This document shows, piece after piece, positions 1 to 64,000 of a stretch of 64,000 bases of DNA. Numbering within the stretch: the stretch's first letter is position 1; each line of letters starts with the position of its first letter. The stretch comes from Kribbella catacumbae DSM 19601 (GTDB lineage: Bacteria > Actinomycetota > Actinomycetes > Propionibacteriales > Kribbellaceae). The stretch lies in the NCBI RefSeq assembly GCF_000372465.1, contig NZ_AQUZ01000006.1, positions 1 through 64,000 on the forward strand. The letters run 5' to 3'. Under the pieces are notes generated by a model. That model was given only the letters and a program-made list of their open reading frames with translations, searched no databases and was not told the origin of the DNA. The position numbers and the translations under genes are program-made.

Positions 1-183
1 CCGTTACCCGTCCACTGGTTGGCCGGCATCGGGTTCGCCCCTCCTCGCGGGGTTCGCCAGCAGGGGTGGGGTTCGCCCCTCCTTGGGGGGTTCGCCAGCA
101 GGGGTGGGGTTCGCCCTCCTTGGGGGGTTCGCACCCTGCTCTGCCAGGGGGTGAACCCCGGGAGGAGGGGGTGAGCACACCGT
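1..183. repeat. Tandem 38-bp repeat and duplicated gene end downstream of the Gfo/Idh/MocA gene
   Basis: Units start at 32, 70 and 108, giving a period of 38 bp; each carries GGTTCGCCCCTCCT, GGGGTTCGCCAGCAGGGG or close variants, and the third unit decays after about 135. On the minus strand, positions 30-4 read DAGQPVDG-stop. This nearly repeats the TSGQPVDV-stop end of the neighbouring oxidoreductase at 184, and both stops are in the same frame with no other stop between them. About 20 of 26 bases match between 1-26 and 181-206. The simplest reading is that repetitive DNA was inserted in the 3' end of the gene with duplication of its last codons. A similar TTCGCGGGGTTCGC string occurs near 32811. 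Confidence 0.7.
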
Positions 184-1227
184 TTACACGTCTACCGGCT
201 GGCCGGAGGTAGCTGAGCGGCGGGCGGCGTCGACGATTCGGAGGGTGCGGAGGCCGACTGTGCCGTCGGGTTGGGGGACGACTGCGGGCGCAGTACCGGG
301 GACTGCTGGGCCTGAGGCGCGGACGGCGGTGAGGAACTCGGCGAGCATCAAAGCGTCGAGGTCGCCGCCGACCGGGAGGAAGACCTCGCCCGACGCGTCG
401 GTGCCGCCGACGTGCGACTGGAACGGCGCGATCTCCACCGAGCCGTTCGTACCGGTCACCTGCAGCGTCACGCCACCCCAGGTCGGACCGTTGTCCGGCA
501 TGCTCCAGGAGCAGTCGATCGTTGCCAGCAGCCCGTTTTCGTAGGTGATCGTGACCAGACCGCCGGTCTCGACCGACACCCCTTTGTCCTGATGCAGCAC
601 ACGATTGGCGACCGCGTGCACCCGCGCGGCCTCGACTCCACCCGTCAGCCCGTCGATCAGATCCGCGCAATGCACAGTGTGGTCGACGAGCGCTCCCCCA
701 CCGGCCAACGCGGCATCGGTGAACCACTGCCGCTGCGCATACGGGATCTTCCCGTTGTTGGTCCCCGCCACCGCGAAGACATCCCCGAGCCGCCCAGCCT
801 CGACCGACGCCCGCAGCCGCCCGTACGACGGCGCGAAGCGCACCGGGTACGCCGTCATCAGGATCACGCCGGCCGCCTCGCAAGCAGCGAGCATGGCCTC
901 GCCATCGGCCACCTCGGTCGCCAACGGCTTCTCGCACAACACATGTGCACCGACAGAAGCAGCCCGCTCGACGAGTCCACGATGCAATGCGTTCTCCGAC
1001 GTCACCACAACGGCATCGGGGCCCCAGGCAAACAGTTCGTCGTACGAGTCGACGTACGGCACGCCAAGCTGAGCCGCGAACTCCGCACCACGAGGTCCTG
1101 CATCAGGCGCAGCGGCTCCATCGGGATCGGACGACAGCACCTCGACATCGGGCAGAGACGCAAGCAGGCGCGCGTACGACGAAGCATGAGTGTGCGCAAA
1201 CGACGCGAGAGCTACCTTCAAAGTCAT
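184..1227 (-). CDS. Gfo/Idh/MocA family oxidoreductase
   Basis: NAD(P)-dependent sugar or inositol dehydrogenase-like protein of 347 residues, the usual family length. The N-terminal Rossmann half ends in the family signature CEKPLA (around residue 100), and the C-terminal half has the substrate-side block GGALVDHTVHCAD with the expected Asp and His. The usual N-terminal GxGxxA loop is replaced by VALASFAHTHA, so cofactor binding may be atypical. The ATG overlaps the stop of the upstream oxidoreductase by 4 bases (ATGA), which indicates translational coupling. It is the last gene of the five-gene sugar operon and probably oxidises the imported sugar or a derivative. The exact substrate cannot be read from sequence. 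Confidence 0.85.
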   Translation of the reverse strand: MTLKVALASFAHTHASSYARLLASLPDVEVLSSDPDGAAAPDAGPRGAEFAAQLGVPYVDSYDELFAWGPDAVVVTSENALHRGLVERAASVGAHVLCEKPLATEVADGEAMLAACEAAGVILMTAYPVRFAPSYGRLRASVEAGRLGDVFAVAGTNNGKIPYAQRQWFTDAALAGGGALVDHTVHCADLIDGLTGGVEAARVHAVANRVLHQDKGVSVETGGLVTITYENGLLATIDCSWSMPDNGPTWGGVTLQVTGTNGSVEIAPFQSHVGGTDASGEVFLPVGGDLDALMLAEFLTAVRASGPAVPGTAPAVVPQPDGTVGLRTLRIVDAARRSATSGQPVDV

Positions 1228-2273
1228 TCCGCCACCCCAGTCGGGTTGAACTGACTGGGGTGGTGGGGCGGGGAAAGTATAAATTGAGTCATGTCGACAA
1301 CACGACCAGTCGCCATCGACTCACGTGCGGCCTCGGCGAGATACACAGCGGCCGCTCCATCAGCAGCAACCACCCGCGGCTCAGGACCACCCTTCAAAGC
1401 AGCGGCCAACTCGCGAAGCTGCGTCAGATAAGGGCTTTCGTACAACGTCGACGACGGGATCAACAGGTCTCCCCCGGTCGCCCCAGCCTGCAACTCCTCG
1501 TCGTACCCGGTGTCCTTGTCGGACGCATATTCGAGCACCCCCTCAGAGCCGGCGATCGAGAACCCGGTCTTGAACGGCGTCCCGGTCGCACCCCAGGTCG
1601 CCCGGAGATTGCTGATCGCGCCACCCTCATGCGTCAGCGTGACGTGCGCCGCCACGTTGACCGGGCTGATCCCATCCACGGTCGGCGGGCTCTGTACGGC
1701 GTACACGCTGGTCACCTCGCCGCACATCCATCGCGCCTGGTCGAGGTCGTGGACCATCAGGTCCATGATGACGCCGCCGGAGCGCGCGACATCGCGGTAC
1801 CAGCCCGCACCCGCCGGCGATGACGCCTGCCGGAAGAACCGCGCCACCGCGACCTTGCCGATCTTCCCGGCGACCACAGCGGAGTGCGCCGCGACGTACT
1901 CCGGGAAGTACCGAACCACATGCGCCGGATAGATCCGTACGCCGGCAGCGGCCGCCGCCGCGGAGAGCTCGTGCGAGTCGCCGGCCGTCAACGTGAGCGG
2001 CTTCTCGCAGATCACGTCCCGGCCGGCCTTGATCGCGGCCAGCGCGATCTCCTTGTGCGTCGCGGACGGCGTGACGATGTCGACGAAGTCCACCTCCGCG
2101 AGCAGGCCGTCGAGCGTCGGGGCGATCCCCAGCTCGTACCGCGTCGCGAGTTCCTCGGCTCCGGCGGCCGAGTGCACGAGCACCCGCGCGCCGAGCGCCT
2201 TCCAGGCCGCCACATGGACGTGAGCGATGTTGCCCGCGCCGATCAGCCCGACCGTCAGGTCAGAGTCAGACAT
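1224..2273 (-). CDS. Gfo/Idh/MocA family oxidoreductase
   Basis: 349-residue NAD(P)-dependent oxidoreductase. It has a canonical dinucleotide-binding start, VGLIGAGNIAHVH, the family motif CEKPLT, and the catalytic-domain block GGVIMDLMVHDLDQA with Asp and His. The start ATG at 2273 follows an AAGGACA Shine-Dalgarno. It lies 9 bp after the MalG-type permease and overlaps the next oxidoreductase by 4 bp, so it is part of the same operon. Paired oxidoreductases of this family next to sugar importers usually act on inositols, or on oxidised or rare sugars; the actual sugar is unknown here. Confidence 0.88.
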   Translation of the reverse strand: MSDSDLTVGLIGAGNIAHVHVAAWKALGARVLVHSAAGAEELATRYELGIAPTLDGLLAEVDFVDIVTPSATHKEIALAAIKAGRDVICEKPLTLTAGDSHELSAAAAAAGVRIYPAHVVRYFPEYVAAHSAVVAGKIGKVAVARFFRQASSPAGAGWYRDVARSGGVIMDLMVHDLDQARWMCGEVTSVYAVQSPPTVDGISPVNVAAHVTLTHEGGAISNLRATWGATGTPFKTGFSIAGSEGVLEYASDKDTGYDEELQAGATGGDLLIPSSTLYESPYLTQLRELAAALKGGPEPRVVAADGAAAVYLAEAARESMATGRVVDMTQFILSPPHHPSQFNPTGVAE

Positions 2274-2282
2274 GGATGTCCT

Positions 2283-3122
2283 TTACTTGAGTCCGGAGAA
2301 CGCGATGCCTTCGACGACGCGACGCTGCAGTACGACGAAGAGGATCAGGATCGGTGCCATCGCCATCAGCGCCGCGGCCATCATCACTCCTGGCGAGATG
2401 CTGCCCTGATATCCACTCAGGGTGGCGAGGCCGACCGCAAGGGGCATCTCATTCGGCGACGAGGTCACCACGAGCGGCCAGAGCAGGTCGGCCCACGACG
2501 CGAGCACGGTGATGATCGCCAGCGAGATCAGCCCGGGCTTGGCCACCGGCAGGACGACCTTCCAGAAGGTCTGCCACGGGTTACAGCCGTCCAGCCGCGC
2601 GGCTTCCTCCAGCTCGGCCGGGATCGTCTTGAAGAACTGCATCATCAGGAAGGTCCCGAACGCGCTGAAGACGCCCGGCGCGATGATGCCCTGGATCGTG
2701 TTCAGCCAGCCGAGCTGCTGGATGATCTGGTACTGCGGAATCAGGTACACCTGACTCGGCACCATCAGGATGGACAGGATCAGCGCGAGCATCAGGCCCT
2801 TGAACCGGAACGACATCCGGGCGAACGCGTAGCCGGCCATCGAGCAGAGCACGAGTTGCCCGACCGTCCGGCCGAGCGTGACCGCGACCGATACCCAGAA
2901 CTGGTCGAGGAACGGCAGCCGCTCGAACACCTCGGTGAAGTTGGTCCACTCGAGTCCCTTCGGCAGCAGATCCGGCGGCACTGCCTGGATCTCGGCGTTG
3001 CTGGAGAACGCCAGCTTGAGCTGCCACAGGAACGGGAACATCATCGCCAGGCTGCCGATGACGAGGATCACGTGGGCCAGCCGGTTGCTGCCCAGCCGTT
3101 GCTGGTCGGCCCGCTTAGTCAT
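2283..3122 (-). CDS. Carbohydrate ABC transporter permease, MalG type
   Basis: 279-residue inner-membrane permease with six predicted hydrophobic segments. The cytoplasmic EAA loop that docks the ATPase is visible as EEAARLDGCNPWQTFWK followed by VVLPVAKPGL. The N-terminal segment LAHVILVIGSLAMMFPFLW and the C-terminal ILILFVVLQRRVVEGIAFSGLK ending are typical of the MalG/CUT1 family. It overlaps the MalF-type permease by 8 bp. No transporter ATPase is encoded in the operon, so it probably uses a shared MsiK-type ATPase encoded elsewhere, as is usual for actinobacterial CUT1 importers. Confidence 0.92.
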   Translation of the reverse strand: MTKRADQQRLGSNRLAHVILVIGSLAMMFPFLWQLKLAFSSNAEIQAVPPDLLPKGLEWTNFTEVFERLPFLDQFWVSVAVTLGRTVGQLVLCSMAGYAFARMSFRFKGLMLALILSILMVPSQVYLIPQYQIIQQLGWLNTIQGIIAPGVFSAFGTFLMMQFFKTIPAELEEAARLDGCNPWQTFWKVVLPVAKPGLISLAIITVLASWADLLWPLVVTSSPNEMPLAVGLATLSGYQGSISPGVMMAAALMAMAPILILFVVLQRRVVEGIAFSGLK

Positions 3123-3999
3123 AGGTCACCCACCTGCGCTGGAAGCGGAACTGGAACAGGGTCAGTAGCCCGACCACGGCCAGGATCAGTACTGCGACCG
3201 CGGCGGCGTACCCGCGCTCGTTGCCGACGAACGCCGCGTCGTAGAAGAGGAACACGAGCGACTGCGTCTTGGGCATCACCGGGTTGGTCGGCCCGAGCAG
3301 CGCGAACAGCTGGTCGAACAGCTGGAACCCGGCGATCGTCGTGATCACCGACAGGAAGAAGATCGACGGAGTCAGCAGCGGCACGGTGATCGAGCGGAAC
3401 TGCTGGGCCGAGCCGGCGCCATCCAGCGAGGCCGCCTCGTACAGCTCGGACGGGATGCCCTTCAGCCCGGCCGACAACACGATCATGTTGAACCCGATCG
3501 ACATCCACAGCCCGAGCAGCGCGACGGCGACCAGCGCGAACCACTCCTCGGTGATCCACGAGGGTCCGTCGATGCCGATCACGCCGAGCGCCTGGTTCAG
3601 TACGCCGTACTCGCCGTTGTAGATGATCCGCCAGACCAGCGAGATGGCCGTCGGCATCGCGACGTACGGGAGGAAGAAGAGCGTGCGGTAGACCATCGCG
3701 CCCTTCAGCCCCGGCCGGTTCAGCAGGCTCGCGAACAGCACCGCGATCGGGATCCCGAGCAGCACGATCGCCGTGTAGACCACGGTGTTGACGATCGCCC
3801 GGTAGACCTCGGAATCACCGATCAGCTGACTGTAGTTCGCCGCCCCGACCCAGGTGGCACCGCCGAACGGCCCAGTCTCGGTGAAGCTGTCGTACATCGT
3901 CTTCAGCAGTGGCCACAGGTAGAAGGCCAGCACGCCCAGGAAGGTCGGCAGGACGAAAACCCACGGCCACTTGCCGTCGACGGAGCGGGACTTGCTCAC
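3115..3999 (-). CDS. Carbohydrate ABC transporter permease, MalF type
   Basis: 294-residue membrane permease, partner of the MalG-type protein. I chose the GTG at 3999, which overlaps the stop of the binding-protein gene (GTGA); the open frame runs much further upstream, but that part is the binding-protein gene in another frame. The protein begins VSKSRSVDGKWPWVFVLP. The EAA loop reads YEAASLDGAGSAQQFRSI then TVPLLTPSIFF. Hydrophobic segments are found at roughly residues 12-30, 75-100, 110-130, 160-180, 205-225 and 265-285. It imports the sugar captured by the upstream lipoprotein. Confidence 0.9.
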   Translation of the reverse strand: MSKSRSVDGKWPWVFVLPTFLGVLAFYLWPLLKTMYDSFTETGPFGGATWVGAANYSQLIGDSEVYRAIVNTVVYTAIVLLGIPIAVLFASLLNRPGLKGAMVYRTLFFLPYVAMPTAISLVWRIIYNGEYGVLNQALGVIGIDGPSWITEEWFALVAVALLGLWMSIGFNMIVLSAGLKGIPSELYEAASLDGAGSAQQFRSITVPLLTPSIFFLSVITTIAGFQLFDQLFALLGPTNPVMPKTQSLVFLFYDAAFVGNERGYAAAVAVLILAVVGLLTLFQFRFQRRWVTYD

Positions 4000-5288
4000 T
4001 TCTTCTCTTTGCCCAGCGCCTCGTCCATCTTGGTCGCGATCTGCGGAGCCACTTCGGACATCGGCTTGGGGCCACCGAGCGCGGGCACCAGCTCGTCGAT
4101 CTCGAGCTTGTTCCAGACGCCGGTGTCCTTCGAGACCGGGTACGGCTCGGCGTACTGCTCGGCGGCCTCGATGTAGGTCTTCAGGTTGTACTGCGGGGCG
4201 CTGTTGACGAAGTCCGTCTGGGTCCCCGTGAACGCCGGGTTCGCCGCACCCGCCTTGGCCTGGATGAGGGCGGCGTCCTTGCCTCCGAGGAAGGCCAGGA
4301 ACGCCGCGGCCGCCTCCGGGTTCTTCGACTTGGCGCTCATCACGTTGGCGATGCCGTGGATCACCGTCTTGCGCCCGCCGTTCGGCGCCTTCGGGAGCGG
4401 CACCACGGTGAGGTCGTTCTTGTGCGGCGACTTGAGCGCGGCCGAGACGACCCAGTTGCCGTTCCACATCATCGCGGCCTTCCCGTCGAAGAACCGCTCC
4501 TGGCTCCGGGTCTCGGCGTTCTGCGCGGCGTTCGGGGTGAAGCCGCCCTTGACCAGGTCGGACCAGAACTGCAGCGCCTCGACCGACTTCGGATCGCCGT
4601 ACCCGGACTTGCCGTCCTTGATCACGTAGCCGCCGTTGCTCAGCATCGCCGGGTAGAGGTTGGCCTGGTTACCGAGAGAGTCGCCGGTGGCCCAGATCCC
4701 TTTCGGGCCGAGCGCGGCCTTGAGCTTCACCGCCGCGGCCTTGTAGTCGGCCCAGGTCCACTCGGCGGTCGGCGGCTCCACCTTGGCGTCGGCGAACAAC
4801 TTCTTGTTGTACCAAAGGGCGATCGTGTCGAAGTCCTTCGGTACGCCGTACTGCTTGCCGTCCAGCGTGTAGAGCTCGTTGAGCGCCTTGGGGTAGTTCG
4901 CCGGGTCGACCTGCTTGGCCTCGGTCAGGCCCTCGAGGGTGCCGAGCTGCTTGTTGGCGGCGAACAGCTGGAAGTTCGGGCCGTTCATCCAGAACACGTC
5001 GGGCAGGTTGTCCGACGAGCCCTGCGTCTTCAGCTTGGTGAAGTACTGGTCGAAGGTCGCCAGCGAGATCGACACCTTCACATCCGGGTACTTCTGGTTG
5101 AACGCCTTGACGATCTCCTGCATCGCCGGCTGCTGGTTGACGTCCCAGATCGCGTAGGTGAGGTCACCCTTCACCTTGGCCGGGTCGTCGGGGACTCCTG
5201 CGTCACCCGCACTGCCGGAGTTGCCTCCACAGCCGGTCAGAGCGAGTGCGGCCAGGACTACCCCGGCCACGACGGACGAAATTCGCAT
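3996..5288 (-). CDS. Extracellular sugar-binding lipoprotein of an ABC importer
   Basis: 430-residue solute-binding protein of the CUT1 class. The signal peptide MRISSVVAGVVLAALALTGC ends in the lipobox LTGC, with Cys20 as the lipidation site, followed by a GGNSGSAGDAG linker. The mature part has the family's fold markers, for example YAIWDVNQQPAMQEIVKAFN, the GVPKDFDTIALWYNKKLF hinge region and AAAFLAFLGGKDA. The ATG follows an AGAGGAGA Shine-Dalgarno. It is the first gene of the operon (binding protein, MalF, MalG, two oxidoreductases). The ligand is unknown; the oxidoreductase pair suggests an inositol or an unusual mono- or disaccharide. Confidence 0.92.
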   Translation of the reverse strand: MRISSVVAGVVLAALALTGCGGNSGSAGDAGVPDDPAKVKGDLTYAIWDVNQQPAMQEIVKAFNQKYPDVKVSISLATFDQYFTKLKTQGSSDNLPDVFWMNGPNFQLFAANKQLGTLEGLTEAKQVDPANYPKALNELYTLDGKQYGVPKDFDTIALWYNKKLFADAKVEPPTAEWTWADYKAAAVKLKAALGPKGIWATGDSLGNQANLYPAMLSNGGYVIKDGKSGYGDPKSVEALQFWSDLVKGGFTPNAAQNAETRSQERFFDGKAAMMWNGNWVVSAALKSPHKNDLTVVPLPKAPNGGRKTVIHGIANVMSAKSKNPEAAAAFLAFLGGKDAALIQAKAGAANPAFTGTQTDFVNSAPQYNLKTYIEAAEQYAEPYPVSKDTGVWNKLEIDELVPALGGPKPMSEVAPQIATKMDEALGKEKK

Positions 5289-5470
5289 GGTGTCTCCTCT
5301 GGCAATCTATTACCGGCCCGAAGCACATCAAGTAATTTAGTAACGGTGTCTACGTTTATCACTGCGCGTCCCTGCTCGCAACTACCTGTCCGCGAACATA
5401 ACCAACATCGTTAACGCTCATCTAGCGACTCCCTGAAGCGTGTTTGACCTGTCATGGGCACAATGTGCCG
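5289..5470. promoter_or_regulatory. Divergent promoter region of the sugar operon and glgX
   Basis: This AT-richer stretch separates the two divergent transcription units. On the minus strand TAATAGATT, just before the AGAGGAGA ribosome site, is a candidate -10. The imperfect palindrome GTAATTTAGTAAC at 5333-5345 resembles ROK- or LacI-type sugar-regulator operators. No regulator gene is adjacent, and the assignment is an inference. Confidence 0.35.
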
Positions 5471-7567
5471 GTGACCGAAGCCACCGCCGCCCCGAACGCG
5501 CTCGGCCCATCACCCGATCCGGAGTCCCGGTTGGGCGCGGTGGTCCAGCCCGATGGCACGACGTTCACCGTCTGGGCGCCCGCCGCCGAGCGGGTCGAGC
5601 TCGCGCTGCTCGGGCCTGACGGGAGCCAGCGCAACCTGGATCTCGCGCACACCGGTGAGTACTGGACCGGGTTCGTCAGTGGGGTCGGGCACGGGCAGCG
5701 GTACGGGTACCGGGTGCACGGGCCGTTCGACCCGGCTCACGGGCTGCGGTTCAACCCGTCGAAGCTGCTGCTCGACCCGTACGCGCGGGCGGTCGACGGC
5801 GAGCTCGACTACGGCAGCCCGCTGATCTACGACTCCTCCGAGGGCGACTCGGCCGGGCACGTACCGGTCGGAGTGGTCGTCGCGTCGTCGGAGCCGCCGC
5901 CACCGATAAGCCGACCGGTCCCCTGGACCGAGACCGTGATCTACGAGCTCCACACCAGGGGCTTCACCAAACTGCACCCCGACGTACCGGAGCACCAGCG
6001 CGGCACGTACGCCGGCCTGGCGCATCCGTCCGTGATCAACTATCTGACCGATCTCGGCGTCACCTCGGTCGAACTGTTGCCCATCCACCACTTCCTGACC
6101 GAGCCCGCGATCGCCGCACGCGGCGTAGCCAACTACTGGGGCTACAACTCGCTCAACTACTTCGCGCCGCATGGCCCGTTCTCGTCCTCGGGTTCTACCG
6201 GTGAGCAGGTCGCGGAGTTCAAGGCCATGGTCGCCGCCTTCCATGCCGCGGGCATCGAGGTGATCCTCGACGTCGTCTACAACCACACCGCCGAGGGCGG
6301 CTTCGACGGGCCGACGCTGAGCTTCCGCGGGCTCGACAACCGCGCGTACTACCGGCTCACGCAGGGCGGCGCGATGTACGACGTCACCGGCACGGGCAAC
6401 TCGGTCGACACGTCACACCCGCAGGTTCGCCGGCTGGTGATGGACTCGCTGCGGTACTGGGTCGAGGAGATGGGCGTCGACGGGTTCCGGTTCGACCTGG
6501 CGGTGACGCTGATCCGCAACGAGCGGCACGAGGTCGACACGGTCGGCCACCCGTTCCTCGCCGAGGTCGCCGCGGATCCGGTGCTCGGCCGGGTCAAGCT
6601 GATCTCCGAGCCGTGGGACGTCGGCAACTTCGGCTATCAGGTCGGCAACTTCGGCACGCCGTGGTCGGAGTGGAACGGCAAGTACCGCGACTCGGTGCGA
6701 GACATCTGGCGCACCTCGTCGTACGGCGTACAGGATCTCGCCTACCGGCTGTCCGGATCGAGCGACCTGTACGGCGACGACGGGCGTTATCCGTATGCGT
6801 CGATCAACTTCATCACCGCGCATGACGGGTTCACCCTGCGCGACCTGGTCAGCTACAACCACAAGCACAACGAGCTGAACCGCGAGGACAACCGCGACGG
6901 GACCGACGACAACCGCTCGTGGAACTGCGGCGTCGAGGGCGAGACCGCTGACGCCGCCGTCATCGCGCTGCGCAAACGCCAGATGGCGAACCTGATGGCG
7001 ACGCTGGTGCTGTCCACCGGCGTACCGATGATCACCGCCGGCGACGAGTGCGGCCGGACCCAGCACGGCAACAACAACCCGTACTGCCAGGACAACGAGA
7101 CCTCGTGGTTCGACTGGTCGCTGCCTGCGGCTTGGTCGGATCATCTGGCCTTGACGAAGAAGCTGCTGGCCCTGCGCGCTGCTCATCCGACCTTGCGCCA
7201 GTGGCACTACTTCTCCGGTCAGCCGGTCGTGCCGGGTGGCCGCAAGGACCTGTCGTGGATCGCCCCGCACGGCGGCGAGATGACCGAGGCCGACTGGCAC
7301 GACGGCCACCTCCGCACGCTCGGCATGTTCCTGGCCGGCGACGCGTTGCGCGGTACCGATGCCGAGGGCAACGTTCAGGTCGACAACTCCTTCCTCCTCG
7401 CCCTCAACGCAACCGCCGAGCCGCGCGACGTCGTCGTACCGGACGCGTCGTGGGCACCGGCGTACGAGGTCGTACTGGACACGAGCGGCAGCGGCGCGAC
7501 CGAGGTGGGAGCCAACGCCGTGGTCCCCTTGGCTCCTCGCTGCCTGGTACTCCTCCGCGCGCTCTGA
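5471..7567 (+). CDS. glgX: Glycogen debranching enzyme GlgX (GH13 isoamylase type)
   Basis: Hydrolyses alpha-1,6 branches of glycogen after phosphorylase has trimmed the outer chains. It has an N-terminal CBM48-like domain (around residues 20-110, FTVWAPAAERVELAL) followed by the GH13 barrel. Conserved regions are VILDVVYNHTAEGG, VDGFRFDLA with nucleophile Asp342, LISEPWD with acid/base Glu380, and FITAHDGFTLRD with Asp452. The open frame extends to a TTG at 5444. I prefer the GTG at 5471 because it starts in the conserved region (VTEATAAPNALG); there is no clear Shine-Dalgarno and the mRNA may be leaderless. The gene is separated from the other alpha-glucan genes by about 13 kb. Its length of 698 residues is normal. 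Confidence 0.93.
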   Translation: MTEATAAPNALGPSPDPESRLGAVVQPDGTTFTVWAPAAERVELALLGPDGSQRNLDLAHTGEYWTGFVSGVGHGQRYGYRVHGPFDPAHGLRFNPSKLLLDPYARAVDGELDYGSPLIYDSSEGDSAGHVPVGVVVASSEPPPPISRPVPWTETVIYELHTRGFTKLHPDVPEHQRGTYAGLAHPSVINYLTDLGVTSVELLPIHHFLTEPAIAARGVANYWGYNSLNYFAPHGPFSSSGSTGEQVAEFKAMVAAFHAAGIEVILDVVYNHTAEGGFDGPTLSFRGLDNRAYYRLTQGGAMYDVTGTGNSVDTSHPQVRRLVMDSLRYWVEEMGVDGFRFDLAVTLIRNERHEVDTVGHPFLAEVAADPVLGRVKLISEPWDVGNFGYQVGNFGTPWSEWNGKYRDSVRDIWRTSSYGVQDLAYRLSGSSDLYGDDGRYPYASINFITAHDGFTLRDLVSYNHKHNELNREDNRDGTDDNRSWNCGVEGETADAAVIALRKRQMANLMATLVLSTGVPMITAGDECGRTQHGNNNPYCQDNETSWFDWSLPAAWSDHLALTKKLLALRAAHPTLRQWHYFSGQPVVPGGRKDLSWIAPHGGEMTEADWHDGHLRTLGMFLAGDALRGTDAEGNVQVDNSFLLALNATAEPRDVVVPDASWAPAYEVVLDTSGSGATEVGANAVVPLAPRCLVLLRAL

Positions 7568-7694
7568 AAGGTCATGGGTTGCTGACGGAACTGGTCTGTT
7601 AACCAAGGTGCTGTACCTTCGATCGTCACCAACCGTTCATGTCCGGGTCACCTCTGGTACTCCGGCGTTGAGGTGATGTCCGGAGGGGGCCTGG

Positions 7695-8513
7695 ATGGCT
7701 TTACTAGGAACGGCCGAACGGCACTACGAACGCAGTGCGCACGACCACACGACGCCGATCGGGGTCCTGCACCAGATGGTGGTGCGCTGGGGTGATGCCG
7801 AGCGGACGACGTCCCGGCGGGCCTTTCGGCGATGGTGTGACGGCGTCGCTTTCGTTGATGTCCAGGCTCGGACTTTCGCCGAATTCTGGACCCGGCAGAA
7901 CGAGACCGCTCGCATTGGTGACGGCCCGCTCTGGGTCGTGCTCGGTGACTCGACGGCTCAGGGGCTCGGCGCCACGTCACCGATGCATGGCTATGTCGGG
8001 CAGGCCTTGGACACGTTGAACAGCCGGTCCGATCGTCCGTGGCGGGTGCTGAATCTCTCCCGTGCCGGTGCTCAGGCTGCCCACGTGCTGCACGATCAGC
8101 TCGCGCTGCTTGACCAACTGGACGTTGAGCCTGAACTGGTGACCTGCGGGATCGGCAGCAACGACATCCTCGGTACGGCTCCTCGGACATTTCACAGCAA
8201 CATGCGCCAGCTGATTCGTCGCCTGCCGTCGTCGTCCGTTGTGATGGACCTACTGCTGCCGGATCGCTTCTGGGCAGTCGGGGGTCTCTGCAGTCCGTAC
8301 GTCGCTGGGATCAACCGCACGATCCATGCGACCGCGGCTGAGCGTGGGCTTCCGGTGGCCGAGCTCTCCCGCCACGTCCGGCCGCCGTGGCGGGGCAAGC
8401 TGGCTCCGGATCTCTTTCACCCGAACGATTTCGGGTATCAGCAGCAGACCAACGCCCTGTTGGCCGCGCTGCCGGCGCGCAGTACTAGCGGTCTTCGGAC
8501 CCAGCGCATTTAG
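7695..8513 (+). CDS. SGNH/GDSL-family hydrolase
   Basis: 272-residue putative esterase or lipase. Block I is WVVLGDSTAQGLGA with nucleophile Ser86, block III is GIGSNDIL, and block V is DLFHPNDFGY with the catalytic Asp and His. There is no signal peptide; the first ~75 residues are an N-terminal extension before the SGNH core. The ATG has a GGAGGGGG ribosome site. It converges on the aspartyl-protease-like gene and their stop codons overlap at 8510-8513. The substrate is unknown. Confidence 0.85.
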   Translation: MALLGTAERHYERSAHDHTTPIGVLHQMVVRWGDAERTTSRRAFRRWCDGVAFVDVQARTFAEFWTRQNETARIGDGPLWVVLGDSTAQGLGATSPMHGYVGQALDTLNSRSDRPWRVLNLSRAGAQAAHVLHDQLALLDQLDVEPELVTCGIGSNDILGTAPRTFHSNMRQLIRRLPSSSVVMDLLLPDRFWAVGGLCSPYVAGINRTIHATAAERGLPVAELSRHVRPPWRGKLAPDLFHPNDFGYQQQTNALLAALPARSTSGLRTQRI

Positions 8514-9874
8514 CTCGTTGAGATCGTGAAGGTCATCGCGGTGTAGTCGAAGGTGATGGCGTAGGGCTTGAAGAACTCGTGGCTGAAGTTGCCGATGGTC
8601 TCGAAGCCGAAGAGCCGTCGCCAGGGCCAGGGGCCGACGAGGCCGGGGAGGTTGCGGCCGACGACGCGGCCGAGGCTGACGCGGGCAGGCTTGATCGGGT
8701 AGAAGCCGCCGGGGATCGGGTGGTCGTAGTCGATCTCGATGCCGGCTCGTTTCGCGTTCTCCTCGGTCGCCAGGATGCCGAGGCCGATGCCGCCGGTGTC
8801 GAGCGACGCGACCCTCGGGCCGTAGTCGTTCAGGCTGCCGAGGGTGAAGGGAATGTGGTCTGCGGCCAGCCACAGTGGAAGGCCCTGGCCGCGATGGTGC
8901 GGCCGCTGGGTTTTGCGGCGGAGGATCAGCGCTTGGTTGCGGTAGTCCATCGTGGCGAGGAAGTGGTAGAGCAGCGTCGTGCCGATAACGCCGGCCGGCT
9001 TGGTGCCGTCGGGCAACAGCGGCATCCGCAGGTCGTACCAGACGACCGGGACGTTCCTCATCACGATGTCGCCGACCCGGAACGACTCCATGACTCCGTG
9101 GTAGGTGGTTAAAGTCTGCCCGGCGGGGTGACTGATGCTGGTCGCCAGCGCTCGAAGACCCGCGCGTTCGGCGGTCTCGGTCGTCAGCGCGAGCGTCGCG
9201 CCGGTGTCGATCAGGAAGTTGCCTTTGGCCCCGTTCGCCGTAGCCGGAACGGCCGGCAGTGGATCGACACAGACAAACGGAACGCGAGTCTCCCGCGCAC
9301 CACTGAGCTGATAAGAAGGCCCACTCATACTCCCGTACTGCGTCGCAAACGCAGCGTCGAACTGATCGCCAGTACTCCGCAGCAACGGCACCGCGCGGGC
9401 AACCTGATCCTGCCGGACGAAGCAGTCCGCCAGTTCCCGCTTCGACCTCACGTCGCCCGGCGCGAGCTCGATCGCGCGGGAGAGCAACCGCTCGGCGGCC
9501 GCGAACCTGTTGGAAAACAAGGCGATCCGCCCACGCTGTCCCAGTGCGTGAGCGTCCCGAGGGTTGCGACGAAGGATCGCAGCAAACCCCCGGTCAGCGT
9601 CACTGAACCGCCCCGCAACAAACAACTCATCAGGACTGAGCGCTGCCCCCGCAGCCCCGGCCGCACCAGCACCGGCACCCGTCGCACCCGCGCCAGCACT
9701 CGCACTCACACTCGCACTCGCACCCGCACCCGCACTCGCACTCGCGGTGCCGGCACCGGCCGCGGCTGCGCGCCCGGTTGTCGGCAGGGCGCCGAGGCCG
9801 AGGGCCGCGCCAGCGGCGACCTGGCCAGTTGTCCGCAGGAACATTCGTCGGTCGAAGTTGTTCATGTCGGCCAC
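8510..9874 (-). CDS. Tat-exported protein with TPR-like region and two aspartyl-protease DTG motifs
   Basis: 454 residues. The N-terminus has a twin-arginine signal (DRRMFLRTTGQ, then a hydrophobic run to about residue 30). Residues 36-80 are a low-complexity Ala/Gly/Ser linker encoded by near-repeats of GCACTC/GCACCC. Residues 80-165 look like TPR-type helices (AERLLSRAIELAPGDVRSKR). The C-terminal part has retropepsin/pepsin-like signatures: FLIDTGATLAL with Asp223 and VASLDTGGIGLGI with Asp359, which suggests a two-lobed aspartyl protease. A second possible start is the ATG four codons in (MNNFDRR). It probably works outside the membrane. The combination of a TPR-like region with an aspartyl protease is uncommon and its substrate is unknown. 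Confidence 0.75.
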   Translation of the reverse strand: MADMNNFDRRMFLRTTGQVAAGAALGLGALPTTGRAAAAGAGTASASAGAGASASVSASAGAGATGAGAGAAGAAGAALSPDELFVAGRFSDADRGFAAILRRNPRDAHALGQRGRIALFSNRFAAAERLLSRAIELAPGDVRSKRELADCFVRQDQVARAVPLLRSTGDQFDAAFATQYGSMSGPSYQLSGARETRVPFVCVDPLPAVPATANGAKGNFLIDTGATLALTTETAERAGLRALATSISHPAGQTLTTYHGVMESFRVGDIVMRNVPVVWYDLRMPLLPDGTKPAGVIGTTLLYHFLATMDYRNQALILRRKTQRPHHRGQGLPLWLAADHIPFTLGSLNDYGPRVASLDTGGIGLGILATEENAKRAGIEIDYDHPIPGGFYPIKPARVSLGRVVGRNLPGLVGPWPWRRLFGFETIGNFSHEFFKPYAITFDYTAMTFTISTS

Positions 9875-9990
9875 TCAATCGAGTGGGCTGTTTCCCCTCC
9901 GTTTCCTCTGGGCTCCTTGGCTTCCTCAGAGCTTGGCGGCCAGGCGATCGAGTCGAGCAGGTCGTTCATCGCGGGTCGTCGCGTTGGGCC

Positions 9991-10090
9991 GGACCGCCGC
10001 CACTCACAAACCTCAACCGATCGCACCCCGCCAGGCGTGCACAGGCATGCTCCCGGGCGGAAACGGGAGGTTTGTGAGTGGCGGAGGTCC
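9991..10090. repeat. Long-stem inverted repeat A
   Basis: The arms at 9991-10014 and 10067-10090 pair over 24 bp with one mismatch; the loop is 52 nt. The outer part of the left arm reads GGACCGCCGCCACT, which resembles the outer arm of inverted repeat B near 17672. It lies at the 3' side of the decayed DUF3995-like gene, so it may act as a terminator or be a small palindromic mobile element. Confidence 0.8.
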
Positions 10091-10351
10091 GGGCCTGCCG
10101 CCCAACATCACGAACTCCGGCTGTCGTACTAGGCCGACTACGACAAGTCTGGCGAGTGCGGACCTGCCGCACCTGAAGGCGAGTAACAGATGCAGCGCTG
10201 CCAAGGGCAGCACGATCTGTGGAGCGAAGGACACCTCGCGGCCGAGGACCGCTAGCGAGAGTGACCGCTCGTCGATGGCGGGCCAGGTCACGCCCGTCGC
10301 CCAGTAGATGTGCACCGCCGCGAGCAGGATGTGTGTGCCTGCGGCGAGTTT
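10013..10351 (-). pseudogene. Remnant of a DUF3995-like small membrane protein
   Basis: The minus-strand reading THILLAAVHIYWATGVTWP, followed by a second hydrophobic stretch FAPQIVLPLAALHLLLAF, resembles the first two membrane segments of DUF3995 proteins, which usually have about 150 residues and four segments. A TAG at 10352-10354 lies immediately upstream with no plausible start before the first helix. The C-terminal third reads into inverted repeat A and is proline-rich and non-homologous. I therefore treat it as a truncated relic. The family assignment is from memory of the family pattern and is tentative. Confidence 0.45.
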
Positions 10352-10440
10352 CTAGTCCCCATCCCCACCCCTCCTCAGATGTGGTGAACATCCGGGAAGA
10401 GGAGCCGTTCGGCCGAAACGTTCCCTACGTGACGCAGGGC

Positions 10441-11034
10441 TCAGGCTTCGGGCGTCTGCGGGCCGTCGGCCAGCAGCAGGTACATCGAGCGGCGGGCGTC
10501 GGTCAGGATCTTGGCGGCCGCGGCGCGCTGCTCCTCCGAGCCACTGCGGGCAACCTGTCGAGTGGCTGAATGCAGCTCTTCGACCAGGCCGCGCAGATCG
10601 CTGGCAGGCTCGGCGCTCGCAAAGCCGGCGAAGGGATCGGTCGCGGTCTCGCGCCGCCCCTCGACGTACTCGCGACCGGAATCGGTCAGGGTGACGAGCT
10701 TGCGGCCGGACTCCGCCGTGACGGTCACCAGGCCCTCGTCCTCCAGTTGGTTGATGGTCGGATAGATCGCGCCGGGGCTGGGGGTCCAGCGCCCGCCGCT
10801 GCGGTCGGCGATGGCCTGCATCAACTGGTAGCCGTGCATCGGCTCCTCGGTGAGCAGCATCAGTACGGCCGTTCGGACATCGCCGCGCGGGGCTCGACCG
10901 CGGCCTGAGCCACGTCCGGGGCCTCGACCACCGCGACCGCGGTGCATCGGCATGCCTTCTCCCATCCGCGGTCCGCCGCGATGGGGGTGTCGGTGGCCGC
11001 GTCGGCGGCCTTCTCGTTCGTTGGGGGTGTTCAT
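10441..11034 (-). CDS. PadR-family transcriptional regulator
   Basis: Winged-helix repressor of 197 residues. The chosen ATG at 11034 follows a perfect GAGGAGGATTCC ribosome site; an upstream ATG at 11058 lacks one. Residues 1-50 are a Gly/Arg/His-rich tail, and the PadR domain follows (AVLMLLTEEPMHGYQLMQAI, SPGAIYPTINQLEDEGLV). The C-terminal helices (residues ~130-195) would be the dimerisation part. A near-perfect 26-bp palindrome lies immediately upstream at 11059-11084 and probably mediates autorepression. No obvious target gene is adjacent on the same strand. Confidence 0.88.
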   Translation of the reverse strand: MNTPNEREGRRRGHRHPHRGGPRMGEGMPMHRGRGGRGPGRGSGRGRAPRGDVRTAVLMLLTEEPMHGYQLMQAIADRSGGRWTPSPGAIYPTINQLEDEGLVTVTAESGRKLVTLTDSGREYVEGRRETATDPFAGFASAEPASDLRGLVEELHSATRQVARSGSEEQRAAAAKILTDARRSMYLLLADGPQTPEA

Positions 11035-11058
11035 GGAATCCTCCTCGATATTGTTCAT

Positions 11059-11084
11059 GACACTAAAGATATATCGTTAGCGTC
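11059..11084. promoter_or_regulatory. Palindromic operator upstream of padR-like gene
   Basis: A 26-bp palindrome centred on GATATATC, with flanks CTAA/TTAG and outer GAC/GTC; two base pairs are mismatched. It is the most AT-rich stretch in the area and sits just before the regulator's ribosome site, as expected for an autoregulatory PadR operator. Confidence 0.65.
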
Positions 11085-11113
11085 ATGAAAGCAAGCCCTC
11101 GTGCAAAACCTTC

Positions 11114-11134
11114 ACCTTGCCCCTGGGGCAGGGT
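11114..11134 (+). promoter_or_regulatory. MerR-type promoter operator
   Basis: A palindrome ACCTTGCCCC-TGGGGCAGGGT lies 14 bp before the MerR-family gene. Its sequence is typical of the operator placed between -35 and -10 of MerR-activated promoters in actinobacteria, so autoregulation is likely. Confidence 0.65.
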
Positions 11135-11148
11135 GTTCACTGAGGCCC

Positions 11149-12000
11149 ATGACGGGCGGACGGGACACCGACAGCGAGCTCACGATCAGCGAGTTCGGCC
11201 GCCGGGCCGGTCTCTCCCACAAGGCGCTGCGCCTGTACGACGTATCGGGCCTGCTCGCCCCCGCGCGGGTCGACCCGATCAACGGCTACCGCCTGTACTC
11301 CGTGAGCCAGCTCGAACGCGCCCGCCGGATCAGCGTCATGCGTCAGCTCGACATACCGCTGAGCACCATCGGCGAAGTACTGGCCGGCACCGACGACGAG
11401 GGCCTGATCCGGCTGGACCGCTGGTGGGCGGCCGAGCAGGCGACCAACGACGCGCGGAAGGCGACGCTGGAGTACCTGCGGGACCGGCTGCTCCGGCCGA
11501 CCAGCCCCGGGCTGCCCCCACGGCCGGTACTGACTCGCGAAGTACCGGAGACGAAGGTGGCGTCCATCCGGGCCGACACGGACCAGCAGTCGCTGATCGG
11601 CGTCATCGTCTCGTCGACGATGGAGATCCGAGCGCACCTCGGCCAGGCCGGTGCTGACCTGCCCGGCGGCTCGTGGGTGATCTACCACGGAGCGGTGACG
11701 CCGGAGAGCGAGGCGACCGTCGAGGTGTGTGTGCCGCTCACCATACTGGTGGATCCGGCCGGGCAGATCGCGATCCGGGTCGAGCCCGCGCACGCCGAGG
11801 CCTATTGCACGATCACCAAGGACGAGTGCGCCTACCCGCGAATCATGCTCGCCTACGACCTGGTCGACGACTGGGTCCGGCGCGCCGGACGGCCGACGAC
11901 CGGTCCCGTCCGCGAGATCTACCACCCCGGCTTCCAGCACCTCGCCGGCTCCGAGCCGGCCGTCGACATCGCCCAACCGATCGAAGGAACAGCTTCATGA
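11149..12000 (+). CDS. MerR-family regulator with GyrI-like effector-binding domain
   Basis: 283-residue activator. The N-terminal winged helix (LTISEFGRRAGLSHKALRLY, then DPINGYRLYSVSQLERARRI) is followed by a dimerisation helix and, from about residue 120, a GyrI/effector-binding domain (VPETKVASIRADTDQQSLIG). The start ATG is at 11149. It is translationally coupled (ATGA overlap) to the transglutaminase-like gene, which suggests joint function or joint control. The effector is unknown. Confidence 0.85.
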   Translation: MTGGRDTDSELTISEFGRRAGLSHKALRLYDVSGLLAPARVDPINGYRLYSVSQLERARRISVMRQLDIPLSTIGEVLAGTDDEGLIRLDRWWAAEQATNDARKATLEYLRDRLLRPTSPGLPPRPVLTREVPETKVASIRADTDQQSLIGVIVSSTMEIRAHLGQAGADLPGGSWVIYHGAVTPESEATVEVCVPLTILVDPAGQIAIRVEPAHAEAYCTITKDECAYPRIMLAYDLVDDWVRRAGRPTTGPVREIYHPGFQHLAGSEPAVDIAQPIEGTAS

Positions 12001-12869
12001 ACTACGCCGACCAGACCATCTACAGCGACCCGGGCGCGTACGCGGCTCTGTTCGACGCACTGCCGTCGGACATCCCCGGCCTGACCGCCGTGATCCGCAA
12101 CCTGGTGATCCACTACCGCGGTGGCGGCATCGAGTTCACCGGTGACCGCTACGAGGAGATCAACCATCGCTGGGTCGAGGCGATGCTGACCACCGACCAG
12201 CAACGCAACGGTACGCCGCTGGCGGCCCCGCGCCAACCGTTCGACCGGATCGTCGGCTGCTGCCGCGACTACACCCTGCTGACCGTCTCGGCGCTACGCC
12301 ACAAGGGCATCCCGGCCCGCAGCCGGATCGGTTTCTCGAACTACTTCGCCGAGGGGTTCAACCACGATCACGTCGTGGCGGAGTACTGGAACGGCGAGCG
12401 CTGGGTGATGGTCGACGCGCAGCTCGAGCCCGGTCCGCCCTGGAAGTTCGATCCGCAGGACATGGAGCCCGGGTGGTTCAGGTCAGCGGCCGAAGTGTGG
12501 CTCGGGTACCGGGCCGGCGAGCTGGACGGCGACGCCTTCGGCGTGGACCCGGCGCTGCCTATCCGCGGCGGGTGGTTCATCCGCAACTACGTGTTCTTCC
12601 AGCTGGCCCACCTGCAAGGCGACGAGCTGCTGCTCTGGGACGGCTGGGGCGCGATGTCGGGCGACCTCGACGGCGATCTCGACCTGACCGACCAGATCGC
12701 CACCCTGCTCGTTGCCTCCGACAACGGAGACGCCGCGGCGACCGAAGTACTGGCCGCGCGGTACGCCGAGGACCCGAACCTGCACCCGGGTGACCGGATC
12801 GAGCAGCTCTCCCCCGCCGGTCATCCCCCGGTGACCATCGATCTCAAGACTCGCGCGGCAGCCGTCTAG
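11997..12869 (+). CDS. Transglutaminase-like superfamily protein
   Basis: 290-residue cytoplasmic protein. The transglutaminase/protease core is recognisable from the Cys block GCCRDYTLLTVSALRHKGIP, the His block FNHDHVVAEYWNGERW and the Asp in VMVDAQLE, in the order Cys-His-Asp of the catalytic triad. It starts with an ATG overlapping the MerR gene's stop and ends by overlapping the YdcZ remnant by 26 bp on the opposite strand. No signal peptide. Family members may act as peptidases or be inactive; the substrate is unknown. Confidence 0.82.
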   Translation: MNYADQTIYSDPGAYAALFDALPSDIPGLTAVIRNLVIHYRGGGIEFTGDRYEEINHRWVEAMLTTDQQRNGTPLAAPRQPFDRIVGCCRDYTLLTVSALRHKGIPARSRIGFSNYFAEGFNHDHVVAEYWNGERWVMVDAQLEPGPPWKFDPQDMEPGWFRSAAEVWLGYRAGELDGDAFGVDPALPIRGGWFIRNYVFFQLAHLQGDELLLWDGWGAMSGDLDGDLDLTDQIATLLVASDNGDAAATEVLAARYAEDPNLHPGDRIEQLSPAGHPPVTIDLKTRAAAV

Positions 12870-13142
12870 ATCGCATCGGAAGCAGAGTCACCGCGACGGC
12901 GGCGAGCGTGATCAGGATCGCGATCCACGTCGTCGCGGGTGGCCGGCGCGCGCCGAGGGTGTCGAGGAGTACTGCGCCCAGCAACTGACCGGCGACGCTG
13001 GCCAGGCCGAAGGCGAGTACTCCGACGCGGCGGACCGCCGAGACGGCGATGGCGATCACGCCGACACCAACGAAGCCGCCGCAGTACAGCCAAGGTTCTG
13101 CCGGGAGCGAGCCGGGCGGTCCGCCGCGCAAGGCGAACTCGA
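12844..13142 (-). pseudogene. 5'-truncated YdcZ/DUF606-type DMT transporter
   Basis: The C-terminal part of a small membrane transporter survives: EPWLYCGGFVGVGVIAIAVS, then GVLAFGLASVAGQLLGAVLL and a final segment AILITLAAVAVTLLP. Intact YdcZ units are about 140-150 residues; here about 95 remain and no N-terminal hydrophobic segments precede them. Immediately upstream, at about 13143, the sequence changes into an IS110 transposase remnant on the same strand. The N-terminal half was therefore probably lost in the insertion or a deletion next to it. Confidence 0.65.
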
Positions 13143-13824
13143 TCGTTCGGTGAGCACTTTCGCGCCGGTCAGATGCCTGGCGGCGTCCAGCAGCCGGCGG
13201 TGCAGCCCGTCCAGTTGTTCATCGAGCGCGGCGAGCGTCCAACGCGGTGGCGATCTGCACCTGCCCGGCCGGGGACAGCTGGGTCGCCGCGACCGTCCGC
13301 AACATCTCACGGCCCTGCGCGGTGCGCAGGTCGCCCGACTGCGAGGCACCCTGGTGGAACAGGACCGCGTGGATGCGCTGCACCCAGGCGGTGTGCTCGA
13401 CCCGCAATGCCCGGTAGGTCTCCAGCAGCGCCCGGCACTCCAGGACGTGGCCCGGCGGGATCCAGCACTCCGGCAGCCGCCCGTCGGCCAACGTCTGCCG
13501 CAGGTGCCGCGAGTCGGTCTTGTCGGTCTTGTCGGTCTTGGGGTGCCGCTTGCGGCCCCGCAACGCGGCCGTGTCGGCGGGCTCGGCCAGATGCGCCACC
13601 AGCCCTGCGCGGGCGAGTTCCTCGGCCACATACCGCCATCCCGTACACCCCTCCAGCGCGAACTCGACATCACCCCGCCCGCCGAACCGCTCCGCCAGCC
13701 ACCCGGCCAGCTGCCCCCGATCGGCTGGCGCGATCTGGCCACACCGCACCTGCCCGGTCTCGACATCGAGATAGTCGAACGTGATCTGCTTCCGGTGGAT
13801 GTCGAACCCTCCTACGATGGACAT
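13143..13824 (-). mobile_element. IS110-family transposase remnant, frameshifted and 3' truncated
   Basis: The start ATG at 13824 has a GAGGAGG ribosome site. The N-terminal DEDD-type domain is intact in reading: VGGFDIHRKQITFDYLDVE, the HLAEPADTAALRGRKRHPKT block, and TDKTDSRHLRQTLADG. After QVQIATALD (near 13245) a one-base shift moves the homologous reading to TLAALDEQLDGLHRRLLDAA followed by RHLTGAKVLTER, where homology stops near 13143. The whole C-terminal Transposase_20 domain is absent, so it cannot transpose on its own. It abuts the truncated YdcZ gene. Confidence 0.8.
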
Positions 13825-13975
13825 CGGGACCTCCTCAAGCTCCCAACGGGCGCACCAGCGCCCGCAACGCAAACGGATAGATACAACCGATGATGATGCG
13901 TCTGAGCTGAGGAGGTCTCCTCAACAGCGCACCAAAACCCCAGCCGCTACCGCGGCAGCCGATGCATGTCATCTT

Positions 13976-14026
13976 TGTGCACCGCCCGGTCAGCTACTCC
14001 CGAGTAGAACGCTCAGGCGGTGCACA
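13976..14026. terminator. Nested hairpin downstream of the dihydrofolate-reductase-like gene
   Basis: Outer stem TGTGCACCGCC (13976-13986) pairs with GGCGGTGCACA (14016-14026); an inner CTACTC/GAGTAG hairpin sits in the loop. It lies 36 bp after the minus-strand stop at 14062 and is likely a terminator. Confidence 0.55.
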
Positions 14027-14061
14027 GAGTGGGTGGCCTCACCTTGCCAAGGGATTTGTAT

Positions 14062-14643
14062 TCAGCGGCGTACGCGGTAGCGGAGGTGGGTGGCTTCCGG
14101 GGTGTCGACGACGCGAACGATCTCTAGCTCGATGCGCGACGGTAGTACGTCGAAGAGGCGGCGGCCGTTGCCGAAGAGCACGGGGATCTGGTGGATCTGG
14201 AGTTCGTCCAGTACTCCGGCCTCGAGGGCGCTTTGTGCTGTGTAGGCGCCGTGGACCAGCACGTGGCGATCTCCGGCTGCTTCCTTCGCCTGGGCCATCG
14301 CGCTGGCGATCCCGCCGTTGACGTAGGTGACCTTGGGGTACTTCGCAGCCGACGGGCCGGGCGGTCGATGGCTGGGAACGAAGATCTGTACGCCGCGCCG
14401 CTCCCCACTCCAGTGGTCGACCTGCTCCACGGTGTTGCGGCCCGCGACGATGGCGCCGTATCCCTCCATCTCGTCGTACACCTCTCCAGCCGGGCCATTC
14501 GGGCGGCCGAACTCGCCATCTGGCGTAAGAAACCAGTCGTGCAACCGCATGAACTCGTCACCGCCCGGGTTCTCCGGGGTGTCGTTCGGACCTGCGATGA
14601 ACCCATCGAGGGACATCGACATGTAGAGAACAGAGCTGGCCAT
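14062..14643 (-). CDS. Dihydrofolate reductase / RibD C-terminal family protein
   Basis: 193-residue NADPH-dependent reductase-like protein. The N-terminus MASSVLYMSMSLDGFIAGP is the family's strand-helix start; GAIVAGRNTVEQ and DRHVLVHGAYTAQSALEAG are the nucleotide-binding parts, and LDELQIHQIPVLFGNGRRLF is the typical C-terminal block. The ATG has an AAGGAG ribosome site. Such stand-alone proteins are common in actinobacteria and their substrate is generally unknown. Confidence 0.88.
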   Translation of the reverse strand: MASSVLYMSMSLDGFIAGPNDTPENPGGDEFMRLHDWFLTPDGEFGRPNGPAGEVYDEMEGYGAIVAGRNTVEQVDHWSGERRGVQIFVPSHRPPGPSAAKYPKVTYVNGGIASAMAQAKEAAGDRHVLVHGAYTAQSALEAGVLDELQIHQIPVLFGNGRRLFDVLPSRIELEIVRVVDTPEATHLRYRVRR

Positions 14644-14894
14644 CGGTCGTCTCCTTGGCTTGTCCGGCGCGGGCGGATCCGCGGTTTACCTCCAAACGAA
14701 GAGCGGCTCCCGATTTCGACAACGGGCCGGCGCCGAGGTTCTGGCCGGAGTACGCCGGGTGAGTGGTTGTGGTCGTCTTTGATCGAATGCTTTCGCAGTC
14801 TTGTTGCTGCCGCCCGCGGCGGATGACCTTGGTCTCTGCGCCTCTCGTCCGGAACGGAGGAGAGGACCTGGGCAACTCGGCAGTGGGAGGCAGC

Positions 14895-17639
14895 ATGCTT
14901 CACAACATCCGGTGGCGACGGGCGGCATCCGTGGCGCTGGTGGTCGCGTCCATCTGGGCCAGCGCGCCCTACGTCGCCGCGTCGGTGAGTGATTCCGATC
15001 AGGCGGGAAAGGCCCCCGGGCTGTCCTTCGGGGACGACACCACCGCTTGGAGTGACATCGTCGTCGACGGCGACGACGTGGAGCGAGACGACGACGGTAC
15101 GGCGTACAACGTCTTCGGTGGCTTCGGTTCGGTCTCCTGCAACAACACGTCGCGGCTGCTGCTCGACTACCGCGAGGAGAACCCGGCGGCGTACTGGCGG
15201 ATCCTCAATCTGCTGTTCAACCGGCGGACCGGTGCGGGTCTCAACCACATCAAGGTGGAGCTCGGCTCGGACACCGACACCTCGTCAGGCGCCGAACCCG
15301 CGACGAAGCGCAGCGCGGACGAGCCGGCGAACGTACTTCGTGGCGCGGGCTTCCGGCTGATCGCGGATGCGAAGAAGATCAACCCGCAGCTCAAGGTGGA
15401 GGCGCTGCGCTGGGGCGAGCCGTCGTGGACGGGCAACCGGCCGGCCGACCGGTACCGGTGGTACAAGGAGACGATCGACGCCGCGTACGACACGTACGGC
15501 GTCAAGTTCGACTACCTCAGCCCGTCGCAGAACGAGCTGAACATGAATCACCTCGGCTCCGAACTCGGCTGGGTGGTCGACTTCGGGAAACGACTCGAAG
15601 CGGATGCGCGGGCCGGCGACGCCCGCTACGACTACTCCAAGATCAAGGTCGTCGCGATGGACTCCTACCGCAACGGCGAGACGGTCGCCGCGGCCATCTT
15701 GAAGAGTCCCGAGGCGCTCGGTCAGATCGATGCCATCGGCATCCATTACACGATCGGGGGTGGACCGAATCTCACCCGGCTCAACAAGGAGTACGGCAAG
15801 GAGGTCCTGTACTCCGAGGGTGTCGCGCCGATGATCGACCCGGAGTACCGCATCAACGCCCAGCCCGAGCGGGGCGGGATCGGCGGAACCGTCGGTGCGG
15901 TCGACATCGCGGACCGGTTCATCAACGGCTACCGGTGGTCCGGCTCCGGTGACAACCCGGCGCACATGACCTCCTTCCTCTTTCAGCCGGCCGTTAGCGC
16001 CCTGTACGAGGGATCGTCGTACTCGCCTAAGCACCTGATCCGGGCCTCCGACCCGTGGTCCGGCTATTACGAGGGTGGCGTCGGGATCAACCTCGTGCGG
16101 CACTTCATGCAGTTCATCGACGAGGGGTGGGAGTACATCGAGGGCGCCAGTTATGGGGACGGGACGTTCGCCGACGGTGGTACCGCGGTCGACTCGAGCA
16201 CCCGGACGTACCTGACCCTGCGGGAGCCGGCCAAGCGGGCCAACGGTCCTGGCACCGACTTCACCCAGGTCCACGCCAACAACACCGGCAAGGCCAGGTA
16301 CTTCGAGGTCAAGGTGACCGATCTCGGTACCAAAGCTGCGACGCCGCTGCACCTGTGGCAGACCAAAGGACCGGACAACGCCGCCACGCAACCGGTCGAT
16401 GTGAACCACTTCCAGAACCTCGGGTACGTCACGCCGGTGCGCACGGAGACCGGCGACAACGGCAGCCGGTACTCCGTGTACCGCATCAAGGTCGAGCCGT
16501 ACTCGATCCTGACCATGTCGTCACTGGCCCGCGGAATCCACCGCTCGGCCAAGGAGTACGTCGCCGGCGAGTACGCGCCGAAGGCCGGGAACTCACCGCT
16601 TGGGCTCCCGTACTCCGACGACTTCGAGTACGCCGGCTACCTGACCGAGAACGTCAACGGCGTCGACCTGAGCTACCTGGAGCGGCGTGGCGGAACCCCG
16701 CGCTACACGGCCGACCAGAACGGCGCCTTCGAGGTGGTCGAATCCGGCGGCGGCAACGTCCTCCAGCAACGGATTCACGCGGACAACCGCGGCTATACCT
16801 GGAACGCCTGGGGCGACGGTTCCCAGAACCGTCTCTCGACAGCCACACCGGCGACGATTCTCGGCGACCACACATGGGCGAACTATCGCGCGTCGATCGA
16901 CGTACGCTTCGACGGGCGCGTCCGCAACCCTGCCCTTCCCAACTTCGCCGGGCTCGGGGTACGGCAAGTGGTCACCCAGGGATCGGATCTCGCGGCCTAC
17001 GCGCTGCGCCTATCCCCAGCGGGCGGCTGGCAACTGCGTAAGCTCGACACGGTCGTTGCTTCGGGCACCATTGCGGACTTCGACTCGGACGCCTGGCACC
17101 GCATCTCGCTGGAGGCAAAGGAAAATCAGCTCGTCCCGGCGGTCGATGGTTCCGAACTGACGACCTGGACCGACGCGGCACCGAACCCGGTGATGGCAGG
17201 TCGCATCGCGTTGACGTCCGGCTACTACCAGAACAGCTGGGACAACCTTTCCGTCGTACCGGTCGAGGGGCACGCCTGGCGTTCGGACAAGCTGGACGAC
17301 ACAGCATCCGGCCTCATGTACTCCGGTGCGGCGCAGTTCCAGCAGGTGGGCTTCGCGAACTACAACAGAACGCTGCATGTGCTCAGCCCGGGTGCGTCGT
17401 TGACGGTGCCGTTCCGCGGCACGGGGCTCAATATCTTCGGGGCAACTGCACGCGCCACGGTGGATGTGTCTGTCGACGGTGGCCCCGCCCAGCGGATCGC
17501 GGTCGGGCCGACCGGCATCCGCCAGACGTCGTACTGGCTCCGCGGACTGACAGCGAACAATTCGCACACGCTGAAAGTCACCGTCGTGACAGGAACATTC
17601 ACCACCGACGGCGTCGACGTCCTGGCCGGGCCGGGGTAA
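14895..17639 (+). CDS. Secreted GH59 galactocerebrosidase-like glycosidase
   Basis: 914 residues, starting at ATG 14895 after a GGGAGG ribosome site. The signal peptide covers about residues 1-34 (RRAASVALVVASIWASAPYVA). The catalytic part follows the GH59 pattern: FGGFGSVSCNNTSRLLLDY, LNHIKVELGSDTDTS, LKVEALRWGEPSW, the acid/base candidate Glu214 in SPSQNELN, the nucleophile candidate Glu308 in LYSEG, and DPWSGYYEGGVGINLVRHF. After about residue 570 comes a lectin/laminin-G-like part (LPYSDDFEYAGYLTENVNG) and then a C-terminal beta domain. The likely role is release of beta-galactosyl residues from an extracellular polymer or glycolipid. The family call is by pattern recall; substrate unverified. 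Confidence 0.8.
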   Translation: MLHNIRWRRAASVALVVASIWASAPYVAASVSDSDQAGKAPGLSFGDDTTAWSDIVVDGDDVERDDDGTAYNVFGGFGSVSCNNTSRLLLDYREENPAAYWRILNLLFNRRTGAGLNHIKVELGSDTDTSSGAEPATKRSADEPANVLRGAGFRLIADAKKINPQLKVEALRWGEPSWTGNRPADRYRWYKETIDAAYDTYGVKFDYLSPSQNELNMNHLGSELGWVVDFGKRLEADARAGDARYDYSKIKVVAMDSYRNGETVAAAILKSPEALGQIDAIGIHYTIGGGPNLTRLNKEYGKEVLYSEGVAPMIDPEYRINAQPERGGIGGTVGAVDIADRFINGYRWSGSGDNPAHMTSFLFQPAVSALYEGSSYSPKHLIRASDPWSGYYEGGVGINLVRHFMQFIDEGWEYIEGASYGDGTFADGGTAVDSSTRTYLTLREPAKRANGPGTDFTQVHANNTGKARYFEVKVTDLGTKAATPLHLWQTKGPDNAATQPVDVNHFQNLGYVTPVRTETGDNGSRYSVYRIKVEPYSILTMSSLARGIHRSAKEYVAGEYAPKAGNSPLGLPYSDDFEYAGYLTENVNGVDLSYLERRGGTPRYTADQNGAFEVVESGGGNVLQQRIHADNRGYTWNAWGDGSQNRLSTATPATILGDHTWANYRASIDVRFDGRVRNPALPNFAGLGVRQVVTQGSDLAAYALRLSPAGGWQLRKLDTVVASGTIADFDSDAWHRISLEAKENQLVPAVDGSELTTWTDAAPNPVMAGRIALTSGYYQNSWDNLSVVPVEGHAWRSDKLDDTASGLMYSGAAQFQQVGFANYNRTLHVLSPGASLTVPFRGTGLNIFGATARATVDVSVDGGPAQRIAVGPTGIRQTSYWLRGLTANNSHTLKVTVVTGTFTTDGVDVLAGPG

Positions 17640-17671
17640 CACCAGGCAGCCTGATCGGCCCCGGGAGAGGC

Positions 17672-17762
17672 CGGACCGCCAGCACTACTGAACCGGGTGC
17701 CGACACCCCGAAATACCCGATGGCAATCGATTGCCGCCGAGTTCAGTAGTGGTGGCGGTCCG
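17672..17762. terminator. Long-stem inverted repeat B between convergent genes
   Basis: Arms at 17672-17693 and 17741-17762 pair over 22 bp with one mismatch; the loop is 47 nt. It lies between the GH59 gene and the convergent cysteine-repeat gene, the position of a bidirectional terminator. The outer bases GGACCGCC are shared with inverted repeat A. Confidence 0.7.
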
Positions 17763-17852
17763 CCTTCGCATGAGCCCGCGGCCACCGGCACCCCGACCAC
17801 CCTGCTAAACGCCCGCTGCGATGCGTCCGAGCGAAAGCTGAAGACGCCGCCC

Positions 17853-18392
17853 TCAAGCTATCTGCGGAGCCGCTGCCCCGAGTCGACATGCGTCGCTGCC
17901 GCAGGGTCCCGCCGGAACCTTCGCCTCGCTGAACTGGGCGACAGGCAAGCACCCTCCTCCCGTGCACGGGTAAAACTCCGGCGCATCGACCAGAGACCCA
18001 TCGGCGACCATGCACCCATCACCACCGCAGGGGTCGGGTGGCACAGCGATCCAACCTGCCTGAGCCACAGCGAGGCATAGATCTGAACCGCACCCGCGGG
18101 ACTCCGGTTTCGCCGCCTCACCCGCGGACCGGCAGCCATCGCTGCCACAACCGCCAGGCGGGGCGGCCATAAACCGGAGCCCAACTACAGTCAGACACTC
18201 CCCCGAACCGCAGTTGTGCGCATCCATAGCCCTGGCTACCGGCTGACTCACGATCCGACATAGGTCACCGCCACACGGCTCAAGTGGCGCAGCCGAAGCG
18301 TGCGCAAGGTTCACCCCCACAGCCATGGCTACTCCCATCACGGTAACCATCAGGGAACGGCATACGGCGTGGAGCAGTGTCGAAGTCTTCAT
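17853..18392 (-). CDS. Secreted protein with seven CxxxxC motifs in a 21-residue repeat
   Basis: 179 residues. The ATG at 18392 has an AAGGAG ribosome site, and a signal peptide ends at HASA-APLEP (about residue 34). The mature part is seven motifs: CGGDLC (40-45), CGSGEC (61-66), CGSDGC (82-87), CGSDLC (101-106), CGGDGC (122-127), CTGGGC (143-148) and CGSDAC (164-169). The spacers are 15 residues, except one of 13. Most motifs follow the pattern C-G-S/G-D-x-C and the spacers often end in Pro or Gly. All 14 mature cysteines are in the motifs. I do not recognise the family. It could be a disulfide-rich extracellular, metal-binding or surface protein. The regularity, signal peptide and ribosome site argue strongly that it is a real gene. 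Confidence 0.85.
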   Translation of the reverse strand: MKTSTLLHAVCRSLMVTVMGVAMAVGVNLAHASAAPLEPCGGDLCRIVSQPVARAMDAHNCGSGECLTVVGLRFMAAPPGGCGSDGCRSAGEAAKPESRGCGSDLCLAVAQAGWIAVPPDPCGGDGCMVADGSLVDAPEFYPCTGGGCLPVAQFSEAKVPAGPCGSDACRLGAAAPQIA

Positions 18393-19030
18393 CGGATTCT
18401 CCTTGCTAGACGGCCTCGGTGCGCGCGAACCGCGCCTGCTCTCAGCTCATCGACCGGGCACTCGCCAAGCGTGAGGCAAGGCAATCTCACCGCCATTGCA
18501 AACATGTCTCACGGCAACGAGCACCGGCCAGTACGGCCCACTTTCACGCTATGGAGTCAGCCACAGGGCCGTCACCCACCGATGCTGTCCGCGAAGTCGC
18601 TGCCGAGCCCGGCGGCGATCGCCTACACCTTGGGCATGGCGAGCGACGTTCCTGTGTGGTGGCGACATCAGCTATCACACGCGTCGGTTCTTCCCACAGG
18701 GGATTCCATTGCCAAGCACGGCTGATGCGGGGGGTCAACCCCGCACTCGACGACCGCCGCCAACGACGTACCGGCTGAGCCCGCGCCCGGGTGGGCGGGA
18801 GCTAGGCGCCCAGGAACGAGGCAGGAGCGAGCGAGGCGCCGGGGTGGGGAGAATCAGAACGCGGGCTACTCGGCCCCAACGGCTCGCGCGGCCGTCAGTT
18901 GCCGACAAGACTCGATCTCATCGCTCAGATCGACTGCGTCAGGCGACGATAGCTGCGGCCGAGGGGTGCGGTCCCGCTGACAGCCACAAAGAGCTTTGCA
19001 AGAACCCGACCTAGCATCTACCTTTGAGGT
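18393..19030. other. 638-bp non-coding stretch before the toxin-antitoxin pair
   Basis: No convincing gene on either strand. It holds one copy of a GC-rich repeat at 18790-18866. TTTGAGGT just before 19031 is the ribosome site of the antitoxin gene. Confidence 0.5.
18790..18866. repeat. GC-rich direct repeat, copy 1
   Basis: It begins with GGTGGGCGGGAGCTAGGCGCC, contains GCAGGAGCGAGCGAGGCGCC, and ends AGAACGCGGGC. A second copy in the same orientation lies at 20133-20212; the toxin-antitoxin module lies between them. Confidence 0.75.
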
Positions 19031-19516
19031 ATGGCCGAGATGCAGGAAGTGACGTTCACCGATCTGTTGCAGCGCCCGACCGAGACCGTCGAGAAGCTGA
19101 AGTCGAGCCGGCGACGGGCCCTGCGTGTGCACCGCCGCGGCACTGAGGACGATCTCGTCCTGACGACCGCTTCCCGGTCGGCCCAGGACGACCAACTGGT
19201 GGAGGTCGCGACCCGCCTCCTGCGGGCGATCATGAGCGATCCCGTCGTGCGATCAAGTCATCTCTTGGATCTTCTACCTCAGGTGTTCCCGTGGCTCCGG
19301 TTCCTCCCGGCCGGCGACCGGATCGAATTCGTTCGGGAACTGATCGCGGTGTGGGACGCCAGTCACGACGTCGACTCTCCGGCTCCTGTCCTTCAGCTGA
19401 TCACCGAGTGGCGGAACACCGCACAGGTGTACGCCGACCCTGAACTGCTGAAGGTTCTGCGGTCGGAGGTCATCGAGGACGCCGGACCGGTCTCCGCCCC
19501 CGACGCGACCTCGTGA
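19031..19516 (+). CDS. Antitoxin with Phd/YefM-like N-terminus and extended C-terminal domain
   Basis: 161 residues, longer than the usual 80-90 of Phd antitoxins. The N-terminus VTFTDLLQRPTETVEKLKSS is followed by ALRVHRRGTEDDLVLTTASR and matches the strand-helix pattern of prevent-host-death antitoxins. The C-terminal half (SHLLDLLPQVFPWLRFLPAGD and onward) is helical and of unknown function. The start has a TTTGAGGT ribosome site. Its stop overlaps the start of the RelE-like gene by 4 bp. It should bind and neutralise that toxin and repress the shared promoter. Confidence 0.78.
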   Translation: MAEMQEVTFTDLLQRPTETVEKLKSSRRRALRVHRRGTEDDLVLTTASRSAQDDQLVEVATRLLRAIMSDPVVRSSHLLDLLPQVFPWLRFLPAGDRIEFVRELIAVWDASHDVDSPAPVLQLITEWRNTAQVYADPELLKVLRSEVIEDAGPVSAPDATS

Positions 19517-19857
19517 GCCCCGGCAAGAAGAACGATCGGGTCGCGCCGCCGGCAGAACCCGGTTGTTGGCTCCTGAAGTTCGGAACCACCGAGGCCGCCA
19601 AGGGCTGGGAAGACTTGGCCCGGCAGGCTGGCGCCAACCTCTGGACGGCGTACGAGACGATCCGGACCGATCCGACACCGTTTCCGACTACCACCCGGCA
19701 CCATCGACTGAAGGGCAGCCTCGGCACGATCTGCGGGCTCGAGCAGTGGCAGTACGAGGTGACCGCCGGCGGGCGAATCTGGTACGTGGTCGATCCCGAC
19801 AGCAAGACGGTGTGGATCAGGTGGGCAGGAACAGGACATCCGAAGGCCACGGATTAG
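19513..19857 (+). CDS. RelE/ParE-superfamily toxin-like protein
   Basis: 114 residues, starting with GTG in a GTGA overlap with the antitoxin gene. The core AAKGWEDLARQAGANLWTAYE, RHHRLKGSLGTICGLEQWQY and RIWYVVDPDSKTVWIRWAG matches the RelE fold, with a substrate loop after LKG and C-terminal strands. The predicted role is a ribosome-dependent mRNase or a gyrase poison balanced by the upstream antitoxin. The family's active-site residues are poorly conserved, so the exact activity is uncertain. Confidence 0.78.
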   Translation: MSPGKKNDRVAPPAEPGCWLLKFGTTEAAKGWEDLARQAGANLWTAYETIRTDPTPFPTTTRHHRLKGSLGTICGLEQWQYEVTAGGRIWYVVDPDSKTVWIRWAGTGHPKATD

Positions 19858-19980
19858 CTCGTCCGACACGGCCGCGGTCGGGCGTCTGTCGCGCCACTCC
19901 CGAGCGGCCTGACCCTTCTGCCCAATAGGGGCTCACAGCAACAATTGCTACCGCGTGAACACCTCGGCGACAACCGCACG

Positions 19981-20008
19981 ACCGGGCACCGGGCACCGGG
20001 CACCGGGC
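19981..20008. repeat. Four tandem heptamers ACCGGGC
   Basis: Perfect 4 x 7-bp microsatellite, probably grown by replication slippage; no function is evident. Confidence 0.85.
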
Positions 20009-20132
20009 ACCACATCAACTCACTCAAGCGGGCGATGCAGGAGCGAGCATGGCGCCAGCGCGGGACACCCAGCGACGGCGCACCACTCAACTCGCCTTCA
20101 CCAAGCGGGCGACGGAGGAGCCCGCGATCCGG

Positions 20133-20212
20133 GGTGGGCGGGAGCTAGGCGCCGAGAGAGCGACGCAGGAGCGTGCGAGGCGCCGGCGTGGGGAGAACGA
20201 CAGAACGCGGGC
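20133..20212. repeat. GC-rich direct repeat, copy 2
   Basis: Same order of blocks as 18790-18866 (GGTGGGCGGGAGCTAGGCGCC, GCAGGAGCG, GCGAGGCGCCGG, GTGGGGAGAA, AGAACGCGGGC), with small differences in the middle. Its last bases form the outer part of the glgP terminator stem. Confidence 0.75.
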
Positions 20213-20244
20213 CCCGCCTAGTGAGGTAGGCGGGGCCCGCGTTC
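20203..20244. terminator. glgP terminator hairpin
   Basis: Perfect 18-bp stem, GAACGCGGGCCCCGCCTA against its complement, with a 6-nt loop. It sits 7 bp after the glgP stop on the minus strand. It may also stop transcription from the toxin-antitoxin side. Confidence 0.85.
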
Positions 20245-20250
20245 AGTGAC

Positions 20251-22848
20251 TCAGAATTCGGAGCCTGCTGGGAGGTCCGGGGTTTCCGGGTCCTCAGGAT
20301 CCGACGGCCCAGCCGCCAGGCCGAGTTCCGCGTTGCTCGCGAGCATCGGGTGCTTCGGCAGGACGCGGACCGTGTAGCCGAAAGGCCCGGTTCGATCCAG
20401 CTTCAGTTCGCCCTCAAAGCGGTGGCGGTTGCCTTCGTACGTCTCGGCCAGCGACAGCGACACCCGCACCGGGTCGGTGATCTCGTCCTCCGAGTTCACC
20501 CGCCCGTGCAGCGCCTCGACGTCGATGTCCGATGGCGTCAGATCGCCCAGCGTCACGAACGCCCGGATGCCGACCGTAGTACCAAGCTGCGGCACATCCC
20601 CCAGCCCCTGCAACTCCACGTGGTCGACGCGGATCTGCGACCAAGCGGCCCGCACCTGCTTCTTCCAGGTGGCGAGCTGGCGGGCACCCTCGTACGTCGA
20701 GTTGAGCTTCCGCGACGAGTGCGCCGCCGGGACATAGAGCTGCTCGACATAGTCCCGAACCATCCGGGTGGCGAGCACCTTCGGGCCGAGTTCCTTGATC
20801 GTGTGCCGGAGCATCTCGATCCAGCGGCCGGGGACCTCGCCGTCGTAGAAGCGCGGCGCGACCTGCTTCTCGATCAGGTCATACAAAGCGTGCGCCTCGA
20901 GGTCATCACGACGATCCGTGTCCTCGATACCTTCAGCAGACGGGATCGCCCAGCCGAACTCGTCGTCGTACCACTCGTCCCACCAGCCGTCGCGGATGGA
21001 CAAGTTCAGAGCACCGTTCAGTGCCGCCTTCATGCCCGAGGTACCGCACGCCTCGTAGGGCCGCAGCGGGTTGTTCAGCCAGACGTCGCAGCCCGGGTAC
21101 ATCGGCTGCGCGAGCGCGATGTCGTAGTCGGGCACGAAGACGATCCGGTGCCGGACCTCTGGGTCGTCGGCGAAGCGGACCATTTCCTGGATCAGCTTCT
21201 TGCCGCCCTCGTCGGCCGGGTGCGCCTTGCCCGCGATCACGATCTGGATCGGCCGGGTCGGGTGCAGCAGCATCGCCTTCAGCCGGGCGGGGTCGCGCAG
21301 CATCAGCGTCAGCCGCTTGTACGACGGTACGCGGCGGGCGAAGCCCATCGTCAGGACGTCGGGGTCGAGGATCGAGTCGACCCAGCCGAGCTCGGCCTCG
21401 CTGGCGCCGCGGTTCACCCAGGAGGCGCGGACGCGGGCGCGGGTGTCGTCGATGAAGCGCTGCCGCAGCATCCGCTTCGTCTCCCACAGCTGAGCGTCGG
21501 TGGTCTTGTCCAGACCCTCGAACATCTCCTCGGAATCACCCTGGTCGGCGGCCGCGTAGGTCAGGCCGGAGATCTCCCGGGCCACCCAGGTCGGCGCGTG
21601 TACGCCGTTGGTGATCGAGGTGATCGGTACGTCGGCCGGGTCGAAGCTCGGCCACAGGCCGGCGAACATGCCCCGGCTGACGACACCGTGCAGCTTGGAG
21701 ACGCCGTTGGCGCGCTGGGCCAGTCGCAGACCCATGATCGCCATGTTGAAGACGCCCGGGTCGCCGCCTTCGAAGTCCTCGGCGCCGAGCGCGAGGATCC
21801 GGTCGATCGGTACGCCGTCGCCGAACGCGTCCGGCGAGAAGTGCTGCTGGATCAGCTCGACCGGGAAGCGGTCGATACCGGCCGGGACCGGCGTGTGGGT
21901 GGTGAAGACGGTGCCGCCGCGGGCCACCTCGAGCGCGGTGTCGAAGTCGAGGCCCTGGTCGGCGGCGAGCTCGCGGATCCGCTCGATGCCGAGGAAACCG
22001 GCGTGGCCTTCGTTGGTGTGGAACACCTCAGGGGCCGCATGCCCGGTGATCCGGCAGTACTCGCGCACCGCGCGGACACCGCCGACACCCAGCAGGAGCT
22101 CCTGCAGCAGCCGGTGCTCGGTCGTACCGCCGTACAGGCGGTCGGTGACCTCGCGCTCGGCGGCCTCGTTGTCCTCCATGTCGGAGTCGAGCATCAGCAG
22201 CGGCACCCGGCCGACCTGGGCGACCCAGATCTGCGCGCACAGCTTGCGGCCGCCGGGCAGCGTCACGTTGATGGTGGCCGGAGCGTCGCCGTCGCGGAGC
22301 AGGCTGATCGGCAGCCCGTCCGGGTCGACGAGCGGGTACCGCTCTTGCTGCCAGCCCTCGCGGTTCAGCGACTGACCGAAGTAGCCGTGCCGGTAGAGCA
22401 GGCCGACACCGATCAGCGGGACACCGAGGTCGCTCGCGGCCTTCAGGTGGTCACCCGCCAGGATGCCGAGCCCACCGGAGTACTGCGGCAGCACGTGGGT
22501 GATGCCGTACTCCGGGGAGAAGTAGGCCACCGAGTTGACCGGCGTACCGGCTTCGGCCTGGAACCAGCGGTCGTCGGTCACGTAGCCGGTCAGGTCGGCT
22601 ACGGCCAGTTCGAGCCGGCGCAGGAAGGCTTGGTCGTTGGCCAGCTCGTCGAGCCGGGCCGCCGGGACCTCACCGAGGAGCCGGACCGGGTCACCACCGG
22701 TACTGCGCCACAACTGCGGGTCGACAGCCTCGAAAACGTCTTGCGTCTCGGGGTGCCAGGCCCAGCGCAAGTTGTTCACCAGGGTGCCGAGACCGGTCAG
22801 CGGCTCGGGCAGGACAGGGCGGACGGAGAATCGTCGTATCGCTCGCAC
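20251..22848 (-). CDS. glgP: Alpha-glucan phosphorylase GlgP
   Basis: 865 residues. PLP enzyme that releases glucose-1-phosphate from the non-reducing ends of alpha-1,4-glucan. It belongs to the shorter actinobacterial/archaeal type with an N-terminal DUF3417 region (LPEPLTGLGTLVNNLRWAWH). Marker blocks are YFSPEYGITHVLPQYSGGLG, FHTNEGHAGFLGIERIREL, and the PLP-lysine region ACGTSGMKAALNGALNLSI followed by RDGWWDEWYDDEFGWAI. It starts with GTG. It is divergent from glgE across 292 bp, the usual gene neighbour in actinobacteria. It ends at a strong hairpin. Confidence 0.95.
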   Translation of the reverse strand: MRAIRRFSVRPVLPEPLTGLGTLVNNLRWAWHPETQDVFEAVDPQLWRSTGGDPVRLLGEVPAARLDELANDQAFLRRLELAVADLTGYVTDDRWFQAEAGTPVNSVAYFSPEYGITHVLPQYSGGLGILAGDHLKAASDLGVPLIGVGLLYRHGYFGQSLNREGWQQERYPLVDPDGLPISLLRDGDAPATINVTLPGGRKLCAQIWVAQVGRVPLLMLDSDMEDNEAAEREVTDRLYGGTTEHRLLQELLLGVGGVRAVREYCRITGHAAPEVFHTNEGHAGFLGIERIRELAADQGLDFDTALEVARGGTVFTTHTPVPAGIDRFPVELIQQHFSPDAFGDGVPIDRILALGAEDFEGGDPGVFNMAIMGLRLAQRANGVSKLHGVVSRGMFAGLWPSFDPADVPITSITNGVHAPTWVAREISGLTYAAADQGDSEEMFEGLDKTTDAQLWETKRMLRQRFIDDTRARVRASWVNRGASEAELGWVDSILDPDVLTMGFARRVPSYKRLTLMLRDPARLKAMLLHPTRPIQIVIAGKAHPADEGGKKLIQEMVRFADDPEVRHRIVFVPDYDIALAQPMYPGCDVWLNNPLRPYEACGTSGMKAALNGALNLSIRDGWWDEWYDDEFGWAIPSAEGIEDTDRRDDLEAHALYDLIEKQVAPRFYDGEVPGRWIEMLRHTIKELGPKVLATRMVRDYVEQLYVPAAHSSRKLNSTYEGARQLATWKKQVRAAWSQIRVDHVELQGLGDVPQLGTTVGIRAFVTLGDLTPSDIDVEALHGRVNSEDEITDPVRVSLSLAETYEGNRHRFEGELKLDRTGPFGYTVRVLPKHPMLASNAELGLAAGPSDPEDPETPDLPAGSEF

Positions 22849-22954
22849 CGGGACACCGTACCGGCCTCAGCAGCTCGGAGCACGCCCGGGATGCATCGAT
22901 TTTGCAACGCGAGCAAGATCTTGCAGAACGAACCCCATCACCACCACCCCCCAA

Positions 22955-23051
22955 ACCCTTCGATCATTCGTCGCCTTTTTACCCGCTGGGGCACCGGTAG
23001 CCGACCGCACTTCGAGACGGCGGGTAAAAAGGCGACGAATGATCGAAGGGT
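22955..23051. repeat. Perfect 32-bp inverted repeat C between glgP and glgE
   Basis: The arms at 22955-22986 and 23020-23051 are exact reverse complements over 32 bp; the loop is 33 nt. Each arm contains CATTCGTCGCCTTTTTACCC or its complement. It lies between divergent starts, so a terminator role for either mRNA is unexpected. Confidence 0.9.
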
Positions 23052-23140
23052 GCATGGCGCGCGCCGGGCTTGGGAACCGATACCGTCAGTGCTGTACTTC
23101 TCTGTCCCCGCGAGTCGGAAAGCGAAGGTTCGTTAACTCC

Positions 23141-25129
23141 ATGACTGGGCGCATCCCGATCACCGACGTCAGCCCGACCGTCGACGCCGGAGCGTATCCG
23201 GCCAAGTCGTCAGTCGGAGAGACCTTCACCATCGCGGCCACCGTGTTCCGCGAGGGACACGACGCGGTGAACGCGAACGTCGTACTGACGTCGCCGACGG
23301 GACAGACCAGACGGATGCTGATGACGCCGGTCGGGCAGGGCACGGACCGCTGGACGGTCGACGTCACCCTGCAGGAGCAGGGCGCGTGGACCTTCGCGGT
23401 CGAGGGCTGGAGCGACCCGTACGGGACGTGGCGGCACAACGCCGAGATCAAGATCCCGGCCGGGATCGACACCGACCTGATGTTCGCCGAGGGCGCGGCC
23501 TTCTTCGATCGCGCCGCGGCCGGCGTGCCGCCCGCAGTACGGGTTGATCGGTCGACGTTGAGCGATGCCGCGCAGGCGCTGGCGAACGGCGCGTTGCCGG
23601 CCGAGGCGCGACTGGCCGCGGGGATCTCGCCGCAGGTGCGCTCGGCGCTCGGTCGTTACCCGGTCCGCGAGCTGATCACCTCGTCGGAGACGTATCCGGT
23701 GTGGGTCGATCGCCAACTCGCCTTGTACGGCAGCTGGTACGAGTTCTTCCCGCGCTCCGAGGGCGCGACGTACGACGAAGAGAAGCAGGAGTGGATCTCC
23801 GGCACCTTCCGTACTGCGGCCGAGCGCCTCGACGCCGTCGCCGCGATGGGCTTCGACGTGCTCTACGTGCCGCCGGTCCACCCGATCGGCCAGTCGTACC
23901 GCAAGGGCCCGAACAACACCCTCGACCCGAAGCCGGGCGACCCGGGATCACCGTGGGCGATCGGCAGTGCCGACGGCGGCCACGACGCGATCCATCCCGA
24001 GCTCGGCACCTTCGAGGACTTCGACGCGTTCGTCGCCCGGGCGCGCGAGCTCGGCCTCGAAGTCGCCATCGACTTCGCCCTGCAGGCCTCGCCGGACCAC
24101 CCCTGGGTGACCGAGCACCCGAAATGGTTCAACGTCCGCGCCGACGGCTCGATCGCGTACGCCGAGAACCCGCCGAAGAAGTACCAGGACATCTACCCGA
24201 TCAACTTCGACAACGATCCCGAAGGCATCTACGCCGAGATCCTGCGGGTGTTGAAGCTGTGGATCGCGCACGGTGTCACCGTGTTCCGGGTCGACAACCC
24301 GCACACCAAGCCGGTCAACTTCTGGGAGTGGCTGCTCGGCGAGATCCGGAAGACCGACCCGGACGTGATCTTCCTGTCCGAGGCGTTCACCCGCCGGCCG
24401 ATGATGCGCGAGCTGGCGAAGGTCGGTTTCCACCAGTCGTACACGTACTTCACCTGGCGCAACGAGAAGTGGGAGCTGGAGGAGTACCTGCAGGAACTGA
24501 CGAAGGAGACGGGCCACTTCCTGCGGCCGAACTTCTTCGTGAACACGCCCGACATCCTGACGGCGTACCTGCAGTACGGCGGTCCGGGCGCGTTCAAGAT
24601 CCGTGCGGCGATCGCGGCCACGTCGTCACCGGCGTGGGGCGTCTACGCGGGCTTCGAGTTGTATGAGCACGTCGCGCTGCGGCCGGGCTCCGAGGAGTAC
24701 CTGGACACCGAGAAGTTCCAGCTGCGCCCGCGCGACTGGGAGGCTGCCGCGGCGGAGAACCGCACGCTGGCGCCGTACCTGACGCTGCTCAACAACATCC
24801 GTCGCAGGCACCCCGCGCTGCAGCAGTTGCGCAACCTGAGCCTGCACTCGGTCGACGACGAAGCGATCATGTGCTTCTCCAAGCGCGTCACCGGACCCGA
24901 CGGCCACAGTGACACGGTCATCGTCGTGGTGAACACCGACCCGCACTCGGTCCGCGAGTCCGTCGTCCACCTCGACATGGCCGCGCTTGGCATGCGCCCC
25001 GAGGACACCTTCACCGTGTACGACGAGGTCACGGGTGCGACTTGGCGCTGGGGCCAGCAGAACTACGTGAAGCTCGACCCGAACGGCGATCCCGCCCACA
25101 TCCTCGCGGTACGGCGCGGCCAGGCCTGA
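23141..25129 (+). CDS. glgE: Maltosyltransferase GlgE (alpha-1,4-glucan:maltose-1-phosphate)
   Basis: 662 residues, starting at ATG 23141. Transfers maltosyl units from maltose-1-phosphate to alpha-1,4-glucan (GH13_3). Domains are an N-terminal beta-sandwich (residues 1-110), a barrel, and a C-terminal beta domain. Motifs are DVLYVPPVHPIGQSYRKGPN, EVAIDFALQASPDHPW, VFRVDNPHTKP with nucleophile Asp385, and FLSEAFTRR with acid/base Glu414. Their spacing of 29 residues equals that of characterised GlgE. Also present is SYTYFTWRNEKWEL. Divergent from glgP. In many actinobacteria treS-pep2-glgB follow directly; here they begin about 15 kb downstream. Confidence 0.95.
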   Translation: MTGRIPITDVSPTVDAGAYPAKSSVGETFTIAATVFREGHDAVNANVVLTSPTGQTRRMLMTPVGQGTDRWTVDVTLQEQGAWTFAVEGWSDPYGTWRHNAEIKIPAGIDTDLMFAEGAAFFDRAAAGVPPAVRVDRSTLSDAAQALANGALPAEARLAAGISPQVRSALGRYPVRELITSSETYPVWVDRQLALYGSWYEFFPRSEGATYDEEKQEWISGTFRTAAERLDAVAAMGFDVLYVPPVHPIGQSYRKGPNNTLDPKPGDPGSPWAIGSADGGHDAIHPELGTFEDFDAFVARARELGLEVAIDFALQASPDHPWVTEHPKWFNVRADGSIAYAENPPKKYQDIYPINFDNDPEGIYAEILRVLKLWIAHGVTVFRVDNPHTKPVNFWEWLLGEIRKTDPDVIFLSEAFTRRPMMRELAKVGFHQSYTYFTWRNEKWELEEYLQELTKETGHFLRPNFFVNTPDILTAYLQYGGPGAFKIRAAIAATSSPAWGVYAGFELYEHVALRPGSEEYLDTEKFQLRPRDWEAAAAENRTLAPYLTLLNNIRRRHPALQQLRNLSLHSVDDEAIMCFSKRVTGPDGHSDTVIVVVNTDPHSVRESVVHLDMAALGMRPEDTFTVYDEVTGATWRWGQQNYVKLDPNGDPAHILAVRRGQA

Positions 25130-25171
25130 TCAGGTGAGATCATCGCCCTCACACGAGTGAGGTGGGGGGCG

Positions 25172-25555
25172 ATGATGAAGATTCGTGAACGGGTCTCACC
25201 GGAGACACGTCTGAAGACGGGCTGGCTGTTTCCGGCGATCGCGAGTTTCGTGCTGTCGGAGTTCACCACCGGCGGCGTGGAGAAGGTGATCAGCCGCACG
25301 GACCAGGTCGGCATGGGCGTGTTTACGCTGATCGGAATCCTGACCGGGGTGCTGTGGCAGTGGTACAGCCCTCGCGATCTCGCCGAGCGGCTCTCCGTTC
25401 CGGCCGGTTTGCTTGTGCTGGTTGTCGTGCTGTCTATGCTGCCGTTCGGCGAGATGGTCAGCCGCGGGCCTGACTACTTCTATCTGTTCCCGCTCGGCCT
25501 CGTCGCGGGCCTGGTGCTCACCACTCGCTGGCAGCAATTACGCGCCGAGGACTAG
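25172..25555 (+). CDS. Small membrane protein of unknown function
   Basis: 127 residues, taking the ATG at 25172 after a GAGGTGGGGGG ribosome site. Hydrophobic segments are LFPAIASFVLSEF, GMGVFTLIGILTGVLWQW, PAGLLVLVVVLSMLPF and YFYLFPLGLVAGLVL, so three to four membrane helices. I do not recognise a family. It lies just after glgE on the same strand and its stop overlaps the convergent threonine synthase stop by 4 bp. Confidence 0.65.
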   Translation: MMKIRERVSPETRLKTGWLFPAIASFVLSEFTTGGVEKVISRTDQVGMGVFTLIGILTGVLWQWYSPRDLAERLSVPAGLLVLVVVLSMLPFGEMVSRGPDYFYLFPLGLVAGLVLTTRWQQLRAED

Positions 25556-26727
25556 AGCGGGACGGTCTCCGGGTACTTCAGGCCGGTACCGGTGTTGAGG
25601 GCAACTACTTGCTCGTCGGCCTTGATCCAGCCGGAGGTTCTTAGTTGCCGGATCGCGGCAAAGTTGGCCGCGCCCTCAGGACAGATGAAGGCGCCTTCAA
25701 GTTCGGCGACTCGACGTTCAGCGGCGAGGATGTCTTCGTCGTCGACGGCAACGGCGCAGCCGTCGGTCTCCGCAATCGCTTGCAGGACAAGGAAATCACC
25801 GAGCGCCTTCGGCACAGTGATGCCAAAGGCAACAGTCTTCGCATCCGGCCAAGGCTCGCTCTCGAGCAACCCCTTCTCGAACGCCTGCACGATCGGCGCG
25901 CACCCAGTCGCCTGTACTGCGACCAGCCGCGGCATCGGCTCGTCGACCCAGCCCAGCGACGCCAGCTCCGCGAGCGCCTTCCAGATCCCGATCAGCCCGA
26001 CTCCCCCACCGGTCGGATAGAGGATCACGTCCGGCAACTTCCAGCCGAGTTGCTCCGCGATCTCCAGCCCCATCGTCTTCTTGCCCTCGATCCGATAGGG
26101 CTCCTTCAACGTCGACACATCCTGGTACCCGCCGCGCGTCGCCAACTGCTCGCGCACCCACGCGCCCGCGTCACCGATCAGCCCGTCGATCAGCTTCAGT
26201 TCCGCACCGACCACCGTCACCTCGCGCCGGCAGATCTCCGGCGCCGCGATCGGCATCGCGATCAGCGCATCCATCCCAGCGCGCGCCGCGTACGTCGCCC
26301 ACGCCGACCCGGCGTTCCCATTCGTCGGCATCGCGATCTTCCGTACGCCGACCTCCCGCGCCCGCGACACCCCGACGGCAGCGCCTCGCGCCTTGAACGT
26401 CCCGGTCGGGATCAGCCCTTCGTCCTTCATCAACAGCCGTTCGACCCCCAACTCACGCCCATAAGCAGGCAAGGCGAGCAGCGGCGTCATCCCCTCCCCC
26501 AGGCTGATCACGTTCTCCGCCGACCGCACCGGCAGCAACTCGTGGTACCGCCACAGATCCGCCGGCCGCGACGCGAGCTCCTCTTTGCGCAACCCGGCTC
26601 GCACCTCCTCGAGGTCGTACCGGGCCAGCAGCGGCGACCCGCAGGAGCACAACCCGATCACCTGATCGGCGTCATGGGTAAGGCCGCACTTGGGACAGTC
26701 GAGGTGACTCAAGCTGGAGAAGCGCAC
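25552..26727 (-). CDS. thrC: Threonine synthase
   Basis: 391 residues. PLP enzyme converting O-phosphohomoserine to threonine. An N-terminal zinc-ribbon-like part (CPKCGLTHDADQVIGLCSCG, two Cys pairs) precedes the fold. The PLP lysine is in GLIPTGTFKARGAAVGVSR, the phosphate-binding part in PTNGNAGSAWATYA, and ILYPTGGGVGLIGIW is the glycine loop. Length and order match the class II threonine synthases. It stands alone, away from hom/thrB, so it may be a paralogue with another amino-acid role. Confidence 0.85.
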   Translation of the reverse strand: MRFSSLSHLDCPKCGLTHDADQVIGLCSCGSPLLARYDLEEVRAGLRKEELASRPADLWRYHELLPVRSAENVISLGEGMTPLLALPAYGRELGVERLLMKDEGLIPTGTFKARGAAVGVSRAREVGVRKIAMPTNGNAGSAWATYAARAGMDALIAMPIAAPEICRREVTVVGAELKLIDGLIGDAGAWVREQLATRGGYQDVSTLKEPYRIEGKKTMGLEIAEQLGWKLPDVILYPTGGGVGLIGIWKALAELASLGWVDEPMPRLVAVQATGCAPIVQAFEKGLLESEPWPDAKTVAFGITVPKALGDFLVLQAIAETDGCAVAVDDEDILAAERRVAELEGAFICPEGAANFAAIRQLRTSGWIKADEQVVALNTGTGLKYPETVPL

Positions 26728-26745
26728 GCTTCCAGACGCTACCCG

Positions 26746-27174
26746 CTACAGAACTGCCAGCAGTTTGCGGAGAGTGTCGCGGGCCTGGTCGAGGTCGGCG
26801 ATGGTGACGCCTGCGCGGGTCATGCGCTGGGAGCGATCGGCGTCCGAGTCGGCGATGATCGCGTGCAGCGTCTGACGACCGGCGTCGGTGAGCGAGTGCA
26901 TCGGGGATCGCAGGTGGTCCGGGTTTTCCGACCTCTCGACCATGCCTTCGGCAACCAACTCGTCGGCCACCCGCTGGACGCTCTGCCGGACCAGTCCAAG
27001 CCGCCGTGCGATCGCCGGCACCGTGTACGGCTGGTCCGACAGCACACTCATCAGGTGCCAGCGAGCCACCGTCTGCCCGTGCTCAGCCGCCGTCTGCTCG
27101 CTGCTACGCCGGGACAGCCCGGCCAGCTCGTAGACGTCCGCGATCAGCAACCGGTAACTCTCAGCCCTTGTCAC
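26746..27174 (-). CDS. MarR-family transcriptional regulator
   Basis: 142 residues, starting at GTG 27174. The winged helix reads YTVPAIARRLGLVRQSVQRVADELVAEG (residues ~55-85), with wing SENPDHLRSPMHSLTDAG. An 18-bp perfect palindrome begins two bases upstream of the start, as expected for autorepression. It lies directly after the winged-helix regulator gene on the same strand and before threonine synthase. Confidence 0.88.
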   Translation of the reverse strand: MTRAESYRLLIADVYELAGLSRRSSEQTAAEHGQTVARWHLMSVLSDQPYTVPAIARRLGLVRQSVQRVADELVAEGMVERSENPDHLRSPMHSLTDAGRQTLHAIIADSDADRSQRMTRAGVTIADLDQARDTLRKLLAVL

Positions 27175-27175
27175 C

Positions 27176-27193
27176 TTGACAGCCTACTGTCAA
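27176..27193. promoter_or_regulatory. MarR operator palindrome
   Basis: TTGACAGCCTACTGTCAA: 7-bp arms TTGACAG/CTGTCAA around CCTA, touching the marR start codon and the 3' end of the upstream gene. This is a typical MarR dimer site. Confidence 0.7.
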
Positions 27194-27822
27194 CCAGCGC
27201 GCAGCCCCGTGACCGACGGACGCTGGTGGTCGGTGAGCCGGAAGCCGGTACCGCGGACGGCGTCGATGGTGACCGTGGTGCCCAGCTCGTCGAGCTTGCG
27301 GCGGACCCGCTTCACCAGCGAGTGGACGTCCGCAGTACCGCGCAGGTGGCGGTTCCGCCAGACCGCCTGATGCAGAGCCTCATAGGTCCACACCCGCAGC
27401 GGTTCGGTCATCAGCCAGGTGAGCAGGTCGTGCTCGAGGTCGGTCAGCGGAACCTCCCGGCCACACCACTTGGCCACCGACCGCGCCGAGTCGATCGTCA
27501 GCACGTCGGCCTCCGGGCTGTCCCCTTCGGTACGCCGGCGGGCCACCGTCCGGGCCGGCGGATCGGCCTCCGACTCGGGTTCGGGCGGCTCGGGCTGCTC
27601 CGGCGGTACCGGCGGCGGTTGCTGCGCGGGAGCGATCAGCTTGCGCAGCTCATCCAGGCTGGAGACGAGCAGCAGTGGCGCGACATCGTCGACGAGCTCA
27701 GCGAGCCGGACCCGTTCCTCCAGCGACGCCGCCACCGCGATCAGCAGTGGAAACGGCTCCTGGGCGGAACCGGTCAGATCGAGGGCGCCGTCGTTCGGGG
27801 CGGGGACACGGGCGGTGACCAT
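27190..27822 (-). CDS. Winged-helix (OmpR-type) regulator with degenerate receiver-like N-terminus
   Basis: 210 residues. Residues ~95-200 are a Trans_reg_C winged helix (LTDLEHDLLTWLMTEP, VWTYEALHQAVWRNRHL, VHSLVKRVRRKLDELG, IDAVRGTGFRL). The N-terminus (PLLIAVAASLEERVRLAELV then APLLLVSSLDELRKLI) looks like a shortened receiver without the acidic pocket or a phospho-acceptor Asp. A Pro/Glu-rich linker (PPPVPPEQPEPPEPESEADP) joins them. A close paralogue lies at 33388-33942, and the giant S8 protease lies between the two. No sensor kinase is adjacent, so regulation is probably not by phosphorylation. Confidence 0.8.
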   Translation of the reverse strand: MVTARVPAPNDGALDLTGSAQEPFPLLIAVAASLEERVRLAELVDDVAPLLLVSSLDELRKLIAPAQQPPPVPPEQPEPPEPESEADPPARTVARRRTEGDSPEADVLTIDSARSVAKWCGREVPLTDLEHDLLTWLMTEPLRVWTYEALHQAVWRNRHLRGTADVHSLVKRVRRKLDELGTTVTIDAVRGTGFRLTDHQRPSVTGLRAG

Positions 27823-27832
27823 CTGATCACGA

Positions 27833-27867
27833 TGTCAACGCTTGCCTTTAATCGTCAACGCATTGAC
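27833..27867. promoter_or_regulatory. Candidate operators upstream of the winged-helix gene and the S8 protease
   Basis: GTCAACGC occurs at 27833 and 27854; the second copy is part of the palindrome GTCAACGCATTGAC (arms GTCAA/TTGAC). It lies in the divergent promoter region and is a candidate site for the adjacent winged-helix or MarR regulator. Confidence 0.45.
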
Positions 27868-28114
27868 AAGCATTGGCGAAACTTGCCTCGATGCAGCCAA
27901 CCGGCAGTGACATGTTGCTCACCAAGTGTGCTTGTTCAGACCTTTGCATGACACATAGTGTCCTCGTCAGGCTCTCGGCGTAACACGTCGCGACCTGGGG
28001 GGCACGGAGCGTTCGCAGAACCGGTTCACCACACACCTGCCTGCGGCGCCATGCACCTCTGCACCATGACTCGGGGGAGTCGACTCGGGGTCGTACAAGT
28101 GAGGGGCTGCAGAG

Positions 28115-31100
28115 ATGTCACATCCACGTAAGAGGGGACTTGCCAGATCGCTGGTGAGTGCCCTGGCGGCGGTGGCCGTCATCAGCACTGGGCTGGCCGC
28201 CTCCGGCCTGGCCCAAGCGGCACCACCCAGCAAGCCTGGCGCGACGCCCGCGCCGGCCTCAAAGATCAAGCCTGACCTGCTGTCGAAACTGGAAGGCGCG
28301 GACGCCAAGGAGGCGACCGACTTCTGGGTCCGGTTCAGCGCCAAGGCCGACCTGAGCAAGGCCTCCGCCATCACGGACTGGACCGAGCGCGGCACCGCCG
28401 TCGCCGCCGCGCTGCGCAAGACCGCCGCGGAGAGCCAGGCAGGAGTCAAGGCCGAGCTCGATACTCAGCACGCGCAGTACAAGACCTTCTGGGGCACCAA
28501 CGCGATCGTCGTCAAGGGCGGATCGCTGGAGCTGGCGCAGAGCCTGGCCGGCCACGCAGAGGTCGAGGGGATCTACAACCCGGTCAAGTACGAGGTGCCG
28601 GAGACCAGCCAGGGCACCAACCAGAACGAGATCAACGCGGTCGAGTGGGGCATCGCCAACGTCAAGGCCGACCAGGTCTGGTCGCAGTACGGCGACAAGG
28701 GTGCGGGCATCGTCATCGCCAACATCGACACCGGCGTGCAGTACGACCACCCGTCACTGGTGAACCAGTACCGCGGCAAGCTGCCCAACGGCACCTTCGA
28801 CCACAACTACAACTGGTTCAACGCCGCCGGCACCTGTGCGGCCGCGCCCTGTGACACCAACGGCCACGGCACCCACACGATGGGCACCATGGCCGGCGAC
28901 GACGGCGCCGCCAACCAGATCGGCGTCGCACCGGCCGTCAAGTGGATCGCCGCCAACGGCTGCTGCCCGAGCGACGAGGCACTGATCTCGTCCGGCGAGT
29001 GGATGCTCGAGCCGACCAACCTCGCCGGGACGAACCCGGACGCGAGCAAGCGGCCGAACATCGTCAACAACTCGTGGGGCAGCAGGCTGCCGTCCAACGA
29101 TCCGTTCATGGAGGACGTCACCCTCGCCTGGGCCGCGTCCGGCATCTTCGGTGTCTTCTCGAACGGCAACAGCGGCTCCGCTTGTAACACCAGCGGCTCC
29201 CCCGGCAGCTCGACCAGCAACTACTCCGTCGGCGCCTACGACATCAACAACAACATCGCCTCGTTCTCCGGCCGTGGTGCCGGGCAGAACGGCACGATCA
29301 AGCCGAACATCTCGGGCCCGGGCGTCAACGTCCGCTCCAGCGTTCCCGGAAACGGCTATGCGAGCTTCAACGGCACCTCGATGTCAGCTCCGCACCTCGC
29401 GGGCGTCGTCGCGCTGCTGTGGGCTGGTGCGCCGAGCCTGAAGGGCGACGTCGCGGCGACCCGCGCGCTGCTCGACGACACTGCGACCGACGCAGCCAGC
29501 ACCCAGTGTGGCGGCACGACCGACGACAACAACGTGTTCGGTGAGGGCCGGCTCGACGCCCTCGCGCTGATGAACGCGGCGCCTGTCGGCGACACCGGCA
29601 CGCTGAACGGCAAGGTGACCGCCACGGGTGGCGCCGCCATCGCCGGTGCCGCAGTGACGGTCAAGCAGACCGGTACGCCGGACAAGCAGCTGACCACCTC
29701 GACGGACGGCAGCTTCTCGGCCGTACTGCCCGCCGGTGACTACTCGCTCACCGTGGCCGCCTTCGGCTACAAGAGCCAGACCGGTACGGCGACCGTCACG
29801 GTGAACACCACGACGACGAAGAACTTCGCCCTGGAGGCCGCTCCGACGGTGAGCGTCGGCGGCACCATCACGGACGGCTCCGGCCACGGCTGGCCGCTGT
29901 ACGCGAAGGTCAGCGTCGAGGGTCCCGGTGGCGTGTTCGACTACACCACCCCGACCAACGGCCGCTACTCCTTCAAGGTGCCCTCCAGCGCGGAGTACAC
30001 GCTGAAGGTAGTGACCCAGCTGCCCGGTTACCAGACCGTCAGCCAGCCGATCACGGTCGGCGCGGGCAACCTGACCAAGAACGTGGCGGTGCCGGTCCGG
30101 ACCGACGCGTGCAACACGGCGCCGGGGTACAAGTACGGCTCCGACGGCGTCTACGAGACGTTCGACGCCAAGACCGCGCCGAGCGGCTGGACCGTCGTCG
30201 ACAACAAGGGCAACGGCCAGGTCTGGAAGTTCGAGGACGTCGGCAACCGCGGCAACCTGACCGGCTCGACCGGCGGCTTCGCGATCATCGACAGCGACAA
30301 GTACGGCTCCGGCGGGTCGCAGGACACCTCGCTGGTCAGTCCGGTCGTGGACCTGAGCGCGGTCACCGCTCCGAAGATCAAGTTCAACCAGGACTTCAAC
30401 TACCTCGGAGGAGAGAAGGCCGAGGTCGACCTGTCCATCGACGGCGGTACCACCTGGACCAACGTTCTCACCCAGGCCGCGGACGTCCGTGGCGTCAAGG
30501 AGATCGCGATCCCGCAGGCGGCTGGACAGTCCGCAGTACAGGTCCGCTTCCACTACTACCTCGCTTCGTACGAGTGGTGGTGGGAGGTCGACAACGTCCT
30601 GATCGGCAGCCAGGTCAACTGCGTGCCGACCGGCGGCGGTCTCGTCGTCGGCAACGTCAAGGACGCCAACACCAACGGCTTCGTGAACGGCGCCGTCGTC
30701 AGCCGTGACGACAAGCCGGCCGAGACCGCGACCACCGTCGCCACCCCCGAAGACGCCGGCCTGGCCGACGGCTTCTACTGGCTCTACTCCGCTGACGACG
30801 GCTCGCACGGCTACACCGCCAAGGCAGGCAACTACACCAGCTCGCAGCAGTCGGTCACCGTCGAGGCGGACTGGGTCACCCAGGCCGACTACAGCCTCGC
30901 GGCCGGCCGGATCTCGGTCGCGCCGAGCGCGCTCGAGGCGAACCTGAGGCTGCCCGGCGGCAAGGTCACCAAGTCGTTCACCGTCACCAACACCGGTGGC
31001 GCGGACGTCGACCTGAAGTTCGGGGAGCGCGACGGCGGCTTCACGCTGAACAACGCCAACGGGACCAAGACCACGCAGTCCCAGGTCCTGAACAGCACCG

Positions 31101-32527
31101 GGGCCCCGCTGCAGCGTCTGCAGGTGGAGACTTCGTTCGGCAGCAAGCAGTCCGGCAAGATGGCCGGCCCGCCCGCCGTACGGAACCCGCTTGCGGCTCC
31201 GTGGACGGACATCGCCAACTACCCGGCGACCGTGATGGACAACCGGGTGGTCAACCTCGACGGCAAGGTCTACTCGATCGCGGGTGGCAACGGCAGCGCA
31301 TCCACTGCCAACAGCTACGTGTACGACCCGGCCACCTTGGCCTGGACCGCGATCGCCCCGCTGCCGGGTGCTCGCAACGCCGTCACCGTCGGTGCGGTCA
31401 ACGGCAAGATCATCGCCAGCTCTGGCTGGGGACCGTCCGGTCCTGACGCCGGTACCTGGTCGTACGACCCGGCCACCAACGCCTGGTCCGCAGTAGCCGC
31501 CAACCCGGCTCCGCGTGCGGCCGCCGGGCAGGCTGTCCTCGACGGCAAGCTGTACGCCATCGGTGGCTGCACCACGGCCGCCTGTACTCCGATGTCGAAC
31601 TCCGTCGTCGCCTACGACGCGGCGGCGAACAGCTGGTCCACGCTTGCCAACTACCCGAAGTCGGTCGCGTTCGCATCCTGCGGCGCCATCGACGGCAAGC
31701 TCTACTGCTCCGGCGGCAACGACGGCGCCGTGGCTCAGAAGGCCGGCTACGTCTACGACCCGGGAGCGAACTCCTGGACCCCGATCGCCGACTCCCCGGC
31801 CGACCACTGGGCAGCGGCCTTCGCCGTCGCCGGTGGCAAGCTGCTCGTCGTCGGCGGTGTCCAGACCGGTGCCGTCACCAACGCCGGTTTCGCTTTCGAC
31901 CCGGCGGCCGGCACCTGGGCCGCACTGCCGAACGCCAACCAGCCCCGCTACCGCGGTGGTGCGGCTTGTGGCTTCTACAAGGTCGGTGGCTCGTCCGGCG
32001 GCTTCACCGCGACCGTGAACAGTGAGGCCCTCCCCGGCCTCGAGAACTGCTCCGAGTCGTCGGCCGACGTCAGCTGGATGACGCTCGACAAGACCGAGGC
32101 CACCCTGGCCCCGGGCGAGCAGGTCATCGTCAAGGTGGGCCTGAGCGCCGCTGTCGACCAGCCGGGCACCTACACCGGTACGGTCACCATCGGCGAGAAC
32201 ACCCCGTACAGCGTGGCACCGGTCGACGTGAAGATGAACGTCACGCCGCCGACCACGTGGAGCAAGCTCGCGGGCACGGTCACCGGGGTCGCCATCTCCG
32301 GCACCACTGCTCCTCTCCCGGGCGCCACTGTCCAGGTCGACTCGTGGGCCCAGGAGTACACCTTCATCACCGACAAGGACGGCGGCTACGCCTACTGGCT
32401 GGACCGCCGCAACAACCCGCTGACCATGATCGCAGCCAAGGACGGCTACAAGCCGCAAACCAGGACGACCAGGCTGGTCAGTGGAGAAGTTGTCGTCGAG
32501 GACTTCGCTCTGAAGGCGACGCGGTAG
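28115..32527 (+). CDS. Large secreted S8 (subtilisin) protease with CarboxypepD-reg and Kelch-like domains
   Basis: 1470 residues with a signal peptide (about residues 1-36, ending AQAA). The catalytic domain has Asp205 in ANIDTGVQYDHP, His251 in NGHGTHTMGTM and Ser422 in GTSMSAPHLAG; the arrangement is bacillopeptidase F-like. After about residue 490 there are two CarboxypepD-reg-like beta domains (GTLNGKVTATGGAAIAGAAV; VGGTITDGSGHGWPLYAKVS), a jelly-roll domain (KFEDVGNRGNLTGSTGGFAI), another beta domain, and a run of Kelch-type repeats (around residues 1030-1300: VYSIAGGNGSA, LYAIGGCTT, LYCSGGNDGA, LLVVGGVQ). A last CarboxypepD-reg domain closes the protein. Likely an extracellular protease that binds a polymer or cell-surface target. 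A strong terminator follows. Confidence 0.88.
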   Translation: MSHPRKRGLARSLVSALAAVAVISTGLAASGLAQAAPPSKPGATPAPASKIKPDLLSKLEGADAKEATDFWVRFSAKADLSKASAITDWTERGTAVAAALRKTAAESQAGVKAELDTQHAQYKTFWGTNAIVVKGGSLELAQSLAGHAEVEGIYNPVKYEVPETSQGTNQNEINAVEWGIANVKADQVWSQYGDKGAGIVIANIDTGVQYDHPSLVNQYRGKLPNGTFDHNYNWFNAAGTCAAAPCDTNGHGTHTMGTMAGDDGAANQIGVAPAVKWIAANGCCPSDEALISSGEWMLEPTNLAGTNPDASKRPNIVNNSWGSRLPSNDPFMEDVTLAWAASGIFGVFSNGNSGSACNTSGSPGSSTSNYSVGAYDINNNIASFSGRGAGQNGTIKPNISGPGVNVRSSVPGNGYASFNGTSMSAPHLAGVVALLWAGAPSLKGDVAATRALLDDTATDAASTQCGGTTDDNNVFGEGRLDALALMNAAPVGDTGTLNGKVTATGGAAIAGAAVTVKQTGTPDKQLTTSTDGSFSAVLPAGDYSLTVAAFGYKSQTGTATVTVNTTTTKNFALEAAPTVSVGGTITDGSGHGWPLYAKVSVEGPGGVFDYTTPTNGRYSFKVPSSAEYTLKVVTQLPGYQTVSQPITVGAGNLTKNVAVPVRTDACNTAPGYKYGSDGVYETFDAKTAPSGWTVVDNKGNGQVWKFEDVGNRGNLTGSTGGFAIIDSDKYGSGGSQDTSLVSPVVDLSAVTAPKIKFNQDFNYLGGEKAEVDLSIDGGTTWTNVLTQAADVRGVKEIAIPQAAGQSAVQVRFHYYLASYEWWWEVDNVLIGSQVNCVPTGGGLVVGNVKDANTNGFVNGAVVSRDDKPAETATTVATPEDAGLADGFYWLYSADDGSHGYTAKAGNYTSSQQSVTVEADWVTQADYSLAAGRISVAPSALEANLRLPGGKVTKSFTVTNTGGADVDLKFGERDGGFTLNNANGTKTTQSQVLNSTGAPLQRLQVETSFGSKQSGKMAGPPAVRNPLAAPWTDIANYPATVMDNRVVNLDGKVYSIAGGNGSASTANSYVYDPATLAWTAIAPLPGARNAVTVGAVNGKIIASSGWGPSGPDAGTWSYDPATNAWSAVAANPAPRAAAGQAVLDGKLYAIGGCTTAACTPMSNSVVAYDAAANSWSTLANYPKSVAFASCGAIDGKLYCSGGNDGAVAQKAGYVYDPGANSWTPIADSPADHWAAAFAVAGGKLLVVGGVQTGAVTNAGFAFDPAAGTWAALPNANQPRYRGGAACGFYKVGGSSGGFTATVNSEALPGLENCSESSADVSWMTLDKTEATLAPGEQVIVKVGLSAAVDQPGTYTGTVTIGENTPYSVAPVDVKMNVTPPTTWSKLAGTVTGVAISGTTAPLPGATVQVDSWAQEYTFITDKDGGYAYWLDRRNNPLTMIAAKDGYKPQTRTTRLVSGEVVVEDFALKATR

Positions 32528-32553
32528 TCCGCTAACTGAATAGCTGGTACGCC

Positions 32554-32583
32554 GGCCCCGGACAGGAGTTCCTGTCCGGGGCC
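32554..32583. terminator. Terminator of the S8 protease gene
   Basis: Perfect 13-bp stem GGCCCCGGACAGG/CCTGTCCGGGGCC with loop AGTT, 27 bp after the stop codon. Confidence 0.85.
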
Positions 32584-32614
32584 GGTCCTACTTCCCACGC
32601 CGGCTCCCGCACGA

Positions 32615-32795
32615 CACGAGTGCCCCTCGGCACAGCGCACAATTTGGCGTGGGGCTCCTTCGTCGCCTCGCTCGGCACGGACTCCCTTCGGCACAACGCA
32701 CCAAGCGGCGTGGGCACCTTCGTCACCCGCTTGGCACGGGTGCCCTCAGCACGGCGTACCAGATGGCTTTGGCCGGACCTCGTGGGCACAAAGCG
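32615..32795. repeat. Three degenerate ~60-bp tandem repeats
   Basis: Units start at 32615, 32676 and 32735, each with CACGRGTGCCC or a variant. GGCACARCGCAC, GGCGTGGG and CCTTCGTC blocks are recognisable in the first two, and the third is more diverged. Not in a gene. Confidence 0.65.
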
Positions 32796-32982
32796 TGGGG
32801 CCAACTCCCCTTCGCGGGGTTCGCTCCCTGGCAGACCAAGGGGCGGACCACCCGCAGAGGGGTTAAGCCCCCTCAGCGCGTGCGGGTCACCATGCCGGAA
32901 AGCTCGCAGACCAACCCGCCAACCGGCACGGCTTCCCCAAACGCGGTGACCACTCCACCGAAGGCGACCAACCGCCGAAGGC

Positions 32983-33156
32983 TCAGGCAGTCTCGAGTTG
33001 CAGATCCTCGGGCTGGTCGTCGTACTCGCGGTCGAGGATCAGGGAGGCGGTGTCTTCGTCGACCTCCAGGCGGTGGGCGATCTTGCGCACTAGCTCGCGC
33101 AGATCGAACGTCGGGAGTACTACCCCAGCAACCTCCGACACCACGGGATCAGCCAT
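32983..33156 (-). CDS. Possible small acidic protein, 57 residues
   Basis: Open frame MADPVVSEVAGVVLP-TFDLRELVRKIAHRLEVDED-TASLILDREYDDQPED, ending LQLETA. The composition (amphipathic helix RELVRKIAHRLEV, acidic tail) and normal third-position G/C bias support coding. There is no clear Shine-Dalgarno; TAGACGTAT precedes the ATG and could be a -10 of a leaderless message. Not recognised as a known family. It sits between the terminator and repeats of the S8 protease and the second winged-helix gene. Confidence 0.45.
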   Translation of the reverse strand: MADPVVSEVAGVVLPTFDLRELVRKIAHRLEVDEDTASLILDREYDDQPEDLQLETA

Positions 33157-33226
33157 ATACGTCTAACGCGCGAACTGCGAGAAGGTCACTCGAATGGATG
33201 GCGTGGTACACCGAGCGTCATGGATC

Positions 33227-33332
33227 GGCGGAGACCCATCCCATCAAACCCTCCCGTCCGACCGCGGCCGCCCGCTGAGGCGAGCGTCGGCGTGGGGGCA
33301 CGGGCGACCCATTGATGGGATGGGCCTCCGCC
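33227..33332. repeat. Long-stem inverted repeat D
   Basis: Arms at 33227-33247 and 33312-33332 pair over 21 bp with one mismatch; the loop is 64 nt. It lies 56 bp after the stop of the minus-strand winged-helix gene, so it may terminate it. Confidence 0.75.
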
Positions 33333-33387
33333 CCTTCAGGCTGCTTGACGTCCGCCCGCTTTAGGCAGCGGGGCAGCAGGTGGGACT

Positions 33388-33942
33388 TCAGGCGGCGGGT
33401 AGCAGATGGAAGCCGACGCCCCGCACGGCGTGGATCGTCACGGCGGCTCCGAGGCTTGCCAGCTTCTGGCGGAGGCGTTTGACGACCGAGTGGATGTGGG
33501 AGCCGTGGCCTAGGTGTTCGTTGCCCCAGACGGCGTGGTGCAGGCGCTGGTAGGTCCAGACCTTGCCTGGTTCCTCTACCAGGCAGTGCAGGAAGTCGTG
33601 CTCCAGCCGGGTCAGCCGCATTTCGCGGTCCTTCCAGCGGACGATGCGGCGTTCCTCGTCGAGCTTCAGGGCGGCGTCGGACACAGGCGCGACAACCAGC
33701 GGAGCAGACGTAGGCAGAGCTGCCTCGATCTGGGCAGCAACTACGGTCGGTACGACGTCAGGTGTCAGTACTACGGGCGCCGACTCGGCCGGCGTGGTCA
33801 GCGCGAGGAAGGCGCGAGCCTGTTCCGCGCTGGACACGAGCAGCAGCGCGTCGGCACCCCCGAGCAGCCGAGCGAGTTGGACCCGCTCGGCCGTGGTCGT
33901 GGCCACCCCGATGATCAACGACGAATCCGGCAGCCTCTCCAT
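33388..33942 (-). CDS. Winged-helix regulator, paralogue of the gene at 27190
   Basis: 184 residues. The C-terminal OmpR-type winged helix (LTRLEHDFLHCLVEEP, VWTYQRLHHAVWGNEHL, IHSVVKRLRQKLASLG, IHAVRGVGFHLLPA) matches the paralogue residue by residue over most of its length. The N-terminus (LIIGVATTTAERVQLARLLG, ALLLVSSAEQARAFL) is the same shortened receiver-like unit without a phosphorylatable Asp. The two genes flank the S8 protease. Three CGGACCGGAGTACCGGG repeats lie about 200 bp upstream of its start. Confidence 0.8.
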   Translation of the reverse strand: MERLPDSSLIIGVATTTAERVQLARLLGGADALLLVSSAEQARAFLALTTPAESAPVVLTPDVVPTVVAAQIEAALPTSAPLVVAPVSDAALKLDEERRIVRWKDREMRLTRLEHDFLHCLVEEPGKVWTYQRLHHAVWGNEHLGHGSHIHSVVKRLRQKLASLGAAVTIHAVRGVGFHLLPAA

Positions 33943-34142
33943 GGAGCCCCTCCGTTCAAAACGCGTGCCGGGGTCAGACGCAGGGACCCAGTACTTCGAA
34001 CCGCGAGGGCTAAGTCAAGGGATTCCCGGCGCCTGCGGATGGCACATATGCGACCTGTCCGAACCCGGCCACGCGCGGACCGAAACGCTCTACGCAGCGC
34101 CACGGAATAGGCCTTCCCCCGTCGCACACAGTCGCGACCACG

Positions 34143-34217
34143 CGGACCGGAGTACCGGGCATCCCGACGCCATTCGGACCGGAGTACCGGGGCAACGCGG
34201 ACCGGAGTACCGGGCAT
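34143..34217. repeat. Three direct repeats CGGACCGGAGTACCGGG
   Basis: Copies begin at 34143, 34175 and 34198, almost identical over 17-19 bp, each with the partial palindrome CCGG-AGTA-CCGG. The spacing is irregular (32 and 23 bp). They lie upstream of the minus-strand winged-helix gene, so they are candidate operator sites. Confidence 0.7.
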
Positions 34218-34230
34218 GGTGAAGCGTCCA

Positions 34231-34259
34231 GGACCTCCGCAGGACGGTGCGGGAGGTCC
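34231..34259. terminator. Chitinase terminator hairpin
   Basis: GGACCTCC pairs with GGAGGTCC, with the inner GC/GC pair extending it; it lies 27 bp after the chitinase stop on the minus strand. Confidence 0.65.
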
Positions 34260-34285
34260 CGGACGCCGGGAATCGGCTGCCGGAT

Positions 34286-35563
<1,278 letters not shown>

Positions 35564-35755
35564 CTGTTCCTCCAAGGGGGGCGGAGAGGGACTGAGCGCA
35601 CCATACCGAGTACTGGGAGTTAAGAAAAGAAGTAAGCCGAATAAATGTGGTCATGCGATCACGTAAAGCTTTCCGGGGGTGGTATACGGCGCGGGCGCGG
35701 TACGGAGTAGTGTCCTCGCGCACGGTCACCTATGGCCGCTCTTGACGGAGGAACA

Positions 35756-36943
35756 GTGCCCGGATCCTCGGACGACTCCCGGTCCGATCCCACCGCGGCA
35801 GCCGCGACGAGTCCGGGACTCGTACGGCGGCGGCCTGGTTTCGTCTGGCTGCTAGCGGCCGTGCTCGTTCCCGTCCTGCTCACCGCGGTGGTGATCGGGC
35901 TCAGGGCCGGGCCGACCGAGGACGACCTCCGTCAGCGTTCGCTGGCCGCGCTCGACGCGCGCGGCATCACCGGCGTACAGGTCGATTTCTCCGGGCGGGA
36001 CGCGACAGTCGTCGTACCGGCCGGGGCTGATGCGGGCGAGGCGCAGAAGGTGGTCGCGGCCGTCGACGGCGTTCGCGCCGCACACACCAAGGGCGGCAAC
36101 ACCCAACTCGCGGCGAACCCGACCGGAGCACCATCCACCGGGCCCGCCGAGGAGTCCACCGGTACGCCGACTGACGCGCCCTCCGCCGAGGTCGAGCTCG
36201 CGCCGTTCGAGCTCAGCCGGACCGATGACTCGTTCACCATCAAGGCCGTCGTGCGGGATCAGGCGGCGAAGGACAAGCTCGTCGCCGAGGTGCAGGCGTT
36301 GCTCGACGAGGACACCGACTTCGTCGACCAGGTCACCGTCGACGAAAGGACCGCACTGCCGAACCCGGACGCGTTGCCGGCCCTGCTGCACGCGCTGTCG
36401 ACCGCGACCGGTGATGCTTCGGTCAAGTACGACGGCACCAAGATCACGCTGAGTGGCAAGGTCGCCGACCAGGCGACCAAGGCGACGGCGGCCCGCGCGG
36501 CAGCGGCCGCAGTACCGGGTGCTGTGGTTGCCAACGAGCTTCAGGTGCCGGCCATCGAGAAGCCGCCGGTCAGTGAGGCGTGCCAGACGTTCGAGGCGCG
36601 GCTCACCCGGCTGACGGCGGAGAACAAGCTCGTCTTCCTGTCCGGCACAGCCACCCTGAACGACGCCTCGAAGACGTCGGTGGTCCGGGCCGCGGCGTTG
36701 CTCAACAGTTGCGACACGTTCGACGTCGAGGTGGGCGGTCACACCGACAACCTCGGCAGCACGTCCACCAGCCTGCCGCTGTCACAGCAGCGCGCCGATG
36801 CCGTCAAGATTGCCCTGATCAAGCTCGGCGTACCCGCCGGGCGGATCACCAGCCGCGGCTACGGTGAGACCCGTCCGGTGGCGCCCAACACCACGTCCGC
36901 CGGCCGGATCGCCAATCGGCGGGTCGAGATCCGAGTTCTCTAG
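35756..36943 (+). CDS. ArfA-like membrane protein with BON-like and OmpA domains
   Basis: 395 residues, using GTG 35756, which follows a perfect GGAGGAACA ribosome site; an ATG at 35732 has none. One membrane helix (FVWLLAAVLVPVLLTAVVI, residues ~28-46) is followed by two BON-like repeats (LDARGITGVQVDFSGRDATV; SVKYDGTKITLSGKVADQA) and an OmpA C-terminal peptidoglycan-binding domain (VEVGGHTDNLGSTSTSLPLS, GRIANRRVEIRVL). This is the architecture of Mycobacterium ArfA/OmpATb (Rv0899). The downstream genes resemble ArfB and ArfC, but a TnpB element now separates them from it. Confidence 0.8.
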   Translation: MPGSSDDSRSDPTAAAATSPGLVRRRPGFVWLLAAVLVPVLLTAVVIGLRAGPTEDDLRQRSLAALDARGITGVQVDFSGRDATVVVPAGADAGEAQKVVAAVDGVRAAHTKGGNTQLAANPTGAPSTGPAEESTGTPTDAPSAEVELAPFELSRTDDSFTIKAVVRDQAAKDKLVAEVQALLDEDTDFVDQVTVDERTALPNPDALPALLHALSTATGDASVKYDGTKITLSGKVADQATKATAARAAAAAVPGAVVANELQVPAIEKPPVSEACQTFEARLTRLTAENKLVFLSGTATLNDASKTSVVRAAALLNSCDTFDVEVGGHTDNLGSTSTSLPLSQQRADAVKIALIKLGVPAGRITSRGYGETRPVAPNTTSAGRIANRRVEIRVL

Positions 36944-36962
36944 AGCTCCTTAGGGGAATTTC

Positions 36963-37120
36963 TTGACGTCCTCCCGCCGTAACCGACGGGATTCTAACCA
37001 CTACGCGGAGGTAGTGAATTGAGGTTCACGCTTCACGGACAGCCGTCCAGGCCTATCTCCGCGCGCACTAACCGCCCGTCCGGCGGCGATATTGATAGCA
37101 GCATTCAGATCGGCATGGTC
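36963..37120 (-). ncRNA. Candidate omega RNA (TnpB guide RNA scaffold)
   Basis: In studied TnpB elements the guide scaffold overlaps the 3' end of tnpB and the right end, with the guide coming from flanking DNA. Here that region ends with the hairpin at 36973-36990 and GGAGGACGTCAAG. The guide would then be the arfA 3' flank around 36945-36962. Position by analogy only. Confidence 0.4.
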
Positions 37121-38215
37121 GGTGTGGCCGCAGGATTGGCACCGGAACGCTTGGCTATCGCGGTTCCCTGGTGCACAGTGCCCACAACGCGAACACGTCT
37201 GACTCGTGTACGCCGGGTTGACCCTCTCGACCCGGCCGGTGGCTTTTTGCTCGAGCCGCTGGACCAGCAGACCCCAGCCGGCTGCGAGGATGCCCCGGTT
37301 CAGGCCGGCCTTGGCGCGTCGCCGGTTCGGCAGGTAGCTACCCTGCTGAGCCGGGTCCGGCCGCGGCTTCGGCCGCCGCGTCATCTGTCCGACCCGGAGA
37401 TCTTCGACGCGGATCACGTCGAAGCGGCGCGCAATATCTGTCGACGTCTTCTCGACCCAGTCCTTGCGGCGAGCCGTAGCGCGGGCGTGCAGTTTCGCTA
37501 CCGCGGCTTTGACGCGCTTCCTGCGGTTCGAGCCGCTCTGCGCTCTGGCGAGTCGCCGCTGAAGGTGCCCAAGTCGCCGCTGCTCGGACTCGGACAATCC
37601 CGGGCACTTGAGCAGTTCCCCGGTGGACAGCGCAGCCGACACAGCCACACCACGGTCAATGCCGACGACCTCACCGCTGCCGGGCGCCGGGATCGGATCC
37701 GGTACGGCAGCAAACGCGACATGCCAGCGATCCAGGCTGTCACGGGTGACCCGGTACGACCTCGCGTCCGGCAGCGCGCGGCTGACCCGGAACCGCACCC
37801 AGCCGACCTTGGGGACCAACACCCGCGCCCACTTGCGGCTCACCTGCTCAACCCGTCCGGCCTGCGGGCCGACGATACGAAACCCTTCATGCTGACCAGC
37901 TTTGCGCCACGTAGGACGTCCGTGGCTACCGGCAAAGTAGTTCCGGCGTGCTTGATCGAAGTCCCGCAGCGCCTGCTGCTGGACGGTCTGGGAACCACCA
38001 CGCAACCAGCCGAACTCGGCTCGCGCCTCGGTCAGTTGCCGCGCCTGCTTAACGAAACCCGGCGTGGGGCCCTTGTCCCGCGTCCACATCGACCACTGCT
38101 CGACGGCCAGGTTCCACACGTACCGCGCATGTCCGCATTGCCCCAGCAGCCCAATTTCCTGCGCCGGTGTGGGATACAAGCGATAGCGGGACATACCTGC
38201 TACCCAATCAGCCAC
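37001..38215 (-). CDS. tnpB: TnpB RNA-guided nuclease
   Basis: 404 residues, full length for TnpB. N-terminal part RYRLYPTPAQEIGLLGQCGH and YVWNLAVEQW; RuvC-I VVGIDRGVAVS with Asp187; RuvC-II IRVEDLRV with Glu271; zinc finger Cys341/344 and Cys359/362 (TCSRCGHC and RCQSCGH); RuvC-III HADLNAAINIA with Asp369. All catalytic and zinc residues are present, so the protein should be active. A start at the internal ATG (MSRYRLYPT) is also possible. The ancestor family of Cas12; it acts as a homing nuclease protecting its transposon. Confidence 0.93.
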   Translation of the reverse strand: MADWVAGMSRYRLYPTPAQEIGLLGQCGHARYVWNLAVEQWSMWTRDKGPTPGFVKQARQLTEARAEFGWLRGGSQTVQQQALRDFDQARRNYFAGSHGRPTWRKAGQHEGFRIVGPQAGRVEQVSRKWARVLVPKVGWVRFRVSRALPDARSYRVTRDSLDRWHVAFAAVPDPIPAPGSGEVVGIDRGVAVSAALSTGELLKCPGLSESEQRRLGHLQRRLARAQSGSNRRKRVKAAVAKLHARATARRKDWVEKTSTDIARRFDVIRVEDLRVGQMTRRPKPRPDPAQQGSYLPNRRRAKAGLNRGILAAGWGLLVQRLEQKATGRVERVNPAYTSQTCSRCGHCAPGNRDSQAFRCQSCGHTDHADLNAAINIAAGRAVSARGDRPGRLSVKREPQFTTSA

Positions 38216-38301
38216 CGCCGACAGTTTGGCGACGACCTTGAAGGGAGGGAGTCGCGGTTTCTCCCCGCCCTGAAGGACGGGTTTTCCCCGCGACCTATCT
38301 G

Positions 38302-38417
38302 ATGAGTTGGCTGATCGCGCAGGTCTGGTTCCTGCTGCTCGCCGCGTTCATCCTCGGCAGCGCCGCTGCCTGGCTGCTGCACCGGGTGCTGCCCGCCGGC
38401 TCGAAGGGTGCGCGCTG

Positions 38418-38418
<1 letters not shown>
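38302..38418 (+). CDS. ArfB-like small membrane protein, 38 residues
   Basis: MSWLIAQVWFLLLAAFILGS-AAAWLLHRVLPAGSKGAR. One membrane helix (residues ~4-26) with a short basic tail. Its TGA shares one base with the next ATG (TGATG), so the two are coupled. It begins only 7 bp after the end of the TnpB element and lacks a visible Shine-Dalgarno, which suggests the insertion removed or displaced its original leader. ArfB in mycobacteria is a similar short membrane protein between ArfA and ArfC. Confidence 0.7.
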
Positions 38419-39077
<659 letters not shown>

Positions 39078-39131
39078 CACCGGGCGGGCTTTACGATCGC
39101 CGGACGAAACCCACGAAAACTGGAGGCGACG

Positions 39132-39341
39132 TTGCAGCACCAAATTCACGTCCCATTCGTCATCAGCCAGGACGAGGACGGTGTCTGGATCACCGAGGCC
39201 GCCCTCACCCCGCAGGCGTTCGCGAACGGCTCGGGTCCGACCCGGGAAGCGGCCATCGAGGACCTGAAGGAAGCCATCGAGGTGCTGGCCGAGTCGGTCG
39301 GCGTACCTGAGCAACTCGTCGTCACCGTCGAGGTCGATTGA
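39132..39341 (+). CDS. hicB: HicB-like antitoxin
   Basis: 69 residues, TTG start 5 bp after a GGAGG ribosome site. The partial RNase H-like fold is recognisable: HVPFVISQDEDGVWITEAAL, QAFANGSGPTREAAIEDLKE, then AIEVLAESV. There is no C-terminal DNA-binding domain, so it is the short form. It overlaps the toxin start by one base (TTGATG). The order antitoxin-toxin is the reverse of the common hicA-hicB order. Confidence 0.78.
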   Translation: MQHQIHVPFVISQDEDGVWITEAALTPQAFANGSGPTREAAIEDLKEAIEVLAESVGVPEQLVVTVEVD

Positions 39342-39688
39342 TGCCCAAGAAGAATCGCGACGCCGCGAAAGAACTCAAGGCCGCCGGGTTCGAGAAGCAG
39401 CCTTCCAAGCGAGGCAAGGGAAGTCACGAGGTCTGGAAGGACAAGTCCGGCAAGACGGTCACCGTCCCGACCCATGGCGAGATCCCGACGGGGACCTGGT
39501 CCGCGATCCAGCGCCAGGCCGGCCTGAAGAGCACGCCGGCAAAGAAGACGGACGACGCCGAACAGGCGCAGCGACTGGCGAGCGACGGCGTCGCGAAGCC
39601 CGGCGGGCAGGCTCGCGGGACGAGCTCGGACCAGCAGTCCACCCGGCGACACGGCGGGCGCGGGCGCGGCCGAGGTCGCGGGGACTGA
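39341..39688 (+). CDS. hicA: HicA-like toxin (mRNA interferase)
   Basis: 115 residues, starting at ATG 39341. The dsRNA-binding-like core is KNRDAAKELKAAGFEKQPSK, then KGSHEVWKDKSGKTVTVPTH with the catalytic His in GSH, and GEIPTGTWSAIQRQAGL. A ~50-residue basic Gly/Arg tail (RRHGGRGRGRGRGD) extends it beyond the usual 60-80 residues. It should cleave mRNA when free of HicB. Confidence 0.8.
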   Translation: MPKKNRDAAKELKAAGFEKQPSKRGKGSHEVWKDKSGKTVTVPTHGEIPTGTWSAIQRQAGLKSTPAKKTDDAEQAQRLASDGVAKPGGQARGTSSDQQSTRRHGGRGRGRGRGD

Positions 39689-40046
39689 CGGCGGGGTTGC
39701 TGCGTGAGTTGGGGAAAATAACGACCGAAAGCCTGGAAGGCAACGGCTTCCAGGTCACGGTTCGGAGCAGGAATAGGGCGATCAGGCCCCCATTTGCTTG
39801 TACTGGCAAAGGGCCGTCACACTGAGCGGAACGTCGATCGGGCCGCCATCCCACGGCGTCGTTACACATCACACCGGACACCCCCCGCGGCCTGGCCGTC
39901 CCCTTTTGAGAACCCGCCCACCGGGTAAGGGAACCCAGTGCAGGCCGAAAAAGTGTCCACCCGCGCGTCGCCGGATCGACCCGGCGGCGCACCCCTGCTG
40001 TAGCGCTAGGTTTGGACCGAGGGGATGACACCTGATGGAGGTGAGC
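39689..40046. other. 358-bp region before treS with one hairpin
   Basis: Hairpin CCTGGAAG-GCAACGG-CTTCCAGG at 39732-39754 is likely the hicA terminator. The rest is the leader and promoter of treS; GTAGCGCTAGGTT near 40002 could include a -10. No gene recognised. Confidence 0.5.
39732..39754. terminator. Hairpin after hicA
   Basis: Perfect 8-bp stem CCTGGAAG/CTTCCAGG with a 7-nt loop, 44 bp after the hicA stop. Confidence 0.5.
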
Positions 40047-41755
<1,709 letters not shown>

Positions 41756-41759
<4 letters not shown>

Positions 41760-43168
41760 ATTCCCATCTGGACCAGGTCCAGTCCTTCTGCGCCAACCAG
41801 CGATGGTTCAGCGAGAAGGGACACGACGTCCACGTCGATGCGATGGCCACCTCTGTGTGGCTGTCGGACGAGGGCGCCTGGCCCGCGGTCCGGATCGGAT
41901 TCGTCTACTGCGCCGGCCCGCCCGGCGCGGAGAACGCAATCCGGGTCTACCAGCTTCCGCTCAGCTACCACCAGGCACCGGCCGACAACCTCGGCCATGC
42001 CCTGATCGGTGACTGGGCGGAGCAGGACCTCGACGACACGAGGGTCTGGGTGTACGACGCGCTGCACGACAAGGCAGCGACGCCGTACTGGCTGGACGCG
42101 CTCACGCACGGCCGGACGCTGGAGGGACTCGAGTTCCATCCGGTGCACGCGCCGGAGCGCACGCTGGTCGTACCGGAGGACGCGCAGTCGCTCGTCCTCA
42201 CGGTCGAACAGAGCAACACGTCGCTGGTCTTCGGCGACACCGCTTTGCTGAAGGTCTTCCGCCGGCTCGAGCCCGGGAGCAATCCCGGGGTCGAGATCGA
42301 GTCGGCGCTCACCGAGTCCGGCTCGGACCTGGTGCCCGAGGTGCTGGGTTCGGCGCGGGGTTCCTGGCCGCACGCCGGCGGCGGCACGGACTCCGGCGAG
42401 CTGGCGATGATGACGGCGTTCCAGAAGAACGCGACCGACGGCTGGTCGTACGCGACCACCTCGGTCCGGGACCTGTACGCCGAAGCCGACCTGCACGCCG
42501 AAGAGGTCGGTGGCGACTTCGCCGGTGAGTCCCATCGGCTCGGTGCGGCCACCGCGCAGGTGCACGCCGAGCTGGCCAAGGCGCTCGGCACGGACGTCTG
42601 GGAGCCGTCCCTGATGGTCGAGCACGCCGCCGCGATGACGCGCCGGCTCGACAGGGCGGTCGCCGCGGTGCCCGACCTGGGCGAGTTCGCGCCGGGGCTG
42701 GCGCGGGCGTTCGAGGCGCTCTCGGAGTACGGCGTACCGGTGACCGTGCAGCGGATCCACGGGGACTTCCACCTCGGCCAGGTACTGCGCACGATCGACG
42801 GCTGGAAGCTGATCGACTTCGAGGGTGAGCCGGCCAAGTCGCTGGTCGAGCGGCGCGCGCTGGACACCCCGATCAAGGACATCGCCGGGATGCTGCGGTC
42901 GTTCGACTACGCGGCCCGATCGCTGCTGGCCGACCATCAGGGCGACCAGCAGATCGCCTACCGCGCGGCCGAGTGGGCCGACCGGAACCGGCACGCTTTC
43001 TGCGACGGCTATGCGGAGATCGCGGGCGCGGATCCGCGCGACCAGAAGGTGCTGCTGAGTGCGTTCCTGGCCGACAAGGTCATCTACGAGACGCTCTACG
43101 AAGCTCGTAACCGGCCGACCTGGCTGCCCATCCCGCTGGCCGCGGCAGCACAACTAAGCGCCACCTAG
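41756..43168 (+). CDS. mak: Maltokinase (Pep2)
   Basis: 470 residues, GTG start overlapping the treS stop. Phosphorylates maltose with ATP to maltose-1-phosphate, the GlgE donor. It has the N-terminal cap region (VQSFCANQRWFSEKGHDVHV) and an aminoglycoside-kinase-like C-lobe with the catalytic loop VQRIHGDFHLGQVL and metal-binding KLIDFEGEP. Length and position after treS are as in other actinobacteria. The next gene, in the position where glgB is often found, is a SARP-type regulator. Confidence 0.93.
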
Positions 43169-43264
43169 CTGTTGCAGCCTATTAGGGGCAAGTTTCTGCC
43201 AACTAATCTCATCTAGCGAAGAATTACGCTGCGTGCAGAAGCGGTCGCTGTAATACTTGCTGAC

Positions 43265-46180
43265 ATGCCCGCCGAGCAGCAGCTTGAGATCCGCGTGCTC
43301 GGACCGCTCGCAGTCCGGCTCGGTGGCGTACCGCGCTCGGTGGACCGGCCACTGGAACGCGCTCTGCTGGTGCGGCTCGCGCTGGCCGACGGGATGCCTG
43401 TGCCGGATCACCGGCTGGCGGCGGACCTGTGGGGTGCCGTCGAGCTGGCCCGCCCGACCGAGCGGCTGCGCGTGCTCGCTTCCCGGCTGCGTGCCGCGAT
43501 CGACTCCCCCGCGTCCCTGACACGCGCCAGCGGCGGCTATGCACTGTCCGCGCAGCTGACCGACCTCATCGCTGCTCGTGCCGCGGCGGAGCGGATGCAC
43601 GCCGCAGTACGGCTTGGTGATCACCAGGCCGTCCGCGCGGCTGCCGACGAAGCGCTCAGCCAGTGGCGCGGCCAGTCGCTGGCCGACCTCAGGACCATCC
43701 CGTACGCCGCTGTCGAGGGCGAGCAACTCGACTCCTGGCGAGTCGACCTCCAGGTGGAGCGGCTGGATGCCGACCTCGCGCTCGGTGCCGCCGCGGAAGC
43801 TGGTCGCGAGCTGGAGGCGTTGGCGGCCGAGCATCCCCTGCACGAGCGGCTGTGGTGTCTGCTCGCGCTCGCGTTGTATCGAACCGGTCGGCAGGCGGAC
43901 GCGTTGAACCGGCTCGCCAAGCTGCGTTCCAGGCTGTCACAGGAGCTCGGTGTGGATCCGGCGCCGGACACCGCAGCGATGGAGCTGCGGCTGCTGCGCC
44001 AGGATCCGACACTGCTCCTCGCGCCGCCGGAGCCTGCGGTGGTGCCCGCTGTTCAGCCGTCGCTGCCCGTCCAGCTCCCCTCTCCCCTGACGAGCTTCGT
44101 CGGCCGACAGGGCGAGCTGAACTCCCTTGTACGCCGAATCGCCAGGCCCGGGTTGATCACGCTGACCGGCGGTCCGGGGAGCGGCAAGTCCCGGCTCGCC
44201 TCCGAGGCGGCACGGCTGGTCGCTGCTGCGGGTCGCGTTGTCCGCTTCGTGGAACTCGCTCCGCTGCACCGTGAGAGCGCAGTACTGGAAGCCATCACCG
44301 GAGACGAAGCAGGGGGCAACGATCCACTGGCTGCCGCGGCGGCGGAGCTGGACGGGACAGTGCTGGTGCTCGACAACGCCGAGCACGTCGTCGAACAAGT
44401 CGCGGACATCGTCGCCGAACTGCTGAAGCGGACGCGTGGCCTGACCGTGCTGGTGACGTCGCAGCGGCCGTTACAGCTCGCGATCGAGGAACAGCTCCCG
44501 ATGGATCCGCTGGACGCGATCGCGGCGGCGCAGCTCTTCACCGAGCGTTGTGCCGCTGACGCCCAGGGCGCCGACCCCGAGCAGGTGGCGGCGATCTGTT
44601 CAGCCGTCGACCGGTTGCCGCTGGGCATCGAGCTTGCCGCCGGTCTGACCCGCACGCTGACCGTGCCGCAGCTGGCCGCGCGGCTCGAGCAGCGGATGCG
44701 GTTGCTGGTGTCCGCGTCGCGCGAAGCGCAGGCGAGGCACGCGAGCCTGGTGGCCGCGCTGGACTGGAGTCACCAGTTGCTCGGCGACTCGGAGCGCGCA
44801 GTACTGCGTCGCGTGGCGATCTTCGCCGGTGGGTTCACCCTGGAGGCGGCGGAGCAGGTCGCGCTCGATCCGCGGGATGTCGCGCCGGCGTTGACCGAAC
44901 TGGCCGACCGGAGCCTGCTGACGGTGGAAGCCGTGAACGGGCGGCGGTTCCGGCTGCTGGAGACGGTGCGCGACTACGCGTTGGCGAAGCTCGAAGCGGC
45001 CGGCGAAACCGACGCGGCGCGGGCCGCCGAACTCGACTGGGCGATCAACCGGGTCCAGACGATCGGGCAGGACAACGACGACTTCGCGACCGCCGATTCG
45101 ATCGCCGAGGTATTCGGCGAATGGCCCAACCTGCTGGACGCGCTCGACCAGGCAGCCGGCACCGCACGCGCGGTCAGCGGCCTGCGACTGGCGCTCGCTT
45201 TGCACACCCCGTGGCTGATCAGAGGCTGGTACGCCGAAGCCGCGCGGCACTTCGCCGCGTTGTCCGACGCGGAGGGCGCGACGCAACCCGAGCGGGTCAC
45301 AGCGCTGAGCAACCACGCCTTCGTACTGACGATGCTCGGACGTTTCGAGCAGGCGGCCGACCTGCTGACCGTGGCCGAGCAACTCGCCAAACAGCAGGGC
45401 GATGACACCCTGACGCTGACGGTTCTCTATTACCGCAGCATCGTGGAGATCGAACGCGGACAACTGCAGAGTGCGCTGGTCCCCCTGCTGGCGGGCAAAG
45501 AGCTGGCCGCAGTCACGCCCGGCCAGGACCGCAGGCTGTCGGCCTTCACGGACGCGCTGGGGACGTTGTACCTCTACACCGGGCGCGCCGAGGAGGCTGT
45601 CGAGCAGTACACCAGCTGCATCGCCGCCGACCGGACCTTCGGCGACGAACACGGTCTGTCCCGCGGCCTCAGCAACCTGGCCGGCGCACTCGTCGCATGT
45701 GGCCGGCTGCCCGAAGCACTGGAGGCAGCGACCGAGTCGGACCACTACGCCCGGCGGCTCGACGATCGCCAGATCCTGCCGCTGAACGACGTCATCCGCG
45801 GCTCGGTCGCGCTGGCGAAAGGTTTGATCGGCGACGCCGAGAAGCACCTTCGGTCAGCCGCCGAGTACGCCGTCGCGGACAACACCGGCGTCACGATGGC
45901 CCACATCGACCTGGCCGACGTACTGATCCTCGAAGGCGAACTGGAAGAAGCCTCCGACCTACTCGACGCAGTCTTCGCCGAAGCCCCCACCAACAGCACC
46001 CCCTGGCTAGCCGCCCGAGCAGTCGCCACAGCCCTAGCCCTGGCCCAAGGCGACTTCCCCCAAGCCCGCACCCTCCTAACCGAAACCACCACCGCCTACA
46101 CAACCTCAGCCTTCGCCTGGCCCCGCTACACCACCCGCCTCAACGCACTACGGCAACAACTCGAACGCATCGACACGTAG
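43265..46180 (+). CDS. SARP/AfsR-type regulator with ATPase and TPR domains
   Basis: 971 residues. The N-terminal winged helix (LEIRVLGPLAVRLGGVPRSV) and BTAD (residues ~95-240, QSLADLRTIPYAAVEGEQLD; ELGVDPAPDTAAMELRLL) are followed by an NTPase with Walker A GGPGSGKSRLASEAA and Walker B GTVLVLDNAEHV. Next come a helical arm (LDWSHQLLGDSERAVLRRVA) and C-terminal TPR-type repeats (residues ~660-970). AfsR-like proteins activate secondary metabolism or stress genes. Here it sits on the same strand between maltokinase and glgB, so it may control alpha-glucan genes; that is inference from position. Confidence 0.85.
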   Translation: MPAEQQLEIRVLGPLAVRLGGVPRSVDRPLERALLVRLALADGMPVPDHRLAADLWGAVELARPTERLRVLASRLRAAIDSPASLTRASGGYALSAQLTDLIAARAAAERMHAAVRLGDHQAVRAAADEALSQWRGQSLADLRTIPYAAVEGEQLDSWRVDLQVERLDADLALGAAAEAGRELEALAAEHPLHERLWCLLALALYRTGRQADALNRLAKLRSRLSQELGVDPAPDTAAMELRLLRQDPTLLLAPPEPAVVPAVQPSLPVQLPSPLTSFVGRQGELNSLVRRIARPGLITLTGGPGSGKSRLASEAARLVAAAGRVVRFVELAPLHRESAVLEAITGDEAGGNDPLAAAAAELDGTVLVLDNAEHVVEQVADIVAELLKRTRGLTVLVTSQRPLQLAIEEQLPMDPLDAIAAAQLFTERCAADAQGADPEQVAAICSAVDRLPLGIELAAGLTRTLTVPQLAARLEQRMRLLVSASREAQARHASLVAALDWSHQLLGDSERAVLRRVAIFAGGFTLEAAEQVALDPRDVAPALTELADRSLLTVEAVNGRRFRLLETVRDYALAKLEAAGETDAARAAELDWAINRVQTIGQDNDDFATADSIAEVFGEWPNLLDALDQAAGTARAVSGLRLALALHTPWLIRGWYAEAARHFAALSDAEGATQPERVTALSNHAFVLTMLGRFEQAADLLTVAEQLAKQQGDDTLTLTVLYYRSIVEIERGQLQSALVPLLAGKELAAVTPGQDRRLSAFTDALGTLYLYTGRAEEAVEQYTSCIAADRTFGDEHGLSRGLSNLAGALVACGRLPEALEAATESDHYARRLDDRQILPLNDVIRGSVALAKGLIGDAEKHLRSAAEYAVADNTGVTMAHIDLADVLILEGELEEASDLLDAVFAEAPTNSTPWLAARAVATALALAQGDFPQARTLLTETTTAYTTSAFAWPRYTTRLNALRQQLERIDT

Positions 46181-46468
46181 AGCCTGTTGGCAGTGCTGGC
46201 TGTCCCACCCAGGGGTTATAGCCTCCAGCCGCTCGGCCCGCACCCGGAAGATCTCCTCGATCCGCTCGGACACGTCAGACTGTCCGCTCCTGCTGACACC
46301 GGCAGCTAGAAACGTGCGCCTGCGTCCGAGATGGATGCCGAGATGCGATTCGATGGCTTCCCGGGTGAGCTCCGAGATCGTGATTCCGCGCCGCTCCGCC
46401 TCATCCCGGAGGTCGGCGACGAGCTCGTCGGGCAACATCACCATCCTTCGCTTCATAGGTGTAAGCAT
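46148..46468 (-). CDS. Ribbon-helix-helix (CopG/Arc-type) protein
   Basis: 106 residues. The N-terminal RHH reads MKRRMVMLPDELVADLRDEA then ERRGITISELTREAIESHLG, typical of DNA-binding antitoxins. The C-terminal part (SERIEEIFRVRAERLEAI) is helical. The stop lies inside the 3' end of the SARP gene (33-bp convergent overlap), so the last residues may be read-through of a lost stop. The start could be the first ATG or MKRRM four codons later. No toxin is adjacent. Confidence 0.7.
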   Translation of the reverse strand: MLTPMKRRMVMLPDELVADLRDEAERRGITISELTREAIESHLGIHLGRRRTFLAAGVSRSGQSDVSERIEEIFRVRAERLEAITPGWDSQHCQQALRVDAFELLP

Positions 46469-46545
46469 GCCTGGCGAAGGCTCGATTGTGTACGTGGTCG
46501 GCAGAGGGGTACGGGGTGCAGTAGTTCGGGCTTCGATCGGGCAGG

Positions 46546-48804
46546 ATGGGGTGTATGGATTCGAGCAAGAGCGACCAGGTGACGACGCCGGGCTCCGCGG
46601 CTGACCAGGCGGTGCCTGGAAGCCTGTTGGACAAGGCGGTTCCGGTGGAGCGTGGGGTGCTCGAACGGCTGGTCAGTGGGACGTATCACGACCCGCATCA
46701 GGTGCTCGGGCCGCATCTTGGCGACGGCGTGGTGACGTTGCGCGTGCTGCGCCCCTTCGCGCAATCGGTGGCCGCGGTGTACGACAACGCGAGTGTCGAG
46801 CTGCAGCACGAGTTCGAGGGGATCTGGGTCGGCGTACTCGATGTCGACAAGGTGCCCGACTACCGGCTCGAGGTGACCTACACCGACGGCCCGGCGCTCG
46901 AGGTCGACGACCCGTACCGGTACCTGCCGTCCCTCGGCGAAATGGACCTGCACCTGATCGGCGAAGGCCGGCACGAGCAGCTGTGGACCGTGCTCGGCGC
47001 CCACGTCCGCCGGTACGACGGACCGAATGGCCTCGTCACCGGTACTTCGTTCGCCGTCTGGGCGCCCAACGCGCAAGGCATCCGGCTGACCGCCGACTTC
47101 AACTTCTGGGACGGCCGCGCGCATCCAATGCGCACGATGGGATCGTCCGGCGTCTGGGAACTGTTCGTGCCGGGCATCGGCCCGGGCACGCGGTACAAGT
47201 TCGACATCTGCGGCCGCGACGGTGTCTGGCGGCAGAAGGCCGACCCGATGGCGAACCTGGCCGAGACGCCCCCGGCCAACGCGTCGGTCGTGCACGAATC
47301 GGCGTACGAGTGGAACGACGCGGACTGGCTCAGTCACCGCGCCGCTTCGCAGGCGTACGCCGAGCCGATGAGCGTTTACGAGGTGCATCTCGGCTCATGG
47401 CGCAAGGGCAAGTCATACCGCGAACTAGCCGACGAGCTGGTCGGTTACGTCACCGAGCTGGGCTTCACGCACGTCGAGCTGATGCCGGTGATGGAGCACC
47501 CGTTCGGCGGCTCCTGGGGCTACCAGGTCACCTCGTACTTCGCGCCGACGTCGCGCTTCGGCGATCCGGACGACTTCCGGTACCTCGTCGACTCGTTGCA
47601 CCAGGCAAACATCGGCGTACTCGTCGACTGGGTGCCGGCGCACTTCCCGAAGGACGCCTGGGCGCTGGCCCGGTTCGACGGAACTCCGCTGTACGAGCAC
47701 CCGGACCCGCGCCGCGGCGAGCAGCCCGACTGGGGCACGCTGGTCTTCGACTTCGGCCGGCCACAGGTGCGCAACTTCCTGGTCGCGAACGCGGTCTACT
47801 GGGCCGAGGAGTTCCACATCGACGGACTGCGCGTCGACGCGGTCGCCTCGATGCTCTACCTGGACTACTCCCGCGAAGAGGGCCAGTGGGTCCCGAACCA
47901 GTACGGCGGCCGCGAGAATCTCGAAGCGGTGTCGTTCCTGCAGGAGATGAACGCGACGCTCTACAAGCGCGTACCCGGCGTGATCACCGTCGCCGAGGAG
48001 TCGACGTCGTGGCCCGGTGTCACCCGCGCGACGCATCTGGGCGGCCTCGGCTTCGGCTTCAAGTGGAACATGGGCTGGATGAACGACTCGCTCAGCTACC
48101 TGGAGCACGAGCCGATCCACCGGCAGTACCACCACCACGAGCTGACTTTCTCGATGATGTACGCGTACTCCGAGAACTTCGTGCTGCCCCTGTCGCACGA
48201 CGAGGTCGTGCACGGGAAGGGCTCGCTGCTGCGCAAGATGCCGGGCGACCGCTGGCAGCAGCTGGCGAACCTGCGAGCCTACCTGGCAATGATGTGGGCG
48301 CACCCGGGCAAGCAGCTGCTCTTCATGGGCTGCGAGTTCGGCCAGGAGTCGGAGTGGTCCGAGAAGGGCGAGCTCGACTGGTGGCTGCTGGACCACGCCG
48401 ATCACCGCGGTCTGCAACAGCTGGTCAAGGACCTGAACTGGAACTACAAGGACACCAAGGCGCTCTGGGGCAACGACCATCTGCCCGAGCGGTTCTCCTG
48501 GATCGACGCGAACGACGCCGGCAACAACGTCTTCTCCTTCGTCCGGTACGGCGACGAGGGCCAGCCGACGCTTGCCTGTGTCGCCAACTTCTCGGCGATC
48601 CCGCATCACGGCTACCGGCTCGGCCTGCCGTTCGCGGGGCGCTGGCAGGAGGCGGTCAACACTGACGCCGAGGTCTACGGCGGCTCAGGCGTGGGCAACT
48701 TCGGCGGTTTCGAGGCCGACGGCCCGGGCTGGCACGGCATGGCCAGCAGCGCGGAGATCTCGGTGCCGCCGCTCGGCACGGTCTGGTTCCGGTACGAGGG
48801 CTGA
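46546..48804 (+). CDS. glgB: 1,4-alpha-glucan branching enzyme GlgB
   Basis: 752 residues, ATG 46546; ATG 46555 (MDSSKSD) is an equally possible start. Introduces alpha-1,6 branches. Two N-terminal CBM48-like regions ([39 protein letters not shown]) precede the GH13_9 barrel. Motifs are [37 protein letters not shown] with nucleophile Asp431, [13 protein letters not shown] with Glu484/485, and [13 protein letters not shown]. It is the fifth alpha-glucan gene here. Two hairpins follow the stop. Confidence 0.95.
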
Positions 48805-48810
48805 TTTTCA

Positions 48811-48887
48811 GCCTCGCACCACGAGGCTGCACCATGAGGAAGGCGGGTGAGCTCGCGTCCGCCCCGACGCGCTCTCACCCGCCTTCC
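48811..48887. terminator. glgB terminator, two hairpins
   Basis: A short stem GCCTCG/CGAGGC (48811-48827) is followed by a perfect 14-bp stem GGAAGGCGGGTGAG (48838-48851) with its complement at 48874-48887, then CCCTGATAG. Strong intrinsic-type structures. Confidence 0.8.
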
Positions 48888-49005
48888 CCCTGATAGACGC
48901 GCGAGACACCGAAAAAGTTAGCCTCCGGCCGAAGAATTTTTGGGCCACCGCCCTGGACACGGGCTCCAGGTTGCCTGGCCGCCGTTTGCGGGTAGCGTTC
49001 GCGGG

Positions 49006-50058
49006 GTGACTGGCGTGCCTCCGCAACCGACCCTGACCGATGGTGAAGTGATGCTCCGGCCGTGGCGGGACGATGACATCGACGTCGCGCACGGGCTGGC
49101 TGACGACGAGATGGTCCGGTGGTTCGACTTCCCGGGCATTCCGCCGCGCTCCGGGCTGGTCGAGGCGGTCGAGCGCTGGCGCGCGCAGTACGCGGACGAT
49201 CGCGCGGTGGTGAACTTCATCATCGAGCTAGCCGGCGAGGCGGGTCCGGTCGGCACCGTGGAGGTCCGTCGAACCTCGACAGGCGCCGGGAGCATCTCCT
49301 GGACGACCTACAAGCCATATCGTGGCCGGCGCGTCGCGCAGCGCGCAGTACGGATGCTGGTGGTCTACGCCTTCGGCGAGCTGGGCCTGGACCGGTTGCA
49401 GGTCGAGGTCGATCCCGAGAACCGTGCTTCCGCCCGCGTCGCGATCCGCTCAGGCTTCCGGCGCGAGGGGTTGCTGCGGGGAGGCGCCGTTCTGCAAGGT
49501 GAGCGCCGCGATGTCGCCGTCTACGGGTTGCGCCGGGACGATCCGCGGGCCGACACCTTGCCCGGCTGGACCGCGCTGATGGATTCGGTGCTGCCGAAGA
49601 AGCGGGTGATCGCCCACGTCGTGATCCGCGACACCGGCGGTCGCGTCCTGCTCTGCAAGGTCAGCTACAAACAGGACCTCGAACTCCCCGGCGGCGTCGT
49701 CGAGCCCGACGAGGACCCGGCGACGGGCGCCCTCCGCGAGATGCAGGAGGAACTCGGCTTCGAGCTCCCGCTGGTCGGCGTGCTCGCGATCGACTGGCTC
49801 CCGCGCTGGCAGGGTTGGGGCGACGCCATCGAGATCCTGTACGACGGCGGCGTCCACGACCCTTCGCTGCTGGAGTCCCTCACCCCGGACGGTCGCGAGA
49901 TCCTCGGCGTCTCCTGGTACTCCGCGGCCGAACTCGCCGAGCTGGTCTCCCCGCTCAACGCCCGCCGGCTGCCGCTCGTACTGGGCGCACCCACCATCCT
50001 TCACAACCTGCGCGACGGCCACCCGATCACAGCGCCGCCCGCAGCTCCTTACGCCTGA
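49006..50058 (+). CDS. GNAT acetyltransferase-NUDIX hydrolase fusion
   Basis: 350 residues, GTG 49006; TAGCGT a few bases upstream suggests a leaderless start. Residues 1-175 are a GNAT domain of the RimJ/RimL type (VMLRPWRDDDIDVAHGLADD, YRGRRVAQRAVRMLVVYAFG, VDPENRASARVAIRSGFRRE). Residues 195-340 are a NUDIX domain with the box GGVVEPDEDPATGALREMQE-ELGF. It may both acetylate an amine and hydrolyse a nucleoside diphosphate-linked compound. The 3' end overlaps the convergent kinase gene by 32 bp. Confidence 0.85.
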   Translation: MTGVPPQPTLTDGEVMLRPWRDDDIDVAHGLADDEMVRWFDFPGIPPRSGLVEAVERWRAQYADDRAVVNFIIELAGEAGPVGTVEVRRTSTGAGSISWTTYKPYRGRRVAQRAVRMLVVYAFGELGLDRLQVEVDPENRASARVAIRSGFRREGLLRGGAVLQGERRDVAVYGLRRDDPRADTLPGWTALMDSVLPKKRVIAHVVIRDTGGRVLLCKVSYKQDLELPGGVVEPDEDPATGALREMQEELGFELPLVGVLAIDWLPRWQGWGDAIEILYDGGVHDPSLLESLTPDGREILGVSWYSAAELAELVSPLNARRLPLVLGAPTILHNLRDGHPITAPPAAPYA

Positions 50059-50920
50059 GGTTCTCGACGCACCAGGTGTAGTGCCCGTCGGCCGCGGTCG
50101 GGCTGTAGATGGTCGCCGTGGCGATGGCGTAGGCGGCGCGGTACAGGTACATGCGGTCGCGGGAGTGACCGATCACCTCGAAGCGGTCGACGAGCTGGTC
50201 GTCGATGGCGCGGGCCGCTGGGCTGTACATGTCGTAGAAGGCCGCCGCGGTCGAGGCGTCGAAGGTGTTGTCGCCCGCTGTGGTGACGAAGCCCCAGTCC
50301 AGCAGGGCGACCTGGTCGTCGTCGACCAGGAGGTTCGGGGTGCAGATGTCGCCGTGGACGATCTGGGGTCGCTCCAGCCTCACCGCGGACAGGTTGGCGA
50401 GTACTTGCTGCAGGAGGTTGTCGAAGCCGTCGACGTCGGCGGCCAGGTACTCGCAGGATTTGAGGGCGCGTTGCCGGACGAGTTCCGCGAGTGCGTCGCC
50501 CCACTCGCCTTGCGCTGAGGTTTCGCCGAGGAGCGGGAGGGCTTTACTGGCCGGGCCGGCCGTCGTCTTGCTCAGCGCGGTGACCACGTCGACGAAGAGG
50601 TCGAGCCCTTGCTCTTGAGTCACGGCGCCGGTCTCGAGCGCTTCGCTCAGCGGCGTACCGGTCAGCTTCCGCTCGATGCTGACGGCCTGGCCGTCCACGG
50701 TGTCCACGACGGTGATGTCCGGAGTACGGAACGGCAGGTCTTGCTGGTTGAGCTCCGCGAGGAACGCCTGCACCGGCAGTACTTCGGCGGCAGTGCGGTT
50801 GAACCAGACTTTGCCGACCAAACCGTTGCCGAGGTCGTAGACGGCGCCTTCCATCCCCTGGCCGATCAGCGCCACCGGGCCGGCGGCGTGCTGCTCGAAG
50901 TACTCGATCGGTGGCTCCAA
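50027..50920 (-). CDS. Aminoglycoside-phosphotransferase-family kinase
   Basis: About 297 residues from TTG 50920 (LEPPIEYFEQHAAGPVALIG); the frame extends upstream only into the preceding gene. The N-lobe has IGQGMEGAVYDLGNGLVGKVW with the ATP-binding lysine, and the C-lobe has IVHGDICTPNLLVDDDQVAL then LDWGF with catalytic and metal-binding Asp residues. Substrate unknown; family members phosphorylate choline, sugars or antibiotics. It lies 4 bp after the DUF4870 gene stop and is likely co-transcribed. Confidence 0.82.
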   Translation of the reverse strand: MEPPIEYFEQHAAGPVALIGQGMEGAVYDLGNGLVGKVWFNRTAAEVLPVQAFLAELNQQDLPFRTPDITVVDTVDGQAVSIERKLTGTPLSEALETGAVTQEQGLDLFVDVVTALSKTTAGPASKALPLLGETSAQGEWGDALAELVRQRALKSCEYLAADVDGFDNLLQQVLANLSAVRLERPQIVHGDICTPNLLVDDDQVALLDWGFVTTAGDNTFDASTAAAFYDMYSPAARAIDDQLVDRFEVIGHSRDRMYLYRAAYAIATATIYSPTAADGHYTWCVENLRRKELRAAL

Positions 50921-50924
50921 GGGA

Positions 50925-51293
50925 CTACCGGACCAGCCGGAGGGTGAGCGGGTACCGGTAGCTCTGGCCGTTGGAGGCTGCCACCGAGGCAAGGATGATG
51001 ACGATCACGGCGGCGACGGCGCCGATCAGCAGAAGCGGGAACGCGATCAGCACCCCCAGCCCAAACGTCACCACCACAAGAACGATGCCGACCAGCGTGT
51101 AGATGAGCAGCGACAACTGGAAGTTCAGCGACTCCAGTGCATGCCGCCGAACGAAGTCGGAGCGCTCACGAAAGACCAGCCAGATCACCAGCGGACAGAG
51201 AAACCCCATCGCGAACCACGCGGCCACGAAAGTCCCGGCGTGAGCCGCAATAGCCCACGTCCGCTCATCCGAAGGCGCCAACGGCGAACTCAT
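50925..51293 (-). CDS. DUF4870 membrane protein
   Basis: 122 residues, starting MSSPLAPSDERTWAIAAHAG. Three membrane segments (FVAAWFAMGFLCPLVIWLVF; LSLLIYTLVGIVLVVVTFGL; LLLIGAVAAVIVIILASVAA) and the conserved VRRHALESLNFQLS loop are characteristic of DUF4870/TMEM-type small proteins. Function unknown. The chosen ATG has GGGGAA just before it, rather close for a ribosome site. Confidence 0.8.
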   Translation of the reverse strand: MSSPLAPSDERTWAIAAHAGTFVAAWFAMGFLCPLVIWLVFRERSDFVRRHALESLNFQLSLLIYTLVGIVLVVVTFGLGVLIAFPLLLIGAVAAVIVIILASVAASNGQSYRYPLTLRLVR

Positions 51294-51437
51294 TTCCCCA
51301 GTCAAGCACGAACCCACCCCCATAGCCTCTCTTGGCCACCTTGGGCACCGGCCAGTCGCTCCGTCGGCGAGAGCCTGCCTTCCGGGTGCCCAAAGTCGCG
51401 CTACCTCGAGCCGAGCGGCGTTCGGTGCGGTTGGGCG

Positions 51438-52673
51438 TTAGCGGAGGGTGGCTCGGCGGCGTTCCAGGAAGCGGCGTTCGGTGCCGTTGGTGGTTAGGGC
51501 GATGGCGGTGTCGTAGGCCTGGACGGCTTCGGTGGGGCGGTTCAGGCGGGCTAGGACGTCGGCTCGGGCGGCTGGGAGGTAGGCGTAGGTCTTCAGGGCC
51601 GGCTCGTTGCCTAGGGCATCTAGTTCGGCGAGGACGGCGGTCAGGTCGGCGCCCGGGACCAGACTGTGTGCGGCCGCGCGGTTCAGGGCGACGATCGGCG
51701 ACGGCCAGCCGAGCAGCATCGCGTCGTACATCCGGACGACCTGGTGCCAATCAGTCTTCTCCCAGGACGGCGCGGTCACGTGCACCCCAGCGATCGCTGC
51801 CTGCAGCGCGAACCGTCCTCTCCCCCGCTGCAGTGCGGCCGTCGCCCGGGAGACGCCTTCGGCGAGCAGCTTCACGTCCCAGCGTCGCCGATCCTGATCC
51901 GCGAGCAGGATGAGTTCGCCGTCCTCGCCGACCCGGGCGTGCCCCCGCGCCTGCGTCATCTGCAACAGCCCGAGCAACGCCTCTGGCTCCGGTTCGTCCG
52001 GCATCAACCGCACCAGCAAATGCGCAAGCTCCAGGGCGCGCCCGGTGAGGTCGGTCCGGGTGAGTTCCGGTCCGGAAGCCACATGGCCGGCCGTGTAGAC
52101 GAGTTGCACGACCGTCAGTACGACGTCCAGCCGCTCGGAGAGCTCGTCGTCCGCGGGGATTCGGTACGGGATGCTGGCAGCCGCGATCTTCTTCTTCGCG
52201 CGGGTGATCCGGGCAGCCGCCGTCGCCTCGCTGATCAGCAGCCCGGCCGCAACCTCCCTCGTCGTCAAACCGCAGATCAGCCGCAAGGTCAGCGCGATCT
52301 GCGAATCCCGCGCAAGAGCAGGGTGGCAGCAGGTGAACACGAGCCGCAGCGGGTCAGTCGGCTGCTCCCTATCGCCCGGAGCGACCGGCTCCTCGATCAA
52401 CAACGGCAACTTCCGCCGAAGCGTCGTCTCCCGCCGCAGCCGATCCAGCGCCAACCGCCGCGCGACCGTCGTCAACCATCCGCCCGGATTGTCCGGTACG
52501 CCGTCCGGCCACGTGCGCAACGCCCGTACGAACGCGTCCTGCGTACAGTCCTCCGCCAGATCCAGATCCCGCGTCAACCGCACCGTCGAGGCGAGCACCG
52601 TCGACCAGCACTCCCGATGCGCCTGATCCACCAACCGCGCCACCTCGCGCGCAGTACGCACTCCCTCTTCCAT
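51438..52673 (-). CDS. ECF sigma factor, ECF42-like with C-terminal extension
   Basis: 411 residues, ATG 52673 with GGGAGGTGCGG ribosome site. Sigma region 2 (TRDLDLAEDCTQDAFVRALR, GGWLTTVARRLALDRLRRE) and region 4 (ALTLRLICGLTTREVAAGLL, ATAAARITRAKKKI) occupy residues 1-190. The long C-terminal extension (VVQLVYTAGHVASGPELTRT, WHQVVRMYDAMLLGWPSPIV then ALNRAAA, TPR-like end) marks the ECF42 type, whose activity is regulated through the extension. ECF42 genes usually sit beside DGPF/YCII proteins; one is found at 57756-58133. Confidence 0.88.
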   Translation of the reverse strand: MEEGVRTAREVARLVDQAHRECWSTVLASTVRLTRDLDLAEDCTQDAFVRALRTWPDGVPDNPGGWLTTVARRLALDRLRRETTLRRKLPLLIEEPVAPGDREQPTDPLRLVFTCCHPALARDSQIALTLRLICGLTTREVAAGLLISEATAAARITRAKKKIAAASIPYRIPADDELSERLDVVLTVVQLVYTAGHVASGPELTRTDLTGRALELAHLLVRLMPDEPEPEALLGLLQMTQARGHARVGEDGELILLADQDRRRWDVKLLAEGVSRATAALQRGRGRFALQAAIAGVHVTAPSWEKTDWHQVVRMYDAMLLGWPSPIVALNRAAAHSLVPGADLTAVLAELDALGNEPALKTYAYLPAARADVLARLNRPTEAVQAYDTAIALTTNGTERRFLERRRATLR

Positions 52674-52808
52674 CCGCACCTCCCAACGCATTCGCCAGCT
52701 TCAACCACATGCTCCCGCACGGCGTGAAGGGTTTTAGCCGCTCCATGACAACTATCCTTCACACGGTGCGAGAGACGGTTTGCGCGCCAATCAACTGACC
52801 GTCCGCAG

Positions 52809-52944
52809 GCGTGGCGAATGTACGCCGACCAGCTGGCGTTCAACCTGCGCGCCGCAAACCCCCGGCTGACCTTCCTCGCCGTACGCCGGCGGTTCGGCTG
52901 GTCGTCCGGGCTCCCGAAGATCGACGTGCCGGCCGGTCGCTCCG
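52809..52944 (+). pseudogene. Possible fragment of an SGNH hydrolase
   Basis: The plus strand reads WRMYADQLAFNLRAANPRLT then FLAVRRRFGWSSG, which resembles the region after the nucleophile block of actinobacterial SGNH esterases. There is no GDS block, no start and no catalytic C-terminus, and the frame runs into the response-regulator gene on the other strand. A short relic at best. Confidence 0.25.
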
Positions 52945-53601
52945 TCAGCGGTCACCCGGCGACACCAGCCCGGTCTCGTAGGCGAGGACAACGGCCTGCG
53001 CGCGATCACGAAGGGTCAGCTTCGCGAAGATCCGGGCGACGTGGGTCTTGACCGTCGCCTCACTCAGTGTCAGCTCGGCCGCGAGTTCAGCGTTGGACAG
53101 CCCATGCCCCATCAAGATGAGGACCTCCAGCTCCCGGGGCGTCAGCGCGGCGAGATCGCGATGTACCGCGGGCTGCGACGGTGCGGGCACCGCGAACCGC
53201 TCCACCAGGCGACGCGTGATCGAGGGTGCGAGCAGGGCGTCGCCGGTGGTGACCAGCCGGACCGCCGCCGCAAGGTGCTCCGGGGTGACGTCCTTCAGCA
53301 GGAACCCGCTGGCGCCGGCGGACAGCGCGGCGTACACGTAGCGGTCCAGGTCGAAGGTCGTGAGCATCAGGACCCGGCAACTCGTCGGCTCGGCCAGGAT
53401 GCGGCGAGTCGCCTCGAGGCCGTCCATCGTCGGCATCCGGATGTCCATGAGTACGACGTCCGGCCGCAACCGGCGGACCGCTTCGACGGCCTCGACCCCA
53501 TCAGCGGCCTCCCCGACGACCTCGATGCCCCGCGCGGTCAGGATCATCCGGAATCCGGTCCGCACGAGGGCCTGGTCGTCGGCGATCACCACCCGGGTCA
53601 C
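52945..53601 (-). CDS. NarL/LuxR-family response regulator
   Basis: 218 residues. Receiver (residues 1-118) with Asp8/Asp9 and phospho-acceptor Asp53 in VVLMDIRMPTMDG, and Lys in FLLKDVTPEHL. The C-terminal LuxR helix-turn-helix is LTPRELEVLILMGHGLSNAE then LAAELTLSEATVKTHV. Start ATG overlaps the kinase stop by 4 bp. Its partner is the sensor kinase upstream, and the adjacent divergent ABC exporter is the likely target. Confidence 0.93.
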   Translation of the reverse strand: MTRVVIADDQALVRTGFRMILTARGIEVVGEAADGVEAVEAVRRLRPDVVLMDIRMPTMDGLEATRRILAEPTSCRVLMLTTFDLDRYVYAALSAGASGFLLKDVTPEHLAAAVRLVTTGDALLAPSITRRLVERFAVPAPSQPAVHRDLAALTPRELEVLILMGHGLSNAELAAELTLSEATVKTHVARIFAKLTLRDRAQAVVLAYETGLVSPGDR

Positions 53602-54404
53602 GGGCGCTCCAGCGGGATCTTCGCGCGCACCCGGAAGCCCCCACCCAGCCGGCGCCTGGCGTCCAGATCACCGCCGTACACCGCCACTCGCTGCCGCAAC
53701 CCCAGCAGCCCACGCCCCTCGCCACCAGCGCCCGCGGAGCGCCCACCGGTCAGCACGCTCGGACCGGTGTTGAGGATCTCCACCCGCAGCGCGTGGTCGG
53801 CGTACCGGACTGTCACTTCAGCCTTCACCCCGTCGCCATGCTTGAGCGCATTGGTCAGCGCCTCCTGAATGATCCGGTACGCCGTGACGTCGACACCGGC
53901 CGGAAGTGGTCGCGGCTCCCCGGAGATCCGCACGTCCACAGGCAACCCGGCGAACGCGATCCGGTCGATCAGCGGGCTGAGCCGGCTCAGACTCGGCTGC
54001 GGGGCCAGCTGCTCGTCCTCCTCGCCTGTGGCCTGCGGCGCGAGCAGACCGAGCAGATGCCGCAGTTCGGCCATGGTGTCGCGCCCGGCCGCCTCGACCG
54101 CGAGCAAGGCCGCCTCAGCCTGGTCCGGCTCGGTTTCGAGCACGTGCCGTGCCGCACCGGCCTGGATCACCATGACGCTGACGTTATGGCTGACGATGTC
54201 GTGCAGGTCGTGGGCGATCCGGGCGCGCTCGGCGTCGACCGCGTTGCTGGCGGCGGTCTCCCGCTCGCGCTCGAGCAACCAGCCGCGTTCCTCCAGCGCC
54301 CGGGTGTGCGCCTGCCGCTGCCGGCCCAGGGCCACTGCTAGCCCTACCGCGGCAAGGCAGGCCGCCAGGGCGACGAGCAGCCAGATCGTGTCCACGACAA
54401 CCAC
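53598..54404 (-). CDS. Sensor histidine kinase (HisKA_3, NarL type)
   Basis: 268 residues, GTG start. One membrane helix (IWLLVALAACLAAVGLAVAL), then the dimerisation/phosphoacceptor block ARIAHDLHDIVSHNVSVMVI with His65, the N-box QEALTNALKHG, and the G-boxes in AGGEGRGLLGLRQRVAVYGG. There is almost no extracellular sensor part, which is typical of intramembrane-sensing kinases linked to ABC exporters. Divergent from the exporter operon across 121 bp. Confidence 0.9.
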   Translation of the reverse strand: MVVVDTIWLLVALAACLAAVGLAVALGRQRQAHTRALEERGWLLERERETAASNAVDAERARIAHDLHDIVSHNVSVMVIQAGAARHVLETEPDQAEAALLAVEAAGRDTMAELRHLLGLLAPQATGEEDEQLAPQPSLSRLSPLIDRIAFAGLPVDVRISGEPRPLPAGVDVTAYRIIQEALTNALKHGDGVKAEVTVRYADHALRVEILNTGPSVLTGGRSAGAGGEGRGLLGLRQRVAVYGGDLDARRRLGGGFRVRAKIPLERP

Positions 54405-54525
54405 TGTCCCAGGGGCGGTCCGGATTCCGCATCATCCGCTCGGGGCACGCCGTACATCTCCAGGATGACCGCGGGCGGACAGTACTCCGGCAGGCTGACG
54501 CCCGGCGCGCACGACCGGCCTTAGC

Positions 54526-55242
54526 GTGAACGACATGATGGATGGCGAAGGCAACGGACAGGCAGTCGTACGGGTCACCGACGTACGCAAGGAGTATGGC
54601 GAATCCGTCGCACTCGACGGAGTGTCGCTGGAGATCCACGCCGGTGAGGCAGTCGCGGTGATGGGACCGTCCGGCAGTGGCAAGTCCACCCTACTCAGCA
54701 TGGTGGCCGGACTGGACCGGCCGACGTCTGGTTCCGTGGTCGTGCACGGCGACGACCTGGGCGCACTGGACGAGAAGGGCCTCGCGTTGTACCGGCGCCG
54801 GCGGATCGGCATGATCTTCCAGTTCTTCAACCTGCTCGACGACCTGTCCGCCCTCGACAACGTCGCCCTGGCCGCGCAGCTGACCGGTACGTCGGCCTCG
54901 CACGCCCGGAACCGTGCACTCGAGCTCTTCGACGAACTCGGCATCGCCGGCCGCCGGAACGTCTACCCGGCCCAGCTGAGTGGCGGCGAGCGGCAGCGGG
55001 TCGCGGTCGCCCGTGCGCTGATGAACCGCCCGGCCCTCCTGCTGGCCGACGAACCGACCGGCGCGCTGGATACCCGCGCCGGCGAGCAGGTCATGGACCT
55101 GCTGCTGGACCTGAACCAGATCGGCCAGACGCTGCTCCTGGTGACCCACGACCAACAGCTCGCGACCCGCTGCGCCAGCCGGGTGATCGACTTCGTCGAC
55201 GGCCAGATCGCCGGTGAGCGCAGTCTGGAGCGTACGTCGTGA
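54526..55242 (+). CDS. ABC transporter ATP-binding protein (MacB/LolD type)
   Basis: 238 residues, GTG 54526 possible leaderless start; ATGs at 54535 and 54538 are alternatives. Walker A GPSGSGKSTLLS, Q-loop FQFFNLLDDLSALDNV, signature LSGGERQRVAVARAL, Walker B LLLADEPTGALD and H-loop VTHDQQ are all present. Its stop overlaps the permease start by 4 bp. Energises export by the FtsX-type permease. Confidence 0.94.
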   Translation: MNDMMDGEGNGQAVVRVTDVRKEYGESVALDGVSLEIHAGEAVAVMGPSGSGKSTLLSMVAGLDRPTSGSVVVHGDDLGALDEKGLALYRRRRIGMIFQFFNLLDDLSALDNVALAAQLTGTSASHARNRALELFDELGIAGRRNVYPAQLSGGERQRVAVARALMNRPALLLADEPTGALDTRAGEQVMDLLLDLNQIGQTLLLVTHDQQLATRCASRVIDFVDGQIAGERSLERTS

Positions 55243-57569
55243 GCGCCGTGTGGCCGGTGTCGCGAGCAGCGGTACGACGACGCCGGGTCCAGACTTTGGT
55301 GATCGGCGTGGTCGTCATGTTGTCAACCACGATGATCGTCGTCGCACTGGGGTTGCTGGCGGCTTCGAGCGGACCCTTCGACCAGGCGTACGCAAAACAG
55401 AGCGGTGCGCACCTGGCGGCGTCGTACGACCGGAGCAAGGTCAGCGACGCCCAGCTCACCAAAGCGGCCCAGAGTGCCTCGGCTGTGGCCGGGCCGTTCG
55501 GTCAGGCGACGCTCGACGTCACCTCGATGCGGATGATGGGAGGCCCGCTGTCCATGCTCACTGTGGGCCGTGCGGACCCGGGTGGGCCGGTCGATCGCCT
55601 CAATGTGTGGAAGGGGCGCTGGGCGGACAAGCCAGGCGAGATCGTGCTCAACCGGAACCCCACCGACACCGAGGGGCGTGGTGCGCCGGGGCTGGATACG
55701 ACGATCACCGTGGCGGGTCAGCAGCTCACCATCGTCGGGTTCGCGTACAGCGTGAGCCAGTCGGCCGATGCTTGGTTGACGCCGGCCCAGATGACTGCCT
55801 TGAAGCCGACCTCGACGCAGATGCTCTACCGCTTCGACCAGGCCGCGACCAACGAGCAGGTGTCCGCCGGACAGTCCGAAGTGACCGCCGGTCTGCCCTC
55901 CGGTGCGCTGGTGGGCACGCAGTCCTACCTTGCGCTGCGAGCACTTGCCAGTGGCGAGCCGAACACGTTTGTACCGTTCCTGATGGTGTTCGGCTGGCTC
56001 GGGCTCGCGGTGGCCGTGCTGATCGTCGGCAACGTGGTCAGTGGTGCTGTGGTGGCCGGCTTCAAGCACATCGGCGTACTCAAGGCGCTGGGGTTCACTC
56101 CGTCGCAGGTGATGACGGTCTACGTCGCGATGGTGTCGCTCCCAGCGATCGTGGGGTGCGCGATCGGTACGGTCCTGGGCAATGTGCTCGCAACGTCCTT
56201 GCTGACAAGGGCTTTCGAGAACTACGGCGCGGGCGGGGTCGGCGTACCGATCTGGGTGGACGTGGCCGCGCTGCTCGGCGTACCGGCGTTGGTGGCGCTG
56301 TCCGCTCTGCTGCCTGCGATGCGAGCACGGAGTCTGTCGGCGGCCCAGGCGATCAGTGCGGGCAGTGCGCCTCGGGCCGGGCGCGGGTTGAAGGTGCAGC
56401 GGTGGCTGAGTGGCACTCGGTTGCCGCGGTCATTGAGTCTTGGATTCGGGCTGCCGTTTGCCAGACCCGCGCGGACGGCGCTGACCCTGGCAGCCGTCGT
56501 ACTGGGTGTCACGAGCGTGACGCTGGCGGTGGGGCTCGGGAAGTCGTTGACGACCTATCAGACTGCCGCGAGCCGGGTCGATGCGATTGACCTGACCATG
56601 TTCGGGCGTCCTGCGGACGACGGGCCGGAACCTGCCGACCCGGGTGCGCCACCCGCCCCCAAACTGACCGATGCGGAGGATGAGGCGCTGCTGCGCTCCA
56701 CTCCGGGAGCAGTGTCGGTGGCGGCGAGCACTGACCTCCAACTGCGGTTGTCGGGGACGCAGACAGTGCTTCGGGGGTCGTTCTATCGGGGGGACTACGA
56801 GCAGTTGGGCTATCGGATCCTCGAGGGGAAGTGGTTCGACGGTCCGGGGCAGGTGGTGGTCTCCGAGCGGTTCCTGCGCCAGCGTGGACTGGCGGTCGGT
56901 GACACGATCACCTTGCAGGCGCAGGGCAAGACCATCCAGACGCGGATCGTTGGCAAGGCGCTCTACAACTCAGGCGAGGAGGTGCTGTCGAACTGGCAGA
57001 CGCTGGCGCTGATCGCACCCGAGCGGCGGGCGAGCCTGTACGAGATCAACGTCAAGCCCGGCACGGATCTGGACGCCTTCGTCAAGGCGGTGCAGGCCAA
57101 GGACCCAGGTCTGCAGGAGACAGAGGGTCAGGATGCGGGAACGTTCGTCGCGATCGTCCTGGCGACCGTCATCCTGCTCACGCTGATGCTGGGGACCGTG
57201 GCGGCGCTCGGTGTGTTCAACACGGTCATCCTGAACACGCGAGAACGCCGGCGTGATCTCGGCATGCTGAAGTCCATCGGCATGACTCCGAGTCAGGTCA
57301 CCGTCATGGTGGTGAGCTCGATGACCGCCCTCGGCGCGATCGGCGGCTTGCTGGGCATCCCGTTGGGAATCCTGGCGCACCGGCTCGTTGTCCCCGCCAT
57401 GGCCAACGGCGCCCAGGTGGAGATCCCCGCCTTCATGCTCAACGTCTTTCCCCTCTACCTCCTGGCCATCCTGGTCTTCGCCGGCATCGTCATCTCCGCC
57501 GCCGGCGCCTACATCCCAGCCCGCTCCGCCGCCCACACCACGATCGCCGAAGTCCTCCACAACGAATAA
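55239..57569 (+). CDS. FtsX-family ABC transporter permease
   Basis: 776 residues, GTG start overlapping the ATPase gene. Two repeats of the FtsX unit: an N-terminal helix (TLVIGVVVMLSTTMIVVALG), a large extracellular domain, three helices around residues 245-370 (FLMVFGWLGLAVAVLIVGNV), a second N-helix near 410-440, a second extracellular domain, and three closing helices (FVAIVLATVILLTLMLGTVA; LYLLAILVFAGIVISAAGAY). It probably exports peptides or antimicrobials and is controlled by the divergent two-component system. Confidence 0.92.
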   Translation: MSAVWPVSRAAVRRRRVQTLVIGVVVMLSTTMIVVALGLLAASSGPFDQAYAKQSGAHLAASYDRSKVSDAQLTKAAQSASAVAGPFGQATLDVTSMRMMGGPLSMLTVGRADPGGPVDRLNVWKGRWADKPGEIVLNRNPTDTEGRGAPGLDTTITVAGQQLTIVGFAYSVSQSADAWLTPAQMTALKPTSTQMLYRFDQAATNEQVSAGQSEVTAGLPSGALVGTQSYLALRALASGEPNTFVPFLMVFGWLGLAVAVLIVGNVVSGAVVAGFKHIGVLKALGFTPSQVMTVYVAMVSLPAIVGCAIGTVLGNVLATSLLTRAFENYGAGGVGVPIWVDVAALLGVPALVALSALLPAMRARSLSAAQAISAGSAPRAGRGLKVQRWLSGTRLPRSLSLGFGLPFARPARTALTLAAVVLGVTSVTLAVGLGKSLTTYQTAASRVDAIDLTMFGRPADDGPEPADPGAPPAPKLTDAEDEALLRSTPGAVSVAASTDLQLRLSGTQTVLRGSFYRGDYEQLGYRILEGKWFDGPGQVVVSERFLRQRGLAVGDTITLQAQGKTIQTRIVGKALYNSGEEVLSNWQTLALIAPERRASLYEINVKPGTDLDAFVKAVQAKDPGLQETEGQDAGTFVAIVLATVILLTLMLGTVAALGVFNTVILNTRERRRDLGMLKSIGMTPSQVTVMVVSSMTALGAIGGLLGIPLGILAHRLVVPAMANGAQVEIPAFMLNVFPLYLLAILVFAGIVISAAGAYIPARSAAHTTIAEVLHNE

Positions 57570-57683
57570 CTGCAGCGCAGCAGCGCCTGGCTGCAGGCGC
57601 CGGGCGCAGCGCCGGGGCGGCAGGCGGCGGGCGGGCAGCGTCGGGCGGCAGCCGCCGGAGTCGCCCGAGCCGGAGCCGGCAGC

Positions 57684-57758
57684 GCCGGGCCGAGTGGTCC
57701 GGCGCTTGCTCGGCTGTCAAACGCTGGGCCGGGTGGTCCGGCGCTTGCTCGGCGGTCA
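57684..57758. repeat. Two 36-bp direct repeats with 39-bp period
   Basis: Each carries GTGGTCCGGCGCTTGCTCGG and ends in a TGTCA/GGTCA variant. They lie in a GC-rich stretch (57570-57755) between the convergent permease and DGPF genes. Confidence 0.75.
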
Positions 57759-58133
57759 GGCGGGTTGGCCTGGCGGGGCTGCGTCGGCGGAGGTGTTCAT
57801 CACCGGGCGGACCTCGACGTTGCCTGATGGGCAGATCTTGGCCAGGGCGAGTGCCTGGTCGAGGTCTTTGCACTCGATCAAGTAGAAGCCGCCGAGTGCC
57901 TCCTTCGTCTCGATGAACGGGCCGTCGGTGACGATCGGATCGCCGCCGGTCTGCTTCACCGTGCTCGCCGTACTCGACCGCTCCAGCGCCTCACCGCCGA
58001 GAATGCTCGCGCCCGCCGCCACCACCGCCTCGGAGAACGCGGTGTGCAACTTCATCGCCTCCTGCCACGCCTCGGGCGTGACGTTGTCGTAGAACTCTTC
58101 GGTGTCGAACAGTAGGAACGCGTACTGCGCCAT
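57756..58133 (-). CDS. DGPF/YCII-family protein
   Basis: 125 residues, ATG 58133 after GAGGGAG. The family core YAFLLFDTEEFYDNVTPEAW, then DPIVTDGPFIETKEALGGFY with the name-giving DGPF, and LIECKDLDQALALAKICPS. DGPF proteins are the usual neighbours of ECF42 sigma factors and are thought to serve in the same signalling or stress module; here the sigma gene is 5 kb away. A dimeric alpha-beta fold; no enzyme activity is established. Confidence 0.88.
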   Translation of the reverse strand: MAQYAFLLFDTEEFYDNVTPEAWQEAMKLHTAFSEAVVAAGASILGGEALERSSTASTVKQTGGDPIVTDGPFIETKEALGGFYLIECKDLDQALALAKICPSGNVEVRPVMNTSADAAPPGQPA

Positions 58134-58267
58134 CGCTGGCTCCCTCGTTGTGGGTTTCTCTTGGACATCTTGCTGACGAACGACCCCCGTTGGAATCGAC
58201 AACACACCCAGGATGAACTTTTCGCCTACCGTTGACTATGTACTCAACAGGAACCCAGGAGGAACTC

Positions 58268-59731
58268 GTGGAGCACCTGGACGTACTGATCGTCGGCGCC
58301 GGCCTCTCCGGAATCGGTGCCGCCTACCGCCTCCAGACCCAGGCCCCCAGCCACTCCTACGCCGTCCTCGAAGGCCGCGACCACCTCGGCGGCACCTGGG
58401 ACCTCTTCCGCTACCCCGGCATCCGCTCCGACAGCGACATGTTCACGCTCGGCTTCCCCTTCCACCCCTGGAAAGCGGCCAAAGCGATCGCGGACGGCCC
58501 GTCCATCCTCGAGTACCTGCACGAGACCGCAGCGACGTACGGCATCGACAAACACATCCGCTTCGGCCAGCGCGTACTACGCGCGTCCTGGTCGTCAGAG
58601 GACGCCCTATGGACAGTCGAGACGAGCGGCGACTCCTACACCTGCTCGTTCCTCTACGTATGCAGCGGCTACTACAACTACGACAGCGGGTACGTCGTGG
58701 ACTTCCCCGGCATCAAGGACTTCCAGGGACAGGTCGTGCACCCACAGCACTGGCCAGAGAACCTCGACTATGCAGACAAGCGAGTAGTGGTGATCGGAAG
58801 CGGCGCAACCGCCGTCACGCTAGTCCCGGCTATGGCACCGACCGCTGCACACGTGACCATGCTGCAGCGCTCCCCCAGCTACGTCGCCTCCCGCCCGGCA
58901 TCAGACACCTTCTCGGACCGTCTCCGCGCTGTACTACCGGAGAGCCTGGCCCACCACCTCATCCGCGGTAAGAACGTCGCCTTCAGCAGTGCCGTGTATG
59001 CCGCCTTTCGCCGCTGGCCTGCCCATGCGGCCTGGCTACTCAACCGCACGGTCGCGAAACAGCTACCCGAGTCAGTGCCGGCGGACCCGCATTTCACCCC
59101 GCAGTACAAACCCTGGGACCAGCGTCTCTGCCTAGTGCCCGACGCTGACCTCTTCGAGGCCCTGCACGACGGTACGGCGTCGGTGGTGACGGAGGAGATC
59201 GACACCTTCACCCCTGACGGCATCCGGCTGCGCTCGGGCGAGGAGCTAAAGGCCGACCTCGTGGTGACCGCCACCGGCCTGCAGATGGTCGCGCTGGGCA
59301 AGATCGAGTTGACCGTCGACGGCCGTCCAGTCCATCCGCACGACACCTTCGTCTACAAGGGCATGATGCTGAGCGGAGTCCCCAACCTCGCCTGGTGCAT
59401 CGGCTACACGAACAACTCCTGGACGCTCCGCTCCGACCTGACCTCGCAGTACGTCTGCAGGCTCCTCAACCACCTGGATGCCACCCGCACAACCATCTGC
59501 GTCCCAGAGATCGACCCAGCCGAGTACGACGCTCCCGCGCGTCCCGTGGTCGATCTCTCCTCCGGCTACATCCGCCGCGCGGCCGCCATCCTCCCCCGCC
59601 AAGGCTCGTACGGCCCCTGGCGCCTGCGTCAGAACTACCCCCGCGACCTCGTCACCCTTCGCTACGCCCGCCTCGCCGACGGCGCCATGCAGTTCAAGCC
59701 TGCTGGAAACTTGTCGACGGCAGGGCGCTAG
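58268..59731 (+). CDS. Flavin-containing (Baeyer-Villiger type) monooxygenase
   Basis: 487 residues, GTG 58268 after CAGGAGG. FAD site VLIVGAGLSGIGAAYRL, GGTWDLFRYPGIRSDSDMFT, Baeyer-Villiger fingerprint FQGQVVHPQHW, NADPH site VVVIGSGATAVTL, and DLVVTATGLQM near the C-terminus. Close to EthA-like enzymes. It oxygenates ketones, thioethers or amines; the substrate is unknown. Divergent from the DGPF gene. Confidence 0.92.
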   Translation: MEHLDVLIVGAGLSGIGAAYRLQTQAPSHSYAVLEGRDHLGGTWDLFRYPGIRSDSDMFTLGFPFHPWKAAKAIADGPSILEYLHETAATYGIDKHIRFGQRVLRASWSSEDALWTVETSGDSYTCSFLYVCSGYYNYDSGYVVDFPGIKDFQGQVVHPQHWPENLDYADKRVVVIGSGATAVTLVPAMAPTAAHVTMLQRSPSYVASRPASDTFSDRLRAVLPESLAHHLIRGKNVAFSSAVYAAFRRWPAHAAWLLNRTVAKQLPESVPADPHFTPQYKPWDQRLCLVPDADLFEALHDGTASVVTEEIDTFTPDGIRLRSGEELKADLVVTATGLQMVALGKIELTVDGRPVHPHDTFVYKGMMLSGVPNLAWCIGYTNNSWTLRSDLTSQYVCRLLNHLDATRTTICVPEIDPAEYDAPARPVVDLSSGYIRRAAAILPRQGSYGPWRLRQNYPRDLVTLRYARLADGAMQFKPAGNLSTAGR

Positions 59732-59749
59732 GACCCCCAGGATGGGCCG

Positions 59750-60661
59750 ATGGAGACGCCCGAGGCTCGCTACGAACAGCTGACCGATCGCCTGCTGAGC
59801 CTGTACCGCGAGGGCAGGCAGCGCGAAGCACTGGGACTGCTGGATCCACCCCACCCGGACCTCGCACCCTGGTCGGCGGAACTCGCCCACTTCGAGGCGT
59901 GCATGTACGGCTCGCTGGGAGATGCGGACTCAGCACTGGCCGTACTCCGGCGGGCGAGTGAGGCCGGAGCCTGGTGGTACGACTCGCTCCTGCTGGAGGA
60001 CGACGACCTCGCGGCTCTCCGGGACCGCCCCGAGTTGAACCAGTTGGTCGAGCTCTCGCGCGGCCGCAAGGTCAACGGACAGGCATCTTGGACGATCGAC
60101 CTCCCCGACGCCGGGCGACCAGTGTCCGGTGTCGTGGTCGCTCTCCACGGCACCGGGCAGCGCGCGTCGCGGGCCGCCCGGGTCTGGGCGCCGGTGGTGA
60201 AGCTCGGCTTTGCGCTGGTCTGCGTCGATTCGTCGCAACTGGACTCACCGCAGTTCCGGAACTGGCGCGAGCGCGATCTCGTGATCCGGGATATGGCCGA
60301 CGCCCTGGCCGACCTGCCGGACGAACTCCGCGGCCTACCCGTGATCGCGGCCGGCTTCTCCAGCGGCGGGCGCGCCGCACTCGACTGGGCCCTCACCGCC
60401 GAGCCGGTAGCGGTCAGCGGCGTCATGCTCCTGACGCCCTCGCTAGGCGACCTCCCGCAGACACCGGCCAGGCGGTTGTCGCCGGCAACGATCCTGGTCG
60501 GCACCGAGGATCACGTGCTGGCCGCCGTCGAGCGGGCCGCCGACCAGCTGACCAGCTCAGGGTTCGAGATAGTCCGCATCCCCGGCCTCGGTCACACCGC
60601 TCCCCCAGACCTCGGCGACCGGCTGAGCAACCTTCTCGACGTCCCGACCGACAGGACATAG
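59750..60661 (+). CDS. Alpha/beta hydrolase with N-terminal helical region
   Basis: 303 residues. Residues 1-105 are helical and TPR-like (LLSLYREGRQREALGLLDPP; DADSALAVLRRASEAG). The hydrolase part begins GVVVALHGTGQRASRAARVW; nucleophile elbow GFSSGGRAAL, acid candidate in VGTEDHVLAA and His in GLGHTAPPD. It ends VPTDRT-stop inside inverted repeat E. It lies 19 bp after the monooxygenase and is probably in one operon with it, perhaps hydrolysing the ester it makes. Confidence 0.82.
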   Translation: METPEARYEQLTDRLLSLYREGRQREALGLLDPPHPDLAPWSAELAHFEACMYGSLGDADSALAVLRRASEAGAWWYDSLLLEDDDLAALRDRPELNQLVELSRGRKVNGQASWTIDLPDAGRPVSGVVVALHGTGQRASRAARVWAPVVKLGFALVCVDSSQLDSPQFRNWRERDLVIRDMADALADLPDELRGLPVIAAGFSSGGRAALDWALTAEPVAVSGVMLLTPSLGDLPQTPARRLSPATILVGTEDHVLAAVERAADQLTSSGFEIVRIPGLGHTAPPDLGDRLSNLLDVPTDRT

Positions 60662-60740
60662 TCGGTCTCGTACGCCGCTGGCAGGCTCAGGAAACCTACG
60701 CAGCCCGGCCAGATGGGCACTATGTCCTGTCGGTCGGGAC
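60641..60740. repeat. Perfect 22-bp inverted repeat E encoding both gene ends
   Basis: Arms at 60641-60662 and 60719-60740 are exact reverse complements; the loop is 56 nt. Each arm encodes VPTDRT-stop on its own strand, ending both the hydrolase (plus) and the citrate synthase (minus). Position fits a bidirectional terminator. Confidence 0.92.
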
Positions 60741-61883
60741 AGGCTCGGGGGCCGGCGGACCCACATAGCGAGCTGCGGGGCGGATGATCTTGGAGTCGGT
60801 GGATTGCTCCAGGATGTTGGCGGTCCAGCCGATCACGCGGCTGACGGCGAAGGTCGGAGTGAACATGGCGCGCGGCAGGTCGCACCGGGACATCACAACG
60901 CCGGCGTAGAACTCGACGTTGGCGTAGAGATTGCGACCGGGTTTGAGCTCGGCCAGTACTTCGACGATGCGCTGCTCGACCGTGGTGGCGAAGTCGACCA
61001 GGTCGCCGCCGATGCCGCGGGCGATGTCGCGAAGCATGATCGAGCGTGGATCCTCGGTGCGGTAGACGGCGTGGCCGAAGCCCATGATCCGGTCGCCCGC
61101 CGACACCTTCGCGCGCACCCAGGCGTCGATGCGGTCCGGCGTACCGATCTCGTCGAGGCTGGCCAACGCCCGGTCCGGCGCCCCGCCGTGCAGCGGTCCC
61201 GAGAAGGCACCGATGGCACCAGCGACGGCCGACACCACGTCGGCACCGGTGGAGGCAATCACCCGGGCGGTGAAGGTCGACGCGTTGAAGCCGTGGTCGA
61301 TGGTCGAGATCAGGTAGTGCTCGATCGCGCGCGCCTTGGCTTCCGTCGGCTCCTCGCCCGTCACCAAGTAGAGCCAGTTGGCGGCGGCGGAGAGGTCCGC
61401 CCGAGGTTCTAGTGGCTCGAGGCCTTCGCGCAGGCGATACAGGGCCGCGAGGATCGTCGGGGTGACGGCGCACACGAGCATCGCGTCCGCTTTACGCCGT
61501 ACGGGATCTGCGTCCCACAGTGGCGGGAGCTCACGGGCGGCGGTCAGTAGCGACAGCGCAGTACGGAGTCCCGCGAGTGGGTTGAAGGATGAGCCCGCAG
61601 CGGCGATGGCCGGCAGCGCAGCCTGTACTTCGGGCGGCAGCACCCGTAGCGGTGCCAGCCCGGCGCTGAAGGCATCGCGCTCGGCGGCGGTCGGCAGCCG
61701 GCCCTCGTACATCAGGAACCAGACATCCTCGACCGTCTTCGATCGGGCCAGGTCGATCGCCGAGTACTGCCGGTAGTGGTAGAACCCCTCGTCACCACGG
61801 ACGTCGCCGAGCCGGGTCTCGGTCACGACGACGTTCCGCAGCCCAGGGGGTACTTCGATCGGTCCTTCAACTGTGATTGACAT
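60720..61883 (-). CDS. Citrate synthase / 2-methylcitrate synthase type
   Basis: 387 residues, ATG 61883. Condenses acetyl- or propionyl-CoA with oxaloacetate. Motifs are GDEGFYHYRQYSAIDLA, the first His in SGPLHGGAPDRAL, the second His in GFGHAVYRTEDPR, and NVEFYAGVVM, where the Asp of most citrate synthases (NVDFYSG) is Glu. It is divergent from a second citrate synthase that carries an N-terminal HTH. The last residues VPTDRT come from inverted repeat E. Confidence 0.88.
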   Translation of the reverse strand: MSITVEGPIEVPPGLRNVVVTETRLGDVRGDEGFYHYRQYSAIDLARSKTVEDVWFLMYEGRLPTAAERDAFSAGLAPLRVLPPEVQAALPAIAAAGSSFNPLAGLRTALSLLTAARELPPLWDADPVRRKADAMLVCAVTPTILAALYRLREGLEPLEPRADLSAAANWLYLVTGEEPTEAKARAIEHYLISTIDHGFNASTFTARVIASTGADVVSAVAGAIGAFSGPLHGGAPDRALASLDEIGTPDRIDAWVRAKVSAGDRIMGFGHAVYRTEDPRSIMLRDIARGIGGDLVDFATTVEQRIVEVLAELKPGRNLYANVEFYAGVVMSRCDLPRAMFTPTFAVSRVIGWTANILEQSTDSKIIRPAARYVGPPAPEPVPTDRT

Positions 61884-61894
61884 GGAATTCAGAT

Positions 61895-61934
61895 TTGATC
61901 CGGAATCAAGTATTGTCAATGTTGATCCAGTCAA
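61895..61934. promoter_or_regulatory. Two palindromic sites between the divergent citrate synthase genes
   Basis: TTGATCCGGAATCAA (61895-61909) and TTGATCCAGTCAA (61922-61934) share TTGATCC and end in TCAA. They sit in the only promoter region of the pair and may bind the HTH of the fusion protein. Confidence 0.5.
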
Positions 61935-61958
61935 TAGATACGGCTCCAGGAGCGCGAG

Positions 61959-63116
61959 ATGTCGCAAGAGGGTGACGAGAATTACCTGACCACAGCCGAG
62001 GTCGCCCGCCGGCTGAACGTGAAGCCGGAGACGATCTACGCGTACGTGAGCCGCGGCCAGCTCACCAGCATCCGCGCCCGGGGCCGTCGCGGCAGCCTGT
62101 TCACCGCCGCCGACGTCGAACAGCTCGCCAGCCGCACTGTCGAGCACCCAGGGGTGGTCGAGCGCATCGAGACCGAGCTGTCCCTGCAGCAGGACGACGA
62201 GCTCTACTACCGCGGCCACCGCGTCCGCGACCTCGCCGCCACCCAGACCTTCGAGTCCGTCGCCGAACTGCTGTGGACCGGCGAGCTGGCACCCACCCAG
62301 ACCTTCCCAGCTCCTGCCGACCTGGTTCACCTGGCCCGTGCGACGATCACCGTCGCGCCAGAGACGGCACGGCTGTCGGATCATCTACGCATCGCCGTCG
62401 CGGTGCTCGGCGCTGCTGATCCACTGCGCTTCGACCTGGCACCGGGGTCCGTGCTGGAGACTGCGCGACGGCTGCTGGGCGTGCTGGTCGAGGCTTTGCC
62501 CGGAGAAACTGCCAAGGGTGGGTTCGCAGCGCGGCTCTGGCCCAAGCTGTCCGCGGCACCGCCACGACCAGAGGTCTTGAACGCCGCACTCGTCTTGCTG
62601 GCCGACCACGGTCTCGCCGTCTCGACCGTCGCCGCACGCGTCGCCGCCAGCGCCCGGGCCAACCTGTACTCCGTGGTGTCGGCGGGCCTCGGCGCCCTCG
62701 ATGGCCACTACCACGGCGGGGCGCCCACTCTGGCGTACCAGTTCCTCGATCAAGCACTCCAGAACCCGGTCGAGGCTCTGTCGGACCAGCTGCGCTCAGG
62801 TAAGCCCGTACCCGGCTTCGGTCATCGCATCTACCGGCAACGCGATCCGCGCGCCGAGGTGCTGTTCGGCTTGCTGGCGGACGAGCCGGTGATGACGCGA
62901 GTGAATGAGATCACCGCGAGAGTGAGCAACTTCCCGAACAGCGATCTGGCACTGGCCGTGATGATGCACGCCTACGGTTTCCACCCCGATGCGGGCGAGG
63001 CGCTCTTCGCGATCGCCCGCATCGTCGGCTGGACCGCCCACGCACTGGAGGAGTACGCCGAGCCAGGACTCCGATTCCGTGCCCTCGGCAACTACACCGG
63101 CCCGGCGGTCACCTGA
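61959..63116 (+). CDS. Citrate synthase with N-terminal helix-turn-helix domain
   Basis: 385 residues. The N-terminus is a MerR/excisionase-like HTH (YLTTAEVARRLNVKPETIYA, YVSRGQLTSIRARGRRGSLF, TAADVEQLASRTVEH). From about residue 75 a citrate synthase fold follows, with HYHGGAPTLAYQFL, PGFGHRIYRQRDPRAE and NSDLALAVMMHAYGF carrying the two His and the Asp. Catalytic residues are therefore present. Paired divergently with a plain citrate synthase in actinobacteria; the fusion could be an enzyme, a regulator, or both. Convergent overlap of 8 bp with the next gene. Confidence 0.85.
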   Translation: MSQEGDENYLTTAEVARRLNVKPETIYAYVSRGQLTSIRARGRRGSLFTAADVEQLASRTVEHPGVVERIETELSLQQDDELYYRGHRVRDLAATQTFESVAELLWTGELAPTQTFPAPADLVHLARATITVAPETARLSDHLRIAVAVLGAADPLRFDLAPGSVLETARRLLGVLVEALPGETAKGGFAARLWPKLSAAPPRPEVLNAALVLLADHGLAVSTVAARVAASARANLYSVVSAGLGALDGHYHGGAPTLAYQFLDQALQNPVEALSDQLRSGKPVPGFGHRIYRQRDPRAEVLFGLLADEPVMTRVNEITARVSNFPNSDLALAVMMHAYGFHPDAGEALFAIARIVGWTAHALEEYAEPGLRFRALGNYTGPAVT

Positions 63117-64000
63117 CCTTCAACCTGAGCAGGGCTGCGGCACCCGGCGCGAGACTCACCGGTACGCCGGTGCCGCGCAACCCGGCGTACGACTTCGAGA
63201 TCGGCTGGAACACGTCGACTCCGTAGACCTTGGCCGGGTCCACGACCACGGTCGCCCGAGTGGACGCGCTGTGCGAGCGGTTCGAGACGAGCAGCCAGCG
63301 GTCCTTCACCGTCGAGTCGCGGCTCCGGAAGGTGCCGACGACAACAGCCTGGCCGGTGATTCCGGTGACCAGGTCGGTCGGCGTGAATCCCACCGTCCCG
63401 TTGGGCAACGGCGTCTCGTTGGCGTGGACGACGGACTCCGAGACGAGCGGTTTCAGCTCGCGACCGACCTGATGAAGCCAAGTGGTGTTGATCTTCTTCG
63501 CAGCGCTGTAGCGACTCGTCCGCTTGCCGTCGACGGTGATCAATGCCGGCCCGAAGCCCTCACCGCGGGCGGCCTCGGGGGTCCAGTAGGTGAAGTACTG
63601 AATGCCCTTGGCGCCGTACGCGAGGCTGATGTTGACCTGCCAGAGCAGCTCGGCCGCGGTCGGCTCGCGATGCCCGTTGTAGGCGAGCGTCTGGATGAAA
63701 ACCCACGCCGGTACGTCGCCGCGCAGGGCGGCGTCGCGGACGATCGCCCAGTTGTGGAAGTAGTTCGCGTCCTCCCGGCCTTCGGAGAGCAATGGGTAGC
63801 GGTCGAACGAGACGAGGGATGGCTTCACGATGTCCACGAAGTCGCGGTAGTACGCCGGGTCGTCTGAGGGGAAGAGGTTGATGTAGGGCAACAACTGCGG
63901 CGCGAGCTCGCGGGATACGGCCAATGCCTTTGCCAACGTGCCGAACCAGCCTGGGCCGGGCTCGTCGTAGAAGTTGAAGCCGGCCAGGGATGAGTAGGGT
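63109..64000 (-). CDS. Glycoside-hydrolase-like protein, 5' end outside window
   Basis: At least 297 residues. Reading from the window edge: PYSSLAGFNFYDEPGPGWFG, where YDEPG could hold a catalytic Glu, then VKPSLVSFDRYPLLSEGRED, VPAWVFIQTLAYNGHREPTA, LAYGAKGIQYFTYWTPE and a C-terminal beta domain ending LAPGAAALLRLKVR. This looks like a barrel-type glycosidase of the beta-galactosidase or GH42-like kind, but I cannot fix the family. The start lies beyond 64000. Confidence 0.65.
   Translation of the reverse strand, partial: PYSSLAGFNFYDEPGPGWFGTLAKALAVSRELAPQLLPYINLFPSDDPAYYRDFVDIVKPSLVSFDRYPLLSEGREDANYFHNWAIVRDAALRGDVPAWVFIQTLAYNGHREPTAAELLWQVNISLAYGAKGIQYFTYWTPEAARGEGFGPALITVDGKRTSRYSAAKKINTTWLHQVGRELKPLVSESVVHANETPLPNGTVGFTPTDLVTGITGQAVVVGTFRSRDSTVKDRWLLVSNRSHSASTRATVVVDPAKVYGVDVFQPISKSYAGLRGTGVPVSLAPGAAALLRLKVR

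Follow-up and report, generated by a model that had tools for sequence, protein, structure and literature searches.

A predicted secreted Kribbella protein with seven spaced CX4C loops, one look-alike and a possible chain of disulfide rings

Single-chain tandem macrocyclic peptides (STaMPtides) are designed receptor binders secreted by Corynebacterium glutamicum which, in the account given in PMC8760323, acquire the designed disulfides with no additional processing; where pairing was mapped, in two molecules with Pro-Ala linkers, that account describes solely the intended rings. In class IIa (pediocin-like) bacteriocins, as outlined in PMC3546714, a conserved disulfide follows the YGNGV box and mostly joins Cys 9 to Cys 14, which is a CX4C spacing. 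Here we describe a gene in a 64,000-nucleotide stretch of DNA from Kribbella catacumbae DSM 19601 (the window) whose 179-residue product, P0001, carries seven CX4C loops on one chain. Two other kinds of protein serve as further comparisons: metallothionein-like metal binders, which carry CXC or CXXC clusters, and CX4CH-type cytochromes c, which have a His after the second Cys.

An earlier note on this DNA had drawn attention to the gene, and its position, strand and length proved correct on re-reading the sequence (Table 1). The note had taken a signal peptide and a ribosome site as support for expression; the protein does begin in a signal-like manner, with a basic start followed by a long hydrophobic stretch and AHASAAP (predicted cleavage near ASA/AP, judged by eye), and AAGGAG stands upstream of the ATG. 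If residues 36-179 are counted as the mature part, all 14 of its cysteines fall within seven CX4C motifs, as had been counted before, and the fifteenth cysteine (C11) lies in the signal peptide. The exact chance of obtaining seven separate CX4C pairs from 14 cysteines placed at random in 144 residues is 3.0e-9. The six linkers also measure as first described, five of 15 residues and one of 13, and the proposed 21-residue period therefore holds except for one step of 19. The consensus needs loosening: all seven motifs are CX4C loops, but the strict form CG[SG]DxC fits five of the seven, with CGSGEC and CTGGGC deviating. Identity among the loops is 0.75, 0.66 and 0.31 at codon positions 1, 2 and 3, respectively; the loops thus agree at the first two positions and not at the third, which argues that the pattern has been kept as protein and not as copied DNA. 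We read the 21-residue unit as a probable worn tandem repeat of which the loop is the best-kept part.

Table 1. Features of the loop gene and its surroundings, in positions of the window
Feature	Position	Strand	Basis
Coding sequence of the 179-aa CX4C-loop protein (P0001)	17853..18392	minus	open frame, ATG, AAGGAG upstream
Shine-Dalgarno-like AAGGAG, 6 nt before the ATG of the loop gene	18399..18404	minus	sequence
Predicted Sec-type signal peptide, residues 1-35 of P0001	18288..18392	minus	sequence
Loop 1, CGGDLC, residues 40-45	18258..18275	minus	sequence
Loop 2, CGSGEC, residues 61-66	18195..18212	minus	sequence
Loop 3, CGSDGC, residues 82-87	18132..18149	minus	sequence
Loop 4, CGSDLC, residues 101-106	18075..18092	minus	sequence
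Loop 5, CGGDGC, residues 122-127	18012..18029	minus	sequence
Loop 6, CTGGGC, residues 143-148	17949..17966	minus	sequence
Loop 7, CGSDAC, residues 164-169	17886..17903	minus	sequence
GH59 (galactocerebrosidase-type) gene	14763-17639		Pfam Glyco_hydro_59
Stretch of 4353 bp with the GH59 and loop genes; 105 bp in its place in relative G024	14656..19008		blastn vs L212, sequences

Of the readings considered, the best supported, whose odds we regard as evenly balanced, is that P0001 is a predicted-exported protein whose cysteines likely oxidise to give seven small disulfide rings in a chain, with a Gly-(Gly/Ser)-Asp turn probably displayed many times over. To judge from its signal-like start, the protein would be exported via Sec. 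A ring would then close inside each CX4C loop, because the cysteines are closely spaced and even in number and because the genome holds two matches to VKOR-type oxidases above the family cut-off. The pairing described for the STaMPtides favours such closure. Set on Pro/Ala-rich linkers, the seven rings would present Gly-rich turns, with an Asp in the turn of five of the seven, and this repetition may give multivalent weak binding to an extracellular partner (a cation, a glycan or the surface of a neighbour, for example). The suggestion made earlier of a new disulfide-rich repeat protein stands in so far as the loops are kept at the protein level, the N-terminus is signal-like and no library family covers the sequence; the disulfides themselves are predicted. 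If the rings close as expected, the gene would amount to a genetically encoded, enzyme-free display of many small cyclic peptides on one secreted chain, a many-ring format that, to our knowledge, is familiar solely as a designed one. If this is true, it would provide a scaffold for engineering as well as a novel kind of extracellular protein in bacteria, with a target to seek.

Like the STaMPtides as they are described, P0001 has at least two Cys pairs (seven) separated by linkers (13-15 residues) on one chain, and Pro-Ala linkers, present in several of the designed molecules, find a parallel in the 33% Pro+Ala of the P0001 linkers (35% in the look-alike P0002, described below). Unlike those man-made chains, P0001 is natural, all seven of its loops have six residues, and its ring closure is predicted. 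With the class IIa bacteriocins it shares the CX4C spacing, present seven times in P0001 against one loop there; it differs from them, so far as their published outline goes, in that YGNGV is absent and no Pfam or NCBIfam profile matches up to E 1. At the same threshold no family in PHROGs or PADLOC matched either, in line with the earlier note's remark that the family was unfamiliar. The CXC and CXXC clusters of metallothionein-like binders are absent from the Cys positions of P0001, and the His of CX4CH-type cytochromes c follows the second Cys of no loop in P0001 or P0002, where L, A, R, M, V and I stand instead.

Searched against about 5.8 billion proteins, P0001 returned a single match, P0002, with an E value of 0.1 among 399 candidates; P0002 in turn found nothing beyond itself among 4547 candidates in the protein collection, where the alignment search covered the best 7996 candidates by shared words. 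P0002 has 241 residues, comes from a source coded 'lgn' and occurs as one sequence on three contigs, the longest of 4913 bases. It resembles P0001 in its signal-like start and its CG[GS]xxC-type CX4C loops, ten in number and holding 20 of its 21 cysteines, and differs in its linkers of 9-16 residues and in the lone Cys near its end. The loops CGGDLC and CGSDGC are common to both proteins. Across the 17 loops of the pair, position 2 is Gly in 16, position 3 is Gly or Ser in all 17 and position 4 is Asp in nine; the constancy of the six-residue loops beside variable linkers suggests that the length of the loop is maintained as the linkers drift. The mature parts align with a score of 153, as against a mean of 58 and a maximum of 103 over 500 shuffles of P0001. 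When the loops were kept and the linkers alone shuffled, the mean score was 138 and 72 of 500 shuffles reached the observed value, so the likeness resides in the loops alone. The signal regions are no closer than chance (275 of 500 shuffles score as high). Common descent of the two proteins is possible.

The linkers of P0001 bear on a different and, in our view, unlikely interpretation, namely an ordered fold with a 21-residue repeat, of beta-hairpin or solenoid character, whose turns the CX4C loops would clamp within a rigid surface or matrix protein. The five 15-residue linkers, to which the similarity test was confined, with the 13-residue linker left out, are mutually alike (30 identities against a shuffled mean of 13.7, p 1e-4; p about 9e-4 under a circular-shift control) and share a pattern of a hydrophobic residue (mostly Val) at position 3, Gln or Gly at position 5 and Pro near the end. 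The charge-hydropathy measure places both P0001 and P0002 on the folded side of the boundary. These results favour an ordered fold and, within the proposal of a chain of rings, speak against wholly free linkers; the single 13-residue linker and the uneven linkers of P0002, by contrast, sit poorly with a regular repeat. Structure prediction, which had been suggested as a check, gave mean AlphaFold pLDDT values of 37.7 for P0001 and 38.8 for P0002, too low for a fold to be used, and in P0001 the value exceeds 50 solely before residue 32, as helix. Neither model contains strands, which counts against a hairpin or solenoid, although the underlying alignments, with two sequences and one, are too sparse to settle the matter. 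Comparison with solved structures yielded nothing credible (best E 0.12 and 1.3), and the suggestion of a surface polymer gained no support.

It seems to us quite improbable that P0001 is a multi-core precursor whose linkers are cut by proteases, freeing six-residue disulfide rings as signals or antimicrobials. The cores between the linkers are indeed repeated and slightly varied, with loop position 5 reading L, E, G, L, G, G, A, but inspection of the linkers by eye revealed no common cleavage site. The genes around P0001 also argue against such processing. The loop gene sits between the convergent GH59 glycosidase gene and a pair of overlapping genes at 19031-19857 that resembles a toxin-antitoxin pair. 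Pfam scans of four neighbours, namely the GH59 gene, a RibD_C-type gene and the two genes of the pair, found no modification enzyme or protease, and a phosphorylase-like gene farther along does not supply one. This bears out the earlier statement that no modification enzyme is adjacent, leaves the accompanying suggestion of a modified-peptide precursor without support, and sets P0001 apart from RiPP precursors with a clustered maturase, although enzymes encoded outside the cluster may exist. The gene pair itself has weak DUF6247 and DUF7257 matches below the cut-off and DNA matches in more than 10 genomes of the genus.

Codon composition raises the question of whether the frame is a working gene at all. 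The codon use of the loop gene is atypical: its GC content is flat over codon positions 1, 2 and 3 (0.69, 0.61 and 0.65), and the 28 window ORFs of at least 250 aa, a set retained solely if GC3 was at least 0.75, range from 0.75 to 0.93. Five ORFs overlapping or adjoining the loop gene have GC3 values of 0.72, 0.72, 0.67 and 0.66, which are slightly higher than that of the loop gene, and 0.62, which is lower; no frame at the locus reaches 0.75, so codon bias backs coding in none of the frames compared. Neither a sigma-70-like promoter nor a terminator-like site was found in 17500-19100, and P0001, used as the query against the protein collection, did not return itself and may be missing there. 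The surrounding DNA is also variable. In the relative G024 (locus L212), 105 bp separate the RibD_C-type gene from the gene pair, against 4.35 kb in the window, and from this comparison the 4353-bp stretch appears to have been either gained in the window genome or lost in G024.

These observations would suit a frame that is open by chance or in decay within strain-specific DNA, with no working gene, an explanation that we nonetheless find very doubtful: the Cys layout is far from random, the loops are kept at the protein level, an independent look-alike has the same loops, and a ribosome site precedes the ATG. Against 38 genomes of the genus, that of the window among them, the end of the GH59 gene and the gene pair found DNA matches; 17640-19004, by contrast, found none at E<=1e-10 among the best 7 candidates per genome, except dispersed repeats within the genome of the window (G000). 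No orthologue of P0001 was found in the 37 other genomes of the genus. In four fetched relatives whose GH59 match covers most of the gene length (L213, L214, L215 and L217; 7.5-8 kb each), tblastn detected no loop gene near GH59, which suggests that the loop gene is no standing partner of GH59. The GH59 gene occurs in other surroundings in these four relatives. An extracellular reduced-thiol metal binder or scavenger, a role also floated in the earlier note, is scarcely credible, since the 14 cysteines and several Asp that would suit it come in an even number without CXC or CXXC clusters and would meet an exterior expected to be oxidising, with VKOR-type genes present.

The chain of rings proposed for P0001 has a broader form, which we hold tentatively and think somewhat doubtful: a natural bacterial class of secreted tandem disulfide-macrocycle proteins whose six-residue CG[GS]Dx-C rings, borne on Pro/Ala-rich linkers, would close by themselves, enzyme-free, and which would act as extracellular multivalent ligands, a counterpart of the designed tandem macrocyclic peptides. 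Searches for further members covered several overlapping sets of genomes. With P0001, some match at E<=1 was obtained in 50 of the 97 relatives' genomes (own included), the best outside its own genome having an E value of 0.003, and several matches contained internal stops. With P0002, the window gene was the best match in 396 phylum genomes (E 2.3e-4), followed by seven others at 9.3e-4 to 0.01. We also built a profile from P0001 and P0002 (A1) and another from the 17 loop units of both proteins (A2); matches of either to the window gene are expected by construction. A1 recovered the window gene plus two others, at 2.9e-4 and 6.4e-4, in 391 order genomes, and the window gene alone at E<=5e-4 in 394 class genomes. 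Because scoring in the phylum, order and class searches with P0002 and A1 was confined to the best 7 candidates per genome, weak members could be missed there; in the genus searches with P0001 and A2, every first-look candidate was scored. A2 matched at E<=0.01 in 44 of the 396 phylum genomes and in 4 of the 38 from the genus, and more than one match in a single open frame occurred in G000 alone. A second spaced-loop array appeared in none of the overlapping sets of 97, 396, 391, 394, 396 and 38 genomes.

A filter for spaced-loop arrays, run over 253 loci that included those from the P0001, P0002, A1 and A2 searches, returned 12 loci that hold the window gene itself plus 14 other rows. Seven of the latter (L163, L161, L128, L112, L067, L057 and L078, with 3-4 units each, from a motif scan of public contigs) have a third-position identity of 0.67-1.0 and a longer frame open over the array, and thus look like DNA repeats; the 0.31 of the P0001 loops stands against these values, in favour of a chain of rings. 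The array of L021, with copied units and a third-position identity of 0.67, is of the same sort. L153, L175, L141, L088, L176 and L165 are Cys arrays with a five-residue period and extra cysteines between the loops; low third-position identities in L153 (0.39), L141 (0.45) and L088 (0.53) suggest that these are more than mere DNA copies. Arrays of this kind from the motif scan (for example L086, L129, L141, L145, L152 and L153) resemble P0001 in their CG[GS]DxC-like letters but, unlike P0001 and P0002, have a Cys about every five residues and no Cys-free linkers of 9-16 residues. L086, L152, L153 and L145 are proteins with such arrays, and in L086 and L152 the array is preceded by a leader-like segment that has a Gly-rich joint, which makes these two possible modified-peptide precursors.

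The motif scan found at least 119 stretches in genome_contigs and 28 in viral_contigs; a stricter three-loop motif failed to match even the window itself, and an early pattern search in the genus returned mostly low-complexity DNA. P0001 had no confirmed match in genome_contigs, four records in phages (E 3-7) and one in plasmids (E 8), while P0002 had no match in plasmids and none confirmed in viral contigs. Among the open-licence papers listed by our literature searches, we met no description of such a CX4C-loop protein. By its sequence, P0001 shows a strain-specific protein pattern that is unusual and has one look-alike, and its interest lies in so clear a pattern falling outside the family libraries searched.

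The same part of the window carries repeated DNA of other kinds. A 93-nt palindromic element at 17672-17764, between the GH59 and loop genes, has a folding energy of -56.8 kcal/mol (z -7.3) and at least 24 near-full copies in the genome, itself included (40 of 132 candidates scored). Another repeat, dispersed and about 100 bp long, lies at 20090-20198, with a weaker copy near 18777-18866 and many copies of 77-88% identity in several genus genomes. In keeping with an actinobacterial source, for the phosphorylase-like protein encoded at 20251-22848 the four best matches in the plasmid collection are all actinobacterial, from Nonomuraea (61.7%), Arthrobacter (two) and Tsukamurella.
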